Of a stretch of DNA of 64,000 nt, positions 1 to 64,000 are shown piece after piece. The notes beneath the pieces were generated by a model. That model saw only the letters and a list, made by a program, of their open reading frames with translations. It did not search any database and was not told where the DNA came from. A program made the position numbers and the translations under genes. Positions within the stretch are counted from its first letter, which is position 1. Each line of letters starts with the position of its first letter. The stretch is from Aquimarina sp. TRL1 (lineage in GTDB: Bacteria; Bacteroidota; Bacteroidia; Flavobacteriales; Flavobacteriaceae). The DNA is taken from positions 4,516,501-4,580,500 of the forward strand of contig NZ_CP053590.1 of the NCBI RefSeq assembly GCF_013365535.1. The letters run 5' to 3'.

Positions 1-3000
1 AATATTGTACAGCCCTCTAAAAAAGAATTGTCCAACAACACTATTTTAGGTCTCAATCTGGAGGGAATAAAAAAAGCCTTGCAAAAGGCTCCGCTTAAAA
101 GCAAAACAACAGCTTCTTCATTAACCATTCAATTTCCTGATAAAAACGGGGAATTAAAAACGTATCGTATTTTCGAAAGAACAGTTTTGCACCCGGAGCT
201 CGCTAAAGAATTTCCTGATATAAAATCGTATACAGGTATCAATGTGAATGATAAGGCAACACTAATACATTTTAGTATCGCTTCGGATGGTTTCCACGGA
301 ATGATAACTTCCCCAAACAAAATTGCTACTTATATTGATCCATACACAAAAAACAATGCTTCGTATGTTCTTTATTCAAAAAGTGATTTATCTGCAAGAA
401 GTAATTTTGCCTGCGCAGTAGAGGATCAAGTGTCTACAAAACAAGTAAGCAACCCACTTCTTAAAAATGCAAATGATGGTAAATTAAGAACCTACCGTCT
501 GGCAATTGCCTGTACTGGGGAATATTCACAATTTCACCTAAATAATCAAGGAGTTCCTTCCAGTGCTTCTGATGCAACAAAAAAGGCAGCTGTTCTTTCT
601 GCCATGAATACAACAATGACCCGTGTAAATGGTATTTATGAAAGAGATCTTGGTGTAACCATGCAATTGGTACCTAATAACACAAAAATCATATACTTAA
701 ATGCTAGTACTGATGGTCTGTCTAATAATAATGCCGGAGCGCTTATCGGAGAAAGTCAGCGAGTATGCGACAGAGAAATTGGAAGTAGTAATTACGACAT
801 TGGACACACATTTAGTACTGGTGGAGGTGGTCTTGCTGGACTTGGTGTTGTATGCCGTAACGGTAGTAAAGGAAGAGGAATCACCGGTTCGAGTAACCCG
901 ATTTCTGATCCATATGATATTGACTATGTCGCACATGAAATAGGACATCAATTTGGTGCCAATCACACTTTTAATAATGCTTGTGGAGGAAATAGAAATA
1001 GCTCTACTGCCATGGAACCAGGTAGTGGAAATACAATTATGAGTTATGCGGGAATCTGTTCTCCAAACGTTCGTAATAATAGTGATGATCACTTTCATGC
1101 AATTAGTATTCAAGAGATGTGGAATCATGTATCCAGCACTTCCTGTGCAGTAAGTAGCAATACAGGAAACAATGCTCCAACAGCCAATGCAGGTGCTAAT
1201 TATACAATCCCAAAATCAACTCCCTTTATCCTGAAAGGTAGTGCTACTGATGCAGATGGAGATGCTCTTACCTATAACTGGGAACAAATGGATAATCAAA
1301 TAGCAACCATGCCTCCTAATAGTTCCTCTTCTTCTGGACCTGCTTTTCGTTCTTATCCATCAAGCAGTTCTCCGGATCGCTATATGCCTAAATTATCAAC
1401 TGTAATCGGCGGAAGTACTTCTTCTACCTGGGAAGTTGTTCCTTCTGTTGCCCGAACAATGAAATTCAGACTTACTGTAAGGGATAATCATGCCGGTGGA
1501 GGAAATTCGGCATCTGATAACATGACGGTTAGCGTAAGTGGTAATGCTGGTCCTTTTGTGATCAATAGCCCTAATACCAATGTCAGCTGGTCTGCCAACT
1601 CTTCTCAGACGGTAACATGGAATGTAGCTGGAACTACAGCTAATGGTATTAATGCTGCTAATGTAGATATTCTATTATCTACTGATGGAGGAAACACCTA
1701 CCCTATTACATTAGCTAGTAATGTTACAAATGATGGATCACATACGATAACAGTACCTAATAATCAGGGAAGTCAAAACCGAATCATGGTTAGAGGAAGT
1801 AACCATATATTCTATGATATATCTAACGCCAACTTTACCATCACAGGAGGTGGTTCCGGCGATACACAAGCTCCTAGTACACCAACTGCATTAGCAGCTT
1901 CTAACGCTACTCAAACCACTATTGATTTGAACTGGACTGCTTCAACAGATAATGTAGGAGTAACGGGTTATGACGTCTATGCAGGAAATACAATGATTGG
2001 GACTGCTACCACTACATCTTATACAGCTACAGGATTAACTCCGGATACTTCGTATACTTTTAAAGTTAAAGCAAAAGATGCTGCCGGTAATATGTCACAA
2101 TTCAGTAATACTGCCACTTTATCTACATTACCTGGTACTGGAGGAGACGGTTGTACTAATGGTATTTCTTCTTTCCCTTATAAACAAGGTTTTGAAAATA
2201 CAATAGGCAACTGGATACAGTCAACGAATGACAACCTAAATTGGACAGTGGATGCTAACGGAACCCCTTCTAGAAATACAGGTCCTTCAAATGCAGCACA
2301 AGGAACGTATTACTTATATATAGAAGCTTCTGGATCTGGATTCCCTAGAAAAAGAGCTATTATTACTTCTCCTTGCCTTGATCTTACCAATATAAATCAA
2401 GCAAGTTTTGCCTTTAAATATCATATGTACGGAGCAAGCTCTATGGGAAGTCTCCATTTAGAAATTAGTAAGGACGGAGGAACCACATGGACTTCTATCT
2501 GGAATAAATCAGGTAATCAAGGAAATTCATGGAAATCCGCTACTATTGATCTAGGCTCCTATATTGGCAGTGGGGTTCAATTACGATTTAATGGGTTAAC
2601 AGGAAATACCTGGCAAAGTGACATTGCAATAGATGATGTAGTACTCAGTTCTAATACTACTGACCCAACATGTACAGATGTTAATCTAACGATTAAGTTA
2701 GACAATTACCCTCGTGAAACCTCCTGGGAGATCAAAGACACGAATAATCAGACAGTTGCCAGCGGAGGTCCTTATACATCTGAACCAAGGGGAGCTACTG
2801 TAACCGCTACTAAATGTTTAGCTGCGGGGTCTTATACGTTTACTATTAAAGACACTTATGGTGATGGGATTTGCTGTAGCTATGGAAATGGTAATTACAA
2901 GTTAACTGCCGGAACAACCACTTTGGCTTCTGGAGGGCAATTTGCCGGAAGTGAATCCACCACCTTTACCATAGGGAATTTTGCCAAAGGAGTTGAAGTT

Positions 3001-3252
3001 GATTCTTTTGAAACTACTACTCAAAACAGTCTTGAGTTGTTTCCTAATCCTATAAAAGGAAATGAAATGTTAACGGTTATCCACTCTGGAAAAAAGGCAT
3101 CCTTTATCCTTAGAGACATTGTTGGCAGAACGATTAAAAAAGGAACTATCAACAATAATACGATATCCTTCAAAGAGGTTAATAGCGGTGCATATCTATT
3201 GTCATTAATTATAGATGAAAAACACTCAACCCATCGGGTTATAAAAAAGTAA
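1..3252 (+). CDS. Reprolysin-like zinc metalloprotease with FN3, MAM-like and T9SS sorting domains (5' end outside window)
   Basis: Predicted secreted zinc endopeptidase. The reading frame is open from base 1, and comparison with the complete paralogue at 3495-6815 shows that about 40 N-terminal residues including the signal peptide lie upstream; the TTG at 28 is therefore not the true start. The metzincin signature HEIGHQFGANH is encoded at 934-966 (three zinc His, catalytic Glu), followed by a Met-turn-like IMSYAG. After a Pro/Ala-rich Ig-like region comes an FN3 domain (from about nt 1861), a MAM-like jelly-roll segment (from about 2190), a DGICCSYGNG-containing domain and a C-terminal type A sorting domain starting near ELFPNP (about 3035), which in this phylum directs export by T9SS. 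Family assignment is secure; the substrate is unknown. A hairpin terminator follows. Confidence 0.93.
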   Translation, partial: NIVQPSKKELSNNTILGLNLEGIKKALQKAPLKSKTTASSLTIQFPDKNGELKTYRIFERTVLHPELAKEFPDIKSYTGINVNDKATLIHFSIASDGFHGMITSPNKIATYIDPYTKNNASYVLYSKSDLSARSNFACAVEDQVSTKQVSNPLLKNANDGKLRTYRLAIACTGEYSQFHLNNQGVPSSASDATKKAAVLSAMNTTMTRVNGIYERDLGVTMQLVPNNTKIIYLNASTDGLSNNNAGALIGESQRVCDREIGSSNYDIGHTFSTGGGGLAGLGVVCRNGSKGRGITGSSNPISDPYDIDYVAHEIGHQFGANHTFNNACGGNRNSSTAMEPGSGNTIMSYAGICSPNVRNNSDDHFHAISIQEMWNHVSSTSCAVSSNTGNNAPTANAGANYTIPKSTPFILKGSATDADGDALTYNWEQMDNQIATMPPNSSSSSGPAFRSYPSSSSPDRYMPKLSTVIGGSTSSTWEVVPSVARTMKFRLTVRDNHAGGGNSASDNMTVSVSGNAGPFVINSPNTNVSWSANSSQTVTWNVAGTTANGINAANVDILLSTDGGNTYPITLASNVTNDGSHTITVPNNQGSQNRIMVRGSNHIFYDISNANFTITGGGSGDTQAPSTPTALAASNATQTTIDLNWTASTDNVGVTGYDVYAGNTMIGTATTTSYTATGLTPDTSYTFKVKAKDAAGNMSQFSNTATLSTLPGTGGDGCTNGISSFPYKQGFENTIGNWIQSTNDNLNWTVDANGTPSRNTGPSNAAQGTYYLYIEASGSGFPRKRAIITSPCLDLTNINQASFAFKYHMYGASSMGSLHLEISKDGGTTWTSIWNKSGNQGNSWKSATIDLGSYIGSGVQLRFNGLTGNTWQSDIAIDDVVLSSNTTDPTCTDVNLTIKLDNYPRETSWEIKDTNNQTVASGGPYTSEPRGATVTATKCLAAGSYTFTIKDTYGDGICCSYGNGNYKLTAGTTTLASGGQFAGSESTTFTIGNFAKGVEVDSFETTTQNSLELFPNPIKGNEMLTVIHSGKKASFILRDIVGRTIKKGTINNNTISFKEVNSGAYLLSLIIDEKHSTHRVIKK

Positions 3253-3269
3253 TACCCCGTTTTGTGGGA

Positions 3270-3303
3270 AAAAGCAGGTATCGATCGGTACCTGCTTTTT
3301 TTA
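3270..3303 (+). terminator. Rho-independent terminator after first metalloprotease
   Basis: A perfect 10-bp stem (AAAGCAGGTA at 3271-3280 with TACCTGCTTT at 3289-3298) and an 8-nt loop run into a T tract. It lies 18 bases after the stop codon and separates the two tandem protease genes, so they are probably transcribed separately. Confidence 0.88.
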
Positions 3304-3455
3304 TATCCAACTGCCCTGCTTGTTAGTACCATCTATTCCTGTAAAATATTACTGAAAAACCGTAATAAAACAATAGGCTAACCACATAAATAATAAATTT
3401 TATTCAATTAATTAACATTTATGTTAAAAATATTTCAAAAAAACTTAAGAATTTC

Positions 3456-3463
3456 TACATTTG
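3456..3463 (+). promoter_or_regulatory. Candidate Bacteroidota promoter -7 element (TACATTTG)
   Basis: TACATTTG matches the TAnnTTTG -7 consensus of Bacteroidota primary sigma factor promoters and lies 32 bases before the ATG of the second metalloprotease. No clear -33 TTG element is visible, so the call rests on the -7 match and position. Confidence 0.5.
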
Positions 3464-3494
3464 ATTAACACAAATTTAAAACAAACCAAAAATT

Positions 3495-6400
3495 ATGAAA
3501 AAACAATTATCATGGCTTCTATGCCTATGTTGTATTGGTATTGGGTACTCACAAACCAATAACTACTGGAAAAAGACCACGGTCAAATCCCAAACTAGTA
3601 TCATTACAACTAAGAGAAATCTACCTAATAAAACAGTATTTGGATTAGATATAGAAGGCTTGAAAAAAGTTTTGAAAGGCTCTCCGTCAAGGGAAAAATC
3701 TGCTGGAAAATCGAACGTCATAGTTCAATTCCCGAATGCTAATGGAGATATGGAATCTTTTAAAATTTTTGAAGCCCCTGTAATGCATCCTGATCTGGCT
3801 GCCAAATATCCATCTATCAAATCATATGCAGGACAAGGTATCGATGATCCTACCGCAATCATCAGGTTTAGTATTGCTCCATCAGGCTTACAAAGTATGA
3901 AACTATCTGCTTCTGAAGGTTCGGTATTTATTGAGCCTTATACTACAGATGGAAGTTATACAATCTATAAAAGGTCAGAAAAGACCGCTACAGAAAGTAA
4001 ATTACGTTGTTTAGTAGAAGAGAAAACTTCACATAAGAACTTTTCTGGTACAACCAAAAGAAATGCTGATGATGGTATTCTTCGCACTTTTAGGCTTGCA
4101 GTTTCTACCAACGGAGAGTATACGCAGTTTCATGGAGGAACAAAAGCAGGAGCAATGGCTGCTATCAATGCAACCATGACACGTGTAAATGGAGTCTATG
4201 AAAATGATTTTGGAATTACTATGGTATTAATTGCTAATAATGATGATGTTATTTATACCAATGCTAGTACAGACCCTTACTCTAATGGAAGTTTCAACAG
4301 CCAATTACAGTCTACCTTAACTAGTGTAATTGGAGAGGCTAATTACGATGTTGGGCATTTGTTTGCAAAAGCAGGAGACAACGGAAATGCAGGATGTATC
4401 GGTTGTGTATGTGTCAATAACCGTAAAGGGAGTGCTTTTACTTCCAGAGGAACTCCTGAAGGAGATGCTTTTGATATCGATTATGTAGCACACGAATTAG
4501 GACATCAATTTGGAGCAAATCACACTTTTACCATTAGAAACGAAGGAACGAATGCTCATTATGAACCTGGTAGTGGTAGTACTATTATGGGATATGCAGG
4601 AATTACAGGAGCCACTGATGTACAGCAAAACAGTGATCCGTACTTTCACTTTTTCTCAATTCAGCAGGTAACCAATTATGTAAAATCTACCAACTGTCAG
4701 ACAAATACAAATACAGGGAATGCTGTTCCTACAGTAAATGCAGGAGCGGACTACACCATTCCGAAAGGAACTCCATTCGTACTTACAGGGCAGGCAAATG
4801 ATACAGACGGAGATACATTAACATACTGCTGGGAACAAGCGGATGAAAATGACGCTTCATCTACATATCCAAGTGCTACAGGAACCTCTGGAGTAACTTT
4901 TAGGTCCTATAACCCTACTACAGATAACAAACGATATTTCCCAAGATTAGAAACGATCAAAACAGGAGCTACTTCCTGGCAATGGGAAGCAGTGCCTACT
5001 GTAGCTAGAACACTTAATTTCAGATTAACTGTACGAGATAATAAAGCTGGTGGAGCGGCTAATAACAGCGATGATATGAGAGTTACCGTTAATGGAACAG
5101 CAGGACCATTTGTTGTAAATGCTCCCAATACCAATGTATCTTGGCAGGCTGGAACATCTCAAAACGTTACCTGGGATGTAGCAGGAACAACTGGAAATGG
5201 AGTAAATGCAGCTACTGTAGATATTTTACTATCTACCGATGGAGGTGATACCTACCCTATTTCACTAGCCAGCGGAGTAACCAATGACGGATCACATTCA
5301 ATTACAGTGCCGAATCAACCGGGAACACAAAACCGAATTATGGTAAAAGGAACAGCTCATATCTTTTTTGATATTTCTAATGCTAATTTTACGATAACAG
5401 GTAGTACTGGAGGAGATACACAAGCCCCTACAGTACCTGGTAATTTGACTGCATCAAACGCGACACAAACTACAATTGATTTAAGCTGGGATGCTTCAAC
5501 CGATAACGTAGGTGTAACAGGTTATGAAATCTACCAGGGAAATACGCTGATAGAAACTGTTACTGGTACTTCATATACGGCAACTGGTTTATCTCCTGAC
5601 ACTTCTTATTCGTTCAAAATAAAAGCAAAAGATGCGGCTGGAAATACTTCTGGTTTTAGTAATACTGCTACTCTATCAACTCTTCCTGGTAATACAGGTA
5701 CATGTGATGGAGGAGTGTCTTCATTCCCTTATAACGAAGGCTTTGAAAACACAATCGGAGCATGGACTCAAAACACAGATGATAATCGCAACTGGACTGT
5801 AGATGCTAATGGAACACCATCTAATAATACAGGACCTGCCAGTGCTGCACAAGGGACTTATTATGTATATATCGAAGCTTCTGGGAATGGAACAGGATAC
5901 CCTAACAAAAGAGCTATTCTGACCTCTCCATGTTTTGATTTATCCGCTGCAACACAAGCGACTTTTACCTTTCAGTATCATATGTATGGGGCCTCTTCTA
6001 TGGGAAGTCTTGCAATTGAAGCCAGTAGTGATAATGGTGCTAGCTGGACATCAGTTTGGTCCAAATCAGGAAACCAAGGAAATTCATGGCAGTCTGCTAC
6101 TATAGACCTATCCTCTTATACCGGAGGAGCTCTACAACTAAGGTTAAATGGAGTAACAGGTACAACCTGGAGAAGTGATATCGCAGTGGATGATGTAAAA
6201 CTCTCTACAGGAACTATTACAAATCCATGTACAGATGTTAACTTATCAATCAAATTAGACAATTATCCAGAAGAAACTAGCTGGGAAATACTAAATAGTA
6301 ACAATCAGGTAGTAGCTTCAGGAGGAACTTATGGTTCGCAACCTGATGGATCTACTGTTACAGAAACAGCTTGTTTAGAACCTGGTTCTTATACATTCAA

Positions 6401-6815
6401 GATTCTTGACAGCTATGGAGATGGTATCTGCTGTAGCTATGGAAACGGTTCTTATTCATTAACTTCTGGATCAACAACATTAGCTTCTGGAGGATCATTT
6501 GGTGCCTCAGAGTCTACTTCTTTTACTATCAGTAGTACTGCGAGAGGTATTAGCATTGATGACTTTAAAACAACAGAAGCTCCTAAAATATCAATATTAC
6601 CGAATCCTTCTGCCAGTCATAGCATGCTATCAGTTATCACTCCTTATAAAAATGTAAACTATGAAATCCGTGATCTATTAGGTAGAAAAGTAGACTCCGG
6701 AGTTGTTTTAGAAAAATCAATACAATTAAAAAGTTTAAAATCAGGATATTATATTGTAAAACTTAATGTAAATAATAAAATATCTAATCACAGACTTATT
6801 ATCCAAAACAACTAA
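3495..6815 (+). CDS. Reprolysin-like zinc metalloprotease, T9SS substrate (complete paralogue)
   Basis: Complete 1106-residue secreted metalloprotease with an N-terminal signal peptide (MKKQLSWLLCLCCIGIGYSQ). The zinc motif HELGHQFGANH is at residues 333-343 with a Met-turn IMGYAG downstream. Domain order matches the preceding gene: propeptide-like region (about 45-195), catalytic domain (about 196-405), Ig-like region, FN3 (about 641-735), MAM-like segment (about 750-910), a DGICCSYGNG domain, and a type A T9SS sorting domain (about 1035-1106, beginning ISILPNPS). Similarity to the upstream gene extends over the whole length, indicating tandem duplication. Likely an extracellular or cell-surface protease for nutrient acquisition; the substrate cannot be read from the sequence. 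It has its own promoter candidate and its own terminator. Confidence 0.95.
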   Translation: MKKQLSWLLCLCCIGIGYSQTNNYWKKTTVKSQTSIITTKRNLPNKTVFGLDIEGLKKVLKGSPSREKSAGKSNVIVQFPNANGDMESFKIFEAPVMHPDLAAKYPSIKSYAGQGIDDPTAIIRFSIAPSGLQSMKLSASEGSVFIEPYTTDGSYTIYKRSEKTATESKLRCLVEEKTSHKNFSGTTKRNADDGILRTFRLAVSTNGEYTQFHGGTKAGAMAAINATMTRVNGVYENDFGITMVLIANNDDVIYTNASTDPYSNGSFNSQLQSTLTSVIGEANYDVGHLFAKAGDNGNAGCIGCVCVNNRKGSAFTSRGTPEGDAFDIDYVAHELGHQFGANHTFTIRNEGTNAHYEPGSGSTIMGYAGITGATDVQQNSDPYFHFFSIQQVTNYVKSTNCQTNTNTGNAVPTVNAGADYTIPKGTPFVLTGQANDTDGDTLTYCWEQADENDASSTYPSATGTSGVTFRSYNPTTDNKRYFPRLETIKTGATSWQWEAVPTVARTLNFRLTVRDNKAGGAANNSDDMRVTVNGTAGPFVVNAPNTNVSWQAGTSQNVTWDVAGTTGNGVNAATVDILLSTDGGDTYPISLASGVTNDGSHSITVPNQPGTQNRIMVKGTAHIFFDISNANFTITGSTGGDTQAPTVPGNLTASNATQTTIDLSWDASTDNVGVTGYEIYQGNTLIETVTGTSYTATGLSPDTSYSFKIKAKDAAGNTSGFSNTATLSTLPGNTGTCDGGVSSFPYNEGFENTIGAWTQNTDDNRNWTVDANGTPSNNTGPASAAQGTYYVYIEASGNGTGYPNKRAILTSPCFDLSAATQATFTFQYHMYGASSMGSLAIEASSDNGASWTSVWSKSGNQGNSWQSATIDLSSYTGGALQLRLNGVTGTTWRSDIAVDDVKLSTGTITNPCTDVNLSIKLDNYPEETSWEILNSNNQVVASGGTYGSQPDGSTVTETACLEPGSYTFKILDSYGDGICCSYGNGSYSLTSGSTTLASGGSFGASESTSFTISSTARGISIDDFKTTEAPKISILPNPSASHSMLSVITPYKNVNYEIRDLLGRKVDSGVVLEKSIQLKSLKSGYYIVKLNVNNKISNHRLIIQNN

Positions 6816-6840
6816 AAATAAAATATAACGTTTTTGTGTT

Positions 6841-6877
6841 AAAGCCACTAAATAGTATAACTATCTAGTGGCTTTTT
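6841..6877 (+). terminator. Rho-independent terminator after second metalloprotease
   Basis: AAAGCCACTA (6841-6850) pairs with TAGTGGCTTT (6866-6875), with further pairing inside (ATAG/CTAT), and is followed by T residues. It lies 25 bases past the stop codon. Confidence 0.88.
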
Positions 6878-7015
6878 AATGTAAAAAACCGCTCTGGAAC
6901 CAAATAATCTTCCTCTAAAAAATGATCAAAAACCATTTTATAAAAAAACAATGCGTTTCATCGATTAAAGAGAATAAAATTTAAAATAAAGCTAGATCAG
7001 AATACGGTTAAACCG

Positions 7016-7023
7016 TAAATTTG
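7016..7023 (+). promoter_or_regulatory. Candidate promoter -7 element (TAAATTTG)
   Basis: TAAATTTG fits TAnnTTTG and lies 17 bases before the ATG of the small exported protein, which would give a very short leader. No convincing -33 element is seen. Confidence 0.4.
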
Positions 7024-7040
7024 CAGTCTAATTTAGCACT

Positions 7041-7406
7041 ATGAAGAAAATTTTACTTGTACTTATTTTATTTTCTACCCTTTCCCATTATGGTCAGACC
7101 TTGTCAGAAACACATATTATATATGGCTATAAAAACATTATCATAATGGATAACGGGCAAAAATTTACCATTGTTAATGAAACTCCTTTTTATGAAGTTC
7201 ACGACAATTCTATCCCTCAATTATATGAATTAAAGGATCATGTATTACGCCTTAACAGAGTTATTGTTATGAGGGACGATGAAGGAACTTATAAAAAGCT
7301 GATCGAATGGGTAAAGCATCAAATGACTTTTTATGAATTACGAAAAATAGACAGTTCACTTTATAAAGAGAATAAGATTACCAATTTAGATTCCATGATG
7401 GAATAA
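7041..7406 (+). CDS. Small exported protein of unknown function
   Basis: A 121-residue protein with a classic signal peptide (MKKILLVLILFSTLSHYGQ, probable cleavage before or after Gln19). The mature part is charged, without cysteines or recognisable catalytic motifs; it contains a beta-rich first half and a Lys/Glu-rich C-terminal half that is probably helical. It stands alone between the metalloprotease terminator and the convergent cmk gene, with a -7-like element just upstream. I do not recognise the family. Predicted location is periplasm or outer surface. Confidence 0.75.
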   Translation: MKKILLVLILFSTLSHYGQTLSETHIIYGYKNIIIMDNGQKFTIVNETPFYEVHDNSIPQLYELKDHVLRLNRVIVMRDDEGTYKKLIEWVKHQMTFYELRKIDSSLYKENKITNLDSMME

Positions 7407-7486
7407 CAATCTCAAAAGAATATACGAGAAATTGTTATAATTCTAAGAAATGAAACTTAATTTCTGAATAAGTTGCTTAATACCCC

Positions 7487-8194
7487 CTATTCTTTATTAT
7501 ATCTATTAATCGTACTGCGTGATAATGTAAGGATTTGATTAAACTGATCTTCCAAGGTCAAATTAGAGTTATCTATTTCAATAGCCCCTTCTGCTTTCTT
7601 TAAGGGAGAATCTTTTCTGGTACTATCGATATGATCTCTATTCACTACATTTTTCAACACATCTTCATAGGTAACCTGATCTCCTCTTTTTATCAATTCT
7701 TTATACCTGCGTTCTGCTCGATCTTTAGCTGTTGCTGTCATAAACAATTTTAATTCAGCATCCGGAAATACAACAGTTCCAATATCCCTTCCATCCATAA
7801 CTACACCTTTATCTCTTCCCATTAATTGCTGCTGCTCTACAAGTTTTTTTCGAACTTCAGATATAGCGGCAACCTGACTGACATGCCTGGATACTGATAG
7901 GTTTCTAATTTCTTTTTCTACATTTTCTTCATTCAATAAAACTTCAGCTAACCTGGTGGTTTGATTTACTTCGAATTTTATATGTATATCCGGTAAAGAA
8001 TTAATGAGACGATCTACATCAAAATGTGTTTGATCTATTATTTTATTTCTCATTGCATATAAGGTTACCGATCGGTACATGGCGCCAGTATCTACATAAA
8101 TGTACCCCAAGGTTTTTGCTAATTGCTTTGCTACAGTGCTTTTCCCTGTTGATGAAAATCCATCAATAGCTATAATTATTTTCTTATCAGACAC
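7487..8194 (-). CDS. cmk: Cytidylate kinase
   Basis: Phosphorylates CMP and dCMP to the diphosphates using ATP, in the cytoplasm, as part of pyrimidine nucleotide supply. The 235-residue product starts with a P-loop, AIDGFSSTGKSTVAK (GFSSTGKST at about residues 12-20), followed by the conserved YVDTGAMYR substrate segment and the GRDIGTVVFPDA motif; RDHIDSTRKDSPL near residues 190-202 is the typical lid/CMP-specific region. Length is normal for the family. Next to lon in the same orientation but separated by a strong terminator and 234 bases, so it is probably a separate transcript. Confidence 0.97.
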   Translation of the reverse strand: MSDKKIIIAIDGFSSTGKSTVAKQLAKTLGYIYVDTGAMYRSVTLYAMRNKIIDQTHFDVDRLINSLPDIHIKFEVNQTTRLAEVLLNEENVEKEIRNLSVSRHVSQVAAISEVRKKLVEQQQLMGRDKGVVMDGRDIGTVVFPDAELKLFMTATAKDRAERRYKELIKRGDQVTYEDVLKNVVNRDHIDSTRKDSPLKKAEGAIEIDNSNLTLEDQFNQILTLSRSTINRYNKE

Positions 8195-8276
8195 GCTTTG
8201 TTTATTATTTAAATAGTAGAAACTAAAAACAGGCTAATTTACGTATTAGATACCAAATCCATCACAGATTTTACAT

Positions 8277-8314
8277 AAAAAAACCGGAATACTCCAAGAG
8301 TACTCCGGTTTTTA
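8277..8314 (-). terminator. Strong terminator hairpin after lon
   Basis: An imperfect stem (AAACCGGA and TACTC on one side, GAGTA and TCCGGTTT on the other, one A/C mismatch) around a CAA loop at 8281-8311. Read on the minus strand it is followed by TTTTATG. It would end the lon transcript before cmk; the T-rich other flank means it may also work on the plus strand. Confidence 0.85.
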
Positions 8315-8428
8315 TTCATTGAATCTCTTTGATTACTTTATGATCAAACTATCTATCTCGGGACATCCCGAATTAAGAGCTATTTTCTATATCATGTTTT
8401 CCCTGCTTGCTTACAGCTAGGCTTTGCC
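8315..8428 (-). other. Hairpin-rich 3' tail of lon (possible structured RNA)
   Basis: The 114 bases between the lon stop and its terminator hold three further inverted repeats: AGGC/GCCT at 8419-8429 touching the stop codon, TCGGGA/TCCCGA at 8358-8371 (2-base loop) and TTTGAT/ATCAAA at 8328-8348. The stretch is richer in G and C than nearby spacers and has no open reading frame. It could be a structured 3' UTR or a small RNA released from it. Only the repeats are seen; function is inferred. Confidence 0.35.
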
Positions 8429-10879
8429 TTAAAACTTTTTAGCGTTTTTTACTTTACTTTTTGTCAGCGCAATATCCAAAACTTCACTCATTTCTGTTAC
8501 GTAATGAAATTTTAAACCTTTGAGATATTCCTGCTTAATCTCATCAATATCTCTTTTGTTTTCTGCACAAAGTAAAATTTCTTTTATACTAGCTCTTTTA
8601 GCAGCTAAAATTTTCTCTTTAATTCCACCAACTGGTAGTACTTTTCCTCTAAGGGTAATTTCCCCGGTCATAGCTATTCCTTTTTTCACTTTTTGCTGTG
8701 TAAACAAAGAAACCAAAGAAGTAAGCATCGTTACCCCGGCACTAGGACCGTCTTTAGGAGTAGCTCCTTCCGGTACATGAATATGAACATTGTATTTTTC
8801 AAAAATAGTAGTATTAATTCCTAGTTCTTCTGCATTTGCTTTGATATATTCCATAGCAATGGTAGAAGATTCTTTCATTACCTTCCCCAAGTTACCCGTA
8901 ATTGTCAGGTTTCCTTTTCCTTTGGATATAATTGATTCTATGAATAAGATATCTCCTCCTACACTAGTCCACGCTAAACCGGTTACAACTCCAGCTACAT
9001 CATTATTCTCATATTTATCCCGTTCTAATTTAGGAGCTCCCAATATCTCGACGATGTCTTCATTGGTAATTTTGACATTATACTCCTCCTCCATCGCAAT
9101 ATTTTTAGCCGCATAACGGACTACTTTTGCTATTTGTTTTTCCAACCCTCTTACTCCGGATTCTCTGGTATAGCCTTCTACAATTTTTTCTAACTGTACT
9201 TTTCCTATTTTTAGATGTTTAGTATCTAGCCCATGCTCTACTAACTGTTTTGGCAATAAGTGCTGTTTAGCAATTTCTACCTTTTCTTCTATGGTATACC
9301 CTGTCACATTAATAATCTCCATACGATCTCTTAGTGCTGGTTGTATGGTATTTAGACTATTAGATGTCGCAACAAACATTACCTTGGACAGGTCAAATCC
9401 TACTTCTAAGAAATTGTCATAAAACTCTGAATTTTGCTCAGGATCCAATACTTCTAACAAGGCAGAAGACGGGTCTCCCTGATTCCCCACGGATAGCTTA
9501 TCAATTTCATCCAGCACAAATACCGGATTACTAGTTCCTGCTTTCTTAAGACTCTGAATAATTCTTCCTGGCATAGCTCCTATATAGGTCTTTCTATGTC
9601 CTCTGATCTCTGCTTCATCTCTAAGCCCTCCCAGAGAAATTCTTACGTACTCTCTCCCTAAGGCTTCTGCTATCGATTTCCCTAAAGAAGTTTTTCCTAC
9701 TCCCGGAGGTCCATACAGACATAAAATAGGAGATTTCATATCATTGCGCAGTTTTAATACGGCCAGATACTCTATAATACGTTCTTTTACTTTATCAAGT
9801 CCATAGTGATCCCGATCCAAAATTTCTTTTGCTTTCTTCAGGTCAAATTTATCAGTACTATACTCTTCCCACGGAAGGTCCAGAAACAAATCAAGGTAAT
9901 TTCGCTGAATAGAATATTCCGCCACCTGAGGATTCATTCGCTGGATTTTTGACAATTCTTTGTCAAAGTGTTTTTTTACATCCTCATTCCATTTTTTCTC
10001 TTTACTACGCTGGCGCATTTCCTCTATTTCATCTTCATGAGAAACCCCTCCTAGCTCTTCCTGAATGGTTTTCATTTGTTGATGTAGAAAATACTCTCGC
10101 TGCTGCTGGCTCATATCATGTTGAACCTTATTCTGAATGTCATTTCTAAGTTCTAATTTCTGAAACTCTACATTCATATAACGAAGGGTAACCAGCGCCC
10201 GTTCACTTAAGTCATTGATTTCTAGTATTTTTTGTTTTTCATCAACTGGCAAATTGAGGTTTGATGATACAAAATTGATTAGAAATGAGCTACTCTCTAT
10301 ATTTTTAATCGCAAATGATGCTTCAGAAGGAATATTGGGACTCTCTTTGATAATTTCTAATGCCAGATCTTTAATTGAGTCAATAATTGCCTTGAATTCC
10401 TGATTATCATTTGCAGGTCTTTCTTCGGCTACCTCCTTAATCTTAGCTTTGATATATGGTTCTTCCTCTACAAACTCATCAATCTCAAATCTCTTTTTCC
10501 CCTGAAGAATAACTGTCGTATTTCCATCAGGCATTTTTAAAACCCTTAGAATTCTTGCGACAACTCCTATCCTATTTATATCATTTACTGAAGGATTTTC
10601 AATCTCTTCTTCTTTTTGAGAAACTACCCCAATAGTTTTATCTCCGTTATTAGCTTCATTAATTAGCTTGATCGACTTATCCCTTCCTGCAGTTATAGGA
10701 ATAACTACTCCGGGAAATAATACAGTATTTCGCAATGGTAAAATAGGAATACAATCTGGTAAGTCTTCTTTATTAATTTCCTCTTCATCCTCAGGTGTCA
10801 TTAAAGGGATCAATTCTGCATCTTCATTAATTCCTTGAAATGACAAACTGTCAACTGTTATAAATTTGGATTTAGTCAT
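8429..10879 (-). CDS. lon: ATP-dependent protease Lon (endopeptidase La)
   Basis: Homohexameric cytoplasmic AAA+ serine protease that degrades misfolded and regulatory proteins. The 816-residue product has the N-terminal LON substrate domain (about 42-240), a coiled-coil linker (about 250-350), the AAA+ module with Walker A GPPGVGKT at 390-397 and Walker B VFVLDEID near 453-460, and the peptidase domain with the catalytic Ser713 in PKDGPSAG and Lys754 in GGIKEK. All catalytic residues are present. An acidic N-terminal extension of about 40 residues precedes the LON domain, as in other Bacteroidota. Divergent from the ECF sigma gene, with 222 bases between the starts. Confidence 0.98.
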
Positions 10880-11067
10880 ATGTATATATCAAAAGCCATT
10901 TTGTCACAAAAACAAAATAAGACTTCTATTTATTTTTTTGTTTAAAGCTCATAATAAGGAACATACAAAATAATCATATCAATTATTTAACTTCCTTTAT
11001 CCGTGTAAGTCAATTGTTATGCCAGAAAATAAAAAAAAATTTTCCTAAACTGTAACAAAAAGTGACA

Positions 11068-11086
11068 TTACATATCTTTAATGTAA
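11068..11086 (+). promoter_or_regulatory. Inverted repeat upstream of ECF sigma gene (possible operator/promoter)
   Basis: TTACAT-N7-ATGTAA ends 15 bases before the proposed TTG start of the sigma gene; the centre contains TATCTTTA, one base off the TAnnTTTG -7 element. It may be an autoregulatory or operator site. Based on symmetry and position only. Confidence 0.3.
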
Positions 11087-11101
11087 AAATAACCTGATTT
11101 T

Positions 11102-11656
11102 TTGAAACTAACCCAACTAAATACAGAACAACTTGTAAATAAATGTCGGAATAAAGATCAACATGCTCAGATGGAGATCTATAGGCGATATTATAAAGCA
11201 ATGTATAATACTGCATATAGAATTCTAAAAAATGGTATGGACGCGGAAGACATCATGCAAGAGGCATTTTTAAATGCATTTACGAAACTAGAAAAATTAG
11301 AAAATGATAAATTATTTGGACCCTGGCTAAAAAGAATTGTAATTAATTTAAGCCTGTCACATATTAAAAAAAGTAAACCGAATGACGAATTAGATTGGGA
11401 TCGTGTAGAACATACTTTACACGATGATGATCAAGGTGTATCGGAAGAAGACACATCAACTACTTCTATTACATCTAAAATAGTACAGACCCTGCATACC
11501 CTAAAACAGAACTATAGTACTATTTTATCTTTACATCTTATCGAGGGATATGATTATGACGAGATCTGTGATATTATGGATATTACTCCTGCTAATTGTA
11601 GGACAATGATCTCCAGAGCTAAAGAAAGTTTACGAAAAAAAATTGAAATCGCATGA
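11102..11656 (+). CDS. ECF-type RNA polymerase sigma-70 family factor
   Basis: Alternative sigma factor of 184 residues. Region 2 spans about residues 10-85, with the core-binding and -10 recognition segment YNTAYRILKNGMDAEDIMQEAFLNAF; region 4 (about 125-180) holds the helix-turn-helix EGYDYDEICDIMDITPANCRTMISRAKESLRKK. The start is taken as TTG at 11102, because the alternative internal ATG (MEIYRRYY) would remove the first helix of region 2, where the family usually begins with ELV..C..GD/Q. The stop overlaps the start of the next gene (ATGA), typical for a sigma/anti-sigma pair. The downstream envelope proteins suggest control of a cell-surface stress response. Confidence 0.93.
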   Translation: MKLTQLNTEQLVNKCRNKDQHAQMEIYRRYYKAMYNTAYRILKNGMDAEDIMQEAFLNAFTKLEKLENDKLFGPWLKRIVINLSLSHIKKSKPNDELDWDRVEHTLHDDDQGVSEEDTSTTSITSKIVQTLHTLKQNYSTILSLHLIEGYDYDEICDIMDITPANCRTMISRAKESLRKKIEIA

Positions 11657-12219
11657 AAGAAGATGAATTAGACAAGCTTTTTGACTCTATAGAAGATTCC
11701 TTTGATATCTATGAGCCTTCTGAGAATCACGAAGCTAAATTTTTGAAAAAATTAAAACAGCAATCCGACGTCAAAGTAGTACCTATTGCTCCTAAAAAAA
11801 GAAACTGGGTATCTATAGTCAGTATTGCCGCTTCTATCGCCATTCTTATGGGAATTTTTATCCCCAAAATGATGACGACAGAAGAAGAAACTGCTGATTT
11901 AGCAACTATTTCTCCCAAAATGGAAGAAACGCAAGATTTCTTTACCAAAGCAATTGCTTATCAATTAGAAGAAATAGAACAACTGAGCTCAGAAAACACA
12001 GAAGACCTTGTCAAAGATGCCATGAGTCAACTGCGTAAACTGGAAAAAAATTACGATAAATTAAAAATTGATCTTGTTCAAAGCGGCTATAATAAAAAAG
12101 TGATTAGCGCTATGATTAAAAACTTTCAAAAAAGAAGCTCACTATTAGAACAAGTTCTAGAAAAAATAGAAGAAATTAACGAATTAAAATTGCAAGAAAA
12201 TGAAACTGATATTCTCTAA
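11653..12219 (+). CDS. Membrane anti-sigma-factor-like protein
   Basis: A 188-residue single-pass membrane protein: an acidic cytoplasmic N terminus (about 1-45), one transmembrane helix (about 51-68, VSIVSIAASIAILMGIFI), and a long predicted extracytoplasmic alpha-helical region rich in Glu, Lys and Gln (about 85-185). The topology and the 4-base ATGA overlap with the ECF sigma gene point to an anti-sigma factor, although no zinc-binding anti-sigma motif is visible and the family is not one I can name. Its 3' end overlaps the next gene by 20 bases, implying translational coupling of the operon. Confidence 0.75.
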   Translation: MKEDELDKLFDSIEDSFDIYEPSENHEAKFLKKLKQQSDVKVVPIAPKKRNWVSIVSIAASIAILMGIFIPKMMTTEEETADLATISPKMEETQDFFTKAIAYQLEEIEQLSSENTEDLVKDAMSQLRKLEKNYDKLKIDLVQSGYNKKVISAMIKNFQKRSSLLEQVLEKIEEINELKLQENETDIL

Positions 12220-13303
12220 AATCCTCTGGGTATTATTCTGTATCCCTACCCTATTACTCGCGAATGGTCCTACGTTCAAAAACGGGAAATACACCAAAGA
12301 AAAAGCAATAAAAAAAGAGTTCTCAGTTTCTAATGACGCCTTATTAGTAATAAACAACTCTTATGGAAATCTTGACATCACATCCTGGGATCAGGATAAA
12401 ATCGTTATCGATGTGGTTGTCAAGGTTAGCGGAAATGACAAAGAAAAAGTGCTTGAAAAACTAGATAACATTAGCATTTCTTTTGAGAGTTATAATAAAA
12501 GTCAGGTAAAAGCAAGAACCATTTTCAAAAAAAATACTTCTTCTTGGTGGAGTAAGCTCATGACAAACTGGAAAAATAGTCAGGTGAACATGCAAATTAA
12601 CTATGTTGTAAAAATCCCTGCTACTAATAGTGTTAATCTGACCAATGACTATGGAACAATCACACTGGATACCATTGAAGGAGATGCCAAAATAAATTGT
12701 GATTACGGTCAGGTATTACTAAACAATCTTCTGGGAGATAACAACACTATCAATATAGATTATACGCATAACAGCGTCATAAAATACATGAAAAATGGAA
12801 CTATCAATGCCGATTATTCTGACTTTGATTTAGAAAAAGCCGGAACCGTAAAGCTTGTTGCTGATTATTCTCAATCTCATATAACCACAATTGAGGACCT
12901 GACATACAGTTGCGATTATGGAAGTCTGAAAATAAAAAAAGGAAATACTATAAACGGAAACGGAGACTATCTAAATACAAAAATAACCAGTGTGAGCAAT
13001 AGTCTTAAGATTAACTCTGACTACGGATCCCTAAAAATATATAACCTGGAACCAACGATTAATGAAGTAGCTATCAAAACGAGTTATGTAGGAGTAGATA
13101 TTGGTTTTGATCCAACTTGTAATTTTGACTTTTCGATCAAAACATCCTATGGCGGTATCAAATTAGATGAAGATATTACACTCAACGTCAAAGATCGAAG
13201 CTCACATTCCAAACACTATCAGGGATTCTATGGGACATCGGATACCAATAACAACATCACCATTACTTCCAGTTATGGTGGAGTAAGCCTAAAGAAAAAA
13301 TAA
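12200..13303 (+). CDS. Exported DUF4097-like adhesin/beta-helix repeat protein
   Basis: A 367-residue protein with a signal peptide (MKLIFSKILWVLFCIPTLLLA). The body consists of short repeats with a recurring DYG/SYG motif (NDYGTI, CDYGQV, ADYSDF, CDYGSL, SDYGSL, SSYGGV) about every 20-25 residues, the pattern of a beta-solenoid in DUF4097-type putative adhesins. It overlaps the anti-sigma-like gene and precedes a GIN-domain protein, a gene order common in Flavobacteriia ECF sigma operons. Probably a periplasmic or surface-exposed envelope protein whose expression follows the sigma factor. Molecular function is unknown. Confidence 0.82.
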   Translation: MKLIFSKILWVLFCIPTLLLANGPTFKNGKYTKEKAIKKEFSVSNDALLVINNSYGNLDITSWDQDKIVIDVVVKVSGNDKEKVLEKLDNISISFESYNKSQVKARTIFKKNTSSWWSKLMTNWKNSQVNMQINYVVKIPATNSVNLTNDYGTITLDTIEGDAKINCDYGQVLLNNLLGDNNTINIDYTHNSVIKYMKNGTINADYSDFDLEKAGTVKLVADYSQSHITTIEDLTYSCDYGSLKIKKGNTINGNGDYLNTKITSVSNSLKINSDYGSLKIYNLEPTINEVAIKTSYVGVDIGFDPTCNFDFSIKTSYGGIKLDEDITLNVKDRSSHSKHYQGFYGTSDTNNNITITSSYGGVSLKKK

Positions 13304-13335
13304 ACAATAACTAATTATAATATTCATCATCAATC

Positions 13336-14070
13336 ATGCGAACAGTAACAACCATAATCACATTAACACTGTTAACAGTGTTTACATCTGCCAATGCTCA
13401 GTTTTTTGGGAATAAAAAAGTAAAAGGAAACAGAGATATTACCACTACTCACCGAACAACGGGTTCCTACGATAAAATCAGCGCAAGAGGAAATATTGAT
13501 GTATTACTCATTGAAGGGAAAGAAGGTGATATCACGATCAAAGCCGAAAGTAATTTTATGGAATATATCGTTACCGAAACTCGTGAAAACACATTGGTTA
13601 TAAAGGTAAAGAATGGGGTTTCTTTAAGACCTTCCAGAAACAAGAACATTGAAGTTACTGTTCCATACAGGGACATTACAGCAGTATCAGTATCTGGTTC
13701 CGGAAAAGTTGAAGGAGAAAGTGCTATCAAAAGTGATACTTTTAAAACTAAAGTTTCTGGATCTGGAGATGTCATCCTATCGATAAATGCCAATGTAGTA
13801 GAAGCAGCTGTATCAGGATCAGGAGATATTTCACTGACAGGAACGACTACTATCTTCAAAGCCAAAGTATCTGGATCTGGAGATGTAGAAGCGGATAGTC
13901 TAAAAGCAAAAGAAGTGTATGCTGCTGTATCCGGATCAGGAGACATCAGTGTGAATGCCACGAATCTGATTAATGGCAAAGTAATGGGATCTGGAGATAT
14001 AACTTATTCAGGTTCACCACAGAAGAGAGACACTAAAGTATCCGGATCTGGAAGCATCAGGTCGAAATAA
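13336..14070 (+). CDS. Head GIN domain protein (DUF2807)
   Basis: A 244-residue exported protein with a signal peptide (cleavage near ANAQ). It follows the DUF2807/GIN pattern: the opening FGNKKVKGNRDITT, then FDKI-like SYDKISARGNIDVLL, and seven copies of VSGSGD/VSGSGK-type turns spaced about 20 residues apart, which build a right-handed beta-helix. The repeat is also visible in the DNA as recurring TCTGGATCTGGAGA-like blocks. Last gene of the ECF sigma operon, 32 bases after the DUF4097-like gene, and followed by a strong terminator. Probably a periplasmic or surface structural/adhesion protein; no enzyme motif is present. Confidence 0.9.
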   Translation: MRTVTTIITLTLLTVFTSANAQFFGNKKVKGNRDITTTHRTTGSYDKISARGNIDVLLIEGKEGDITIKAESNFMEYIVTETRENTLVIKVKNGVSLRPSRNKNIEVTVPYRDITAVSVSGSGKVEGESAIKSDTFKTKVSGSGDVILSINANVVEAAVSGSGDISLTGTTTIFKAKVSGSGDVEADSLKAKEVYAAVSGSGDISVNATNLINGKVMGSGDITYSGSPQKRDTKVSGSGSIRSK

Positions 14071-14084
14071 TCGTCTTTTCGTCT

Positions 14085-14122
14085 AAAAAAGCGCATTGTA
14101 TATCATATAATGCGCTTTTTTT
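14085..14122 (+). terminator. Rho-independent terminator of the ECF sigma operon
   Basis: AAAAAAGCGCATT pairs with AATGCGCTTTTTT around an 11-nt AT-rich loop and runs into a T tract, 15 bases after the GIN-domain gene. Confidence 0.92.
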
Positions 14123-14192
14123 TGTTTTTATTTATATAATTTTCGAATTAATCGTAAATTAAAGACTATTATTTACCCCAAAATACATAACT

Positions 14193-14930
14193 GTGTTATT
14201 TTTACCTAAAAAAGAAATACCATTGAGGGATTTTATTCCTCATAATTATATCGACATACATTCGCATATTCTACCTGGAATAGACGATGGTGTCAAAACA
14301 ATTTATGAAGCTGCTTTCTTAATTGAAAAATTCGCAAGTTTAGGAATCAAAAAAATAATCACTACTCCACATATCATGCAGCAGGTATGGCCAAATACCA
14401 GTGAAATTATAACTCAAAAATTATCAGAGATTCAGGCTCTGGTCAATACACTCGACATCCCATCAATAGAAATACTCGCAGGAGCTGAATATATGCTGGA
14501 TGATTTATTTCAACAACGGTTAAAAAACAAAGATATTCTCCCCATAGCAAATACCTACGTTCTTATAGAGATGTCTACATTTAGTGCTCCTCTAAACCTT
14601 AATGAGTTATTGTTCGAAATTAAACTTGCTGGTTACACCCCTTTATTGGCACACCCAGAACGTTATACTTTTTATAACTCTATAAAAGAATTCGAAGCAT
14701 TAAAAAGACAAGGGGTATTATTCCAAATGAACTTACTTTCATTATCCGGGTATTACGGGGCAAAAGTAAAGGAAACAGCTATCAAATTGATGAATGCCGG
14801 ATTTATGGATTTTACCGGATCCGATATTCATAACAATCATCAGTTCGAGACATTAGAAAAAGGGTTTCCATCCAAGTTAATCAAGAAATTGCTTCCTATT
14901 ATGCAACGAAATCGATTCTTTAATCGATAA
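14193..14930 (+). CDS. CpsB/CapC-family tyrosine-protein phosphatase (PHP fold)
   Basis: Predicted manganese-dependent phosphatase that removes phosphate from the tyrosine-rich tail of the Wzc-like kinase encoded next to it (15008-17383), so controlling polysaccharide assembly. The 245-residue product shows the PHP metal motifs: DIHSHILPGIDDG (about 22-34), TTPH (about 61-64), E near AGAEY, HPERY (about 153-157) and SDIH (about 213-216). The start is GTG at 14193; there is no better upstream start and the length is typical of YwqE/CpsB proteins. Convergent with the kinase gene; 77 bases separate the two ends. Confidence 0.93.
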   Translation: MLFLPKKEIPLRDFIPHNYIDIHSHILPGIDDGVKTIYEAAFLIEKFASLGIKKIITTPHIMQQVWPNTSEIITQKLSEIQALVNTLDIPSIEILAGAEYMLDDLFQQRLKNKDILPIANTYVLIEMSTFSAPLNLNELLFEIKLAGYTPLLAHPERYTFYNSIKEFEALKRQGVLFQMNLLSLSGYYGAKVKETAIKLMNAGFMDFTGSDIHNNHQFETLEKGFPSKLIKKLLPIMQRNRFFNR

Positions 14931-15007
14931 AGTACGATTTCTCTACCTATCTTTATACATCCCAAAAGAATTCTTTGCACGAATTATAAAAAAGCGCTTA
15001 ACTTCGA

Positions 15008-17383
15008 TTACTTTCCATATCCATATCCATAACTATAGCCCAGTTTATTTCTGGAAGCATTCAATAATACAGCCATATTAGGCAACCTTTTATTCTGGTA
15101 CAGATTTTCTGGAATTTCTAAAATACGTTTGTCTGAGTAATTTTCTCTTACAACATAGATACATATATCTGCAAGCGCACTGATGAGTAAGGTATCTGTA
15201 ACTAAACTCACTGGTGCAGTATCTACTACCACATAATCATAGTTTTTCTCCAAATACTCAAACATTACTTTTACTTTGTCTTGCATAAGTAATTCTGCAG
15301 GGTTTGGAGGGATCACTCCTGAGCATAAAATATCAAATGGATCTTCAGTTTCCTGATGTAGAATAACATCCTCAGGACTCAGGTCAGGTGTCATTATATA
15401 ATTCGTAAATCCTACCGTTTCTTTTCCATTGGGAAGCTTTACAAATTCATGAAACTTAGGATCTCTAAAGTCAGTTCCTACAAAGATTACTTTCTTTCCG
15501 GAAATCGCTAATGTTTTAGCCAGGTTACAAGAAATCAATGTCTTTCCTTCTCCAGAAATTGTAGACGTTACAAAAACAACTTTTCCTGTTTTCTTTGCAT
15601 TTCCAGCCATCAGGAAATCCAGATTGGTTCTCAATATTCTGAATGCCTCAGAAATACCGGATCTACTTGTTCTGGAGATAACAATCTTTGCTTTATTTTT
15701 TATAATGGGTATCGTTCCTAACATCGGCATAGAAGTATTCTTCTCCAGCTCTTCTTTAGAACTTACTCTAATGTTTAGTAAATCGGATAAATAAATAATC
15801 ACAAACGGAATTAATAACCCTGCTAATAATGCAACGAGATATGTCATCTTTTTATTAGGGGATACTAATCTGGCACTCAATACAGAAGCCTTGTCAATTA
15901 CCTTGGTATTTGATAAAGTAATATGACTGGTTATTTCTGCTTCTTCTCTCTTTTGCAATAAATAGAGATACAATTGTTCTTTTATGGTTTGCTCTCTTTC
16001 TATGACTCTAAGATCCTTTTGCCTTTTTGGCGCATTGTATAGTTTCCCACTAAAATATCGATCTTGCGTCTGAAGACTTCCTAATTGAATTTTAATGGTG
16101 CTTTTAAGACTGTTCAAACTACCAATAAGTACTTGCCGTAGTCCATCAATCTGCTCATCAATATTAACAACTACAGGGTTCTGAACACTGGATGTTTTTA
16201 ACAATCGTTTCCTCTGTAATGTCAATGCATTATACTTTCCTACATTATTGGTAATTGTTATATCATCAAACCCTAGATTAGATGGAATTAAATCATATCT
16301 TCCTTCCTGACTTAATATGAATCGTCTCATGGATTCTATCAAACTTAATTTGGTATTCAAACGCGAAATTTCCTGTACGTTTCTAGAATCAATGTCTGCA
16401 ACACGCTCAGTCTGAGTTTCAATATTATTAGTTAACCCAAATTTTGACTTATACCCTGCAGCTTCGTCATCTACTTCTGATAAGTCTCCTGAGATTAGAT
16501 CCAATCGATTATTGATGAAATCAGCTGTTCTTGCAGAAACTGTTTTTTTATTACCAATAGTAAATTTATTGTATTCTTCTACTAAATTATTCAGAATATC
16601 AGTTGCTTTTTGCTTTACACCATCACTTAGTGATATTCTGACGATAGAAGATCCTCTTCTGGCAATCCCTACAGATATTTTTTCTCTATATCGTTCTACC
16701 GTATTCGCTACGGGAGAGATTTTAATTTTAATAATTTTACCAATATTGGCTTTGATTACATCCACATTAGGAGTAATTACCACATCCCCTATTGATGTAT
16801 TAATTGTCTTTCCAAAGGAATGTTCGTTGATAACATTACCATCCTTATCAACTAATGAAAAAGAAGTCTCTGAATTAACGAGTACATTAAAATGTTTAAA
16901 CCTGTTTTTAACAATCGAATCCTCCGATAAAAAATTAATCTCTACTGCAGCTTTGGGATAGCTTTCAACTTCCAGAATTCTCCCATCTGTAAAATACTGA
17001 ACATTTAATTTCAGATTATCTACAACGTTGGAAATAATTCTTCGGGATTTTATAATTTGCAGTTCGTTTTCAATAGCATTTCTAGTGTCATCAAGAATCC
17101 CTAAGTCTTTGAACGCTGATAATTCTGATTGTCCAATATTATCATCCTGGGAGATCAATACTGTAGAAGACACACTATACTGAGGAATTGTATAACGTAT
17201 TTTCAAAAAAGCAATAGATACACAAATTACTGCTCCTAATAAGAACCAATACCATTTTTTTAAATACCTAATGATTTGCTCTCGTATGTAATACCCTGTT
17301 ATAGAAGTAGTACTTTTCCCATTAGTATTGAACGCATTCTTCAATGCATCATTATCCTCTGTTTTTTCTATATTAGAAAACAT
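15008..17383 (-). CDS. Wzc-like polysaccharide co-polymerase / tyrosine autokinase
   Basis: Inner-membrane protein controlling chain length and export of the polysaccharide. The 791-residue product has a Wzz domain flanked by two transmembrane helices (about 43-62 and 513-535), a long periplasmic coiled-coil part with a GNVR-like region, and a cytoplasmic BY-kinase domain: Walker A GEGKT at 611-615, Walker A' FVGTDFRDP at about 634-642 and a Walker B VVVDTAP. The C terminus ends in a tyrosine cluster (Tyr783, 785, 787, 789 in GYSYGYGYGK), the usual autophosphorylation tail. Only 8 bases after the Wza-like gene, so part of the 21360-15008 unit; its phosphatase is encoded next door. Confidence 0.96.
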   Translation of the reverse strand: MFSNIEKTEDNDALKNAFNTNGKSTTSITGYYIREQIIRYLKKWYWFLLGAVICVSIAFLKIRYTIPQYSVSSTVLISQDDNIGQSELSAFKDLGILDDTRNAIENELQIIKSRRIISNVVDNLKLNVQYFTDGRILEVESYPKAAVEINFLSEDSIVKNRFKHFNVLVNSETSFSLVDKDGNVINEHSFGKTINTSIGDVVITPNVDVIKANIGKIIKIKISPVANTVERYREKISVGIARRGSSIVRISLSDGVKQKATDILNNLVEEYNKFTIGNKKTVSARTADFINNRLDLISGDLSEVDDEAAGYKSKFGLTNNIETQTERVADIDSRNVQEISRLNTKLSLIESMRRFILSQEGRYDLIPSNLGFDDITITNNVGKYNALTLQRKRLLKTSSVQNPVVVNIDEQIDGLRQVLIGSLNSLKSTIKIQLGSLQTQDRYFSGKLYNAPKRQKDLRVIEREQTIKEQLYLYLLQKREEAEITSHITLSNTKVIDKASVLSARLVSPNKKMTYLVALLAGLLIPFVIIYLSDLLNIRVSSKEELEKNTSMPMLGTIPIIKNKAKIVISRTSRSGISEAFRILRTNLDFLMAGNAKKTGKVVFVTSTISGEGKTLISCNLAKTLAISGKKVIFVGTDFRDPKFHEFVKLPNGKETVGFTNYIMTPDLSPEDVILHQETEDPFDILCSGVIPPNPAELLMQDKVKVMFEYLEKNYDYVVVDTAPVSLVTDTLLISALADICIYVVRENYSDKRILEIPENLYQNKRLPNMAVLLNASRNKLGYSYGYGYGK

Positions 17384-17391
17384 AACTTATT

Positions 17392-18180
17392 CTATCTTAA
17401 AAGTATCGCCAAACCGGATAGTGCTACCCCGACAATACTCATAATAATTCCAAATGTATTTGTATCTCTGTTTGCTTTTGAACTTCTTACTCTGGCCTTA
17501 TTAGGTTCTACATACAGCACATCATTTTGTGCCAAATAATAAACTGGTGAATTAAAGAGCTCTTTGGAAGTTAAATTCACTTTGTGATACACATTTACAC
17601 CATCTTTTTCTCTTATCACACTAATATTTTCTCTTTTTCCTAAGATAGTCAAATCACCTGCGAGTCCTAATGCTTCTATTATTGTAATTCGCTCATTTGG
17701 TATCGTATACGATCCTGGTCTGTTTACTTCTCCTATAACCGTAATTTTAAAATTCATTAAACGAACATTAACAATCGGTTCTTTTATATAGATACGAAGT
17801 TTTTCTTTTATTAATTCTTTTACCTGGATTCTGGTTAGTCCTGCTACTTTTAATTCTCCCAGTACCGGGAAATCAATTAAACCATTCTCGTCAATAAGAT
17901 AGGTAGGATTCGCTGCTTGTCCTCCTCCAGCAGGTGGCTGTCCCGAAGCACCAGTGGAAGTCCCCTGTGTCATATTAAAAGGTCTTGCTGCTTCCATATC
18001 CGTAGCCGAAACCAATACACTGATAATATCATCTACCTTAAAAACTGGAGTGAATGAATTTTTAGAAACAATTTCTTCGAGATTATCAGAATTTTGGAAA
18101 TAGACTACATCTGTAGGTGTTTTACAAGAAAAAACTGATACTACAATAGATATGAGGGCAAATAACCTTAAATGTGGCAT
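17392..18180 (-). CDS. Wza-like polysaccharide export lipoprotein
   Basis: Outer-membrane polysaccharide export (OPX) lipoprotein working with the Wzc-like kinase. The 262-residue product has a lipobox ending in Cys19 (SVFSC), a Poly_export domain beginning at about residue 47 (FKVDDIISVLVSATD), the DENGLIDFPVLGELKVAGLT motif and an SLBB-like segment (about 150-225, ITVIGEVNRPGSYTIPNERITI). The C terminus has a hydrophobic helix (about 240-260, IIMSIVGVALSGLAIL), typical of Bacteroidota OPX proteins that are shorter than E. coli Wza (379). A Gly/Gln/Pro-rich insertion (about 75-90) interrupts the export domain. Confidence 0.95.
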   Translation of the reverse strand: MPHLRLFALISIVVSVFSCKTPTDVVYFQNSDNLEEIVSKNSFTPVFKVDDIISVLVSATDMEAARPFNMTQGTSTGASGQPPAGGGQAANPTYLIDENGLIDFPVLGELKVAGLTRIQVKELIKEKLRIYIKEPIVNVRLMNFKITVIGEVNRPGSYTIPNERITIIEALGLAGDLTILGKRENISVIREKDGVNVYHKVNLTSKELFNSPVYYLAQNDVLYVEPNKARVRSSKANRDTNTFGIIMSIVGVALSGLAILLR

Positions 18181-18304
18181 AAAATAGATGCTTTTGTGAA
18201 ATTACTAACAAGTACAAAAATATATAATATTATACTAAATTGTAATTTGTTTTTAAAATCAATATAAAAGTGATATTACAGATGAATGTATACCTAAGAA
18301 TATA

Positions 18305-20230
18305 TTAGTTAACCTGTACTAATGGTTTACTTTTTTCGTTTTCTTTATCGATACTTTCAAAAGTAGAATTATTAGAGATATATTCAGGAACAATCTCTTT
18401 AATCTTACTCACAATCAAATGATCTTGATTAATTAAATTCAAAATACTTAAATCATCTATTTTTTCCTTTAGGTTCTCACTATTGTGATCCGCTAATCTG
18501 CTAATCATTATTTTCTTATGATAGGTAGGCAATGTATTCTCAGTATCCGCCAATAACTCTTCATATAGTTTTTCTCCTGGTCGTAATCCAGTGATCTCTA
18601 TATCGATATCATCCGGATATTGCAGTCCTGATAATCGAATCATTTTCTTAGCAAGATCAAATATTTTTACAGACTCTCCCATATCAAAAATAAAGATCTC
18701 TCCTCCATTCCCCATCGTTCCTGCTTCAATCACTAATTGAGAAGCTTCAGGGATCGTCATAAAGAATCGCGTAACATCTTTATGTGTTACAGTTAACGGT
18801 CCTCCTCTTTCTATTTGTTTTTTGAATAAAGGAATTACAGATCCATTAGATCCAAGGACATTTCCAAAACGCGTGGTTATAAACTTAGTTTTACTCGTTT
18901 TTTGTAAGCACTTAATATACATCTCAGCTACTCTTTTAGTAGCTCCCATTACATTGGTAGGATTAACTGCCTTGTCTGTCGAAACAAAAACAAATTTACC
19001 TACATTATACTTAGATGCCAGATTGGCAACACTTCTTGTTCCCAATACATTTATTTTCAACGCCTCGCATGGATTTGCTTCCATTAATGGCACATGCTTA
19101 TATGCTGCTGCATGAAATACCATATTAGGTTTGTATTTTTCAAAAATAGCTTCTGTACGATGATAATCTCTGATATCGGCTACTATTGGTGTAAAATTAG
19201 TCGTTCCTTTTCTTAAGAGTTCTTGCTGTAAATCATATAAAGGAGATTCTGCCTGATCTACCAAAACCAAATGCTTATAGTTATAATAAGATGCCTGACG
19301 TACAATTTCACTTCCTATAGAACCTGCAGCTCCGGTAATCAAAATAACTTTTCCTTCTAATTCTCTCTTGATATTTTGATTTTCTAAAGAAATTGGATTT
19401 CTCTCCAATAAATCTTCAATTTGAATTTGTTTAATCTGAGAAGCTTCTAATCTTCCATCAATCCAATCCTCTACAGCTGGAACGATTCTCAATTTTACTC
19501 TCAATTTTAAAAATCGATCTGAAATTTTAGACAAACGTTTCTTACTTATTTGTGGCATCGAAACGATTACCTCTTTAATATTATTTTTTGCTATAAACTT
19601 TTCTGTAATTACATCTGGATTGAAAACAGTAATTCCATTAATTGTTTTTCCTATTTTCTGAGGATTATCATCAATAAACCCAACTACAGTAATAGATTTT
19701 TTAGAATCATTTGTTACTGCTGCTTGTGTAATTAATCCTGAATCTCCTGCTCCGTAAATAAGTATACGGGAAGCTTGCCCCAACCTGGATTTAATACTTT
19801 GGTACCCGTATTTAAAAACTAATCTACTTAATGTCAATGTAATAATATTAAGTAAATAAAATACACATAGAATAGAAATCGGTATATTAAGTAATTCAGG
19901 AATTACCCCCAGGCGACTAAAAACCATCAGTATTCCACTCATGGTAAATAAAATTGTTACAGCCAAAAACAAATTATAGGCATCTTTCATCCCGGTATGT
20001 CTGACCACCCCTTTATAAGAACCTACTAATAAAAAACTTATAGCAGCCATTAATACGATGATCGGTAATCGATAGCCAAGTTCAGCAATATCAAAGTTTA
20101 ATACAATTCCAAAACGCACGATGTACGCCAAAAAGAAATTCACTACTATGATAAAAAGATCAATTCCCAAAACAAGCCACTTGGAGGCATGTCTATTTGA
20201 ATAATTCAGGATAAGTTCTTTGAGTTTCAT
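18305..20230 (-). CDS. PglF/FlaA1-like NDP-sugar 4,6-dehydratase (membrane-bound)
   Basis: Predicted UDP-GlcNAc 4,6-dehydratase, the first step to bacillosamine-type di-amino sugars. The start is ATG at 20230 (MKLKELILNY, 641 residues), which overlaps the upstream aminotransferase stop as ATGA; an upstream in-frame ATG would add a non-homologous Arg-rich piece. Four N-terminal transmembrane helices (about 20-135) are followed by a Rossmann-like CoA-binding domain (ILIYGAGDSG) and the SDR domain with the NAD motif LITGAAGSIGSE and the active-site stretch STDKAVNPTNVMGATKR. FRFGNVLGS-like and GLRPGEKLYEELL motifs are typical of the family. Coupled to the PglE-like aminotransferase, its expected next enzyme. 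Confidence 0.95.
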   Translation of the reverse strand: MKLKELILNYSNRHASKWLVLGIDLFIIVVNFFLAYIVRFGIVLNFDIAELGYRLPIIVLMAAISFLLVGSYKGVVRHTGMKDAYNLFLAVTILFTMSGILMVFSRLGVIPELLNIPISILCVFYLLNIITLTLSRLVFKYGYQSIKSRLGQASRILIYGAGDSGLITQAAVTNDSKKSITVVGFIDDNPQKIGKTINGITVFNPDVITEKFIAKNNIKEVIVSMPQISKKRLSKISDRFLKLRVKLRIVPAVEDWIDGRLEASQIKQIQIEDLLERNPISLENQNIKRELEGKVILITGAAGSIGSEIVRQASYYNYKHLVLVDQAESPLYDLQQELLRKGTTNFTPIVADIRDYHRTEAIFEKYKPNMVFHAAAYKHVPLMEANPCEALKINVLGTRSVANLASKYNVGKFVFVSTDKAVNPTNVMGATKRVAEMYIKCLQKTSKTKFITTRFGNVLGSNGSVIPLFKKQIERGGPLTVTHKDVTRFFMTIPEASQLVIEAGTMGNGGEIFIFDMGESVKIFDLAKKMIRLSGLQYPDDIDIEITGLRPGEKLYEELLADTENTLPTYHKKIMISRLADHNSENLKEKIDDLSILNLINQDHLIVSKIKEIVPEYISNNSTFESIDKENEKSKPLVQVN

Positions 20231-21360
20231 TGTACTATATTTTTTATTACAAAAACAATTTTTTGTAAATCTTCTTCTTCTAAATTCGATCCACTTGGTA
20301 AGCAAAGTCCTTTCTCAAAAAGAGATTCTGATACGCCATTTACATATGACTTACAATCCGAAAAAACAGGCTGTTTATGCATTGGTTTCCAAAGGGGTCT
20401 TGATTCGATATTTTGCGCTGCCAGCGCAAGTCTGATTTCTTCTCTTACTTCATAAGACGAGGTCTTAATCGTAGTTAACCATCTGTTTGAATAATATCCG
20501 TTAGGCTCTTCGACAAAAGATATTCCTGCTAACTGATTTAAATGTGTATAATAAAATTCGTAATTTCTTCTTCTCAAACCTATATGCTTGTCCAATACCT
20601 CCATCTGTCCTCTTCCTATTCCCGCTACGATATTACTCATACGGTAATTATAACCGATCTCAGAATGCTGATAATGCGGAGCATTATCTCTGGCTTGTGT
20701 AGAAAGAAATATTGCTTTGTCTTTTATTTCTTGTTTTTTAGCTACTAAGGCGCCTCCTCCCGAAGTGGTAATAATTTTGTTTCCGTTAAAAGAGAGGATT
20801 GCTAAATCCCCAAACGTACCACATTTCACATCAAAGAAACTACTTCCTAATGCTTCTGCACTATCTTCTAATACCGGAATTTCATAAGCTGCGGCTATAT
20901 CGTGAATTTCCTGAACCTTATATGGCATTCCATATAGGTGTACTGCTATAATCGCCTTAGGTTTTACACCATTTTTCAATCGGTCTTTAATAGCAACTTC
21001 CAATTGTTCAGGACATATATTCCACGTTGATTCTTCACTATCTATAAAAACAGGTTTCGCTCCTAAGTAAGTAATTGGATTCGCAGAAGCTGCAAATGTA
21101 AAACTCTGACAGAGTACTTCATCTCCATGGGTTACTCCCAAAAGCTGTAATCCCAAATGCAAGGCCGCTGTTCCTGAACTAAGTGCAGCGACATACGATT
21201 CATTTTCTAAATAGGTAGCGATATCTTCTTCAAACCCATTTACATTAGGTCCTAAGGGGGCAACCCAGTTAGAATCAAATGCTTGTTTAACGTACGTTTG
21301 TTCGTTTCCTCCCATGTGTGGAGACGATAACCATATTTTCTTAGAATCAATTGCTTTCAT
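20227..21360 (-). CDS. PglE-like DegT/DnrJ/EryC1 sugar aminotransferase
   Basis: PLP-dependent aminotransferase expected to convert the 4-keto product of the PglF-like enzyme to a 4-amino sugar nucleotide. The start is ATG at 21360 (MKAIDSKKIWLSSPHMGGNE, 377 residues); an ATG 36 bases upstream adds a non-conserved hydrophobic piece. Family motifs: SSGTAALHLGL, QSFTFAASANPI, VHLYGMP, EDSAEALGS, and SFNGNKIITTSGGG with the PLP-binding Lys. Near-terminal SRPLWKPMHKQPVF is also conserved. Its stop overlaps the start of the dehydratase by 4 bases. First gene of the 21360-15008 unit; a palindromic candidate operator lies about 280 bases upstream. Confidence 0.94.
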   Translation of the reverse strand: MKAIDSKKIWLSSPHMGGNEQTYVKQAFDSNWVAPLGPNVNGFEEDIATYLENESYVAALSSGTAALHLGLQLLGVTHGDEVLCQSFTFAASANPITYLGAKPVFIDSEESTWNICPEQLEVAIKDRLKNGVKPKAIIAVHLYGMPYKVQEIHDIAAAYEIPVLEDSAEALGSSFFDVKCGTFGDLAILSFNGNKIITTSGGGALVAKKQEIKDKAIFLSTQARDNAPHYQHSEIGYNYRMSNIVAGIGRGQMEVLDKHIGLRRRNYEFYYTHLNQLAGISFVEEPNGYYSNRWLTTIKTSSYEVREEIRLALAAQNIESRPLWKPMHKQPVFSDCKSYVNGVSESLFEKGLCLPSGSNLEEEDLQKIVFVIKNIVQ

Positions 21361-21965
21361 AGTTTTCCCATTAAAAATGAAACAAAACAGTAACAACGAA
21401 TTATATATATAATCGTTTTTAGTTCTTTAATAACAATCTAAATTAACTGAAAGAAAAGGGGGTAGACTTTTCTAATATGATGTAACTCTAGTTGTTTTTC
21501 CATTGTAAAAATAGCTCAGTAATCTTAAAAAATAGCGCTTACATCAATATATTGGACAGAATACTCAAAATCTCGTCCAACAACGCAAAATGTTAAAACC
21601 CTCTTACAATTCATACAGGTTATGTACGAAAAAAATTAGGGGTATATCCCCTATAATATAAGGGGAATACGCATTGAATATCAGATATATAATCATTATT
21701 TATAATACTTCGTTTTATTATAAGCAAGTACGATGATATCTTTTAGATACAGGTTATCTTATCACTATGGAATCATTAATTTTTAAGCACATAAGAAATA
21801 CAACTTTTTTAACATTATTTTTTAGATATATAAAAAAAAGTAAGTATTTCTTGATTATTTTATTTAAAAGAACAATTTTTACCGGACCTAATAAATCTAC
21901 CCTTTTTTCGACCTTCCTTATTGACTAGGCATACTAATAAACTTTAGTCATTTAGTTGATAATTT
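21361..21965. other. Divergent intergenic region, no gene supported
   Basis: This 605-base AT-rich spacer separates the minus-strand PglE-like unit from the plus-strand MBOAT/SGNH pair and should hold both promoters. The clear feature is the AGGGG/CCCCT palindrome at 21638-21652, with a half site AGGGG at 21661-21665. A GAAAAG/CTTTTC repeat also occurs near 21456-21475. A 53-codon ORF at 21767-21928 has no RBS and no recognisable composition and is not called. Confidence 0.6.
21638..21665. promoter_or_regulatory. Candidate operator: AGGGG-TATAT-CCCCT palindrome plus half site
   Basis: A perfect 15-bp palindrome (21638-21652) followed 8 bases later by another AGGGG. Similar 15-16 bp AGGG...CCCCT sites lie upstream of the units starting at 30851 and 49609. 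This one sits between the divergent PglE-like and MBOAT units and could serve either. Symmetry and recurrence are seen; regulatory role is inferred. Confidence 0.45.
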
Positions 21966-23414
21966 ATGTTATTTAACTCGCTACCCTATTTTATTTTTTT
22001 ACCCATTGTATTTGTTGTGTATTGGTTTCTTAGGAGAAGTTATACAAAACAAAACATTTTCTTATTAGCTGCCAGTTACTTCTTTTACGGATTGTGGGAT
22101 TGGCGCTTTTTATTTTTAATCCTTGCCAGTACTGCTGTAGATTACGTAGTGGGTATTAAGATTGCTACTGCTACACATCCTCATTTTAGAAAGTACTGGT
22201 TACTAACCAGTGTATTTTTTAATATGAGTTTATTGGGATTCTTCAAGTATTACAATTTTTTTATTGAATCGTGGAGTGATCTCACCTCTTTATTGGGATT
22301 TAGTACTCAAAGTTCCTGGACCTTGCAAGTCATTCTTCCGGTCGGTATTTCCTTTTACACTTTCCAGACAATGTCCTATTCTCTGGATATTTATTACAAA
22401 AGGCTACGCCCTACCCGGGATTTTATTTCATTTGCAACCTTCGTCGGTTTTTTTCCTCAGCTAGTTGCTGGTCCTATAGAACGAGCTTCCAACCTGCTTC
22501 ACCAAATAACTGATAAAAGAAGTTTTAATTACACTCAATGTACTGATGGGCTAAAACTAATTCTATGGGGATTGTTCAAAAAAATAGTCATTGCCGATGG
22601 GGTTGCACCTATTGTTGACGACATATTTGCTCATTACAGTACACATAGTGCTTCTACATTGCTACTAGGTGTTTGTCTATTCAGTTTTCAGGTTTATGGT
22701 GATTTTAGCGGCTACTCTGATATCGCTATTGGAACCTCCAAATTATTTGGAATCGAACTAAGGTCTAATTTTAAATTCCCTAATTTTTCACGAAATGTAG
22801 CAGAATACTGGCAGCGATGGCATGTTTCTCTATCGACATGGTTTAGACATTATGTTTATATACCCTTAGGAGGCAGCCGTGTAACCAAATCAAAATCGGT
22901 CCGAAATATCATCATTATTTTTCTGGTTAGCGGATTCTGGCATGGCGCTAATTGGACTTTTATAGTATGGGGAGCCATTCATGCAATCTTATACATTCCT
23001 GTATTCTTAATGGGAAGAAACCGGATTTATATGAATACTGTTATTGCCGAAAACAAAGTATTCCCTTCGTTTATAGAGGTTTTACAGCTTTTGCTTACCT
23101 TTTCTCTCGTCACTTTTTCCCGTATATTTTTCAGGTCTGCTTCTGTGACAGATGCTTTTGCTTTTATAAAACAATTTTGTACTCACTTTTATTATGAACA
23201 CTATCAACATCCACTGGGGTACAGGATGATTGACTACTTCATCGTATTATTACTCTTCATCTGCTATGAGTACATCATTCGCAGAAATGAAAGATCTCCA
23301 ATCCCTTTTAATTCCAAAACCCTCCGTTTTATCACCTATCTGTTACTGATATTTTTCATACTGTTATTCTATGATGATCACGTAGATCGATCTTTTATTT
23401 ACTTTCAATTCTAA
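21966..23414 (+). CDS. MBOAT-family O-acyltransferase (AlgI/DltB-like)
   Basis: Polytopic inner-membrane acyltransferase predicted to move an acyl group across the membrane to a periplasmic acceptor. The 482-residue product has about ten hydrophobic segments and the family motifs: LPVGISFYTFQTMSY (about 124-138), GFFPQLVAGPIERA, DFSGYSDIAIG (about 246-256), RWHVSLSTWFR with His286, and the catalytic His326 in SGFWHGANWTF. Four bases separate it from the SGNH-like partner gene, as in algI/algJ-type and dltB/dltD-type pairs. Adenylation and carrier-protein genes of the Dlt type occur in the facing operon (26752-28516), so it may use a carrier-bound acyl or aminoacyl donor. Confidence 0.93.
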   Translation: MLFNSLPYFIFLPIVFVVYWFLRRSYTKQNIFLLAASYFFYGLWDWRFLFLILASTAVDYVVGIKIATATHPHFRKYWLLTSVFFNMSLLGFFKYYNFFIESWSDLTSLLGFSTQSSWTLQVILPVGISFYTFQTMSYSLDIYYKRLRPTRDFISFATFVGFFPQLVAGPIERASNLLHQITDKRSFNYTQCTDGLKLILWGLFKKIVIADGVAPIVDDIFAHYSTHSASTLLLGVCLFSFQVYGDFSGYSDIAIGTSKLFGIELRSNFKFPNFSRNVAEYWQRWHVSLSTWFRHYVYIPLGGSRVTKSKSVRNIIIIFLVSGFWHGANWTFIVWGAIHAILYIPVFLMGRNRIYMNTVIAENKVFPSFIEVLQLLLTFSLVTFSRIFFRSASVTDAFAFIKQFCTHFYYEHYQHPLGYRMIDYFIVLLLFICYEYIIRRNERSPIPFNSKTLRFITYLLLIFFILLFYDDHVDRSFIYFQF

Positions 23415-23418
23415 TCCT

Positions 23419-24363
23419 ATGAAAAAGCTTTTATACACAATTACAATCTATAGTTTTTTAATCTTGATTTCTTTAGAACTAATGGTTAGAGTATTTCATC
23501 TGGGGAAAGATACCCCACTCCGATATCTGGATCATAATAAGGTAGAAAAGTGGAAACCAAATCAGAAAGGGTATGCAGTAACCGGTAACAGAAGACAAAA
23601 TTTTTCCGAATACCGTATCAACAATTCCGGTTTTAATTCCTACAGAGAATTCTCTCCTTCATATTCTCAAAAAGAAATAGCTCTTGTAGGAGACTCTTTT
23701 ATCGAAGGTTTTCATCAACACTACCAAAACTCTATAGGAAAAAAAATAGAACAACAGTTAACTGATACCGAAGTATACGAATATGGTTATGCAGGATATG
23801 ATCTGGCAGATCAACTGCACCTTATTCATGCATATAAGAAAGATTTTGATAAAATCGATCAGGTATTTTTAGGAGTTAAATTTTCAAATGACCTGACCCG
23901 GGATCGGTACAAGGTTGTACAATACCGATTGAATCTTGACTCTCCGACCAATCGTTTATTTAAGAAAAGTAAATTATTGGTTTACGCTCAAAACATCGGG
24001 ATATTGGATGCCCCAAAAAGGCTTATCAATTCCCTCAAAGCTTTTGTTTTCCCTTCGCAGCAAACGACTTCTAAAAAACGTACTCAGAAAGATACTGAAG
24101 TAATTTACCTCGCTAACTTTGAAAAATTAATCAAACGTTATGGTTTTGATAAAAAGCGTTTTACTTTTCTTCTTGATAAAGAAAACACAAGTCCATTGTT
24201 TATAGAACATCTTGAAAAAAACGAATATAAGTATCTCGATTTTTCGTCAGAATTCTCCCGTTCCGAGAAACCTAAAACACTTATTTATGACAAACATTGG
24301 AACAATCACGGAAGAGATCTTATCGCAAAAGTCATCGTTGATTATATAAAAAAGAAGCCCTAA
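23419..24363 (+). CDS. SGNH/GDSL-like membrane-anchored acyltransferase partner (DltD/AlgJ-like role)
   Basis: A 314-residue protein with an N-terminal signal anchor (about 5-25) and a periplasmic SGNH-hydrolase-like domain. Block I is VGDSFIEG with Ser93; the C-terminal catalytic Asp/His block is DKHWNNHG at 291-298, the same D-x-H-W arrangement as in AlgJ/AlgX-type enzymes. Directly follows the MBOAT gene, so it probably takes the acyl group from it and places it on the polysaccharide. It ends only 1 base before the end of the convergent NeuD-FemAB gene. The acyl acceptor and donor are not known. Confidence 0.85.
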   Translation: MKKLLYTITIYSFLILISLELMVRVFHLGKDTPLRYLDHNKVEKWKPNQKGYAVTGNRRQNFSEYRINNSGFNSYREFSPSYSQKEIALVGDSFIEGFHQHYQNSIGKKIEQQLTDTEVYEYGYAGYDLADQLHLIHAYKKDFDKIDQVFLGVKFSNDLTRDRYKVVQYRLNLDSPTNRLFKKSKLLVYAQNIGILDAPKRLINSLKAFVFPSQQTTSKKRTQKDTEVIYLANFEKLIKRYGFDKKRFTFLLDKENTSPLFIEHLEKNEYKYLDFSSEFSRSEKPKTLIYDKHWNNHGRDLIAKVIVDYIKKKP

Positions 24364-24364
24364 C

Positions 24365-26110
24365 TTAACTCTCTAATCTATACAATGGAAAAAAACCTTT
24401 CTTAATATCTGTCTCACAGGTCATATTCTCTGTCATATTACACTTCTGTAACACAAGTTTCATATACTGCTCCGGATTAATAATCTTTCTTCCTGTATAG
24501 TAAGTAACGTCCTGATCATTAGGAAAGAATGATTTTTTATACTTATACAAACTATCCCCATCAGACCTTCCTCCTCCCAGAATATAATATTTATAATGGT
24601 GTTTTCTCGCCCAGTTCATAACCTCTATTTTTAGAAAATCATTAGGGCGTGTATAAAAGTAATCTGATAAAGTTCCTCCCAGGTATGAGTACAATGTATT
24701 ATCATTCACCAAAATCAATTCTGTAGAAATTGGTTTATCATCTTTATATACCATTCCTATAATAGCATTCTTAGGATTGTTTTTTATGAAATCGATAAAG
24801 TAATCTATTTTGTGATAATACAATGAGTCGGCATTATTTCGCTGCATTGTACTGATATAGATATCATAAAAGTCTTTGATTATAGCTGGTGAGATCGGGT
24901 TGCTATATACTTTTAATGTCAGGGATTGCTGAGTTGCTTTTCTATAATTGTTTCTGACTTTGGCTTTGAACTGGCTCCATTGAGTTTCTTCATCTACGAT
25001 TTCTCCTTTTACATTGGTTAATGTAGGGATTAATTCGCCATTATAACGACAGTGGTTATTATTGAGACTAAACCGAATAAACTCACTTACAATATTTTCT
25101 TTTTTATACCATGCATCTACCTCTCTCCAGAAATATTCCAGATCTTTACATTCTACATGTTCAATATCCAGCAAAGGACCTCCATAACCATAAGGAGAAA
25201 CAACATCTTTATATTTCCCGTCTGTTTCTTTTATATCTCTCAGGTAAAATGGCATAACGACAATAGGTCTCGAATTTCGCTCCAGTACAAAATAACTCAG
25301 GCGATGCTCCCGCATCCCGGTAATCCCTATATATTCTAAGGTATAAAAGGGGTTTTCGTTTCCTACTGAATTTAATATCTTTTTATACTTTTTTAATGCT
25401 TTTTCTGAATCAATTGTATAACAACTGAAGGTTAACTTTTGAGTAGATTTTCCGAGATATCCATCTCCGTTTTCTCTTTCTCTAACTTTTTTTGCAGGAA
25501 TTCCATATGCTACCACGTTTCTTCGTATATCTTTTGTTACAACAGCTCCTGCTCCTATTACAGTATGAGCCCCTATAGTTGTGTTCTGTAGAATCGTCAC
25601 TGCAATAGAAATTGCTGTAAACTCACCTATAATAACAGTTCCTCCCGTGGTTACCCCAGGAGCCAGGCTCGAGAAATCTTCCATAATCCCATCATGACCG
25701 AAATTGGCATTCGTATTAATGATACAAAACTCTCCGACTACGGCATCGGCATTGACTGTACCTGAAGCCAGAATTACGGTTCCTCTACCAATATTGGTTT
25801 TTTCGCTTACAATTGCCGATGGATGAATCACTGTTATAAATTCAAAATCTGGAGCGACTTCCAAGACTTTTTTATACAACTTATACCGAATCCAGTTATC
25901 GCCAATAGAAATAATTCCCTTGGTAATTCCTTTTTTCATTAGAGCTGGTATGATATTCTCCGAACCAAGAATATCATATCCCATAATCTTCTGTCCCTTT
26001 GGTTTATATGAATCTATAAACCCGTATATTTCATACTTATCTTCCAGTTCTATAGCTTCTGCTATCACTTTACCATGTCCGGAGGCTCCAATAATTAAAA
26101 CTTTTTCCAT
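24365..26110 (-). CDS. Fusion: NeuD/PglD-like sugar N-acetyltransferase and FemAB-like GNAT acyltransferase
   Basis: A 581-residue two-domain protein. Residues 1-212 are a PglD/NeuD acetyltransferase: Rossmann-like start LIIGASGHGKVI and a left-handed beta-helix of hexapeptide repeats with the general-base His139 in FGHDGIMEDF and the C-terminal AYGIPAKKVRE. This domain could acetylate the 4-amino sugar made by the PglF/PglE pair. Residues about 225-581 are a FemAB/BioF2-like GNAT domain (VVMPFYLRD, RNNYRKATQQSL, DDKPISTELILVNDN, GGTLSDYF, ILGGGRSDGDSLYKYKKSF), a fold that uses aminoacyl-tRNA or acyl donors to modify cell-envelope precursors. No stop or frameshift separates the two. Last gene of the 30851-24365 unit. 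Confidence 0.9.
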   Translation of the reverse strand: MEKVLIIGASGHGKVIAEAIELEDKYEIYGFIDSYKPKGQKIMGYDILGSENIIPALMKKGITKGIISIGDNWIRYKLYKKVLEVAPDFEFITVIHPSAIVSEKTNIGRGTVILASGTVNADAVVGEFCIINTNANFGHDGIMEDFSSLAPGVTTGGTVIIGEFTAISIAVTILQNTTIGAHTVIGAGAVVTKDIRRNVVAYGIPAKKVRERENGDGYLGKSTQKLTFSCYTIDSEKALKKYKKILNSVGNENPFYTLEYIGITGMREHRLSYFVLERNSRPIVVMPFYLRDIKETDGKYKDVVSPYGYGGPLLDIEHVECKDLEYFWREVDAWYKKENIVSEFIRFSLNNNHCRYNGELIPTLTNVKGEIVDEETQWSQFKAKVRNNYRKATQQSLTLKVYSNPISPAIIKDFYDIYISTMQRNNADSLYYHKIDYFIDFIKNNPKNAIIGMVYKDDKPISTELILVNDNTLYSYLGGTLSDYFYTRPNDFLKIEVMNWARKHHYKYYILGGGRSDGDSLYKYKKSFFPNDQDVTYYTGRKIINPEQYMKLVLQKCNMTENMTCETDIKKGFFPLYRLES

Positions 26111-26115
26111 CTCGA

Positions 26116-26727
26116 TTATTCGTTATCATTACCTGTAAATACCGGCATGTTTAGATTTTCTTGATTATTCACTCCTTCCTTTATCAAAACCTTCTTAATG
26201 GTTTTGAATATTATTCTAATATCTAATAAGAGGCTTAGGTTTTCTACATACCAGACATCGTATTCAAATTTTTGAGACCAGCTGATTGCATTTCGCCCAT
26301 TTACCTGTGCCCATCCTGTTATCCCTGGGCGCACCAAATGTCTTTTTTTCTGCCGTTCATTGTATAACGGAAGGTATTGCTCTAATAAAGGCCTCGGACC
26401 TATTAAACTCATATCGCCCTTCAATACATTAATCAGCTGCGGAATTTCATCCAACGAATACTTACGAACAAATGCTCCTGTTTTAGTAATTCGATCTTTA
26501 TATGGTAATAATTCCCCATTGGCATCTTTTTTATCATTCATGGATTTTAACTTGATAATCCTAAAGAGCTTTCCATCTTTACCAGGTCTGGTTTGAAAGA
26601 AAAAAGGTTTTCCTTTATTCGAGAACAATAAAACGATGATGACTATTATCAAAACCGGTGACAAAATCAACAGCCCAAAAAATGCGGCTAAAAAATCAAG
26701 TAATCTCTTAAAAACTAAACGATACAT
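26116..26727 (-). CDS. PglC-like phosphoglycosyl transferase (sugar transferase 1)
   Basis: Transfers a sugar phosphate from a UDP sugar to undecaprenyl phosphate to start repeat-unit synthesis. The 203-residue product has the PglC topology: an N-terminal re-entrant hydrophobic helix (about 8-35) and a cytoplasmic domain with RPGKDGKLFRIIKLKSM, the catalytic DE in YSLDEIPQLINVLKGDMSLIGPRPLL and RPGITGWAQVNGRN. It lies 5 bases upstream of the NeuD-FemAB gene, which matches the pglD-pglC order of bacillosamine loci. A second enzyme of the same type is encoded at 30237-30851 in the same unit. The C-terminal 20 residues are variable. Confidence 0.95.
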   Translation of the reverse strand: MYRLVFKRLLDFLAAFFGLLILSPVLIIVIIVLLFSNKGKPFFFQTRPGKDGKLFRIIKLKSMNDKKDANGELLPYKDRITKTGAFVRKYSLDEIPQLINVLKGDMSLIGPRPLLEQYLPLYNERQKKRHLVRPGITGWAQVNGRNAISWSQKFEYDVWYVENLSLLLDIRIIFKTIKKVLIKEGVNNQENLNMPVFTGNDNE

Positions 26728-26751
26728 TTTATGTACAGATATATAATATTA

Positions 26752-26994
26752 TTAGTTTAATTCTTTTTTTATAGCTGCTACGAGATCTCCTACATTTTCC
26801 ATTTTCATCAAGTCCATTAATTTAAACTTAACGTTGAATTTTTTCTCTACTTCTCCTATTAACATCATATGGGTAATCGACTCCCATCCTTCTACATCAT
26901 CCGCAACGGTCTCTGTTGTCAATTCGAAATCATCGTGTTCCAAAATAATAACAAACGATTCTTTAATGCCGGTTAATATATTTTCTACTGTCAT
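26752..26994 (-). CDS. Acyl carrier protein (DltC-like role)
   Basis: An 80-residue carrier protein with an acidic four-helix pattern and the phosphopantetheine site EGWESITHM, with Ser39 as the attachment residue. It is encoded 22 bases after a stand-alone adenylation enzyme of DltA size, and no fatty-acid synthesis genes are near, so it more likely carries an amino acid or a special acyl group for the polysaccharide than bulk fatty acids. The facing MBOAT/SGNH pair would be the transfer machinery. Loading by the neighbouring ligase is inferred from context. Confidence 0.93.
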   Translation of the reverse strand: MTVENILTGIKESFVIILEHDDFELTTETVADDVEGWESITHMMLIGEVEKKFNVKFKLMDLMKMENVGDLVAAIKKELN

Positions 26995-27016
26995 GAATCT
27001 ATATTTTTTGTGTATT

Positions 27017-28516
27017 TTATTGTGTAAAAAATGTTCTAAGTTCTTTTCTATTTATTTTGCCATTAATACTATGCGGAAATTCGTCTACAAACTTATAATG
27101 CGTCGGAATCATATACGGGGGCATTTTTTTCTTCATATAAGCTATCATTGCATCGAGTTCAAACACTTCTGACTCGATTGCCAGCCCTAATTCTGCATTT
27201 CCCAATGAATTGGTAATGTCCAATGCTACTATATTGACTTTTTTCTCAACCACCGTTTTAGCATGATATTCTATTTCTGCCAGTTCTACACGATATCCTC
27301 GTATTTTTACCTGAAAATCAGCACGCCCTACATACATAAAATCTCCTTCTTCATCCACAAAACACAAATCTCCTGTCTTATAAGCACGTAACTGCTTTCC
27401 TTTTTCATCAAAATTAAAAAAAGAAACTTCATTTCGTTCTTTATTTTTCCAATATCCTGCAGTTAATTGATCTCCTATTAAACAGAGTTCTCCTGTTTCT
27501 CCTACAGCTACCTCATTATTATCTGCATCGACAATCATATATCGTACTCCTGCTAATTCTCTACCAATGGAAATAATTCCATTATGGGCTTTGGTAGCTG
27601 ATACCGCATCATAAGGGTAATACCCACTATACACAGTAAATTCTGTCGGACCATAATAATTAAATATCCGCGCATTGGAAATACACTCACTCCATTCTGC
27701 TGCAATATCTGCATGCAATGCTCCTCCTCCAAAACTACAATATCGTACTTCGGGAGCTATGATCTCACTATAATATGGTCGCAAATAATTAATGATAGAG
27801 GGAACCATTGTCAGTACTGTTAATTTATATGTCTCCATCAACCTGAAAACCTGTAAATATTTAATCGCATTAGAAGGTATCGTATATATACTTGCTCCTT
27901 TAAGCAAAGGAAACAGGTAGGTCACTACCGAGAAATCAAATGTCAATTCAAACATTTGAAGACATCGATCTGAAGAAACTAAATTAAACTCTGAATCTGC
28001 ATCAACTGCATTCACCAAACTCTCGACATTATGAAATGTTATAGGCACTCCTTTTGGCACTCCTGTAGTCCCTGATGTAAAAAGGATATACGCAATATCC
28101 TCTTTATTTACTGGTTTTGGCTTGGATGCACTTCCGTTATTCTGAAGAGTAGCTGTAGTAATTACAGTAAAAGAATCTTCATAGATACTTTTTTCTGAAG
28201 AATCTAACACATATACAGAATTCGTCAATTCAAAAACGTGAACATTTCGCTCCTTCGGCGTCAAAGGGTTTACCGGAACATAGGCTTTCCCTTCAAACCA
28301 AAGTGCCAATATACTGGCATATGTATATATATCATCATTCGTAACCAACCCTACAAGTTTATCATTTTCAGGAATGGTATCATTAATTACATTTCGAATC
28401 CTGGCTATCTCTTTCCCTAATTGCTTATAGCTATAAAAAGTATCCTTAATACAAAATGCCGTATCCTCCCGACTGGATGTAATAACTTTATATAAGTTGG
28501 TTATGTAATTCATCAA
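27017..28516 (-). CDS. Stand-alone adenylation enzyme (DltA-like amino acid/acyl--carrier protein ligase)
   Basis: ANL-superfamily ligase that activates a carboxylic acid with ATP and loads it on a carrier protein. The 499-residue size equals DltA (about 500). Core motifs: A3 FTSGTTGVPKG (146-156), A5 NYYGPTEFTVYSGY, A7 YKTGDL, A8 GRADFQVKIRGYRVELAEIE and A10 NGKINRKELR with the catalytic Lys. The order ligase then carrier protein, as in dltA and dltC, and the MBOAT/SGNH genes nearby suggest D-alanine or another small amino/acyl acid as substrate, but the specificity residues were not decoded. A second in-frame ATG directly follows the first; either may be the start. Confidence 0.92.
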   Translation of the reverse strand: MMNYITNLYKVITSSREDTAFCIKDTFYSYKQLGKEIARIRNVINDTIPENDKLVGLVTNDDIYTYASILALWFEGKAYVPVNPLTPKERNVHVFELTNSVYVLDSSEKSIYEDSFTVITTATLQNNGSASKPKPVNKEDIAYILFTSGTTGVPKGVPITFHNVESLVNAVDADSEFNLVSSDRCLQMFELTFDFSVVTYLFPLLKGASIYTIPSNAIKYLQVFRLMETYKLTVLTMVPSIINYLRPYYSEIIAPEVRYCSFGGGALHADIAAEWSECISNARIFNYYGPTEFTVYSGYYPYDAVSATKAHNGIISIGRELAGVRYMIVDADNNEVAVGETGELCLIGDQLTAGYWKNKERNEVSFFNFDEKGKQLRAYKTGDLCFVDEEGDFMYVGRADFQVKIRGYRVELAEIEYHAKTVVEKKVNIVALDITNSLGNAELGLAIESEVFELDAMIAYMKKKMPPYMIPTHYKFVDEFPHSINGKINRKELRTFFTQ

Positions 28517-28555
28517 TTCTATTAATTATAAACTTTACCTCTAAACTCTCTCTTT

Positions 28556-29653
28556 TTAAAAGAAATGTCCATCTCTGTTATGAAAACTCAAATGCCCTAA
28601 CGTCAAAGAAAGCGTTTTATGTGCTAAAGCTTTCTTAATTTTTTTGTAAACAAATATTGCTGAGTACTTTTCAGTGATTTTTTTAGCCAGGATGGCATCA
28701 TCTGTAAATATAAAACTGGTTTTTTCTTTTATAAAATGCTCCATTAGTGCATCTACAATAACTGCTAATTTCTTTTCTTCTTCTACCAAAAAGTATTTTA
28801 TATTAAACTCTTTATTATTAACCACATAAGAGAAAAAACCAATAATTTTTTCACCTTCCTTCACCGCAACATTGGTTATATACACCTTACTACTCAATCC
28901 TGCGAGTAATGACTTATAAGGAAACGTATCTCCTGGGTTTACCTGTGTATATTGTTTATAATCTAATTGCCAATTAACATACTCTTGCGTCTTCAGAATC
29001 AGATCATCCTTGCACAAAGGCGCTATAAACGCCCAGAGTTTATCGTCAATGGATTGAGGGTATTCATAAGATAATACAGCAGTTCTTTTTTTAATTCCCC
29101 AGTTATTTTTATTCCTTACTAAGAAAGCGACTGTTTTATCAAGCACTTTTAACACCGGTTTAAACGGTGTTAACTTCGGAAATCTCCCAACGAGAATAGA
29201 GGGTTCTACACTAAAAAAAAGTGTAAATCGCTCTCTGGCTAACAAAACATCAAAAGGTTGTTTTTTATAAAACTCATTGACTTCTTCTGCAAATGATTTG
29301 ATAATGACCCTGCTTTTAGTCAACCCTAAAGCTTCTCTATAAAAATACGTTCCTAATACTGTATCCTTATATTTTTTATGCACCCACCACAATAGCATCC
29401 AATATACTTTCTCTACTGTTTTTTCTACTGTATTAATCAAATCAGGAAATAATAGGATGTAAGCCATTATTTTTCCTTTTTCTACAGCTATAATACCGCA
29501 ATAATCATCTTCTTCAATTCGATTGTTCTGTAGCAACCAAGTCGCTTTACTTTTCGGTAAAGGTGCTACTTCATCCTTCCAGAATTTATTTGATTTTACA
29601 GCTTCTCTTAACGTTGATTTTGTTATTGGAATTATTTCCAGATCTTCCCCCAT
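28556..29653 (-). CDS. Unknown protein, possible GNAT-fold acyltransferase
   Basis: A 365-residue soluble protein without signal peptide. The N-terminal 110 residues resemble a GNAT-like core (ITKSTLREAVKSNKFWKDE, a stretch ending in GIIAVEKGKIMAYILLF, then YFYREALGLTKSRVI), and a second alpha/beta part around residues 240-330 (VAVKEGEKIIGFFSYVVNNKEFNIKYFLVEEE) looks like another GNAT half, so a tandem GNAT fold is possible. I do not recognise a named family. Its position between the formyltransferase and the DltA-like ligase suggests a role in modifying an amino sugar or in acyl transfer. Spacing is 39 bases to the ligase and 9 to the formyltransferase. Confidence 0.7.
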   Translation of the reverse strand: MGEDLEIIPITKSTLREAVKSNKFWKDEVAPLPKSKATWLLQNNRIEEDDYCGIIAVEKGKIMAYILLFPDLINTVEKTVEKVYWMLLWWVHKKYKDTVLGTYFYREALGLTKSRVIIKSFAEEVNEFYKKQPFDVLLARERFTLFFSVEPSILVGRFPKLTPFKPVLKVLDKTVAFLVRNKNNWGIKKRTAVLSYEYPQSIDDKLWAFIAPLCKDDLILKTQEYVNWQLDYKQYTQVNPGDTFPYKSLLAGLSSKVYITNVAVKEGEKIIGFFSYVVNNKEFNIKYFLVEEEKKLAVIVDALMEHFIKEKTSFIFTDDAILAKKITEKYSAIFVYKKIKKALAHKTLSLTLGHLSFHNRDGHFF

Positions 29654-29662
29654 TGGTTTAAT

Positions 29663-30259
29663 TTACAAAATATGTGATCGTTCGATTTCTTGAATTGTTT
29701 TAATAATAATTTTTCTTCCCTGCTTGGCAAACTTTGGGTATAAGGTATCAAAAGTGTCTCCTTCTTTTACCTTAATGGCTTTCTGACATAATATTTTCCC
29801 TTCATCTACCTTATCATCAATTATATGAGTAGTAATTCCTGTTATTTTTACTCCATATGCCAACGCATCCTGAATGGCTGTTTTAGTCCCCAAAAAGCTA
29901 GGAAAAAGAGACGGGTGGATATTGAGTATTCTATCCGGAAATGCTTTTAGCATTGCCTCTCTAATAATATACTTATAATTAAGCATAAAAATAAAATCAA
30001 TTTCCCGCTCCTTTAACACCTGAATCAGCTTCTCTTGGTAGGCTACTGCACTGTCAAATTCTTTTCTAACCAACTGTAGTGTTTCCACCCCCATCTCTCT
30101 GGCTTTTTCAGCAGCTCCACATGGTTCTTCCTGATAAACAACAAGTCTTATTTTACTTTTATCGAATTTCTTATTATCAAAAGCTTCTAATGTATCTTTG
30201 GCATTTCTACCCCAACCTGTCACTAAAATCGCCCAATTAATTTTCTTTTCTGTACTCAT
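29663..30259 (-). CDS. Formyltransferase-family protein (probable sugar N-formyltransferase)
   Basis: A 198-residue member of the PurN/ArnA/WbkC formyltransferase fold, which uses N10-formyl-tetrahydrofolate. The catalytic triad is visible: Asn113 and His115 in NIHPSLFPSFLG and Asp148 or 149 in THIIDDKVDEG. It is not the housekeeping PurN judging by context: it overlaps a PglC-like transferase gene by 23 bases and sits with amino-sugar genes, so N-formylation of a 4-amino sugar is the likely role. Start ATG at 30259 keeps the N-terminal strand WAILVTGWG. Confidence 0.85.
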   Translation of the reverse strand: MSTEKKINWAILVTGWGRNAKDTLEAFDNKKFDKSKIRLVVYQEEPCGAAEKAREMGVETLQLVRKEFDSAVAYQEKLIQVLKEREIDFIFMLNYKYIIREAMLKAFPDRILNIHPSLFPSFLGTKTAIQDALAYGVKITGITTHIIDDKVDEGKILCQKAIKVKEGDTFDTLYPKFAKQGRKIIIKTIQEIERSHIL

Positions 30260-30851
30260 CTAAATCTACTATTACCGAATTAGGGTCTACTACTACATCT
30301 TTTGATGCAATTACCTTAACCACGGTACTTATTATTATTTTTACATCCAATAAAAAAGAGATGTTCTCTACATAGGTTACATCTAACGCCAGTCTTTTAT
30401 CCCAGGCTAACACATTTCTTCCTGAAACTTGTGCCAGACCTGTTATTCCCGGTAATACTGTATGCCTTTTTCTTTCGTTTTCGTGATAATAAGGCAAATA
30501 CCGAATCAACAGGGGTCTTGGTCCTATAAAACTCATATCGCCTTTTAACACATTAAATAGTTGTGGGATTTCGTCTAATGAGGTTTTTCTTACGAACTTA
30601 CCTATAGTTGTCAGCCTGTCTTTATCCGGAAGCAGATTGCCTTCCGCATCTTTTTTATTATTCATTGTCCTGAACTTTATAATACTAAAGATCTTCTCTC
30701 CTTTTCCCGGTCGTCTCTGAACAAAAAAAGGATAGCCTTTATTAGCTATAGACAATAATATAAATACAACTAAAAAAACAGGAAATAACAACAGGATAAG
30801 TACGAATGCAAAAACAAAATCAATCCCCCTTTTTACATAAAATTTATACAC
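30237..30851 (-). CDS. PglC-like phosphoglycosyl transferase (sugar transferase 2)
   Basis: Second initiating transferase of the locus, 204 residues, similar throughout to the one at 26116-26727: hydrophobic re-entrant N terminus, RPGKGEKIFSIIKFRTMNN, catalytic TSLDEIPQLFNVLKGDMSFIGPRPLL and LPGITGLAQVSGRN. The C-terminal part differs, and probably sets sugar preference. First gene of the 30851-24365 unit; its 3' end overlaps the formyltransferase by 23 bases, which suggests a functional link (a formylated amino sugar as first sugar). A leader hairpin and an AGGG...CCCCT site lie upstream. Confidence 0.95.
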   Translation of the reverse strand: MYKFYVKRGIDFVFAFVLILLLFPVFLVVFILLSIANKGYPFFVQRRPGKGEKIFSIIKFRTMNNKKDAEGNLLPDKDRLTTIGKFVRKTSLDEIPQLFNVLKGDMSFIGPRPLLIRYLPYYHENERKRHTVLPGITGLAQVSGRNVLAWDKRLALDVTYVENISFLLDVKIIISTVVKVIASKDVVVDPNSVIVDLDEYRKEN

Positions 30852-30888
30852 TAATCTGTTATTAAAAAGTATTCCATTTGATAAAAAT

Positions 30889-30933
30889 AATGTCTTATTT
30901 CACTCCTTTAAGATACATCAAAAATAAGACATT
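30889..30933 (-). promoter_or_regulatory. Leader hairpin: 12-bp perfect inverted repeat
   Basis: AATGTCTTATTT (30889-30900) and AAATAAGACATT (30922-30933) are perfectly complementary around a 21-nt loop, 38 bases before the start codon of the PglC-like gene at 30851. Read on the minus strand, the stem is followed by ATTTTTATC, a weak T tract, so it could act as an attenuator, an mRNA-stabilising leader or a protein-binding site. Confidence 0.4.
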
Positions 30934-30948
30934 GAAATATTCCTTGTA

Positions 30949-30964
30949 AGGGGAAAAATACCCT
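30949..30964. promoter_or_regulatory. Candidate operator: AGGGG...ACCCT palindrome
   Basis: AGGGGAAAAATACCCT (minus strand AGGGTATTTTTCCCCT) lies about 100 bases before the start codon at 30851. It resembles the sites at 21638 and 49714 in length, GC ends and AT centre. Role inferred from recurrence. Confidence 0.4.
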
Positions 30965-31024
30965 TTTTTTACTTTTTTAAAGTAAGATATTTCTATGTTT
31001 TTTCCTACAGTGCAGAAAAAACTA

Positions 31025-32326
31025 TTAGTTTTTCATCTCATTAACCATAAAACGCCGCTTACCAGAATCCAGAAGAGGAATTTCATCTACATACTCTACA
31101 GATATGGTCGCATCAGCTCCTAAAAAGTCTCTGTATTTTTTGATAAATTCTGCTTCTCTCTGAAAAACTCCTTCAATATTAATTTTAAAAAGATAAACGC
31201 CATGATCTTTTTGAATCAACTGACATTGTTTCAGCTCCTGGTAATGATTCGCTACATACATAATATTAGAGTATATAGCTTCTCCTTTTGTATCCGTAAG
31301 TACGTCCATCTTTCTACCTTCTATACGACATAAGATTTCTTTTCCATCAATCATATGTTTAGCTCCTATATCTCCTGTATCATATCGTATAACCGGCATG
31401 CAGTAATTATAAAGGTCTGTCACCACAATTTTTCCTATAGCTCCATTTTCTACAGGAGTATTAGTTTCTATATCGAGTATTTCTACGTAATAACTGGCTG
31501 TATTGATGATAAAACCATCTTCTTCAGTATGAATTTCCTGCGCTATGATTCCATTTTCTGTATTAGAATATCTCGATATCGGATTAATCCCGAAATATTT
31601 CTTCATAGCATCTCTGGTATAATCATTTAACTTTTCTGAGATCGTAATAACAGAAACCAGCTTACCAGGTAACGGACTACTGTTTTTTTCATCCATATAC
31701 CTACAAATCTTTTCTATAGCAGACACATACCCTAACCAACTCATCGTTGATTTATTTTTTCTCAGTTTGTCCAGAATGTCTTCTATAACATGATTTTCTT
31801 TTAAACTAAAAACATCAACCGGAATGATATTTTTAATTTTATTGGTTAGAAATGACTTTTTACCATATGTCTTCCATAACCTAAAATAGGTCAATTCATT
31901 TCCCAGGGTATAACCACCTCTTTCAGAAAAGTAAATATTATCAGCTGTATTTCTATCTCTTTTAGACATATCATGGAACAACCTAAATGGAGTCCCTGTT
32001 GATCCACTGGTAAACACCTCCTGCTTGGGTTCATCTATATAGGATGCTGCTTGAAAACCATTAAATTGGTCTCTGATTATATTTTTATCGATAATCGGAA
32101 AATCGTGTATAGATGAGTATTCCCTGTATTTTTTGTAAAAATCAGTACTATGAACTGCATGGTCTAGAATATTGATCAAGCTATCATCTTTTTTTGCCAT
32201 TACTTTAGGGTGTAACGGGTTCTCTATAATGTATTTTATATCTTGATAATGATTTTTGACCTTACCTTTTTTTACTTTATCCATAAACCAAAAAAAGTTC
32301 CGTCTTAATAGTTCTGCATTTCTCAT
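31025..32326 (-). CDS. CapK-like adenylate-forming enzyme (phenylacetate-CoA ligase family)
   Basis: A 433-residue ANL-superfamily protein of the CapK/PaaK type that occurs in capsule loci. The phosphate-binding motif EVFTSGSTGTPFRLF is near residues 106-120; further family motifs are SRYSNTENGIIAQE, VVTDLYNYCMPVIRYDTGDIG and RIEGRKMDVL. Such proteins probably activate an acid for attachment to the polysaccharide, but their substrates are largely unknown. It is 20 bases downstream of an ATP-grasp gene, so the two may work together on an amide- or ester-linked substituent. Last gene of the 34561-31025 unit. Confidence 0.88.
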   Translation of the reverse strand: MRNAELLRRNFFWFMDKVKKGKVKNHYQDIKYIIENPLHPKVMAKKDDSLINILDHAVHSTDFYKKYREYSSIHDFPIIDKNIIRDQFNGFQAASYIDEPKQEVFTSGSTGTPFRLFHDMSKRDRNTADNIYFSERGGYTLGNELTYFRLWKTYGKKSFLTNKIKNIIPVDVFSLKENHVIEDILDKLRKNKSTMSWLGYVSAIEKICRYMDEKNSSPLPGKLVSVITISEKLNDYTRDAMKKYFGINPISRYSNTENGIIAQEIHTEEDGFIINTASYYVEILDIETNTPVENGAIGKIVVTDLYNYCMPVIRYDTGDIGAKHMIDGKEILCRIEGRKMDVLTDTKGEAIYSNIMYVANHYQELKQCQLIQKDHGVYLFKINIEGVFQREAEFIKKYRDFLGADATISVEYVDEIPLLDSGKRRFMVNEMKN

Positions 32327-32346
32327 TAGGGCGTAATTCTATATCA

Positions 32347-33378
32347 CTATTTTACCTCGTTCATAATTTCCTTAAACAAAGGATGTTTTAAGTATCCTCC
32401 ATAAGCAATATCCGGTGTAATAAAAGAATTGTTATCATTTCCTTCTATAATAACAGGACCTTTGTTACTAATTGCTATATCCCATCCTATAATCCGGTCT
32501 GGAATATAAATAACTGCTTTTTTTATCAATTCGCATGCTTCTTCAAAAAAAGGTATTTTATATTCGTCAAATACCACTTCTGTATCCGGATGGGCTTTTA
32601 GCTTATTCCCTCCATATTTCATCAATTGATGGGTTTCTCCTGACAGTACTCCTTTTTCCATATTTACCGAAAGATAATACCCTCCCGAACTTCCATTATC
32701 GATTACACTACCTCCTGCTCCAAATCGCATAAAAGCGGATAAAATATGAATGGTTCCTTTTTTATCAATATACGAATCAAATCGAAGTGTATTGATACTA
32801 TGCGGATAAATTTTATTTATATCGTCATGCTGTATGACTACTTCCTGATAAATACAATCATTAGACAATAGATAATCTCCATACTTTTCCAGCTGTTTTT
32901 TCAAGGTATCTTTCCGAACCAAAAAACAACCATTCCCTCCCATGTCTTTGATAGATTTTATAAAAATCTCATCCTTCATTTCTGTTTCAAACAAGGTACT
33001 AAAAAAAGAATGCAACTCTTTTGTATCAGTAACAGACACTCCCTTTTTTTTATAAAAAAATGTATTGTTTAGATTATATCCTATGAGTTTTGGAACTGGT
33101 AATCCATTATATTCCATATACACAGCAAATGACAATTTATTTCTAAGAATCGAAGCATACTGATATTGATGCATCTTCTTAGATAAAGTTATTTCATCCA
33201 CCTCTTTGCTACTGAGATAATCGGTATAGTTTGTTACATTTTTTCGATATAAAAATTTTCCGAAATAGAAAAAAGGAAGTTCTTTTTTTACAAACCAAAA
33301 GACAATAGCTTCCTTTATTATTTTTAAGATAGGTTTTCTTTCCTTATCATTTAAAAAAACTGAAATTCGCTGTTTCAT
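32347..33378 (-). CDS. Sugar-transfer-associated ATP-grasp protein
   Basis: A 343-residue protein resembling the ATP-grasp family linked to sugar-transfer loci (ATPgrasp_ST). The visible elements are FIKSIKDMGGNGCFLV (glycine-rich ATP loop), YQEVVIQHDDINKIYPHSINTLRF, a Gly-rich AFMRFGAGGSVIDNGSSGG, and the metal-binding end WDIAISNKGPVIIEGNDNN. Members form amide or ester bonds by an acyl-phosphate intermediate. Its neighbours are a GT4 and a CapK-like ligase, 22 and 20 bases away, so it probably adds an amino acid or other acid to a sugar. Substrate unknown. Confidence 0.85.
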   Translation of the reverse strand: MKQRISVFLNDKERKPILKIIKEAIVFWFVKKELPFFYFGKFLYRKNVTNYTDYLSSKEVDEITLSKKMHQYQYASILRNKLSFAVYMEYNGLPVPKLIGYNLNNTFFYKKKGVSVTDTKELHSFFSTLFETEMKDEIFIKSIKDMGGNGCFLVRKDTLKKQLEKYGDYLLSNDCIYQEVVIQHDDINKIYPHSINTLRFDSYIDKKGTIHILSAFMRFGAGGSVIDNGSSGGYYLSVNMEKGVLSGETHQLMKYGGNKLKAHPDTEVVFDEYKIPFFEEACELIKKAVIYIPDRIIGWDIAISNKGPVIIEGNDNNSFITPDIAYGGYLKHPLFKEIMNEVK

Positions 33379-33400
33379 TACGAAGCGCTACTTAAAAAAA

Positions 33401-34561
33401 TTAATGTTGTTGTTCCAAAAGCTTCGTATACTCTTCCAGTAATGAATCCCATATAAATTGTCTTTCATAATCTTTGACGATTACTGCTCTGGCATTTTTA
33501 GCCAGACGGGTATACAAAATACCATTTGTCAATATTTCTTTCATTTTATCGTATAGAGAATTGGCGTCTTTTACAGGAATAATCATACCATTTACCCCTT
33601 CTTTTACGATCTCATTACACCCATTAATATCAGTAACAATACTCGGTAGTCCCATAGCCCCTGATTGCATCACCACATTAGGAAATCCTTCTCTATAACT
33701 AGGAAATGTAAGTACATTAGCTATTGCGAAATAAGGTCTGACATCATCCTGCCACCCTAGAGATATAATATTCTTATTGGTCTCAATCTCGTCTTCGGTT
33801 TCTTTTGTTACCGGATCCAACTCTTTTTCAAAAGGACCTACCAACAGAAGTTTCACTGAATCATTCTCTTCATTTATTTTTCGGAATGCATGAATTAATT
33901 CATTAATTCCTTTATCTGTTACTAAACGTCCTACAAACAGAAAAACAAAATCCGAAGGAGTAATTCCTAAATCTTTTCTAAAAGCATCTTTCTCGTTTTC
34001 AGTATATATAGCAGGATCAAAATGAGCAGTATCAATCCCATTAGAACTACCTTTTCCAATTACTTTTAACTTGTTTGGTTTTGTATACTTATTCTGTTCT
34101 ATAATATCTTTTAAGCCATAAGAGTTTGGGTATATTTTGCTTGCACAGCGATACGTAATTTTCTCTACTCTATCCAGTAATTTTCTTTTACTTCCAGTAG
34201 CTACCAATAAAGGGAGTCCTGCAATGGTGTGTAACCGTATCGGTACTCCTGCTAATTTTGCAGCGATCATTGACAAAGTCCCTGCTTTTGGAGTATGGCT
34301 ATGTACAATATCAGGTTTTTCTTTCCTGAAAATTTTATATAATTGATAAACCGCCTTTAAATCCTGTAATGGGGTAATTTTTCTGGTCATTTCTACCCCA
34401 ATGACTGGTATTTGTTCTTCTTCTGAAACCTTTTGAAGCTTATCCCCACCTGAACTCGATATTCCTTTTATATCAAAATACTGAGACATGAATTTTAACT
34501 GCCCTTTTAGTAATCCCCCTAAAGACAAAGGAACAGTTGTTACCCTTATAATTTTTTTCAC
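33401..34561 (-). CDS. Glycosyltransferase family 4 (PglA/CapM-like)
   Basis: A 386-residue cytoplasmic or membrane-associated GT-B glycosyltransferase. Features: N-terminal GGLLKGQLKFM acceptor part, HSHTPKAGTLSMIAAKLAGVP, the donor domain FVFLFVGRLVTDKGINELI and the nucleotide-sugar motif SYREGFPNVVMQSGAMGLPSI. The second Glu of the usual EX7E motif is replaced by Gln, as in the CapM-like branch. In bacillosamine-type loci such enzymes add the second sugar to the lipid-linked primer. First gene of its unit, with a TATCTTTG -7 element about 50 bases upstream. Confidence 0.93.
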   Translation of the reverse strand: MKKIIRVTTVPLSLGGLLKGQLKFMSQYFDIKGISSSGGDKLQKVSEEEQIPVIGVEMTRKITPLQDLKAVYQLYKIFRKEKPDIVHSHTPKAGTLSMIAAKLAGVPIRLHTIAGLPLLVATGSKRKLLDRVEKITYRCASKIYPNSYGLKDIIEQNKYTKPNKLKVIGKGSSNGIDTAHFDPAIYTENEKDAFRKDLGITPSDFVFLFVGRLVTDKGINELIHAFRKINEENDSVKLLLVGPFEKELDPVTKETEDEIETNKNIISLGWQDDVRPYFAIANVLTFPSYREGFPNVVMQSGAMGLPSIVTDINGCNEIVKEGVNGMIIPVKDANSLYDKMKEILTNGILYTRLAKNARAVIVKDYERQFIWDSLLEEYTKLLEQQH

Positions 34562-35017
34562 TGTGTTTTAAATCGTTATTGTGTGAAATATGATGTTTTT
34601 GTGATACGACAAAGATATATCTTAATTTTCATATTTATATGGAAATCCTGTTGATATTCTCCAAAGATAATTCTGAAAAACAAAAACCATTTTTCTTATA
34701 AAAATGCATAAAAAAAAGATGATTTTATTTTCTTTGCTATTTTGATTTTTACCTTTTGTATTTTCTTGTTAATTTTTATTACAAAACCGTAATCAAAAAA
34801 GCTCCTTCTCCTATATTATTAAATATTTGATTTTCAAACAGGTATTATTACCTATTAAGGAAAAACCATAAAATTTATATAAATTAACAATAATTAACTT
34901 ACTGATTTACAATTAGTTAAATGTTAATTTTAACTTAATTTTAACACGTAATAATATAATATATACCAAATAATCACGTTATTTATTAGCACCTTAAATC
35001 TATTAAATATATTACTA
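34562..35017. other. Divergent AT-rich intergenic region
   Basis: The 456 bases between the GT4 unit (minus) and the beta-helix lipoprotein gene (plus) contain runs of A and T, repeated TTAATTTTAA-type motifs near 34920-34945 and a minus-strand -7 element at 34610-34617. No AGGG...CCCCT site, gene, terminator or RNA was found. Confidence 0.6.
34610..34617 (-). promoter_or_regulatory. Candidate promoter -7 element (TATCTTTG on minus strand)
   Basis: TATCTTTG matches TAnnTTTG and lies 49 bases upstream of the GT4 start codon at 34561. A -33 element is not obvious. Confidence 0.45.
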
Positions 35018-36958
35018 ATGAAAACTACCAAAACCTATTCCCTGATTCTATGTTGCTGTTTTTTCTTTCTTGCGTGCAGCAGCGACAATGAAGTCATAGA
35101 AGATCCTGTTGTTGTTCCCCCTCCAGGTGTCGAAGAACCTATCTCTGATGCTCCATGTAAGTTTAACTTAAATGGAGACCTACCTGTTAATGGAGTGATG
35201 GTTATTGATTGTATTTTAGACCTAGACGGAAAAACAATTGAACTTCCTGAGAATTTTAAATTTGATTTTGATGGAGGTATTATTACTAACGGAACCTTAA
35301 AATTTAACGGCGGTTATATTGACGGAAGACTTCTAAATTCTAAATTGAAAATAGAAGGCTCTACCAAACTAAAAAATCCAGCTTATCAATTTCTTCCTTC
35401 GAGATGGGAGATTGTGCAAGGAAAAACTACTCAAGAAAACGCACTGAGAAATAAAAAAATCCTGGAAGATAATTTTGAAATGGCACAGGCACTTAAAGCT
35501 GAAAGTTTTTCTATAGGTGCTATGGATGCCTATTTTTATATTGCGGAGGAGTATGTAGAAGGAAATTATTATCCGACTTTGGAAGCAATTAATGTGCCTT
35601 CCAACTTTACTTTGATTATGAGTAATGATACGCATATACGTACTTTTCCTAATAGCAGTTCTAAATACAGTTTATTAGCAGTACACGATGCTGAGAATAT
35701 TACTATTAAAGGAGGAAATCTATACGGAGATAGAGATGAACATAATTATGCCGGTGGAGGAACTCATGAATGGGGACATGTACTGGCATTGAGATCTGCT
35801 GTTAATGTTGTTATTGATGGAGTACGCGCTGTAAATGGTGCGGGAGATGGAATCGATATTAATAGTATCGGTTTTACCCACACACCAGAAGGTTACAAAC
35901 CTTCTAATAATATTATTATTAAAAACTGTATTCTCGATAGTAACAGAAGAAACAACCTAACCGTCAGTGATGGTAGGGATATCAGAATTGAAAACAATCA
36001 ATTTCTAAATGCCAGTATTAATACAGCACATTCTACAGGAATAGCTCCCGGATTTGGAATTGATATTGAAGCAGAACGGGAAAGAGGAGATGATGGAGAA
36101 CTAATTTATGATGAAATGGCTAGAGACATCCAGATTGTCAATAACATAGAAAGAGGAGGAAGAAAAGGAGCGTTTCTTGTTTTTATCGGATACGATATTC
36201 TTATTGAAGGAAACCAAACTGAAAATTCGATAGGGTATTCTTTTGGAAATGGAATAAAAATCAGAAAAAATAAAATTACAGCTGTTGGGTCTGATAAAAC
36301 TGAAGGGACAGCAATTCTTGCAGGAAGAACTGCCAATAGTGAGACAATCTATAATAACGATATCTCTGAGAATGAAATTATCGGATATAATGTAGGTATT
36401 AATGTCAAAAACAGAGATACCAAAGTATATAAAAATGTAATTACTGATTTTACTACGGCTATCTTCCCTAGTCAACTAGAAAATTCTGAGATCTATTCTA
36501 ATACACTAAACAGTTCCAGAAAGGACAGTCGAGGGATATTTGTTTTTATGACGAGTGTAAATAATATTACACTTAGGGACAATGATATTACCGTTACGTC
36601 CAATCCTATAAAATTTGCCAGTGTCAATCTTGAGCCAGAAGCACAGAACTGGAAAGTAACAGTGACTAAAAACACTACCCGATCTCCTGTTCATAACCTT
36701 ATCACTATGTCGCACAATATCGATGTGATTGATAATCACTTCTTTCAGAGTTTTGAAATATACGACTCTAAGAGTATTGAATTATCCAAGAATAGAATCG
36801 ATACTAACAGAGATGGAATTCATTTAAAAAACACCAATCTCAGTATAGGCATCAAGGACAATCATATCAATGTAGATCCTACTAAAGAATGTATTATCGT
36901 ACAATCAACGACTAATGATGGAGAAGTACTTATCTCTAACAATACCTGCGTACAATAA
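35018..36958 (+). CDS. Right-handed parallel beta-helix lipoprotein
   Basis: A 646-residue lipoprotein: the signal peptide ends in the lipobox FFLAC with Cys20, followed by a short acidic, Pro-rich linker (about 24-45). From about residue 170 the chain consists of beta-helix coils with recurrent NITIKGGNLYG, NIIIKNCILDSN, DIRIENNQFLN, DILIEGNQTENS and NITLRDNDITV motifs, the pattern of pectate-lyase-like PbH1 repeats seen in polysaccharide lyases, epimerases and some surface binding proteins. No catalytic residues could be assigned. Encoded between two polysaccharide units and divergent from the GT4 unit, it may bind, epimerise or cleave the exported polymer at the outer membrane. A terminator follows. 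Confidence 0.88.
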   Translation: MKTTKTYSLILCCCFFFLACSSDNEVIEDPVVVPPPGVEEPISDAPCKFNLNGDLPVNGVMVIDCILDLDGKTIELPENFKFDFDGGIITNGTLKFNGGYIDGRLLNSKLKIEGSTKLKNPAYQFLPSRWEIVQGKTTQENALRNKKILEDNFEMAQALKAESFSIGAMDAYFYIAEEYVEGNYYPTLEAINVPSNFTLIMSNDTHIRTFPNSSSKYSLLAVHDAENITIKGGNLYGDRDEHNYAGGGTHEWGHVLALRSAVNVVIDGVRAVNGAGDGIDINSIGFTHTPEGYKPSNNIIIKNCILDSNRRNNLTVSDGRDIRIENNQFLNASINTAHSTGIAPGFGIDIEAERERGDDGELIYDEMARDIQIVNNIERGGRKGAFLVFIGYDILIEGNQTENSIGYSFGNGIKIRKNKITAVGSDKTEGTAILAGRTANSETIYNNDISENEIIGYNVGINVKNRDTKVYKNVITDFTTAIFPSQLENSEIYSNTLNSSRKDSRGIFVFMTSVNNITLRDNDITVTSNPIKFASVNLEPEAQNWKVTVTKNTTRSPVHNLITMSHNIDVIDNHFFQSFEIYDSKSIELSKNRIDTNRDGIHLKNTNLSIGIKDNHINVDPTKECIIVQSTTNDGEVLISNNTCVQ

Positions 36959-37026
36959 TCGGACCCCTCTATATAACAAGCTTCAATTTATGTTAGTACA
37001 TTGAAGACTTAAAAAATTATTAAACT

Positions 37027-37055
37027 AAAAAGCCCTCGAAACGAGGGCTTTTTTT
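37027..37055. terminator. Bidirectional terminator between convergent genes
   Basis: AAAAAGCCCTCG pairs with CGAGGGCTTTTT around an AAA loop, with T tracts on both strands. It lies 68 bases after the beta-helix gene and touches the stop codon of the convergent asnB, so it probably ends both units. Confidence 0.93.
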
Positions 37056-38952
37056 AATGATTCATGTATATGTTTTTATACCATTTCTGAAAACAGAAAA
37101 AAGTCCATACCTTAAAGGTATTATCCCTTCCGTTTATATGATCTTTTACCAATTTAGTTATTTTATCTTCCTTGAAGATATGCTGCTCTTTAAGAAAAGA
37201 AGGAGCTATAAAGCTCTCTAACTCTTTCTTTAATGACGAGCGTAACCAATCTCCGACAGGAACTCCAAAACCTGCTTTTGATTTATCTAAAAAACCATCT
37301 GGAAACTGATCTTTAAACGCTTCTTTGAGAATAAATTTTTTATCCCACCCTTTCATTAAATATTCTGCAGGCAAAGAATTCGTATACTTCCATATTTTTT
37401 TGTTTAAAAATGGAGCTCTACATTCCAAAGAAGTCAACATACTGGTTCTATCCACCTTGACCAGCATATCCCCCTCTAAACTCATATGTTTATCTATGGT
37501 ACGATATTCAGTAAGGTTTTTTGGAGAAGATATTCCTGTGGCATTCTTATAATAATCAAACACACTATTTTCTAAATACTCTGGAGATAGATATTCTGAT
37601 AGACTATCTGATGCATATCCTAACGAAATAATGTCCCAATAATAATTATCTGTATAGTCTATCGCATTCAACAACCTCTTTATTTTAAATCGTTTTCCTC
37701 TTTTATCATCTTTAGTCTTAAACAGGGATTCTGATGTGTTTAGAAGCAATTTATGCGCAGCTTGTGGTACCAACTTTGTATATCGTTGATTTATACTTCC
37801 CATATAATACTTGTTATACCCTCCAAATACTTCATCTCCTCCATCCCCTGTTAATGCTACTTTTACATGTTCACTTGTTTTATTAGCCACGAGATAACTC
37901 GGCAGAGAGGAAGAATCAGAAAATGGTTCATCAAAATTCAAAAGAATTTCACTAACATTATTCTCCAGGTCTTTTTCATTAATAATAAACTCATGATGAT
38001 CACTATTGATCATTTTGGCAACAACTCTGGACTTATCAGTTTCGTCGTATGATTTCTTTTCAAAACCAATAGAAAAAGTGTTGATTTTTTTTGAGCTGAT
38101 CTGCGATAAACACAAGGAAACAATCGAAGAGTCAACTCCTCCGGATAAAAATGTCCCCAAAGATACATCTGATACTGATCGGCTTTCTACACTCTCTTCT
38201 ACTAATTTTTTGACTTCTTCTCTTGCATTTTCGAAAGAGACAGACGAAGTAGTTGCCGGTGTATCTTTTTCGATTTCTTCTATTTCAAACTCATTTTTGG
38301 TCAGGTCATATACCAAATAATGATTAGGTTTTAACTTATATACACCTTCGTATATTGTATAAGGTGATGGAATGTAGGTAAGTCTAAAAAATAAATTAAG
38401 CCCTTGCTTATTAATGGGAGGTATGGTCGGTAGTGTAGAAATAATTGATTTTAATTCCGAAGCCCAGATAAATTTATTCTGTTGCTGCGTATAATACATG
38501 GGTTTTTCTCCAAAATAATCTCTTCCGATAAAAACTTTATGAATGCTTTTGTCATAAATACTAAAACCAAACATTCCATCAAGTTTTTTGAATCCTGCCA
38601 CCCCTTCTGTTTCATACAACTTTAAGATTACTTCTGTATCTCCTTTAGTGGTAAAATGAACTCCATTTGATTCCAGCTCTTTTCTAAGCGTTCTATAGTT
38701 ATAGATTTCTCCGTTAAAAACAATACAAATCTGCTTATCCTCTGAAAATATCGGTTGATTCCCTGTATCTAAATCAATAATCGACAACCTTCTCATTCCC
38801 ATAGCAATTGCGTAGGAATCATTCGAATCATGAAAAACTCCATCACTATCCGGTCCTCTGTGAATAATACAATCATTCATCAATGAAATATCTCTTTTCA
38901 GTTCTAAATCATCTTTTGAAGAAAAATTGATAAAGCCGTTTATACCACACAT
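37054..38952 (-). CDS. asnB: Asparagine synthase (glutamine-hydrolysing)-like amidotransferase
   Basis: A 632-residue class II glutamine amidotransferase: Cys2 nucleophile in MCGINGF, RGPDSDG, NGEIYNYRTLR in the glutaminase domain, and the synthetase PP-loop SGGVDSS at 270-276 with LTGDGGDEVFGGYNKYY. Size and motifs match AsnB proteins of polysaccharide loci, such as WbpS, believed to amidate a uronic acid rather than aspartate. The unit begins with TviC- and TviB-like genes that can make UDP-GalNAcA, so a GalNAcA-amide product is plausible; the true substrate is inferred. Last gene of the 49609-37054 unit. Confidence 0.93.
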   Translation of the reverse strand: MCGINGFINFSSKDDLELKRDISLMNDCIIHRGPDSDGVFHDSNDSYAIAMGMRRLSIIDLDTGNQPIFSEDKQICIVFNGEIYNYRTLRKELESNGVHFTTKGDTEVILKLYETEGVAGFKKLDGMFGFSIYDKSIHKVFIGRDYFGEKPMYYTQQQNKFIWASELKSIISTLPTIPPINKQGLNLFFRLTYIPSPYTIYEGVYKLKPNHYLVYDLTKNEFEIEEIEKDTPATTSSVSFENAREEVKKLVEESVESRSVSDVSLGTFLSGGVDSSIVSLCLSQISSKKINTFSIGFEKKSYDETDKSRVVAKMINSDHHEFIINEKDLENNVSEILLNFDEPFSDSSSLPSYLVANKTSEHVKVALTGDGGDEVFGGYNKYYMGSINQRYTKLVPQAAHKLLLNTSESLFKTKDDKRGKRFKIKRLLNAIDYTDNYYWDIISLGYASDSLSEYLSPEYLENSVFDYYKNATGISSPKNLTEYRTIDKHMSLEGDMLVKVDRTSMLTSLECRAPFLNKKIWKYTNSLPAEYLMKGWDKKFILKEAFKDQFPDGFLDKSKAGFGVPVGDWLRSSLKKELESFIAPSFLKEQHIFKEDKITKLVKDHINGRDNTFKVWTFFCFQKWYKNIYMNH

Positions 38953-38981
38953 ATAGTTAAATTTCTTAATTTGGTTTATTA

Positions 38982-39995
38982 CTACTTTCCTAACATCTTC
39001 TTGAGCATTGATGCTTGTTTAAAAAAGAAGAGGTTATACCCAAGTAAATATTTTCTAAATAAATTTTTATTTCTATCAGTTACCTTATGATTTATATACA
39101 AGAGGTTTTCTTTTTCTAATCGTTGTTTAACTGATGTAACTTCTTTAAAAGGGAAATTATACTTAAACATCTGAAAGAACAGATCAATATTGGTCATTGT
39201 CATTCTCTCATCAAAAAAAGCAGTATTCTCCTTATTTTTTATTTCATTTTTTTCTCTAAAGTTTTTGATATTTTGCAATATCAATATAAGATCCTCTACA
39301 TATTTTCTTTTCTTATTAATATCGGTAGATCTCGTTATAGAGCCTGCTGTCTGTAGGAATTTTGCAACAATCGTATCAATAGCCATGCATCGTTCTGCAA
39401 AATACAAGGCACGTGTATTGAATTCAAAATCTTCTCCATAGATTTTCTCTAAAAAAACCAGTTTATTGTCTACAAGAAAACTTCTGCGATACAATTTATT
39501 ACAGGCAGAGTTCATATATTTCATATCACGGTAATACAGAACTCCAGATTTTACTTCTCCTCCTCCATCATAAGCTACTTCATAAATCACATTTCCCTGT
39601 TCATCAATTCCTTGTGCTCCATACTCTAGAATATCTAATTGATTTGCTGTAGCTATATTTATTAAAGAAGGAATCACTCCATCTATGTAAATATCATCCG
39701 CATCAAGAAAAAGCAAATAGGTCCCGATAGCATGTTCTATTCCAGTATTCCTAGCTCCTCCCAAACCTTTATTTTCCTGAGAAATCACTTTAATTACCGA
39801 GTATCGGGACGATAGCTGTTTTGCCTTTTGCTCACAATTATCAGGAGAACCATCATTGATCATCAAAATTTCATAATCCGCTTCATCTAAGCCTTGTCGC
39901 TGTACAGAAGCTACGCAGGTTTCTAAATATTGTGCTACATTATACATCGGAATGATAATGCTTAATTTTTTCGAATCAATAATATCTTTAACCAT
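38982..39995 (-). CDS. Glycosyltransferase family 2
   Basis: A 337-residue GT-A glycosyltransferase. The catalytic half (about 10-125) starts LSIIIPMYNVAQYLETCVASV and shows the ILMINDGSPDNCEQ and ENKGLGGARNTGIEHA motifs and the metal-binding LFLDADD (DxD-type) near residue 96. The C-terminal half is variable and carries basic amphipathic segments for membrane association. The start overlaps the polymerase gene by 8 bases, so both are co-translated. Linkage and sugar cannot be inferred. Confidence 0.95.
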   Translation of the reverse strand: MVKDIIDSKKLSIIIPMYNVAQYLETCVASVQRQGLDEADYEILMINDGSPDNCEQKAKQLSSRYSVIKVISQENKGLGGARNTGIEHAIGTYLLFLDADDIYIDGVIPSLINIATANQLDILEYGAQGIDEQGNVIYEVAYDGGGEVKSGVLYYRDMKYMNSACNKLYRRSFLVDNKLVFLEKIYGEDFEFNTRALYFAERCMAIDTIVAKFLQTAGSITRSTDINKKRKYVEDLILILQNIKNFREKNEIKNKENTAFFDERMTMTNIDLFFQMFKYNFPFKEVTSVKQRLEKENLLYINHKVTDRNKNLFRKYLLGYNLFFFKQASMLKKMLGK

Positions 39996-41082
39996 AATAT
40001 ATTGTAAACATTAAATAAGTAAAACCGAAATAGGCTACAGTTACCAAAGCGATGTTTAACTGTTGATTTTTAAAAAACTGTTTTTTTAAGAAAGGATAAA
40101 TAATGATTAATGACATTAAAAACCAGGATAGATACGCAAATCGATTGGAGAAATTCGCGGTAATCACCAGTACCCAAAATGTATTGGCTATTAAATAGGT
40201 GTTAAATAATTGATTGTATATCTTATCTTCAAACTTTCTTTTAAATATAAAATACCATCCTGCCAACACCGGAAAACTACTATAAAACAAGAAATCAAAT
40301 CGGAATCCCGAACTTTTTATAGACTCATCCAGTTCACTCGTCAGATATCCTGATAAACGATCATCTCCAAATCCAATACTTGTAAACAATCCTACCCAAA
40401 AACTTCCTGTAGCTATCGAAATAGGAGTTGCCAAAAGCCAGGCGTATAAAAAGTGTTTCGGGTTATTATAAAACACGGTGATCAGAAATGCAGAAACCGG
40501 CAGTACCAAGGATTTATGAAACAATGTAGACATAAATAACAATGTATACATTATGATTTTTTTATTGTAAAAAGAAACTGCTAAGAGGAATATAGAGGTA
40601 GCCAAACCATTTCTAATTCCATTGGTACCATATGTCCAAAAAGAAAAAGCAATGATAAACATAAAGAAAGAATAGAACCAATATTCTTTAAAGTACTTTT
40701 TGGACACGATATACATCGGAATAATATAAATGATAGCACAGATAAAAAAGAACGTATTAACATCGACTACTAATGCACACAATCTCATAAAATTATGAAA
40801 GAAAACATCTTCTGTAACATAGACACTACCTCCATTTGCATAATGGTCAAAATGCAAGGCATAGGTACTCATATCGATAAAATACTTCCCACTTACTGGT
40901 CTATATCCTATATAAACCGTCAATAACAGAAGTGTAATAATACCGATTCCTTTTAAGAAAAAAATATTTTTAATATCATTTATCTGTAGTACAACACTAT
41001 GAAGCAAGATAAATAGTACTGTAATCATACAATAGTATAAATACACTTCATAATAATACTCTAATGGGATAAAATCAATCAT
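39988..41082 (-). CDS. EpsG-like polysaccharide polymerase (Wzy role)
   Basis: A 364-residue polytopic membrane protein with about ten to eleven hydrophobic segments. It shows EpsG-family features: YIGYRPVSGKYFIDMSTYALHF at the end of the second membrane segment, IIAFSFWTYGTNGIRNGLATSIFLLA, a LFHKSLVLPVSAFLI helix, and a final aromatic segment. EpsG proteins are thought to polymerise lipid-linked repeat units in the periplasm. As the only polymerase candidate in the window and next to Wzx and GT genes, it is probably the Wzy of the locus. Confidence 0.85.
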   Translation of the reverse strand: MIDFIPLEYYYEVYLYYCMITVLFILLHSVVLQINDIKNIFFLKGIGIITLLLLTVYIGYRPVSGKYFIDMSTYALHFDHYANGGSVYVTEDVFFHNFMRLCALVVDVNTFFFICAIIYIIPMYIVSKKYFKEYWFYSFFMFIIAFSFWTYGTNGIRNGLATSIFLLAVSFYNKKIIMYTLLFMSTLFHKSLVLPVSAFLITVFYNNPKHFLYAWLLATPISIATGSFWVGLFTSIGFGDDRLSGYLTSELDESIKSSGFRFDFLFYSSFPVLAGWYFIFKRKFEDKIYNQLFNTYLIANTFWVLVITANFSNRFAYLSWFLMSLIIIYPFLKKQFFKNQQLNIALVTVAYFGFTYLMFTIYYG

Positions 41083-41104
41083 GTAATTTCTTTCTCAAAA
41101 TAGA

Positions 41105-42316
41105 TTAAACGGCTTTGGTATCTAAATAATTGCTTATCGTATGAGATACTTCGAAAAGTTCCAGATGTTTTTTAAGTCTATCAGCATCTTTATAGAATTG
41201 ATCCGTTTCAAAAACAGTGTTTAATGCTTCTGAAAACTGCACTTCTTCTGTTATGAAATCTTTCGTCATATCAGGAAAACTCAACGAACCTTTGAAAAAA
41301 GTTGGCGTAATAATTCCATAAGCAGTCATAAGATTATGATTGATTTCCCCATCTGTTTTACCTACATCCATAATTTCCAGCAGTCCTTTAGTACAATTCG
41401 ACGTCACAACCGGTGTCCCCAATGCCAACGCTTCTATGATGACATTAGGCGTTCCTTCATAGTACGAAGATAATGCTAACAACTTTGCTGCTTTGATAAA
41501 CTTAAAAGGGTTGTTATGTCTTCCTAAAAAAAGAATACTGTCCTCAATTCCCAAAGTCGTAATTAGCTCCTGAATATACTCCTGACACTCTCCTGCTCCA
41601 TCGCCCAAAAACACCAATTTAGTCTGAGGAAATTTTTCCAGATGTAACTTAAAAGCTTTAATAAGATGCCATGGTGCTTTAACCAGTGAAATTCTCCCTA
41701 CAAAAACAATAAAACGTTCCTTTACCTCTTCTGATATTTCATCAATGGGCTCTTTCCCCATGCTTCGAATTTTATCAATATTGTGAGGATTGTAAATAAC
41801 TGATAAGTTATGCTTAAATCGATATCCGCAATTTTCGATCAGATCATCTTTTACTGCCTGACTGATACATACACATTTATCCAGGTACTTATAAGAGGTT
41901 TTATAAGCAACCTTACTAATCGTATTCCACAAGTTTTTACTGATTAATTCCTTGCTTTTATAGGAGTGAATACTTCCAATTTTATAGTTTTTAGTAAAGG
42001 TCAGGCTATTAAAAACATTGGACATATCCCCAAAGGAAATACTATGAGTAATTTGGTGATTTTTAATTATTTTTCGAATTGCAAAAGGGCATTTTAAATA
42101 AAAAAGCATTCGGTTTTTAGCTGACATCTCAGAAAAATCCTTATCAGACAGAAACAGCTCATCTTCATTAAAATTAATAATATCATTCTCCAATCGTATT
42201 ATTTTCAGACCTTTTACATAGATATCATGTGCTTTAAAATAATTATAGAAATACAGTGCCAAGCGTTCCATTCCTCCCACACTACCATATGGCATTATCA
42301 ATAAAACCTTTTTCAT
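41105..42316 (-). CDS. Glycosyltransferase family 4
   Basis: A 403-residue GT-B enzyme. It starts with LLIMPYGSVGGMERLALYFYNYF; the donor domain has RFIVFVGRISLVKAPWHLIKAF, LVFLGDGAGECQEYI and the EX7E motif SSYYEGTPNVIIEALALGTPVV. The start shares one base with the stop of the preceding GT4 gene (TAATG), indicating tight coupling. It and its neighbour are similar in fold but diverged in sequence. Donor and linkage unknown. Confidence 0.94.
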   Translation of the reverse strand: MKKVLLIMPYGSVGGMERLALYFYNYFKAHDIYVKGLKIIRLENDIINFNEDELFLSDKDFSEMSAKNRMLFYLKCPFAIRKIIKNHQITHSISFGDMSNVFNSLTFTKNYKIGSIHSYKSKELISKNLWNTISKVAYKTSYKYLDKCVCISQAVKDDLIENCGYRFKHNLSVIYNPHNIDKIRSMGKEPIDEISEEVKERFIVFVGRISLVKAPWHLIKAFKLHLEKFPQTKLVFLGDGAGECQEYIQELITTLGIEDSILFLGRHNNPFKFIKAAKLLALSSYYEGTPNVIIEALALGTPVVTSNCTKGLLEIMDVGKTDGEINHNLMTAYGIITPTFFKGSLSFPDMTKDFITEEVQFSEALNTVFETDQFYKDADRLKKHLELFEVSHTISNYLDTKAV

Positions 42317-43419
42317 TATTTTTTGATTAATGTGTTAAATAGATGATCCCAAATTGGCATTACATGTGCTACTTCATATCGCTTTACATGTTGCAAAGCC
42401 TTCTCTCCCATTTGCAATCTTTGTGTTTTATTCTTCATTAAACCCGAAAGAGTTTCTGCAAAGGTTTCAATGGCTCCATTTTCAATTAAAAACCCATCCT
42501 CGCCATGTGTAATAATATCAGTCGGTCCACATGGGCAATCAAAAGCAACACACGGTACTCCTACTGACATTGCCTCTATTAACACCATTCCAAAACCTTC
42601 GGATCTGGAAGTCATAACATAGATTGATGCTTCTTCGTATTTTTGTTTTATATCTCTAACCGGATTAAAAAAACGTACACTTTCTCCCAGTTCCATAGAA
42701 GCTGCCATACTGCTATACGTTTTGGCTTCATCCATTTTTCCATATATCTCCAGGGACCAATCCGGAAAATCAGTATGTATTGTCTCCCAGATCTTCAGCA
42801 AACGATCAATTCCTTTCTGAAATACATGACTTCCTACAAAAATGAGTTTATTTTGTGCATTGGGATTTAGCTCTTTATTAACCTCAAATGATAATGGATT
42901 TGGAATCACATGAATATTTTCATTCGTCCATTCAGTGAGGTTATAATTAGTGAGTACTATAAACGCATCATATGAACGTGCACCTATATCCATCAAACTG
43001 CTCATGATAGCATACTTACATCTCGTAAGTAGTCCGGGATGATCTACATTTTTAAAAATGTTTTTAGAAGCATGACGCTCATACAGTATTGGGATTTTCT
43101 TTTTCAGAATTTTAGGAACAAAGAAACCTTTTAACCCATCATCACAAACAGAAATAACATCCGGTGACACTAGATCTACTACTTCATTTATTTGACGTTT
43201 ATATTGCTTAAAATAAGCAACAGGATTACCCGATACATTCAAATCATGAAAAACTATTTGATCCGAAAAATCATAAAAAAGTTTTTCCTTGCCCTGATTC
43301 AGGGTAATCATATGAATTTCATAATCATAATGCTGAATCAGGTAATTGGCTTTTATAGCCAATACCCTTTCCAATCCTCCTGAACCACAAACCTGATTTG
43401 TAATGTATAATAGTTTCAT
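42316..43419 (-). CDS. Glycosyltransferase family 4
   Basis: A 367-residue GT-B enzyme with the GT4 pattern: LLYITNQVCGSGGLERVLA at the N terminus, KLIFVGSHVFQKGIDRLLKIW opening the donor domain and MTSRSEGFGMVLIEAMSVGVP (intact EX7E), followed by DCPCGPTDII, a phrase typical of amylovoran/AmsD- and WaaB-like galactosyl or hexosaminyl transferases. It lies 3 bases after the pyruvyltransferase gene and overlaps the next GT4 gene by one base. Confidence 0.94.
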   Translation of the reverse strand: MKLLYITNQVCGSGGLERVLAIKANYLIQHYDYEIHMITLNQGKEKLFYDFSDQIVFHDLNVSGNPVAYFKQYKRQINEVVDLVSPDVISVCDDGLKGFFVPKILKKKIPILYERHASKNIFKNVDHPGLLTRCKYAIMSSLMDIGARSYDAFIVLTNYNLTEWTNENIHVIPNPLSFEVNKELNPNAQNKLIFVGSHVFQKGIDRLLKIWETIHTDFPDWSLEIYGKMDEAKTYSSMAASMELGESVRFFNPVRDIKQKYEEASIYVMTSRSEGFGMVLIEAMSVGVPCVAFDCPCGPTDIITHGEDGFLIENGAIETFAETLSGLMKNKTQRLQMGEKALQHVKRYEVAHVMPIWDHLFNTLIKK

Positions 43420-43422
43420 AAA

Positions 43423-44403
43423 TTAGATTGATACTGCATTACCGATGAAGGTCTTACATTTTTCCTTCAAAGGTTCTGCTAATTTATGATGTAATCCCAG
43501 GTTGGTTACTTTTGTATCTTTTGTAATTTGTCCTTCCAGACCAAAATTAGAGGTAAAACTTCCATCATCTTTTACGTCTACTCGGTTAAACAATTCTAAA
43601 ATCCCATCAAATCTACAGGTATCTACGAAGGTATTAAACCCATTCACAAAAATTACAGGAGTTCCCATTGCCAGACACGGTAATGCACAGTGTATTCTGG
43701 ATGTCACCACAAATTTTGCCTTAGCATATTTTTTCAGGCATTCTTCTGCATATGCAAATTTTTCTTCTTCGGTTTGTTTTCCGGATGGAAGAACCTGAGT
43801 TACATAATGGGCACTTTCTAACAATTCCTGATCGACTATTTTTTTCAGGTGATTTTGGATTTTACTCAGCTTAAAAGCATCTCCATTCAATACTCCTTTT
43901 ACAAAATGCTTAGATGTCAAAAATAACTTTTCAGAAGTTGGATAGTTATAAAAAGGATCTACTATATAGATATCATCTCCTCTCTCAGCATCATCCACTT
44001 TGTAATTATCCAATGTTAATGTTAAACACCCTGTAAAATACGCATCAATCCCTTTTTCTTTTAGAATCTGAACTGTAAACTTATCTCTACACCCAATAGG
44101 TTCATGTTTTTTCAGGTATGCGATTCCTTTTTCTGTTAGCATGTATGGTGCCGCTGTAGAATTCATATGAAAAGAAACCAATAATGGATCAATTTTATCC
44201 GTTGGCACCCAGTGATGAATGTTATGCGTAAACCAACCGTTCATAATCAACTTAATGGTTTCATCATTATATTCACCTAATTTCTCTCTGTTCATAAAAG
44301 TATCTACATTTGGCAAGAATTGTCTTGCTGCCAAACTTTGGACATAATCACCTACATTATATGTTTTTGGTCCTTCCGGATACGTTAAAAGCCCGTATTT
44401 CAT
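43423..44403 (-). CDS. Polysaccharide pyruvyl transferase family protein
   Basis: A 326-residue protein of the PssM/CsaB family, which transfers pyruvate from phosphoenolpyruvate to sugars as a ketal. Visible motifs: GLLTYPEGPKTYNVGDYVQSLAARQFL at the N terminus, GCRDKFTVQILKEKGIDAYFTGCLTLTL in the middle and FVVTSRIHCALPCLAMGTPVIFVNG (the conserved RxHxxxP/GTP stretch) near the C terminus. A pyruvate ketal would give the polysaccharide negative charge. Some family members have other substrates, so the exact reaction is inferred. Confidence 0.9.
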   Translation of the reverse strand: MKYGLLTYPEGPKTYNVGDYVQSLAARQFLPNVDTFMNREKLGEYNDETIKLIMNGWFTHNIHHWVPTDKIDPLLVSFHMNSTAAPYMLTEKGIAYLKKHEPIGCRDKFTVQILKEKGIDAYFTGCLTLTLDNYKVDDAERGDDIYIVDPFYNYPTSEKLFLTSKHFVKGVLNGDAFKLSKIQNHLKKIVDQELLESAHYVTQVLPSGKQTEEEKFAYAEECLKKYAKAKFVVTSRIHCALPCLAMGTPVIFVNGFNTFVDTCRFDGILELFNRVDVKDDGSFTSNFGLEGQITKDTKVTNLGLHHKLAEPLKEKCKTFIGNAVSI

Positions 44404-44450
44404 CTTTGTAATAATTTCAGAGTATTAATTTTTATTTTTATTGTGTATAA

Positions 44451-45728
44451 TCAGTTTCTCAAATATCTGTAAACTTTATATAATCCAGGGAATTTCTGTC
44501 TTAGTATATATTTTCTTCTCTGGTTTCTCTTTACTTTTTTCTCATTTTTATTGACAATCTCGTCCAGGTCTAATGAGATAAACTTATCGAGATATGCTTG
44601 TTCTTTATCCTTGTCCTTCAGTACAAAAAAGGTATCAACAGCAGCTGCTTTATCCTGTATACAGGTCCATTGATATTTAAGTCCTTTAGTCATCACGCAA
44701 TCCTCTCCAAAATTCTTAAAAATCAATTCATAAAAATTATCAGGAACATCAAAACCATAAGGCTTAGGATCTGCACCGGATAAAATCAAACTCAAAATAG
44801 TGCGCTGACATTTATGACATACATTACAATTGTATCCTTTTCGTTCATCTGCATAACACACCCGTAATTTTATTTCAAAATCAGAATTTTGAATAAAATC
44901 AACAACCCCATCTACTTTATCAGTTCTTTTTAAATGGTATCCATCATGTGTGACTTTTGTATTCGCCCACTTCATATTTTCATCAATCAATGGTGAAGAC
45001 CCCCAACTATAACTAATTTCATTAGTAGCAGAAGCCGCAATATTGATATCTGTAAATTTGTATAAGTAACTCAAAGGCGCCAATACTCCCAGCAGTGCCA
45101 TTCCGTGTTGTACTGCTCCCCACCAACCTAAATCTGCCAGTAGCTCTACTTTATATGTATAAAACTCTCTAAGGTTAGACTCTACATAAAACAACCTGGA
45201 CAAATCTAATATTTCTTCTTCTTCATTAAACTTTTTGAATTCCTTCCATCGCACAGTATCATCAATAGCAACATCTGCTCCATGAATAGAAATCAAATAT
45301 GGATTTCTATGGTAATTCCTAGTCAATGAATCATAAGAATCTAACCCTCCGCTGAATAGAAGAGATGTATTCGTTCCGTCTATCTGATTCTTTACGATAT
45401 TATTAACATGCAATGTCCCCTTAATTTCTTTTTCCGGATGAAATTTAATGAACTGTTCTTTTAATATCTTTAATGAATTATAGAATGTCTCATCCAGCTC
45501 ATCGATATATACATCAAATCCTACAAACCAAGAAATAGGCATTATATTAGATAGCAATGGGATTACAGCCAAACTTTTTGGCACAGCACTTACATCCTTA
45601 TCATACAAGACATAATATAAGTTGTCCAAACGAAAATATTCTTTTATATCGTTACTTACCGTATAATGATATGCTATTTTCTGTCCATTTTCTTCAAAGC
45701 TAATACTATCTAGCTTACATGTTTTCAT
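44451..45728 (-). CDS. PP-loop ATPase, QueC-like, of unknown reaction
   Basis: A 425-residue protein whose centre has the ATP-pyrophosphatase P-loop LLFSGGLDSYDSL (SGGLDS at 126-131) and a zinc-type cysteine cluster Cys291-x9-Cys301-x2-Cys304-x2-Cys307 (CNVCHKCQRT). The combination resembles QueC (preQ0 synthase) but the protein is nearly twice as long, with about 110 extra N-terminal and 100 extra C-terminal residues, the latter basic (KKVKRNQRRKYILRQKF). PP-loop enzymes activate a carboxyl or carbonyl with ATP for amide, nitrile, amidine or thio transfer. Placed between Wzx and the pyruvyltransferase, it probably modifies a sugar or its acyl group. I know no named family for it. Confidence 0.8.
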   Translation of the reverse strand: MKTCKLDSISFEENGQKIAYHYTVSNDIKEYFRLDNLYYVLYDKDVSAVPKSLAVIPLLSNIMPISWFVGFDVYIDELDETFYNSLKILKEQFIKFHPEKEIKGTLHVNNIVKNQIDGTNTSLLFSGGLDSYDSLTRNYHRNPYLISIHGADVAIDDTVRWKEFKKFNEEEEILDLSRLFYVESNLREFYTYKVELLADLGWWGAVQHGMALLGVLAPLSYLYKFTDINIAASATNEISYSWGSSPLIDENMKWANTKVTHDGYHLKRTDKVDGVVDFIQNSDFEIKLRVCYADERKGYNCNVCHKCQRTILSLILSGADPKPYGFDVPDNFYELIFKNFGEDCVMTKGLKYQWTCIQDKAAAVDTFFVLKDKDKEQAYLDKFISLDLDEIVNKNEKKVKRNQRRKYILRQKFPGLYKVYRYLRN

Positions 45729-45738
45729 TTCTTATTTT

Positions 45739-47244
45739 TTAAAATTTTGATAGAATTGAACCTATTGCGTTTTTAAAAATATCTTTTTCATAGGAAACCA
45801 TTCCTAACAGATACATTAAACTTGCATAACACAAGCTATATAATACCCCTTTAAGGATAAAATTAAACCATCCTTCTCCCGGCAGGTAATTTATAAACCA
45901 TCCTATTATAAAAACCAATATCGCTACGGGTAGTATCTTATTTATCAACTCTTTAAAGAATCGAAAAATATTTAATTTTATTACTTTATGGTAATAAATA
46001 TTCATTACATTTTGAACAACGATCCATCCTATTAGAGAACCAGTTATCATCCCTAACGCTCCTTTTTCTTTTGCTAAAAGAGCTCCTATTCCTGTTCCAA
46101 CAAGCATAAAAGTTAAGTATAAAACAGCCTTGAAAGAAAGTTTATTTTTTGCTTCTAAAATAGAATTTCCAAATGCCTGAACCAACGGAACCGTATAAGC
46201 AACCATTATTAGTAATGCAATTACCCATGAATCATAGTAATTTTCTCCTACCCATAAAAACACGAATTGCTTACCAAACAACGAAAAAGCAGTTAATATG
46301 AATAATAATACCATAAATGATAAACGTCCTACCTTAATCATCATAGATGTCAATTCTTCTCCAGAAGCATTTCCAACAGACATTTTGGTCGCTCTGGGTA
46401 AAAATACTCCAGAAATAGCCGTAGAAAACGCTCCATAATAGCTCCCCAACATAATTCCTACTCCGTATATGGCTAATACTTCGGGAATACTAATTCCTCC
46501 CAAAACAATATGTCCTGCTTTCCATTGAAACATCCCTACTAATGCAAATACAAATACCCATACAGAGTAACCTAGTATCTCTATGACAAAATCATTACTC
46601 CATCGATGCAGTTTAATTTTGACATTCAGTTTTCTGAATACAAAATATATAGACGATAGAATAATAAATACATTCAGAACAGTATCTAATATTACAATTG
46701 AAAGTGCATTTCCTCCCATATATAATAAGGCTACAATCATGACAGACCTTACTAAATACCTGATAATATTTAACGTCTTGGGAAAAACGAACATTTCATA
46801 TCCAGAACAAATTCCTGTAAAAGACCCTCCTGGTAATGAAATCGTTAAATTAAAAATAAGAATCAAAAACATCTTTTTAGACAATGCTATTTCCTCTTCG
46901 GACATTTTTGTAAAATAGTCTTCTAAATAAAAATAAAAGACTGTTCCAACACTGGCAATAAGCAGTGCTATAAAAACATAAATAAGCAATACTGTCGCTA
47001 AAAAATTTTCTTCTCCTTTTTTATCTTTTTCTGCTTGATATTTTGCTACAAACCTGACAATGGTATTCGTAAGCCCAAAATCCAGAACAGAAATAGAACC
47101 TATTAAGGCACCAATAGCTGTATACACTCCATATTCAGCATCTCCAATTTTGGAAATGATAAACGGTGTAAGAACCAATCCAATGACATTGGTTAATACA
47201 ATAGTCAGATAATTGAGAAAAGCCCCCTTTTTTAATTGACTCAA
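45739..47244 (-). CDS. Wzx-like lipopolysaccharide/oligosaccharide flippase
   Basis: A 501-residue MATE/MVF-type membrane protein with about 12-14 transmembrane helices that moves undecaprenyl-linked repeat units to the periplasmic face. The N terminus is typical of the family: GAFLNYLTIVLTNVIGLVLTPFIISKIGDAEYGVYTAIGAL, then DFGLTNTIVRFVAKYQAE. Ten bases before the PP-loop gene and 51 after the dehydrogenase gene. With the EpsG-like polymerase and the Wzc/Wza pair it completes a Wzy-dependent assembly line. Confidence 0.94.
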   Translation of the reverse strand: MSQLKKGAFLNYLTIVLTNVIGLVLTPFIISKIGDAEYGVYTAIGALIGSISVLDFGLTNTIVRFVAKYQAEKDKKGEENFLATVLLIYVFIALLIASVGTVFYFYLEDYFTKMSEEEIALSKKMFLILIFNLTISLPGGSFTGICSGYEMFVFPKTLNIIRYLVRSVMIVALLYMGGNALSIVILDTVLNVFIILSSIYFVFRKLNVKIKLHRWSNDFVIEILGYSVWVFVFALVGMFQWKAGHIVLGGISIPEVLAIYGVGIMLGSYYGAFSTAISGVFLPRATKMSVGNASGEELTSMMIKVGRLSFMVLLFILTAFSLFGKQFVFLWVGENYYDSWVIALLIMVAYTVPLVQAFGNSILEAKNKLSFKAVLYLTFMLVGTGIGALLAKEKGALGMITGSLIGWIVVQNVMNIYYHKVIKLNIFRFFKELINKILPVAILVFIIGWFINYLPGEGWFNFILKGVLYSLCYASLMYLLGMVSYEKDIFKNAIGSILSKF

Positions 47245-47295
47245 TGTAATACTATTTTTGTGTGAATATTATAATATAGGTTATATGGTTCTTGG

Positions 47296-48579
47296 TTACA
47301 ATCTACCATTCACCAGAGATGTATCCAAGATCCCTTTGACATCGTATAATACTCCGTTTTTATTTAATAATTTCTGTAGATCCAAAGAAAGGAATTCTTT
47401 ATGAGCTACTGCTAATACGACAGCATCAAACGTTTCTTCCGGTAACTCTGTTACTGTTTCCAGTTCATATTCATGTGCTACTTCTTCAGGGTTCGCCCAA
47501 GGATCATAAATAGTAATATCTGTTCCGAAGCTTTTTAAATTATTAATTACATCAACTGCTCTTGTATTTCTTACATCCGGGCAATTTTCTTTAAATGTAA
47601 TTCCTAGTACTAAAACTTTAGCATTTTTAATTTTGATATCCTTTTGTACCATCAACTTAATAACCTCAGAAGCCACATATTGCCCCATACTATCATTAAG
47701 TCTTCTTCCTGCCAGTATAATTTCCGGATGATATCCAAATTCCTGAGCTCTTTGTGCTAAATAATATGGATCAACACCGATACAATGACCTCCAACCAAT
47801 CCAGGTTTAAAGGGTAAAAAGTTCCATTTTGTTCCTGCTGCCTTTAACACATCATTGGTATCAATCCCCATTAGATTAAAAATCTTAGCCAATTCATTCA
47901 CAAAAGCGATATTGATATCCCGTTGAGAATTTTCTATAACCTTTGCTGCTTCTGCTACTTTAATTGTAGGAGCTAAATGCGTTCCCGCAGTAATTACAGA
48001 CGCATATAATGCATCTACCTTCTCTCCTATCTCTGGTGTAGAACCAGCAGTAACTTTTAATATTTTTTCTACGGTATGTTCTTTATCTCCTGGATTGATT
48101 CGTTCTGGAGAATACCCTACATAAAAATCTTTATTAAACGTAAGACCGCTTATTTTTTCTAATACAGGTACACATTCTTCTTCTGTAACGCCAGGATACA
48201 CAGTTGATTCGTAAATCACGATATCATCCTTACTCAATACCTTTCCTACGGTTTCACTTGATTTATATAAAGGAGTAAGATCTGGTCTGTTATTTTTATC
48301 AACAGGAGTTGGCACTGTTACTATGTAATAATTACATGTTGCTATGTCGTTCAAATCATCAGAACAAAATAAGCCTTGAGCGTCAGAAGCTTCTTGCTTT
48401 AGCACAGATTGTAATACCGTATTATCAACTTCTAAAGTACTATCAACACCCGATTGAAGCTCTTTAATTCTATTAGCATTGATATCAAATCCTACTACCG
48501 AAAATTTAGTAGCGAATAATCGTGCCAATGGCAGCCCTACATATCCCAGTCCAATGACTGCTATTTTGATGTTTTGCAT
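47296..48579 (-). CDS. Nucleotide-sugar 6-dehydrogenase (TviB/WbpO-like)
   Basis: Predicted to oxidise UDP-GalNAc or UDP-GlcNAc at C6 to the uronic acid using two NAD+. The 427-residue product has the N-terminal Rossmann motif IAVIGLGYVGLPLA, TVPTPVDKNNRPDL, the catalytic Cys in GLVGGHCIGVDPYYLA and the C-terminal domain start LVLGITFKENCPDVRNTRAVDVI. This combination is typical of the TviB/WbpO branch. It follows the epimerase gene by 31 bases; in Vi antigen and P. aeruginosa O6 loci the same pair makes UDP-GalNAcA. Confidence 0.95.
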   Translation of the reverse strand: MQNIKIAVIGLGYVGLPLARLFATKFSVVGFDINANRIKELQSGVDSTLEVDNTVLQSVLKQEASDAQGLFCSDDLNDIATCNYYIVTVPTPVDKNNRPDLTPLYKSSETVGKVLSKDDIVIYESTVYPGVTEEECVPVLEKISGLTFNKDFYVGYSPERINPGDKEHTVEKILKVTAGSTPEIGEKVDALYASVITAGTHLAPTIKVAEAAKVIENSQRDINIAFVNELAKIFNLMGIDTNDVLKAAGTKWNFLPFKPGLVGGHCIGVDPYYLAQRAQEFGYHPEIILAGRRLNDSMGQYVASEVIKLMVQKDIKIKNAKVLVLGITFKENCPDVRNTRAVDVINNLKSFGTDITIYDPWANPEEVAHEYELETVTELPEETFDAVVLAVAHKEFLSLDLQKLLNKNGVLYDVKGILDTSLVNGRL

Positions 48580-48610
48580 GAGTTTTTTTAGTTAATTAAG
48601 ATGAGTGTGT

Positions 48611-49609
48611 TTATTTCAAGTTTTCCCAGTACCACTTTACAGCTTCCTTTAACCCTTTTTTCATATCGAATTCAGGCTGGTAATCCAATAAATCTTTTGC
48701 TTTGTTAATTGATGCTAACGAATGAGGAACATCTCCTTTTCTTTCTGGTCCATATGCTACTTCAACCGCTCCTATTTTTGCATCGTAATCAGATAAGTAT
48801 TCTTTGAGCAATACCACCAGCTCATTAAGTGTTGTTCGTTCTCCAAATGCCGTATTATAAACCTCATTAAGAGCTGTTTCATTTTCAGAAACAATCGCCT
48901 TTAGATTCATTTGCACCACATTATCTATATATGTGAAATCTCTGGAAAAACTTCCATCCCCATTGATTACAGGAGATTCGTATTTCATAAATAACTGAAC
49001 AAATTTAGGAATAACTGCTGCATATGCTCCATTAGGATCTTGTCTTCTTCCGAACACATTGAAATACCTAAGACCAACAGTATCTAGATTATATGTTTTC
49101 TTAAAATTGTCCGCATATAACTCATTCACATATTTGGTAATTGCATAAGGTGATAATGGTTTCCCTATTTTATCTTCTACTTTTGGCAAAGATTCAGAAT
49201 CTCCATACGTAGAAGAACTGGCTGCGTAAATAAAGCGTTTTACCCCTGCATCTCTGGAAGCTACCAGCATATTCAGAAACCCTCCTACATTAACATCATT
49301 ACTGGTAATAGGATCATTAATCGACCTGGGAACAGAACCTAGGGCTGCTTCGTGTAATACATAATCTACTCCTTCGCAAGCTTTATGACAATCTTCCAGA
49401 TTTCTAATATCTCCTTCTATAAAACTGAATTTAGGATGTTCCTGTAGTTCTGAGATATTCTTTTTATGACCTGTAGCAAAATTATCTAATCCTACTACAG
49501 TACTTCCTACTTCTAGTAATTTTTCACAAAGATTAGATCCTATAAATCCGGCAGCACCGGTAACTAATATTTTTGACGAACTGAGTAGTTTCAGTTGATG
49601 TGTATTCAT
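48611..49609 (-). CDS. UDP-GlcNAc/GlcNAcA C4-epimerase (TviC/WbpP-like SDR)
   Basis: A 332-residue extended SDR enzyme. NAD motif ILVTGAAGFIGSNLCEKLL, LDNFATGHKKNI, catalytic Ser/Tyr/Lys in AASSSTYGDSES and PYAITKYVNELYA, and the substrate-binding YFNVFGRRQDPNGAYAAVIPKF stretch (the RRQDP and GAYAAVIP segments are diagnostic of WbpP/TviC rather than GalE). First gene of the 49609-37054 unit; an AGGGG...CCCCCT site and a 21-bp palindrome lie 105-160 bases upstream. Confidence 0.94.
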   Translation of the reverse strand: MNTHQLKLLSSSKILVTGAAGFIGSNLCEKLLEVGSTVVGLDNFATGHKKNISELQEHPKFSFIEGDIRNLEDCHKACEGVDYVLHEAALGSVPRSINDPITSNDVNVGGFLNMLVASRDAGVKRFIYAASSSTYGDSESLPKVEDKIGKPLSPYAITKYVNELYADNFKKTYNLDTVGLRYFNVFGRRQDPNGAYAAVIPKFVQLFMKYESPVINGDGSFSRDFTYIDNVVQMNLKAIVSENETALNEVYNTAFGERTTLNELVVLLKEYLSDYDAKIGAVEVAYGPERKGDVPHSLASINKAKDLLDYQPEFDMKKGLKEAVKWYWENLK

Positions 49610-49713
49610 GAATTTAATTTTTTAGCCCCTTAATTTTTTAATTAATTGGTCAAATTTCCAATTTTAGACAGTGCGAAATTAAGGTATAACAGTAGAACAT
49701 CCAACTAATAATC

Positions 49714-49729
49714 AGGGGATTTTCCCCCT
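49714..49729. promoter_or_regulatory. Candidate operator: AGGGG-ATTTT-CCCCCT palindrome
   Basis: A 16-bp palindromic site about 105 bases upstream of the epimerase start codon at 49609, the start of the longest polysaccharide unit. Similar sites occur at 21638 and 30949. Confidence 0.42.
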
Positions 49730-49747
49730 ATTTTACATCCCTATTAT

Positions 49748-49768
49748 TTGCGAATATCATATTCGCAA
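49748..49768. promoter_or_regulatory. Perfect 21-bp palindrome (operator or terminator hairpin)
   Basis: Arms TTGCGAATAT (49748-49757) and ATATTCGCAA (49759-49768) are exact complements around one central C. It lies 78 bases after the end of the minus-strand E1 gene and 139 before the epimerase start. There is no T tract on either side, which favours a dimeric regulator site over an intrinsic terminator. Confidence 0.5.
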
Positions 49769-49845
49769 TATCCTAAAGATTTTTCAATAAAACATTCACA
49801 GTTTGTTAACAAATAGTACAGAAATCACATCTTTTTTTGTCAATA

Positions 49846-51858
49846 TCAAAATTGAAGAAGTGAAAATAATTCCTTTTCGAATCGTTTTTGAGGCAAATAT
49901 TGCTTTTCAAGCTCCAAATCGAATGGAATTGGCGTATCTAAACTACCCACTCTCTTTACAGGGGCATCTAAATACTGAAAACAATTTTCTGTAATCTTAG
50001 CTGAAATTTCAGAAGCAATTCCTCCAAACAAAGAATCTTCTTGTAGAATAATTACTTTGGCTGTTTTCCTGACAGAAGCATATATCGTTTCTTCATCTAA
50101 GGGCTGAAGTGTCCTCAAATCAATTACATCAGCAGCAATTTCAGGATTTGATGCCAACACTTCTAATACCCAGTGAACACCTGCTCCATAACTAATAATA
50201 GTTACAGCGTTCCCTTCTGATAATACGGCTGCTTTTCCTATGGGAGTCAGATAATATTCTTCTGGTACTTCTTGTCTAATATTCCTGTATAATGCTTTAT
50301 GCTCAAAATACAATACAGGATTAGGATCTTCTATAGCTGATAATAACAAGCCTTTAGCATCTACAGGAAATGCCGGATAAACCACTTTTAAACCGGGAGT
50401 TGTTACAAACCAAGATTCATTCGTCTGACTATGAAATGGTCCTGCTCCTACTCCTGCTCCGCAAGGCATCCGTATCACAACATCTGCACATTGTCCCCAT
50501 CGGTAGTGAGACTTGGCTAATAAATTAACAATTGGATTAAATCCCGAAGATACAAAGTCTGCAAACTGCATTTCTACCACTGATTTCCCTCCGGTAACAG
50601 CAACCCCATAGGCAGCAGAAATAACTGCGGATTCACATATCGGTGTATTTCGAACTCTATCTTCTCCAAATGTTGCTACAAAACCTTCTGTAATTTTAAA
50701 AACCCCTCCATAAGCCGCTATATCCTGCCCCATCAATACCAAGGTTTCAAATTTCTCCATTCCCTGAAATAAGGCTTGAGAAACAGCATCAATAAACCGA
50801 AGTTCTTTTCCTGAAGTTACCCCCGGAAGATCAATTGTTTCTTTATACCCCATAAACACATCATTCAATTCTCCTTCCATATCCGGTACTATTGCCTCTT
50901 CCTCATTAGCGCGCCTCCAATGCGTATCGATTTCCGTTTTAATAATCGCTTTTTTCTTTACATCTTCTCCAATAGACAGTATTCCCTGATCAATCAAAAA
51001 CTGACGATAATTCATTAAAGGATCTTTTGATTCCCAATGCAAAATCAATTCCTCCGGTACATATTTTGTTCCACTAGCTTCTTCGTGTCCCCGAACTCTA
51101 AAGGTTTTAAATTCTATCAATACCGGTCGCGGATTATACCTCACAGAATCCGCAATTCGTTTCACCTGATGATATACTTCCAATACATTATTTCCATCGA
51201 TAATATGAGACTCCATTCCATACCCAATCCCTCTATCAGCAATGTGCTTACAGTTATATTGCTGATCCGTAGGTGTTGATAATCCATACCCATTGTTTTC
51301 TACGCAAAACAAAACAGGAAGTTTCCATACAGAAGCGATATTCATTGCTTCATGAAAATCTCCTTCACTGGTTCCCCCATCTCCCGTAAACACTGCCGTA
51401 ATATCTCTTTTTTTCTGTAATTTATGTCCTAGAGCAATCCCACACGCCACTCCCATCTGAGGTCCCAAATGAGAAATCATTCCAACAATTTTATATTCCT
51501 GACTCCCAAAATGAAAAGAGCGGTCCCTTCCTTTAGTGAAACCACTTTTTTTTCCCTGCCATTGTGCAAAAAGCCGATATAAAGGAATATTTCTTGTTGT
51601 AAACACCCCCAGATTCCTATGCATAGGAAGAATGTATTCTGACATATCCATTGCAGCGGTTACACCAACAGATACGGCCTCCTGCCCAATACCACTAAAC
51701 CATTTTGAGATTTTACCCTGACGTAATAACAGGAGCATTTTTTCTTCAATCAATCTAGGCTTTAGCATTTTGAGATACATGTCTAGCAACGTATCATTCG
51801 AATATTCTCTTTTTTCAAAAGTAATCTGTAGTTCGAAATCCTGTGGTGTTTCTCTCAT
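49846..51858 (-). CDS. Fused alpha/beta 2-oxoacid dehydrogenase E1 component
   Basis: Thiamine-diphosphate-dependent E1 of a branched-chain 2-oxoacid (or related) dehydrogenase complex, with the alpha and beta subunits in one 670-residue chain. The alpha part (about 20-310) has the TPP motif GDGGTSEGDFHEAMNIAS...ENN and RVRGHEEASGT; the beta part (about 345-670) has FIDAVSQALFQGM, GQDIAAYGGVF, RVRNTPICESA and PGLKVVYPAFPVDAKGLL. This fused form is common in Bacteroidota. No E2 or E3 gene is in the window. The gene is monocistronic, outside the polysaccharide cluster. Confidence 0.93.
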   Translation of the reverse strand: MRETPQDFELQITFEKREYSNDTLLDMYLKMLKPRLIEEKMLLLLRQGKISKWFSGIGQEAVSVGVTAAMDMSEYILPMHRNLGVFTTRNIPLYRLFAQWQGKKSGFTKGRDRSFHFGSQEYKIVGMISHLGPQMGVACGIALGHKLQKKRDITAVFTGDGGTSEGDFHEAMNIASVWKLPVLFCVENNGYGLSTPTDQQYNCKHIADRGIGYGMESHIIDGNNVLEVYHQVKRIADSVRYNPRPVLIEFKTFRVRGHEEASGTKYVPEELILHWESKDPLMNYRQFLIDQGILSIGEDVKKKAIIKTEIDTHWRRANEEEAIVPDMEGELNDVFMGYKETIDLPGVTSGKELRFIDAVSQALFQGMEKFETLVLMGQDIAAYGGVFKITEGFVATFGEDRVRNTPICESAVISAAYGVAVTGGKSVVEMQFADFVSSGFNPIVNLLAKSHYRWGQCADVVIRMPCGAGVGAGPFHSQTNESWFVTTPGLKVVYPAFPVDAKGLLLSAIEDPNPVLYFEHKALYRNIRQEVPEEYYLTPIGKAAVLSEGNAVTIISYGAGVHWVLEVLASNPEIAADVIDLRTLQPLDEETIYASVRKTAKVIILQEDSLFGGIASEISAKITENCFQYLDAPVKRVGSLDTPIPFDLELEKQYLPQKRFEKELFSLLQF

Positions 51859-52121
51859 ATAAAAAACATTTATCTAGTAAATATACTTAATTTTAAACTA
51901 GCCTTCTTCTACTTTTTTACCATACATAGAATAGAAATCTACCCGCATAAAAGAGCATATATTATTAGTTAAATTCACTGTAAATCCTTATTTTTCCAGC
52001 TACAAAATAGTCAAATTGATCAATTAGTAAGGAAAAGACAAAAATCAAACTCCCATTTTGCTGGTTTATTTAAAATAGAAGTTATTTTCGTTTTTCTAAC
52101 CTAATTTTAATTAAATTACAT

Positions 52122-53072
52122 ATGAACAATATCCCAAGTGTTGATTTAGCTGATTTTTTGTCTGACGACCCAGCTAGAAAACAAAAGTTTGTAAACGAAA
52201 TCGGTAGTGCATATGAAGAAATCGGATTTGTTTCATTAAAGAATCATTTTTTAGATGATGCATTAGTAGCTAGTTTATATAAAGAAGTAAAGGATTTCTT
52301 TGCCCTTCCTGTAGCAACCAAGAGAAAATATGAAATAGAAGGCTTAGGAGGTCAGAGAGGATACATTTCTTTTGGAAAAGAACATGCCAAAGGAAAAAAA
52401 GAAGGAGACTTGAAAGAATTTTGGCACTTTGGTCAGGAGGCTGCTCCTGATGCAAACCTAATTGAACAATATCCTCCTAATGTACTTGTAGAAGAACTCA
52501 ACGACTTTAATACCACAGGAATGAAAGCTTATAAAATGCTGGAAAAAACAGGTATTTATGTTTTACGAGCCTTAGCCATATACATAGGATTAGAAGAAAA
52601 TTATTTTGATCATTGGGCGACAAATGGAAATAGTATCTTACGCCCTATTCACTATCCCCCTATTACAGATGAGCCAAAAGGAGCTGTTAGAGCTGGAGAA
52701 CATGGGGACATCAACCTGATCACCTTGCTTATGGGAGCATCAACAGGAGGACTACAGGTAAAAAGAAAAGATGGAGCATGGATTGATGCAATTCCTGCAG
52801 AAGATGAACTTGTTATCAATGTCGGAGATATGCTAGAACGCCATACCAATAATAAATTACGATCTACTATACACCGAGTAGTAAACCCTCCCAAAGAACA
52901 ATGGAGTGAACCCAGATATTCGATTCCTTTCTTTATGCATCCAAGAAGTGACATGAAACTTGACTGTCTTAAAGAATGTATTACCGAAGGAACCCCTAAA
53001 CAATACGATGATATTACCGCAGGAGAATTTCTTCACCAACGTCTGGTCGAAATAGGATTAATTAAAAAATAA
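52122..53072 (+). CDS. Isopenicillin-N-synthase-family Fe(II)/2-oxoglutarate oxygenase
   Basis: A 316-residue cytoplasmic non-haem iron oxygenase. The DIOX_N part begins IPSVDLADFLSDDPARKQKF; the double-stranded beta-helix has the iron ligands His194 and Asp196 (EHGDINLITLL) and His251 (STIHRVVNP), and the 2-oxoglutarate-binding RYSIPFF with Arg265-x-Ser267. Homologues are widespread in Flavobacteriia as a single-copy gene of unknown substrate. Starts a plus-strand run with the SUI1 gene 9 bases downstream. Confidence 0.94.
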   Translation: MNNIPSVDLADFLSDDPARKQKFVNEIGSAYEEIGFVSLKNHFLDDALVASLYKEVKDFFALPVATKRKYEIEGLGGQRGYISFGKEHAKGKKEGDLKEFWHFGQEAAPDANLIEQYPPNVLVEELNDFNTTGMKAYKMLEKTGIYVLRALAIYIGLEENYFDHWATNGNSILRPIHYPPITDEPKGAVRAGEHGDINLITLLMGASTGGLQVKRKDGAWIDAIPAEDELVINVGDMLERHTNNKLRSTIHRVVNPPKEQWSEPRYSIPFFMHPRSDMKLDCLKECITEGTPKQYDDITAGEFLHQRLVEIGLIKK

Positions 53073-53081
53073 AAGACGATT

Positions 53082-53411
53082 ATGGACTTACAGGATCAGT
53101 TAAAAAATTTATTTCCTGACCACCAATCATCAGAAGATGAAAACACTAATGAAGAAGAAGATACGATATGGATGCAGGATGATCCCATGATATGCAAATA
53201 CGAGAAAAGAAAAGGTAAACCTATTACAATTATCGAAGGATATACCGGCGCTGATAGTGATTTTAAAAAACTGGCAAAAGAATTAAAAACCACCTTAGGA
53301 GTTGGAGGAAGCTTTAAAAATGATGCCATTATTATTCAAGGTGACTATAGGGATCGAATTATGCAAATCCTGAAAGACAAAGGTTTCAAAACAAAAAGAG
53401 TTGGTGGATAA
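53082..53411 (+). CDS. SUI1/eIF1-family translation factor (YciH-like)
   Basis: A 109-residue protein with the SUI1 domain in the last 75 residues: RKGKPITIIEGYTG, LAKELKTTLGVGGSFKNDAIIIQGDYRDRIMQIL and GFKTKRVGG at the C terminus. Bacterial members (YciH) resemble eukaryotic eIF1 and may tune start-site selection. The N-terminal 30 residues are acidic and low-complexity. It follows the oxygenase gene by 9 bases and precedes the DUF1835 gene by 10. Confidence 0.95.
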   Translation: MDLQDQLKNLFPDHQSSEDENTNEEEDTIWMQDDPMICKYEKRKGKPITIIEGYTGADSDFKKLAKELKTTLGVGGSFKNDAIIIQGDYRDRIMQILKDKGFKTKRVGG

Positions 53412-53421
53412 CTAAAATAAT

Positions 53422-54360
53422 TTGAAAGAAAAAACACTTCATATTACCAATGGAGACAGCCTTACTGAACGTCTCGAAAAACTACAACTAATAGATGGAG
53501 ACATCTTAGTTTGGAGAGAAATGCTCTGTGAGGGACCTACTCAAATTAAACTTGAAACAGAAGAATCACTGCAGCTTAGAAAACAATTCCTAAACAAATA
53601 CTATCGTATCCCGACAAATGGATACGATAGTAAATTCATACAGGAATTACAAAAATTAGAACAAATAAATACGTATGATACAATCGTACTGTGGTTTGAA
53701 TATGACCTGTTTTGCCATATTAATATGATTGCCGCTATTAGCACTATTCTACGATTAAAAAAGAAAGAAATCCCTATTTATTTAGTTTGTAGTGGACGAA
53801 TTGAAGGGCAGAAAAAGCTAATGGGATTATGCGAAATTTCTGAAGCACAATTAAAAGCACACTACGCTAATAAAGTATTACTTTCTATAGATGATTTAGA
53901 ATTCGCTTCTCATATCTGGACCCTATATTGCGAACCTAATCCCAAACGAATTACTGGTTACATAAAAACGGAATCTTCTTTTGAATACTTATCCATTTGT
54001 CTAAGAGCTCATCTCCATAGATTCCCCAGTATTGATACAGGCTTAAATATTCTGGAAAATAATATTTTAGAATTAATTCATACACATCAAATCAAAAATC
54101 TCAAGCAATTAATGGGATATTGTTTGGAATATCAGGGATATTACGGATATGGAGACATGCAATTAAAACGGATTATTGCTAAACTTTTTCAATTCCTGAA
54201 CCAGACTCCTAACCGACTCCAATTATCTGACAGAGGTATATTAGCCATCGAAAAAAACAAAAATTTTTATAATACCATGACTACTCAATGGTATTACGGG
54301 GGAGTTCTTAAATATCAATATCTGTACAATAACGAAACTAATCGACTATTAAAATTATAA
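53422..54360 (+). CDS. DUF1835 domain protein
   Basis: A 312-residue protein; the N terminus (TLHITNGDSLTERLEKL, then DILVWREMLCEGPT) is the DUF1835 signature, and the C-terminal 100 residues form a second helical domain (DUF3658-like position, YGYGDMQLKRIIAKL). The start is TTG at 53422, since the conserved LHI.NGD motif begins 5 residues later and no ATG is available. Function unknown; cytoplasmic. One base separates its stop from the next start. Confidence 0.88.
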   Translation: MKEKTLHITNGDSLTERLEKLQLIDGDILVWREMLCEGPTQIKLETEESLQLRKQFLNKYYRIPTNGYDSKFIQELQKLEQINTYDTIVLWFEYDLFCHINMIAAISTILRLKKKEIPIYLVCSGRIEGQKKLMGLCEISEAQLKAHYANKVLLSIDDLEFASHIWTLYCEPNPKRITGYIKTESSFEYLSICLRAHLHRFPSIDTGLNILENNILELIHTHQIKNLKQLMGYCLEYQGYYGYGDMQLKRIIAKLFQFLNQTPNRLQLSDRGILAIEKNKNFYNTMTTQWYYGGVLKYQYLYNNETNRLLKL

Positions 54361-54361
54361 T

Positions 54362-55237
54362 ATGATTATACCTGCTTCAGAACTAATCTTAAACGAAGAT
54401 GGAAGCATTTACCACCTGGGTATAAAACCAGAACATATCGCACCAACAATTATTACTGTAGGGGACCCAGAAAGAGTACATCAGGTTACCAAGTATTTTG
54501 ATACAATAACATACACTGCTCAAAAAAGAGAATTCCATACGCAGACCGGAATATATAAAGGAAAGAAAATTACGGTAATTTCTACTGGAATTGGTACAGA
54601 TAATATTGACATTGTATTAAATGAGTTAGATGCTTTAGTAAATATTGATCTGAATACCCGAACCATTAAAAAACAACATACGTCTTTAAACATTATTCGG
54701 ATTGGAACCTCTGGAGCTATACAAGAAGATATACCTATTGATAGCTTTTTGATCTCCGAAATGGCTATTGGATTTGATAACTTACTGCAATTCTATAAAT
54801 CAGAACATGTAACCAATACTGAAATTACAGACCGATTAAAAGAACATCTTCAATGGGGTTCAAAAAAATCTGATCCATATGCTGTTTCTTACGACAAAAG
54901 CTTAGGGAATCTTTTGAAAAATGATGAAATAATTAACGGTATTACAATTACTAATTCTGGTTTTTATGGTCCTCAAGGACGAATATTGAGACTACCAACA
55001 GCAAACAATCGCATCAACGATTTACTACAATGCTTCACTTTTAAAAATAAAAGGATAACTAATCTGGAAATGGAAACTGCTGGAATTTACGGTCTTTCTA
55101 AATTATTAGGGCATAAAGCAATCTCCATGAATGCTATTTTGGCTAATAGAGTCACGAAAAAATTTAGTAGTAACCCATTAGAGACCGTTAACAAATTGAT
55201 AGCATATACCTTAGAAAAAATTACAGAGATAAGATAA
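54362..55237 (+). CDS. Nucleoside phosphorylase (uridine phosphorylase-like)
   Basis: A 291-residue member of the NP-I family that splits nucleosides with phosphate to base and ribose-1-phosphate. Motifs: TIITVGDPERVHQVTKYFD, the phosphate-binding VISTGIGTDNIDIVLNEL, NIIRIGTSGAIQEDIPI, and the substrate pocket ITNLEMETAGIYGLSKLLGH. The uridine or purine preference cannot be settled by eye. Starts 1 base after the DUF1835 gene, so probably co-transcribed with it. Confidence 0.93.
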   Translation: MIIPASELILNEDGSIYHLGIKPEHIAPTIITVGDPERVHQVTKYFDTITYTAQKREFHTQTGIYKGKKITVISTGIGTDNIDIVLNELDALVNIDLNTRTIKKQHTSLNIIRIGTSGAIQEDIPIDSFLISEMAIGFDNLLQFYKSEHVTNTEITDRLKEHLQWGSKKSDPYAVSYDKSLGNLLKNDEIINGITITNSGFYGPQGRILRLPTANNRINDLLQCFTFKNKRITNLEMETAGIYGLSKLLGHKAISMNAILANRVTKKFSSNPLETVNKLIAYTLEKITEIR

Positions 55238-55260
55238 GAAAATAAAAAAGAGAGTTGAAT

Positions 55261-55404
55261 TTACACTGCAATAGCCGCTAACATCAAGGCTAAAATCGAT
55301 ACAGCTACAAATACTAAAATTGCTTTTTCGTAATCTACTTGATTATTTGTTATTTTAGCAACTTTAACATATGTTTTTTTCGAGTTAAAAAAGTTCTTTT
55401 TCAT
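55261..55404 (-). CDS. Small membrane protein (47 aa)
   Basis: A short open frame beginning MKKNFFNSKKTYVKVAKITN and ending with a single C-terminal hydrophobic helix (about 26-47, AILVFVAVSILALMLAAIAV). The basic N terminus followed by a membrane helix is a typical microprotein layout. It is convergent with the nucleoside phosphorylase and divergent from the binding-protein-like gene. Codon use is normal, with a Lys/Asn-rich coding style and no frameshift; no homologue was recognised. Confidence 0.55.
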   Translation of the reverse strand: MKKNFFNSKKTYVKVAKITNNQVDYEKAILVFVAVSILALMLAAIAV

Positions 55405-55568
55405 AGCAAGTATTTTTTTGGTTTTTAAGATATTATAAAGATACGATACTTGTTAAGTAAATAAGAAATCTACTTCTTTTAATTTTTCAAAAACATCGTT
55501 TAAATGCATAAAAACACGATAAAACACACAAAAATCTTGTTTTTACAAAAAAAAGAACTAGACAAAGA

Positions 55569-56420
55569 ATGAAAAAAATCAAAATAGGCGGTGTTCCAGA
55601 GCACTTTAATTTACCCTGGCATCTAACAATTGAAGAGGGTTCATATGAAAAAAATAATATTTCCTTAGAGTGGACCGATTTTCCTGGAGGTACCGGAGCT
55701 ATGTGTAACGCCTTACGAGAAAAAGAAATTGACATTGCAATCATCCTTACTGAGGGGATTGTAAAAGACATAACAGAAGGAAACCCCTCTAAAATAATAC
55801 AAACCTATATAGAGACCCCTCTCATATGGGGTATTCATGTAGCAGCTGATACCGAGTACACGCAAATTTCTCAAATAGAAAATACAAAGGCAGCAATTAG
55901 CCGGTATGGTTCTGGATCACATCTTATGGCATACGTCAATGCACAGCAAAACGGATGGGATACCAATCGACTTTCTTTTGAGGTTATAAAAAATCTAGAT
56001 GGAGCGATTGAAGCTTTAACCGATCATCAGGCGGACTACTTTATGTGGGAACACTTCACTACCAAACCATTAGTCGATAAAGGAATCTTTAGAAGAATTG
56101 CAGATTGTCCAACCCCATGGCCCTGTTTTGTAATTGCTGCCAGACAGGAAATTATAGATACTTATCCGGATGAACTTCTCAATATATTAGAAATAATCAA
56201 TACAACAACAGCTGATTTCAAAAGTATACCTAGTATAGATAACACATTGGCTATCCGATATGAACAGCAAATAGAAGACATTCAAAAATGGCTTCAAATA
56301 ACAGAATGGAGTCAGAAAAATATCGCTCCTGAAACGATAGAAAAAGTACAAGAGCAACTATTATCTTTACAAATCATTGAAACAAAGATCTCCTATGATA
56401 CATTAGTTCATTCCTTTTAA
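55569..56420 (+). CDS. Periplasmic-binding-protein-like (NMT1/TauA-type) protein without signal peptide
   Basis: A 283-residue type II substrate-binding-protein fold: it starts IKIGGVPEHFNLPWHLTIEEGSYEKNNISLEW, then FPGGTGAMCNALREKEIDIAIILTEG, GSGSHLMAYVNAQQNGW and YFMWEHFTTKPLVDKGIFRRI, which follow the NMT1-like ABC binding-protein pattern. Unlike transporter subunits it lacks a signal peptide and no ABC permease or ATPase gene is near, so it is probably cytoplasmic, perhaps a thiamine- or pyrimidine-type ligand-binding enzyme or sensor. Conserved in Flavobacteriia by appearance; function unknown. Confidence 0.8.
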   Translation: MKKIKIGGVPEHFNLPWHLTIEEGSYEKNNISLEWTDFPGGTGAMCNALREKEIDIAIILTEGIVKDITEGNPSKIIQTYIETPLIWGIHVAADTEYTQISQIENTKAAISRYGSGSHLMAYVNAQQNGWDTNRLSFEVIKNLDGAIEALTDHQADYFMWEHFTTKPLVDKGIFRRIADCPTPWPCFVIAARQEIIDTYPDELLNILEIINTTTADFKSIPSIDNTLAIRYEQQIEDIQKWLQITEWSQKNIAPETIEKVQEQLLSLQIIETKISYDTLVHSF

Positions 56421-56829
56421 AGAAACTACTTTGTGATACAAACACTACAGAATAGTAACGTAAACTATATTTTTAAGAATAGTAATCGTTTGATTATTGA
56501 CTAAATGCATAAAAATCTGCTTTTTATAGATAAAAAAGCCCCCTTAATCGGTGATTGTGTTAAATAAAACACAAAAAAACATTATCAAAAAACTAAATAA
56601 TACAACAAAATACACTTAAAAGTAAAAAAAAGAAGCACTATTCCGTTAATATCTTAATTAATTGTGAAAAATGAGGGGTTACGTAACATTTATATGGTAT
56701 AACCACAAACACAACCCCTATTTATTTTGTACATTTGATCCGAATTACCCCACTGAATATGATTTAAGTGCGTCTATGACGCAACCATTTATGAAATAAT
56801 GTATCTAGTAAGTAACTAACAATCTATTT
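56421..56829. promoter_or_regulatory. Intergenic region with inverted repeats and a promoter candidate
   Basis: This 409-base spacer holds AGGGGTT (56674-56680) and AACCCCT (56713-56719), arms of an inverted repeat around the palindrome GTTACGTAAC; a perfect TAnnTTTG match TACATTTG at 56730-56737; and a leader hairpin TGCGTC/GACGCA at 56769-56783. Together they look like the regulated promoter and 5' leader of the 53-residue protein gene at 56830. No other gene is seen. Confidence 0.45.
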
Positions 56830-56991
56830 ATGGTAACATTTCTATTAATATTAGCAGGACTCGTAGTTCTAAATTTTGTTTTATTAAAATTCAGTGTACA
56901 CTCTGTAGATGCTGGTAAGAAAAACAAAAAGAACCTTAAAGAAGTTAGATCTACAGCCAGTGATAAAGAATCTATCTCTGAAGCAGCATAA
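56830..56991 (+). CDS. Small membrane-anchored protein (53 aa)
   Basis: A 53-residue frame starting MVTFLLILAGLVVLNFVLLK (one transmembrane helix, about 3-20) with a hydrophilic Lys/Ser-rich tail (about 30-53) predicted in the cytoplasm. It has a -7 match TACATTTG about 95 bases upstream and a leader hairpin. Convergent with ung, only 24 bases apart. The composition and promoter context support a real gene; no family recognised. Confidence 0.62.
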   Translation: MVTFLLILAGLVVLNFVLLKFSVHSVDAGKKNKKNLKEVRSTASDKESISEAA

Positions 56992-57015
56992 TTAATTTTA
57001 CCCCACTTTTTTATT

Positions 57016-57681
57016 TTACCAATCTATTTTCGATTTTCCAATCGAAGCTAAATATTCATTTGCCTTACTAAAGTGTTTATTTCCAAACCAGTAGCCTCTG
57101 TTAGCACTCAATGGAGATGGATGACCACTTGTCAAAATTTTGTGTTTTGCACTATTAATTTTTGCTCCTTTCTTCTTTGCATACCCTCCCCATAGCATAA
57201 AAACAACGCCTTCTCTATGATTTGATATTGTTTGAATAACAGAATCTGTAAAAACTTCCCACCCTTTTCCTTGATGGGAACCAGCCTGATGCGCTCTAAC
57301 CGTTAAGGTAGCATTTAATAATAACACTCCTTGCTCTGCCCAACGAATTAAGCTTCCATGCGATGGAAATGGTCGCTGCAGATCTGTTTCTATTTCTTTA
57401 AAAATATTAATTAAAGAAGGAGGCATAGCAATACCTTCATTTACAGAAAAACACAATCCATGTGCCTGTCCTACTCCATGATATGGATCTTGCCCTATAA
57501 TCACTACTTTGACATTCTCAAAAGAACAATGATCAAATGCTGCAAAAATCTCCTTCCCTTTTGGATAACAGTTTGTCGATGAATATTCATTCTTAACAAA
57601 AGAAACAAGTTCTCCGAAATAAGGCTTTTTAAATTCGTCTCCCAATTGTTTTTTCCAGCTATCGGCTATATTTACCTCCAT
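57016..57681 (-). CDS. ung: Uracil-DNA glycosylase
   Basis: Family 1 uracil-DNA glycosylase, 221 residues, that removes uracil from DNA in base-excision repair. The water-activating motif GQDPYHG is at 63-69 with catalytic Asp65; LLLNATLTVRAHQAGSHQGKGWE is the uracil-binding Asn segment; the DNA-intercalation loop HPSPLSANRG starts at His187. All active-site residues are intact. Divergent from mutS2 (93 bases between starts); a decayed gene of the related family-5-type glycosylases lies beyond mutS2. Confidence 0.98.
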   Translation of the reverse strand: MEVNIADSWKKQLGDEFKKPYFGELVSFVKNEYSSTNCYPKGKEIFAAFDHCSFENVKVVIIGQDPYHGVGQAHGLCFSVNEGIAMPPSLINIFKEIETDLQRPFPSHGSLIRWAEQGVLLLNATLTVRAHQAGSHQGKGWEVFTDSVIQTISNHREGVVFMLWGGYAKKKGAKINSAKHKILTSGHPSPLSANRGYWFGNKHFSKANEYLASIGKSKIDW

Positions 57682-57773
57682 AATTCTTTATAAAAAAATT
57701 CTGTAATTGTTTACTTTTGCTTGATTCAAAAAAATAAGCCGGAAGATACCTCAAAAAAAGGGTAAATAAAAGT

Positions 57774-59945
57774 ATGATTCGTATTTCAGATAAAACATTA
57801 AAAGATCTTGAATTTGATATAATTCTTTCTCAGATAACAGAATTATGTACTACTGACTATGGAAAACAAAAAGTAGCACAAATCACTCCGTTACCTGATA
57901 AGGAGAGTTTACATATTTCTTTACAGCAAGTAGCTGAGTATAAATCTTCCAGTCTGCAAGATGCCAGAATACCGAATCATGGGTTTGATGCTATCAATAA
58001 AGAAATACAGCTTCTCAAAATAGAAAATACCTTTCTGGAGGCTTCTAATCTCAAAAAAATAGTTTCCATTAGTATTACTGCGAATGAATTACTTTATTTT
58101 TTTAGAAAATACAAGGAACTCTACCCTATTCTGCATCGGACATCTTCTGCACTTCCTTTTACAAAGGAAATTATCGTATTAATAGAAGCAATTATTGATA
58201 AGTTTGGAGAAATCAAAGATAATGCCTCTGCTACTCTACAAGGACTTCGCAGAGAAATTAACAGTGTACAAGGGAAACTCAACGGCAGCTTTGGAAAAGA
58301 TCTGGCTCGTTATAACAGTTTTGGTTATTTAGATGATATTAAAGAGAGTGTAGTTGATAATCGCAGAGTATTAGCCGTAAAAGCTATGCATAGGCGAAAG
58401 GTCAAAGGAGCTATCATGGGAAATTCCAAAACTGGTAGCATTGTATATATCGAACCTGAAGCTACGTTACAATATAGTCGGGAATTAGCAAACCTCAAAT
58501 ATGAAGAGCGTGAAGAGGTTGTTAAGATTCTTAAAGAGCTAACCAATAAGTTACGACCGTTTACCGACTTACTTCAGGAGTATCAAGAATACCTTAGCAA
58601 TGTTGATCTAATCGCTGCAAAAACAAAATATGCATATCTGATTAATGGAGTACTTCCCAAAATAACCGAAGCCAAGGAGGTTACTCTGAAAGATGCTTAC
58701 CACCCACTTCTATACCTAACGAATAAAGAAAAAGGTGAAAAAACGTATCCTCAAAGCATTTCTTTGGATCCTACGAATAGAATTATTGTCATCTCAGGAC
58801 CAAATGCCGGAGGAAAAAGTATTACACTAAAAACAGTGGGACTCTTACAGCTTATGTTACAAAGTGGAATATTGATTCCTGTCCATGAATATAGCCGTAT
58901 GTGTATTTTTGATCGGATATTAACGGATATTGGAGATAATCAATCTATAGAAAATCATCTTAGTACATACAGTTACCGATTAAAAAACATGAATTACTTT
59001 CTAAGAAAGTGTAACGACAGTACCTTATTCCTTATCGATGAATTTGGTACCGGAAGTGATCCGGAATTAGGAGGAGCGTTAGCAGAAGCTTTCTTAGAAT
59101 ATTTCTATGATAAAGAGTCTTATGGAATTATCACTACACATTATGCGAACCTGAAAATGTTGGCTAATGAATTACCGCATATGACCAATGCTAATATGCT
59201 TTTTAATGCCAAAACATTAGAGCCTCTTTTTAAATTACACCTAGGAGAAGCCGGAAGTTCTTTTACGTTTGAGGTAGCACAAAAAAATGGAATACCATAC
59301 AATTTGATTAATAAGGCTAAAAAGAAGGTTCAGCGTGGAAAAATTCGTTTTGATAAGAGTATTGCTGATTTACAAAAAGAACGCTCCAAACTACAAAAAA
59401 CTACAGATAACCTAAAGAAAAAAGAGCTAGAAGCAATTACTGAAAAAGAACAGTTAGAAAAAACCAATCAACGTATACAGGAGAAATTGGAAAGCTATCA
59501 AGAATTATATGACAGTAACCAGCGGATGATCTATCTGGGACAAAAAATAAATGACCTGGGAGAGACTTATTTTAATAATAAAAAGAAAAAAGAGCTCTTT
59601 GCTGAATTTTTTAAAATTATACAAGTAGAAAACTCTAAAAGAAAGAAGCAACATCCCAAACAAAAAAAAGCTGAAAAGGTCAAAAAAGAAAAAATTGTCA
59701 AAGAAGTTGAAAAGAAAGTAGCCGTTATTCGGGAAAAGAAAAAGGAAGAAAAGAAGAAAGAAGAAAAAATTGCGGAACAAAAACCAAAAGTAGTACTTAA
59801 AATTGGTGACCGGGTTCGAATGATAGATGGAAAATCTGTAGGAACCATCGATAGTATTGAAAAAGAAAAAGCAGTGGTGAACTATGGTATATTTACAACG
59901 AATGTTTCTCTGGAACAACTCGAATTTGTGCAACGAAAAAAATAA
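57774..59945 (+). CDS. mutS2: MutS2-family ATPase (Smr-less form)
   Basis: A 723-residue MutS-type ATPase. Core and lever regions (about 1-300) are followed by the ABC ATPase with Walker A GPNAGGKS at 342-349, Q-loop region TDIGDNQSIENHLSTYSYRLKNM, Walker B LFLIDEFGTGSDPELGGALAEAF and TTHYANLKML. A coiled coil (about 515-600) and a Lys/Glu-rich tract (about 620-670) lead to a KOW-like end (KIGDRVRMIDGKSVGTIDSIE). The C-terminal Smr nuclease domain of canonical MutS2 (about 780 residues) is absent, as is usual in Flavobacteriia. It may act in recombination control or ribosome rescue rather than mismatch repair. Confidence 0.93.
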   Translation: MIRISDKTLKDLEFDIILSQITELCTTDYGKQKVAQITPLPDKESLHISLQQVAEYKSSSLQDARIPNHGFDAINKEIQLLKIENTFLEASNLKKIVSISITANELLYFFRKYKELYPILHRTSSALPFTKEIIVLIEAIIDKFGEIKDNASATLQGLRREINSVQGKLNGSFGKDLARYNSFGYLDDIKESVVDNRRVLAVKAMHRRKVKGAIMGNSKTGSIVYIEPEATLQYSRELANLKYEEREEVVKILKELTNKLRPFTDLLQEYQEYLSNVDLIAAKTKYAYLINGVLPKITEAKEVTLKDAYHPLLYLTNKEKGEKTYPQSISLDPTNRIIVISGPNAGGKSITLKTVGLLQLMLQSGILIPVHEYSRMCIFDRILTDIGDNQSIENHLSTYSYRLKNMNYFLRKCNDSTLFLIDEFGTGSDPELGGALAEAFLEYFYDKESYGIITTHYANLKMLANELPHMTNANMLFNAKTLEPLFKLHLGEAGSSFTFEVAQKNGIPYNLINKAKKKVQRGKIRFDKSIADLQKERSKLQKTTDNLKKKELEAITEKEQLEKTNQRIQEKLESYQELYDSNQRMIYLGQKINDLGETYFNNKKKKELFAEFFKIIQVENSKRKKQHPKQKKAEKVKKEKIVKEVEKKVAVIREKKKEEKKKEEKIAEQKPKVVLKIGDRVRMIDGKSVGTIDSIEKEKAVVNYGIFTTNVSLEQLEFVQRKK

Positions 59946-60095
59946 GCGTTTAGACAGTAGCAGTATTCCTTAATAAATCTACAGTAATCAAATCATTTTT
60001 TTAGTTAGAAATCAGTATATCAAAAGACCAATTACAGGATCAGTCAGGAATTATAGTTAGTCCTGCAACAAACCTTAATTTCTCTTTAAAAAAAT

Positions 60096-60460
60096 ATGGA
60101 TACCCTATTAGAAGAAATAAAAAAATGCAACTATTGTTTATCTAAATTTACCAAATGGAGTAAATCCGGGTATTACTGCTCACCCTAAAAGTAGTATTAT
60201 TATAATAGGACAAGCTCCAGGCAGTATTGTACCATAATAGTACCTCTTCGCAAAGAAGTACAGCTCGGTAAGATTTATATTCATAACTCCATTTGCCTTT
60301 CAGCCAATAATAATTTTTACATGGACACCTCTTGCAAATAACACCTTACCTATCTATTTCTTCTTTAAAATGTAATCTACAAGCTTCTTTGCTACCTAAC
60401 TCCGCCGTAAAACTGAAAATAGTCATAAAACCTAAGTCTTTGTTTGATACAGCAGTATAA
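60096..60460 (+). pseudogene. Decayed uracil-DNA glycosylase family gene (COG1573-like)
   Basis: An ATG at 60096 opens a frame MDTLLEEIKKCNYCLSKF, the usual N terminus of flavobacterial UDG-family proteins (LLxEIKxC..C). Near 60145 homology moves to the next frame, giving LPNGVNPGITAHPKSSIIII then GQAPGS (about 60148-60231), the family's P-loop-like GQAPG motif, before a stop at 60232. Weak traces continue in another frame (SSLKCNLQASLLPNSAVKLK, about 60360-60420, like the family's CAPxWHxxLLxxLPNIxLTLLIG). So there is at least one frameshift and several stops. A pseudogene is well supported; its right end is approximate. Confidence 0.75.
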
Positions 60461-61278
60461 TTGATATAGAGGTAATTACGGATATCCAAAAATAGTACTG
60501 ATTTATCCCAAATTATATTTATTAATTTACTAAATAAATGTTAATATTTTGTTAATTAACTGTTAATTAATAGATAATTAGGGCTTAATTTAATTAAACA
60601 TATATTGGTATTTTCTTCTAAAATTTTCTTCGATTTCGACATTCTTATTTTTAGTAAAATCCTTTTATTCTCAATAACGCAACAGTGTTGCATTATTGAA
60701 AATCAAGAGGTAACATAACAGATCCTATAACAAAAATTAAGCTATAACCATCTTGTTGTTACGTTTTTACCATATTTATTTATTTGAATTAATCTTTACT
60801 TTTGACTAACAAATTTTAATAAGAGCTCAACATTAAAATAAACAAATTAACTTTAAACACAAAAAATCAAACAATAATGCAAACTCAACTGAAAATTTTA
60901 ACTACACGAACAGTCTTTTCTGTCTTCTTTTATAGTGGTGAATAAGAAATCGATAAACACCATATACATTTGGCTGAAAAAAGTATAAAACTACTTTTAA
61001 AAATAGTGGAATTAACTTCATAGATAATTTAGATAAGCTTATCAGTACGTTGAATTCCCATCTTGCCAAAAAAATAAAACATATTTATTTAAAAATAGGC
61101 ATCTATTTTTGAATGAAGTGATTTGAGTTTTTCTATTCGCTGTAAAAAATATCTTTTTTATCTAATTTCTGTCTTTTTCCTACTTTATAGCAGTGCTATG
61201 AAGTGTTAAAAGCACCGTTTTTTATATTGAATTAAAAAAGTTTAAACTACTTCTATAACAATTTTACAAACAAACATC
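60461..61278. other. Long AT-rich spacer with hairpin, promoter candidate and decayed ORF
   Basis: These 818 bases lead to the subtilase gene. They contain an imperfect inverted repeat at 60671-60699 (TCAATAAcGCAAC / GTTGCaTTATTGA), a -7 match TACTTTTG at 60797-60804, and a 22-codon frame at 60877-60945 (MQTQLKILTTRTVFSVFF, like the start of a signal peptide) that continues after its stop for 25 more codons to 61023, as if a small exported-protein gene had decayed. No intact gene is supported. Confidence 0.5.
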
Positions 61279-64000
61279 ATGCAAAACATAATATATAAAA
61301 TAGCACCATTGATGTTACTGTTTTTTGCAGTAAATGTCTTTGGACAAAAACAATCAGATACTTTCTATTACTACAAAGGAGAAAAATTCTTTTTAGATAT
61401 AGATACTAAAACTATTTCTATTTCATTTGAGGGAGAAAATTCTATTAACTCTTTTAAATCTTTGCGTAGTAATTCAATAAAAATAAAAGAAATAGTTGAA
61501 GATAATTCGAGAGCTACTTTAGTTTCATTAGATGCTAACGCAAATTCTAAGAAAGCTGTAAAAAGCTATTATATGGAAGTGTCTACAAGCAAAAATATAA
61601 CTATAGCAGATTATTATAAAGAGATCGAATCTTATAAGAAATTACCTAATATTTTAATGGTTTCTCCAACATATACAACAAAGAGTGGAGGAGAATTAGG
61701 GTTGTCAAATAATTTCTATGTAAAACTTAAAGATAAAAACGACATTGATATTCTCTATAAAAAAGCAAAAGAGATGGATCTAGAAGTATTAGGTCATGAT
61801 AAGTTCATGCCGCTTTGGTTTACGCTTTCTGTAACATCCAAAAATAAATTAAATTCAATACAGCTTGCTAACATTTTTTACGAAACAGGTTTGTTTGAGA
61901 GTACAGAACCTGCTTTCAGGTATCACAATATAGAAACTTCGAATGATACTTATTTCAATAACCAATGGTCTTTAAATAATACAGGGCAGAATGGAGGAAC
62001 CGCAGGAATTGATATCAAAATAGAGGAAGCTTGGAGCATAACTACTGGAAATCCAAGTATCAAAACAGCTGTGTATGATCATGGATTAGAAATGAATCAT
62101 CCAGATTTACAGGCTAATGTTTACGGAACAGGGTTTGACGCTAATAACGGAACATCCCCAGCTACAGTAAGAGGAAGTCATGGAACTGCTTGTGCTGGTA
62201 TTATAGGAGCTGTTAAAGACAATAATTTAGGAATTTCGGGTGTTGCACCTACTTCAAAATTAATGTCTATTAGTATAAATCTTAAAAGTTCAGATACTCC
62301 GTCTCAATTAGCAAGTGGTTTTAATTGGGCATGGCAAAATGGAGCAGATGTGATTAGTAATTCTTGGGGAGGATATGCCCCATCAAGCATTATAGATAAT
62401 GCTATCAAAAATACATTAACTAAAGGTAGAGAAGGAAAAGGTTGTGTCATTGTTTTTGCTGCAGGTAATGAGAATAACACAAATATTCGATACCCAGGAA
62501 ATAGTAATCCAGATTTATTAATAGTAGGAGCAATGAGTCCTTGTGCAGAGCGTAAAAATCCAAACTCTTGTGATGGAGAGAGTAATTGGGGGAGTTGTTT
62601 TGGAACCCAATTGGATATTGTAGCTCCTGGAGTAAAAATGCCTACTACAGACAATCAGGGTAGAAATGGATATTCTTCAACAGATTATACGCAAACTTTT
62701 AACGGAACTTCATCGGCATGTCCAGTAGTAGCAGGAGTTGCAGCACTAATATTAAGCGTTAATCCAAACTTAACATTTAGTGAGGTAAATACAATTATCG
62801 AGCAATCTGCTCAGAAAGTAGGAACATATAGATATGCTACTACAGGAGGGCGTCCAAATGGAACTTGGAATAACCAAATGGGGTATGGTTTGGTTGATGC
62901 ACATCAAGCAGTCTTATTAGCTCAAGGGAATTCTGATTCTCAAGCTCCAACTGCACCATCTAATCTGGTCTCTACTGGAAAAACTAAAACTAGTGTAAGT
63001 TTAAGTTGGACAGCCTCAACAGACAATGTAGGAGTAACTGGATATGAAATTTATCAAGATGATGTTGTAGTTGCGACAGTAGCAGCAACTAGCGAAACAA
63101 TTAATGGACTCACAGCAAATACTACATATCGTTTTAAAGTCAGAGCAAAAGATGCAGCAGGAAACTATTCGGCATTTTCTAATATCATTTCTGTTAAAAC
63201 ATTAGAAGGTACAGGAGGCGATTGCCAGAAAGTAACAGGGGTAACAGCTACTGATATAAAAGATGTGTCGGCTACTATTAATTGGAATGTTGCAGATGGA
63301 ACGACTACTTATATTGTGGAATATAAAAAGACTACTGCTAATGCTTATACAATAGTTGAAGCTACATCAAACACTTTAGGGTTGAAAAATCTTAGTCCGG
63401 AAACAACCTATCAGTTACGTATAAAATATACCTGTACAGGAACTACTGGAGATATCTGTGAAGGGGTTGCTCCATGGAGATCAGGAGTAAATTATCAGCC
63501 TGGAGACAAGGTAGTATATCTGAACACCTTATATCGAAAAACCAGTAATAGTTGGGAAAACTTAGGAAGATGTGGTACTACAGGAAATGCACAAGGAACA
63601 GATGCTCCGTATTCAGATATAATAACATTTACAACCAAGAAAACTCCCGGAGGAGGAATTTGTGATGGAGTAGCACCATGGAGGTCAGGCGTGAGATATC
63701 AACCTGGGGATAAGGTAGTATATAATGATACCTTGTATCAAAAAAATGCTTCAGGAGGTTGGGATAACCTAGGTTCATGTAATGGAAGTAAGATGCTAAC
63801 CTCTATGACATCATCCCCTCCATTAACCACAGAACTAGCGATTTATCAGGAACCATTCTCTGGTACGTTATCAATTTCTCTGCCAGAAGCACTACTTAAA
63901 TCATCATCATATCGCATATTTGATGTAACAGGAAAAGTTATTATGAGCGGAGAAAAAGCTAAGAAAATAGATGTAGGAACGATAGAGAACGGAATGTATA
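61279..64000 (+). CDS. Subtilisin-family (S8) serine protease with FN3, carbohydrate-binding-like repeats and T9SS signal (3' end outside window)
   Basis: Secreted protease, at least 907 residues; the frame stays open to the window end. Signal peptide MQNIIYKIAPLMLLFFAVNVFGQ, an I9-like propeptide region, then the S8 catalytic domain with Asp267 (AVYDHGLEMNHPDL), His301 (RGSHGTACAG) and Ser478 (NGTSSACPVVAG). Then FN3 (about 554-645), a second FN3-like module from about 650, two copies of a CBM5/12-type motif (VAPWRSGVNYQPGDKVVY at about 730 and VAPWRSGVRYQPGDKVVY at about 797), and the start of a type A sorting domain (TELAIYQEPFSGTLSI...). The first FN3 is very similar to those of the metalloproteases at the other window end. 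Probably a surface-linked or released enzyme acting on proteins bound to chitin-like material (inference). Confidence 0.93.
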   Translation, partial: MQNIIYKIAPLMLLFFAVNVFGQKQSDTFYYYKGEKFFLDIDTKTISISFEGENSINSFKSLRSNSIKIKEIVEDNSRATLVSLDANANSKKAVKSYYMEVSTSKNITIADYYKEIESYKKLPNILMVSPTYTTKSGGELGLSNNFYVKLKDKNDIDILYKKAKEMDLEVLGHDKFMPLWFTLSVTSKNKLNSIQLANIFYETGLFESTEPAFRYHNIETSNDTYFNNQWSLNNTGQNGGTAGIDIKIEEAWSITTGNPSIKTAVYDHGLEMNHPDLQANVYGTGFDANNGTSPATVRGSHGTACAGIIGAVKDNNLGISGVAPTSKLMSISINLKSSDTPSQLASGFNWAWQNGADVISNSWGGYAPSSIIDNAIKNTLTKGREGKGCVIVFAAGNENNTNIRYPGNSNPDLLIVGAMSPCAERKNPNSCDGESNWGSCFGTQLDIVAPGVKMPTTDNQGRNGYSSTDYTQTFNGTSSACPVVAGVAALILSVNPNLTFSEVNTIIEQSAQKVGTYRYATTGGRPNGTWNNQMGYGLVDAHQAVLLAQGNSDSQAPTAPSNLVSTGKTKTSVSLSWTASTDNVGVTGYEIYQDDVVVATVAATSETINGLTANTTYRFKVRAKDAAGNYSAFSNIISVKTLEGTGGDCQKVTGVTATDIKDVSATINWNVADGTTTYIVEYKKTTANAYTIVEATSNTLGLKNLSPETTYQLRIKYTCTGTTGDICEGVAPWRSGVNYQPGDKVVYLNTLYRKTSNSWENLGRCGTTGNAQGTDAPYSDIITFTTKKTPGGGICDGVAPWRSGVRYQPGDKVVYNDTLYQKNASGGWDNLGSCNGSKMLTSMTSSPPLTTELAIYQEPFSGTLSISLPEALLKSSSYRIFDVTGKVIMSGEKAKKIDVGTIENGMY

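What the first reader, a model, noticed from the sequence alone, without database searches (positions are those of the whole stretch)
21966..28516. Complete Dlt-like acyl-transfer set inside a Gram-negative polysaccharide locus
MBOAT (21966-23414), SGNH partner (23419-24363), acyl carrier protein (26752-26994) and a DltA-sized adenylation enzyme (27017-28516) lie within 6.6 kb, the same four functions as DltB, DltD, DltC and DltA of Gram-positive bacteria. Here they are split over two convergent units and mixed with amino-sugar genes, so the predicted product is an aminoacyl- or acyl-substituted exopolysaccharide rather than teichoic acid. All catalytic motifs are present (Lys in A10, Ser39 in the carrier, His326 in MBOAT, Ser93 in SGNH). 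The combination may be a new route for decorating surface glycans in Bacteroidota.
Basis: partly seen in the sequence, partly recalled or inferred. Interest (0 to 1): 0.75.

Follow-up and report, generated by a model that had tools for sequence, protein, structure and literature searches.

The report
Carrier-protein aminoacylation cassette in surface-glycan locus
A flavobacterium carries, inside its surface-sugar gene cluster, a three-gene cassette that probably activates an amino acid, loads it on a small carrier protein and attaches it to an amino sugar with an enzyme predicted to be built like the eukaryotic N-myristoyltransferase; the membrane acyltransferase pair next door looks like a separate module rather than part of one Dlt system.

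The parts
28556..29653 (-). 365-aa tandem-GNAT protein with predicted N-myristoyltransferase fold; proposed carrier-dependent N-aminoacyltransferase
27017..28516 (-). stand-alone amino-acid-type adenylation enzyme (carrier ligase)
   Evidence: PF00501, TIGR01733-like; pocket DFVTSGYVYK with Asp194, A10 Lys487
26752..26994 (-). acyl/peptidyl carrier protein, Ser39 for phosphopantetheine
   Evidence: PF00550; best PDB match 2lml, E 8.7e-13; next to the ligase in 60 of 60
21966..23414 (+). MBOAT acyltransferase, His326; separate module
   Evidence: PF03062; DltB chains the only PDB matches at E 0.01; tree
23419..24363 (+). SGNH-type partner of the MBOAT (Ser93, Asp291, His293)
   Evidence: motifs; within 60 bp of the MBOAT in 46 of 46 opposite-strand MBOATs of clade-1 loci
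24365..26110 (-). fusion of PglD/NeuD-type sugar N-acetyltransferase (about residues 1-212) and FemAB-like aminoacyltransferase (about 213-581)
26116..26727 (-). PglC-like initiating sugar-phosphate transferase 1
   Evidence: PF02397
29663..30259 (-). formyltransferase (PurN/Fmt-like), candidate sugar N-formyltransferase
   Evidence: PF00551; TIGR00639 139.5 of 150.1 bits
30237..30851 (-). PglC-like initiating sugar-phosphate transferase 2
   Evidence: PF02397
18305..20230 (-). PglF/WbpM-like UDP-sugar 4,6-dehydratase (ORF called from 20305; 20230 is an inner ATG)
   Evidence: PF02719 397.9 bits
20227..21396 (-). PglE/LegC-like sugar aminotransferase
   Evidence: PF01041 312.7 bits; TIGR04181 386.7 of 420 bits

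Best explanation
The locus makes a Wzx/Wzy-type surface polysaccharide with amino sugars. Within it a self-contained triad adds an aminoacyl group: the adenylation enzyme activates an amino acid (not D-alanine, to judge by its pocket) with ATP and loads it on the phosphopantetheine of the carrier; the 365-aa protein with the N-myristoyltransferase fold then takes the aminoacyl group from the carrier and joins it by an amide bond to a sugar amine, most simply on a nucleotide- or lipid-linked 4-amino sugar in the cytoplasm, with its own C-terminal carboxylate as the base, as in N-myristoyltransferase. The MBOAT-SGNH pair is a second, independent module that O-acylates (most simply O-acetylates) the exported chain. 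Shown here by sequence: the genes, the modules, the pocket. Predicted: the fold. Inferred: amino acid, donor, acceptor, amide bond, order of steps.
Against: No sequence-level NMT membership: Pfam NMT hits are sub-threshold (7 of 43 members, best E 0.011; E 0.2 on this protein in its own genome), no PDB sequence match. Foldseek alone puts VipF and Eis-like tandem GNATs close behind NMT in E-value. NMT's known donor is acyl-CoA, and donor use here is untested. The modules co-occur above chance, and in two loci (L043, L107) an MBOAT-SGNH pair sits directly upstream of the triad on one strand, which fits a working link. Other N-acyltransferases in the operon (PglD, FemAB, formyltransferase) could use the same acceptor. 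In L038 no polysaccharide gene was recognised near the triad.
Confidence: 0.5

Rival explanations
1. The NMT-like protein works as NMT does: it uses acyl-CoA as donor and the alpha-amine of the carrier-bound amino acid as acceptor, making N-acyl-aminoacyl-carrier. A second enzyme (FemAB-like half of 24365-26110, PglD half, or MBOAT-SGNH) then moves the N-acylamino acid to the glycan.
For: NMT's N-terminal GNAT half holds the acyl-CoA and its acceptor is the amine of an N-terminal residue (PMC4964394 passages), which a carrier-bound amino acid resembles; a FemAB match is present in 55 of 60 triad loci, and L064, which lacks one, has four Acetyltransf_6-type ORFs upstream.
Against: No FemAB match in L038, L064, L065, L067 and no MBOAT-family match in the complete genome G351, so no single second enzyme was found to be constant.
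Confidence: 0.22
2. One reading: one Dlt-like chain, ligase to carrier to MBOAT to SGNH, giving O-aminoacyl esters on the polysaccharide.
For: Modules co-occur above chance, Fisher p 3e-5; in three Allomuricauda loci the SGNH gene lies 267-382 bp beyond the ligase with the carrier between; L043 and L107 have MBOAT-SGNH-365 aa-ligase-carrier on one strand; the sister ligase lineage is in a Dlt-type operon; DltB chains are the only PDB matches of the MBOAT at E 0.01.
Against: Triad in a complete genome without MBOAT or SGNH match; SGNH without triad in 16 of 22 genomes; intermixed tree; pocket lacks the Cys found in the L. oris DltA and in 22 of 23 sister-lineage ligases; opposite strands, separate units.
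Confidence: 0.15
3. Ligase and carrier load a non-amino acid (short hydroxy or fatty acid), and the 365-aa protein makes an N-acyl sugar as predicted for the 3,5-dihydroxyhexanoyl group of Flavobacterium psychrophilum.
For: A PglD homologue taking an acyl group from an O-polysaccharide carrier is predicted there (PMC6519341 passages); NMT acts on fatty acyl groups.
Against: Asp at the amino-binding place in 65 of 65 clade-1 ligases; best NCBIfam model is amino acid adenylation TIGR01733; no ketosynthase among the 18 locus proteins scanned against Pfam.
Confidence: 0.1

Closest known systems
Dlt system (DltA, DltC, DltB, DltD), also in Dickeya, Pectobacterium, Photorhabdus (PMC3544676, passages)
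   Same: amino-acid ligase, carrier, MBOAT and SGNH-type protein in one region
   Different: window ligase lacks the DltA pocket Cys, DltA and DltB model scores below cut-off, no DltD match, two convergent units, constant partner is another protein
Sister Dlt-type operon in Aquimarina, Flavivirga, Flaviramulus and others (L069-L089 without L076; found here)
   Same: ligase about 50% identical to the window's, carrier next to it
   Different: ligase-carrier-MBOAT-SGNH on one strand, DltA-like pocket with Cys in 22 of 23 rows, no 365-aa protein; no second ligase of this kind in the window's genome at E 1e-100
AlmE-AlmF-AlmG of Vibrio cholerae (PMC12930378, passages)
   Same: Gram-negative amino-acid ligase, carrier and one dedicated transferase
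   Different: glycine onto lipid A acyl chains; transferase of another fold (recalled)
Flavobacterium psychrophilum O-polysaccharide acylation: PglF, PglE, PglD homologue WfpG, carrier WfpD (PMC6519341, passages)
   Same: flavobacterium, bacillosamine-type sugar genes, dedicated carrier, predicted N-acylation of UDP-Qui2NAc4NH2
   Different: group thought to be made by ketosynthases and transferred by a PglD homologue; no amino-acid ligase in the passages seen
Protein N-myristoyltransferase
   Same: predicted full-length two-GNAT fold, conserved C-terminal end
   Different: bacterial, no significant sequence similarity, gene beside a carrier protein; substrate unknown
GmACP3 of Geobacter metallireducens (PDB 2lml; paper not held, title seen in a reference list; link of 2lml to GmACP3 recalled)
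   Same: carrier related by sequence (E 8.7e-13), given a putative role in LPS synthesis by that title
   Different: other organism, partners not compared here

Membership tests
DltA (D-alanine--carrier ligase) | TIGR01734 cut-off 559.85 bits | tested here: not met
   258.4 bits
DltA (D-alanine--carrier ligase) | DltA-type pocket with Cys at position 301 (PheA numbering; its role recalled) | tested here: not met
   window DFVTSGYVYK; Cys absent in 65 of 65 clade-1 rows; L. oris DltA DLMVLCTVAK
DltB | TIGR04091 cut-off 375 bits | tested here: not met
   147.1 bits
DltD | PF04914 match | tested here: not met
   none up to E 1; L. oris DltD as positive control 393.4 bits
dlt operon | the four genes go together | tested here: not met
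N-myristoyltransferase | two-GNAT NMT fold over the full length | tested here: met
N-myristoyltransferase | Pfam NMT (PF01233) and NMT_C (PF02799) cut-offs | tested here: not met
   PF01233 12.9 of 25 bits; NMT_C no place on this protein in 149 genomes
N-myristoyltransferase | C-terminal carboxylate as catalytic base | tested here: inconclusive
   C-terminal motif in 64 of 64, aligned range reaches NMT chain ends; place in the active site not inspected
N-myristoyltransferase | myristoyl-CoA donor, N-terminal glycine acceptor | not testable with these tools
   needs assay
FemABX (second half of 24365-26110) | PF02388 cut-off and FemX fold | tested here: met
MBOAT | PF03062 and catalytic His | tested here: met
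   99.2 bits; His326; [FL]WHG in 122 of 122 full-size rows
AlgX/AlgJ SGNH acetyltransferases | PF16822 cut-off 26.5 | tested here: not met
   16.5 bits

The most novel reading that the evidence does not exclude
Bacteria have an N-myristoyltransferase-fold enzyme that takes its acyl group from a carrier protein instead of CoA and joins an amino acid to an amino sugar: a small flavobacterial enzyme family and a further kind of transferase, besides MBOAT-SGNH, AAC(3)-type and single-GNAT ones, plugged into the same ligase-carrier pair for decorating surface glycans.
Probability: 0.4. Interest if true: 0.75.

Novelty: new variant of a known kind. Interest (0 to 1): 0.58.

Why it matters
If right, it adds an amide-forming, carrier-dependent route to the ways bacteria put amino acids on surface polysaccharides, and it gives a predicted bacterial relative of N-myristoyltransferase, a fold known to me only from eukaryotes and their viruses. 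It also turns a vague 'Dlt-like set' into two testable modules, and points to a Dlt-type operon elsewhere in the same bacterial family.

Tried and rejected
One Dlt chain: rejected as best reading for the reasons under the rivals. Ligase substrate from the ten-residue code: DFVTSGYVYK matched no code that I can recall, so no amino acid is named. NMT kinship by sequence: Pfam NMT over 149 genomes gave 31 places in 28 genomes, all below cut-off, two of them on the 365-aa protein (G000, G070); NMT_C gave none on it; so the case rests on the predicted fold. No FemX row is among the 50 shown for the 365-aa model, which does not exclude it. Papers: searches listed no report of this cassette or of a bacterial NMT-fold carrier-dependent enzyme; I judged by listings, and they cover only the held open-licence library. 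Clade labels: clade 1 (60 loci) and clade 2 (20 loci) were assigned by me from identity and neighbours; a ligase tree on 53 of 91 rows supports clade 1 only modestly (90/53). MBOAT tree: 87 rows kept of 130 (core_triad thinned from 48 to 25, 'other' from 45 to 25), and one row, L019_62_60, is mislabelled core_triad: it is a second MBOAT. Dropped from the ligase set: 1 of 89 rows, L098 at 170 bits. A strict A10 pattern matched 71 of 88 ligases, although every one of the codes ends in Lys at the aligned place; the carrier-serine pattern matched 77 of 85 ORFs, SGNH GDSF 63 of 66 and D-x-H-W-N 65 of 66.
Full report
Observation. The SGNH assignment rests on motifs and on its place behind an MBOAT, since Pfam gives only a sub-threshold ALGX match. 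The minus-strand unit is tightly packed: PglC2, formyltransferase, 365-aa protein, ligase, carrier, PglC1, PglD-FemAB fusion, with gaps of -23, 9, 39, 22, 24 and 5 bases; MBOAT-SGNH lies on the plus strand, convergent. The surroundings are a surface-polysaccharide locus: Wza- and Wzc-like genes, a PglF-like dehydratase, a PglE/LegC-like aminotransferase, a flippase-type protein, an EpsG-family protein and a glycosyltransferase. So a sugar with a free amine is likely to be made here (inference).

Who goes with whom. I took 80 relatives of the ligase with their flanks (the tool kept the best 80 of 217) and looked for the window's proteins by tblastn. I split them into clade 1 (60 loci, window type) and clade 2 (20 loci). 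In clade 1 the carrier follows the ligase in 60 of 60 and the 365-aa gene precedes it in 59 of 60; the miss, L046, is a 4-kb contig with other ORFs upstream. The opposite-strand MBOAT is present in 46 of 60 within the stretch, each with the SGNH within 60 bp (46 of 46); SGNH in 47, FemAB in 55. Of the 14 loci without that MBOAT, 12 (not L043 and L046) were named to a genome search and 11 could be searched: 9 of the 11 have a relative of 57-77% identity elsewhere in the genome, one of these with a stop inside, and two (G152 = L031 and G159 = L060) have none above 42%. So in most of those genomes the MBOAT exists, only further away.

Independent sample. In 149 genomes of the family the 365-aa protein is in 7 and the ligase at E 1e-100 in the same 7, adjacent in each by coordinates. 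The SGNH is in 22, of which 6 have the triad and 16 do not. The association of the modules is above chance (Fisher p 3e-5), but the pair plainly exists without the triad. The stretches around those 16 (four of them short, at contig ends) all hold an MBOAT match: on the same strand within 240 bp of the SGNH in 12, on the opposite strand within 37 bp in 3, and 2.5 kb away in 1. A FemAB relative of 42-52% identity is there in 7 of 16, a weak one (24-25%) in 5, none in 4; a ligase-like match in only one, L098, at 29%. The reverse also holds: G351, a complete one-contig genome from a phylum-wide search (4 of 395 genomes with the ligase at E 1e-85), has the triad, no match to the window's MBOAT (E 1e-20), none to Pfam MBOAT (E 0.01) and none to the SGNH (E 1e-5). 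G152 lacks the SGNH and has only a 556-aa MBOAT at 38%. G044 has the triad with a 53% MBOAT and a 27% SGNH directly upstream on the same strand, as has L043 in arrangement; these two are the best support for a working link.

Trees. In the MBOAT tree the window's protein falls in a well-supported set of 39 rows (100/98) in which 24 rows from loci with and 15 from loci without the triad intermix: 8 label changes for each label (one further core_triad row, L019_62_60, lies elsewhere and is mislabelled). The MBOATs that follow a clade-2 carrier form their own set (20 rows, 99/99), with one further row, L080_16285_54, apart. The ligase tree keeps clade 1 on one side of a branch with modest support (90/53).

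A Dlt-type operon in relatives. In clade 2, 21 of 21 carrier-MBOAT pairs (20 loci) are followed on the same strand by an SGNH-motif ORF of 302-323 aa with a GDS or GSS serine; a late D-x-x-H was found in 20 of 21 (L088 shows one only at residue 83). The carrier is next to the best-matching ligase in 17 of 20; in L072, L075 and L078 a second ligase lies between. Their ligases have Cys at the place of DltA's Cys in 22 of 23 rows, like the L. oris DltA. Several genomes carry both clades about 20 kb apart. The window's genome has no second ligase of this kind at E 1e-100.

The ligase pocket. By motif anchors and an alignment (PheA numbering recalled), the window reads DFVTSGYVYK, identical in 51 of 65 clade-1 rows; Asp at the first place in 65 of 65; Cys301 in 0 of 65. 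So an amino acid is likely, D-alanine unlikely. I do not name the amino acid.

Mechanism. Ligase plus carrier plus one N-acyltransferase is the simplest reading; transfer to a sugar amine fits the amine-making genes and the precedent predicted for Flavobacterium psychrophilum, where a PglD homologue is thought to move an acyl group from an O-polysaccharide carrier to UDP-Qui2NAc4NH2 (PMC6519341, passages). A Segatella copri polysaccharide locus shows ligase, carrier, AAC(3)-family N-acetyltransferase and alanine racemase in a row, and two genomes of another family (G416, G502) have ligases of this kind followed by 218-232-aa GNAT genes, with a carrier further on in G416. So the ligase-carrier pair seems to be combined with different transferases. 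The main rival, equally in line with the fold, is that the NMT-like enzyme acylates the amine of the carrier-bound amino acid.

Known or new. Gram-negative dlt genes are in print for Dickeya, Pectobacterium and Photorhabdus (PMC3544676, passages), and AlmE-AlmF-AlmG is a Gram-negative ligase-carrier-transferase set (PMC12930378, passages). The general idea is thus not new. What I did not find in print (searches; listings) is a bacterial NMT-fold enzyme tied to an amino-acid carrier.

Noticed in passing
L069-L089 without L076, e.g. L079:10004-14148: Dlt-type operon ligase-carrier-MBOAT-SGNH with DltA-like pocket Cys in Flavobacteriaceae, often about 20 kb from the window-type triad; L072, L075, L078 have two ligases in tandem.
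   Followed up: partly
window 24365-26110: PglD/NeuD acetyltransferase fused to a FemAB-like aminoacyltransferase in one ORF; a stand-alone 360-373-aa FemAB ORF is found in 38 clade-1 loci, longer ORFs of 583-1236 aa in others.
   Followed up: partly
L038: Triad beside an LptF/LptG-family permease and a RibBA-type gene, with no polysaccharide gene recognised near it; its genome's SGNH relative has a stop inside.
   Followed up: partly
L064:4143-8709: Run of four Acetyltransf_6-type (GNAT) ORFs just upstream of the triad in Allomuricauda.
   Followed up: partly
L123 (Segatella copri plasmid record): Ligase, carrier, AAC(3)-family protein and alanine racemase beside phosphonate genes in a polysaccharide locus.
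   Followed up: partly
window 31025-32326: PaaK-like adenylate-forming ORF in the same locus, with a match in 29 of 60 clade-1 loci; role unknown.
   Followed up: no
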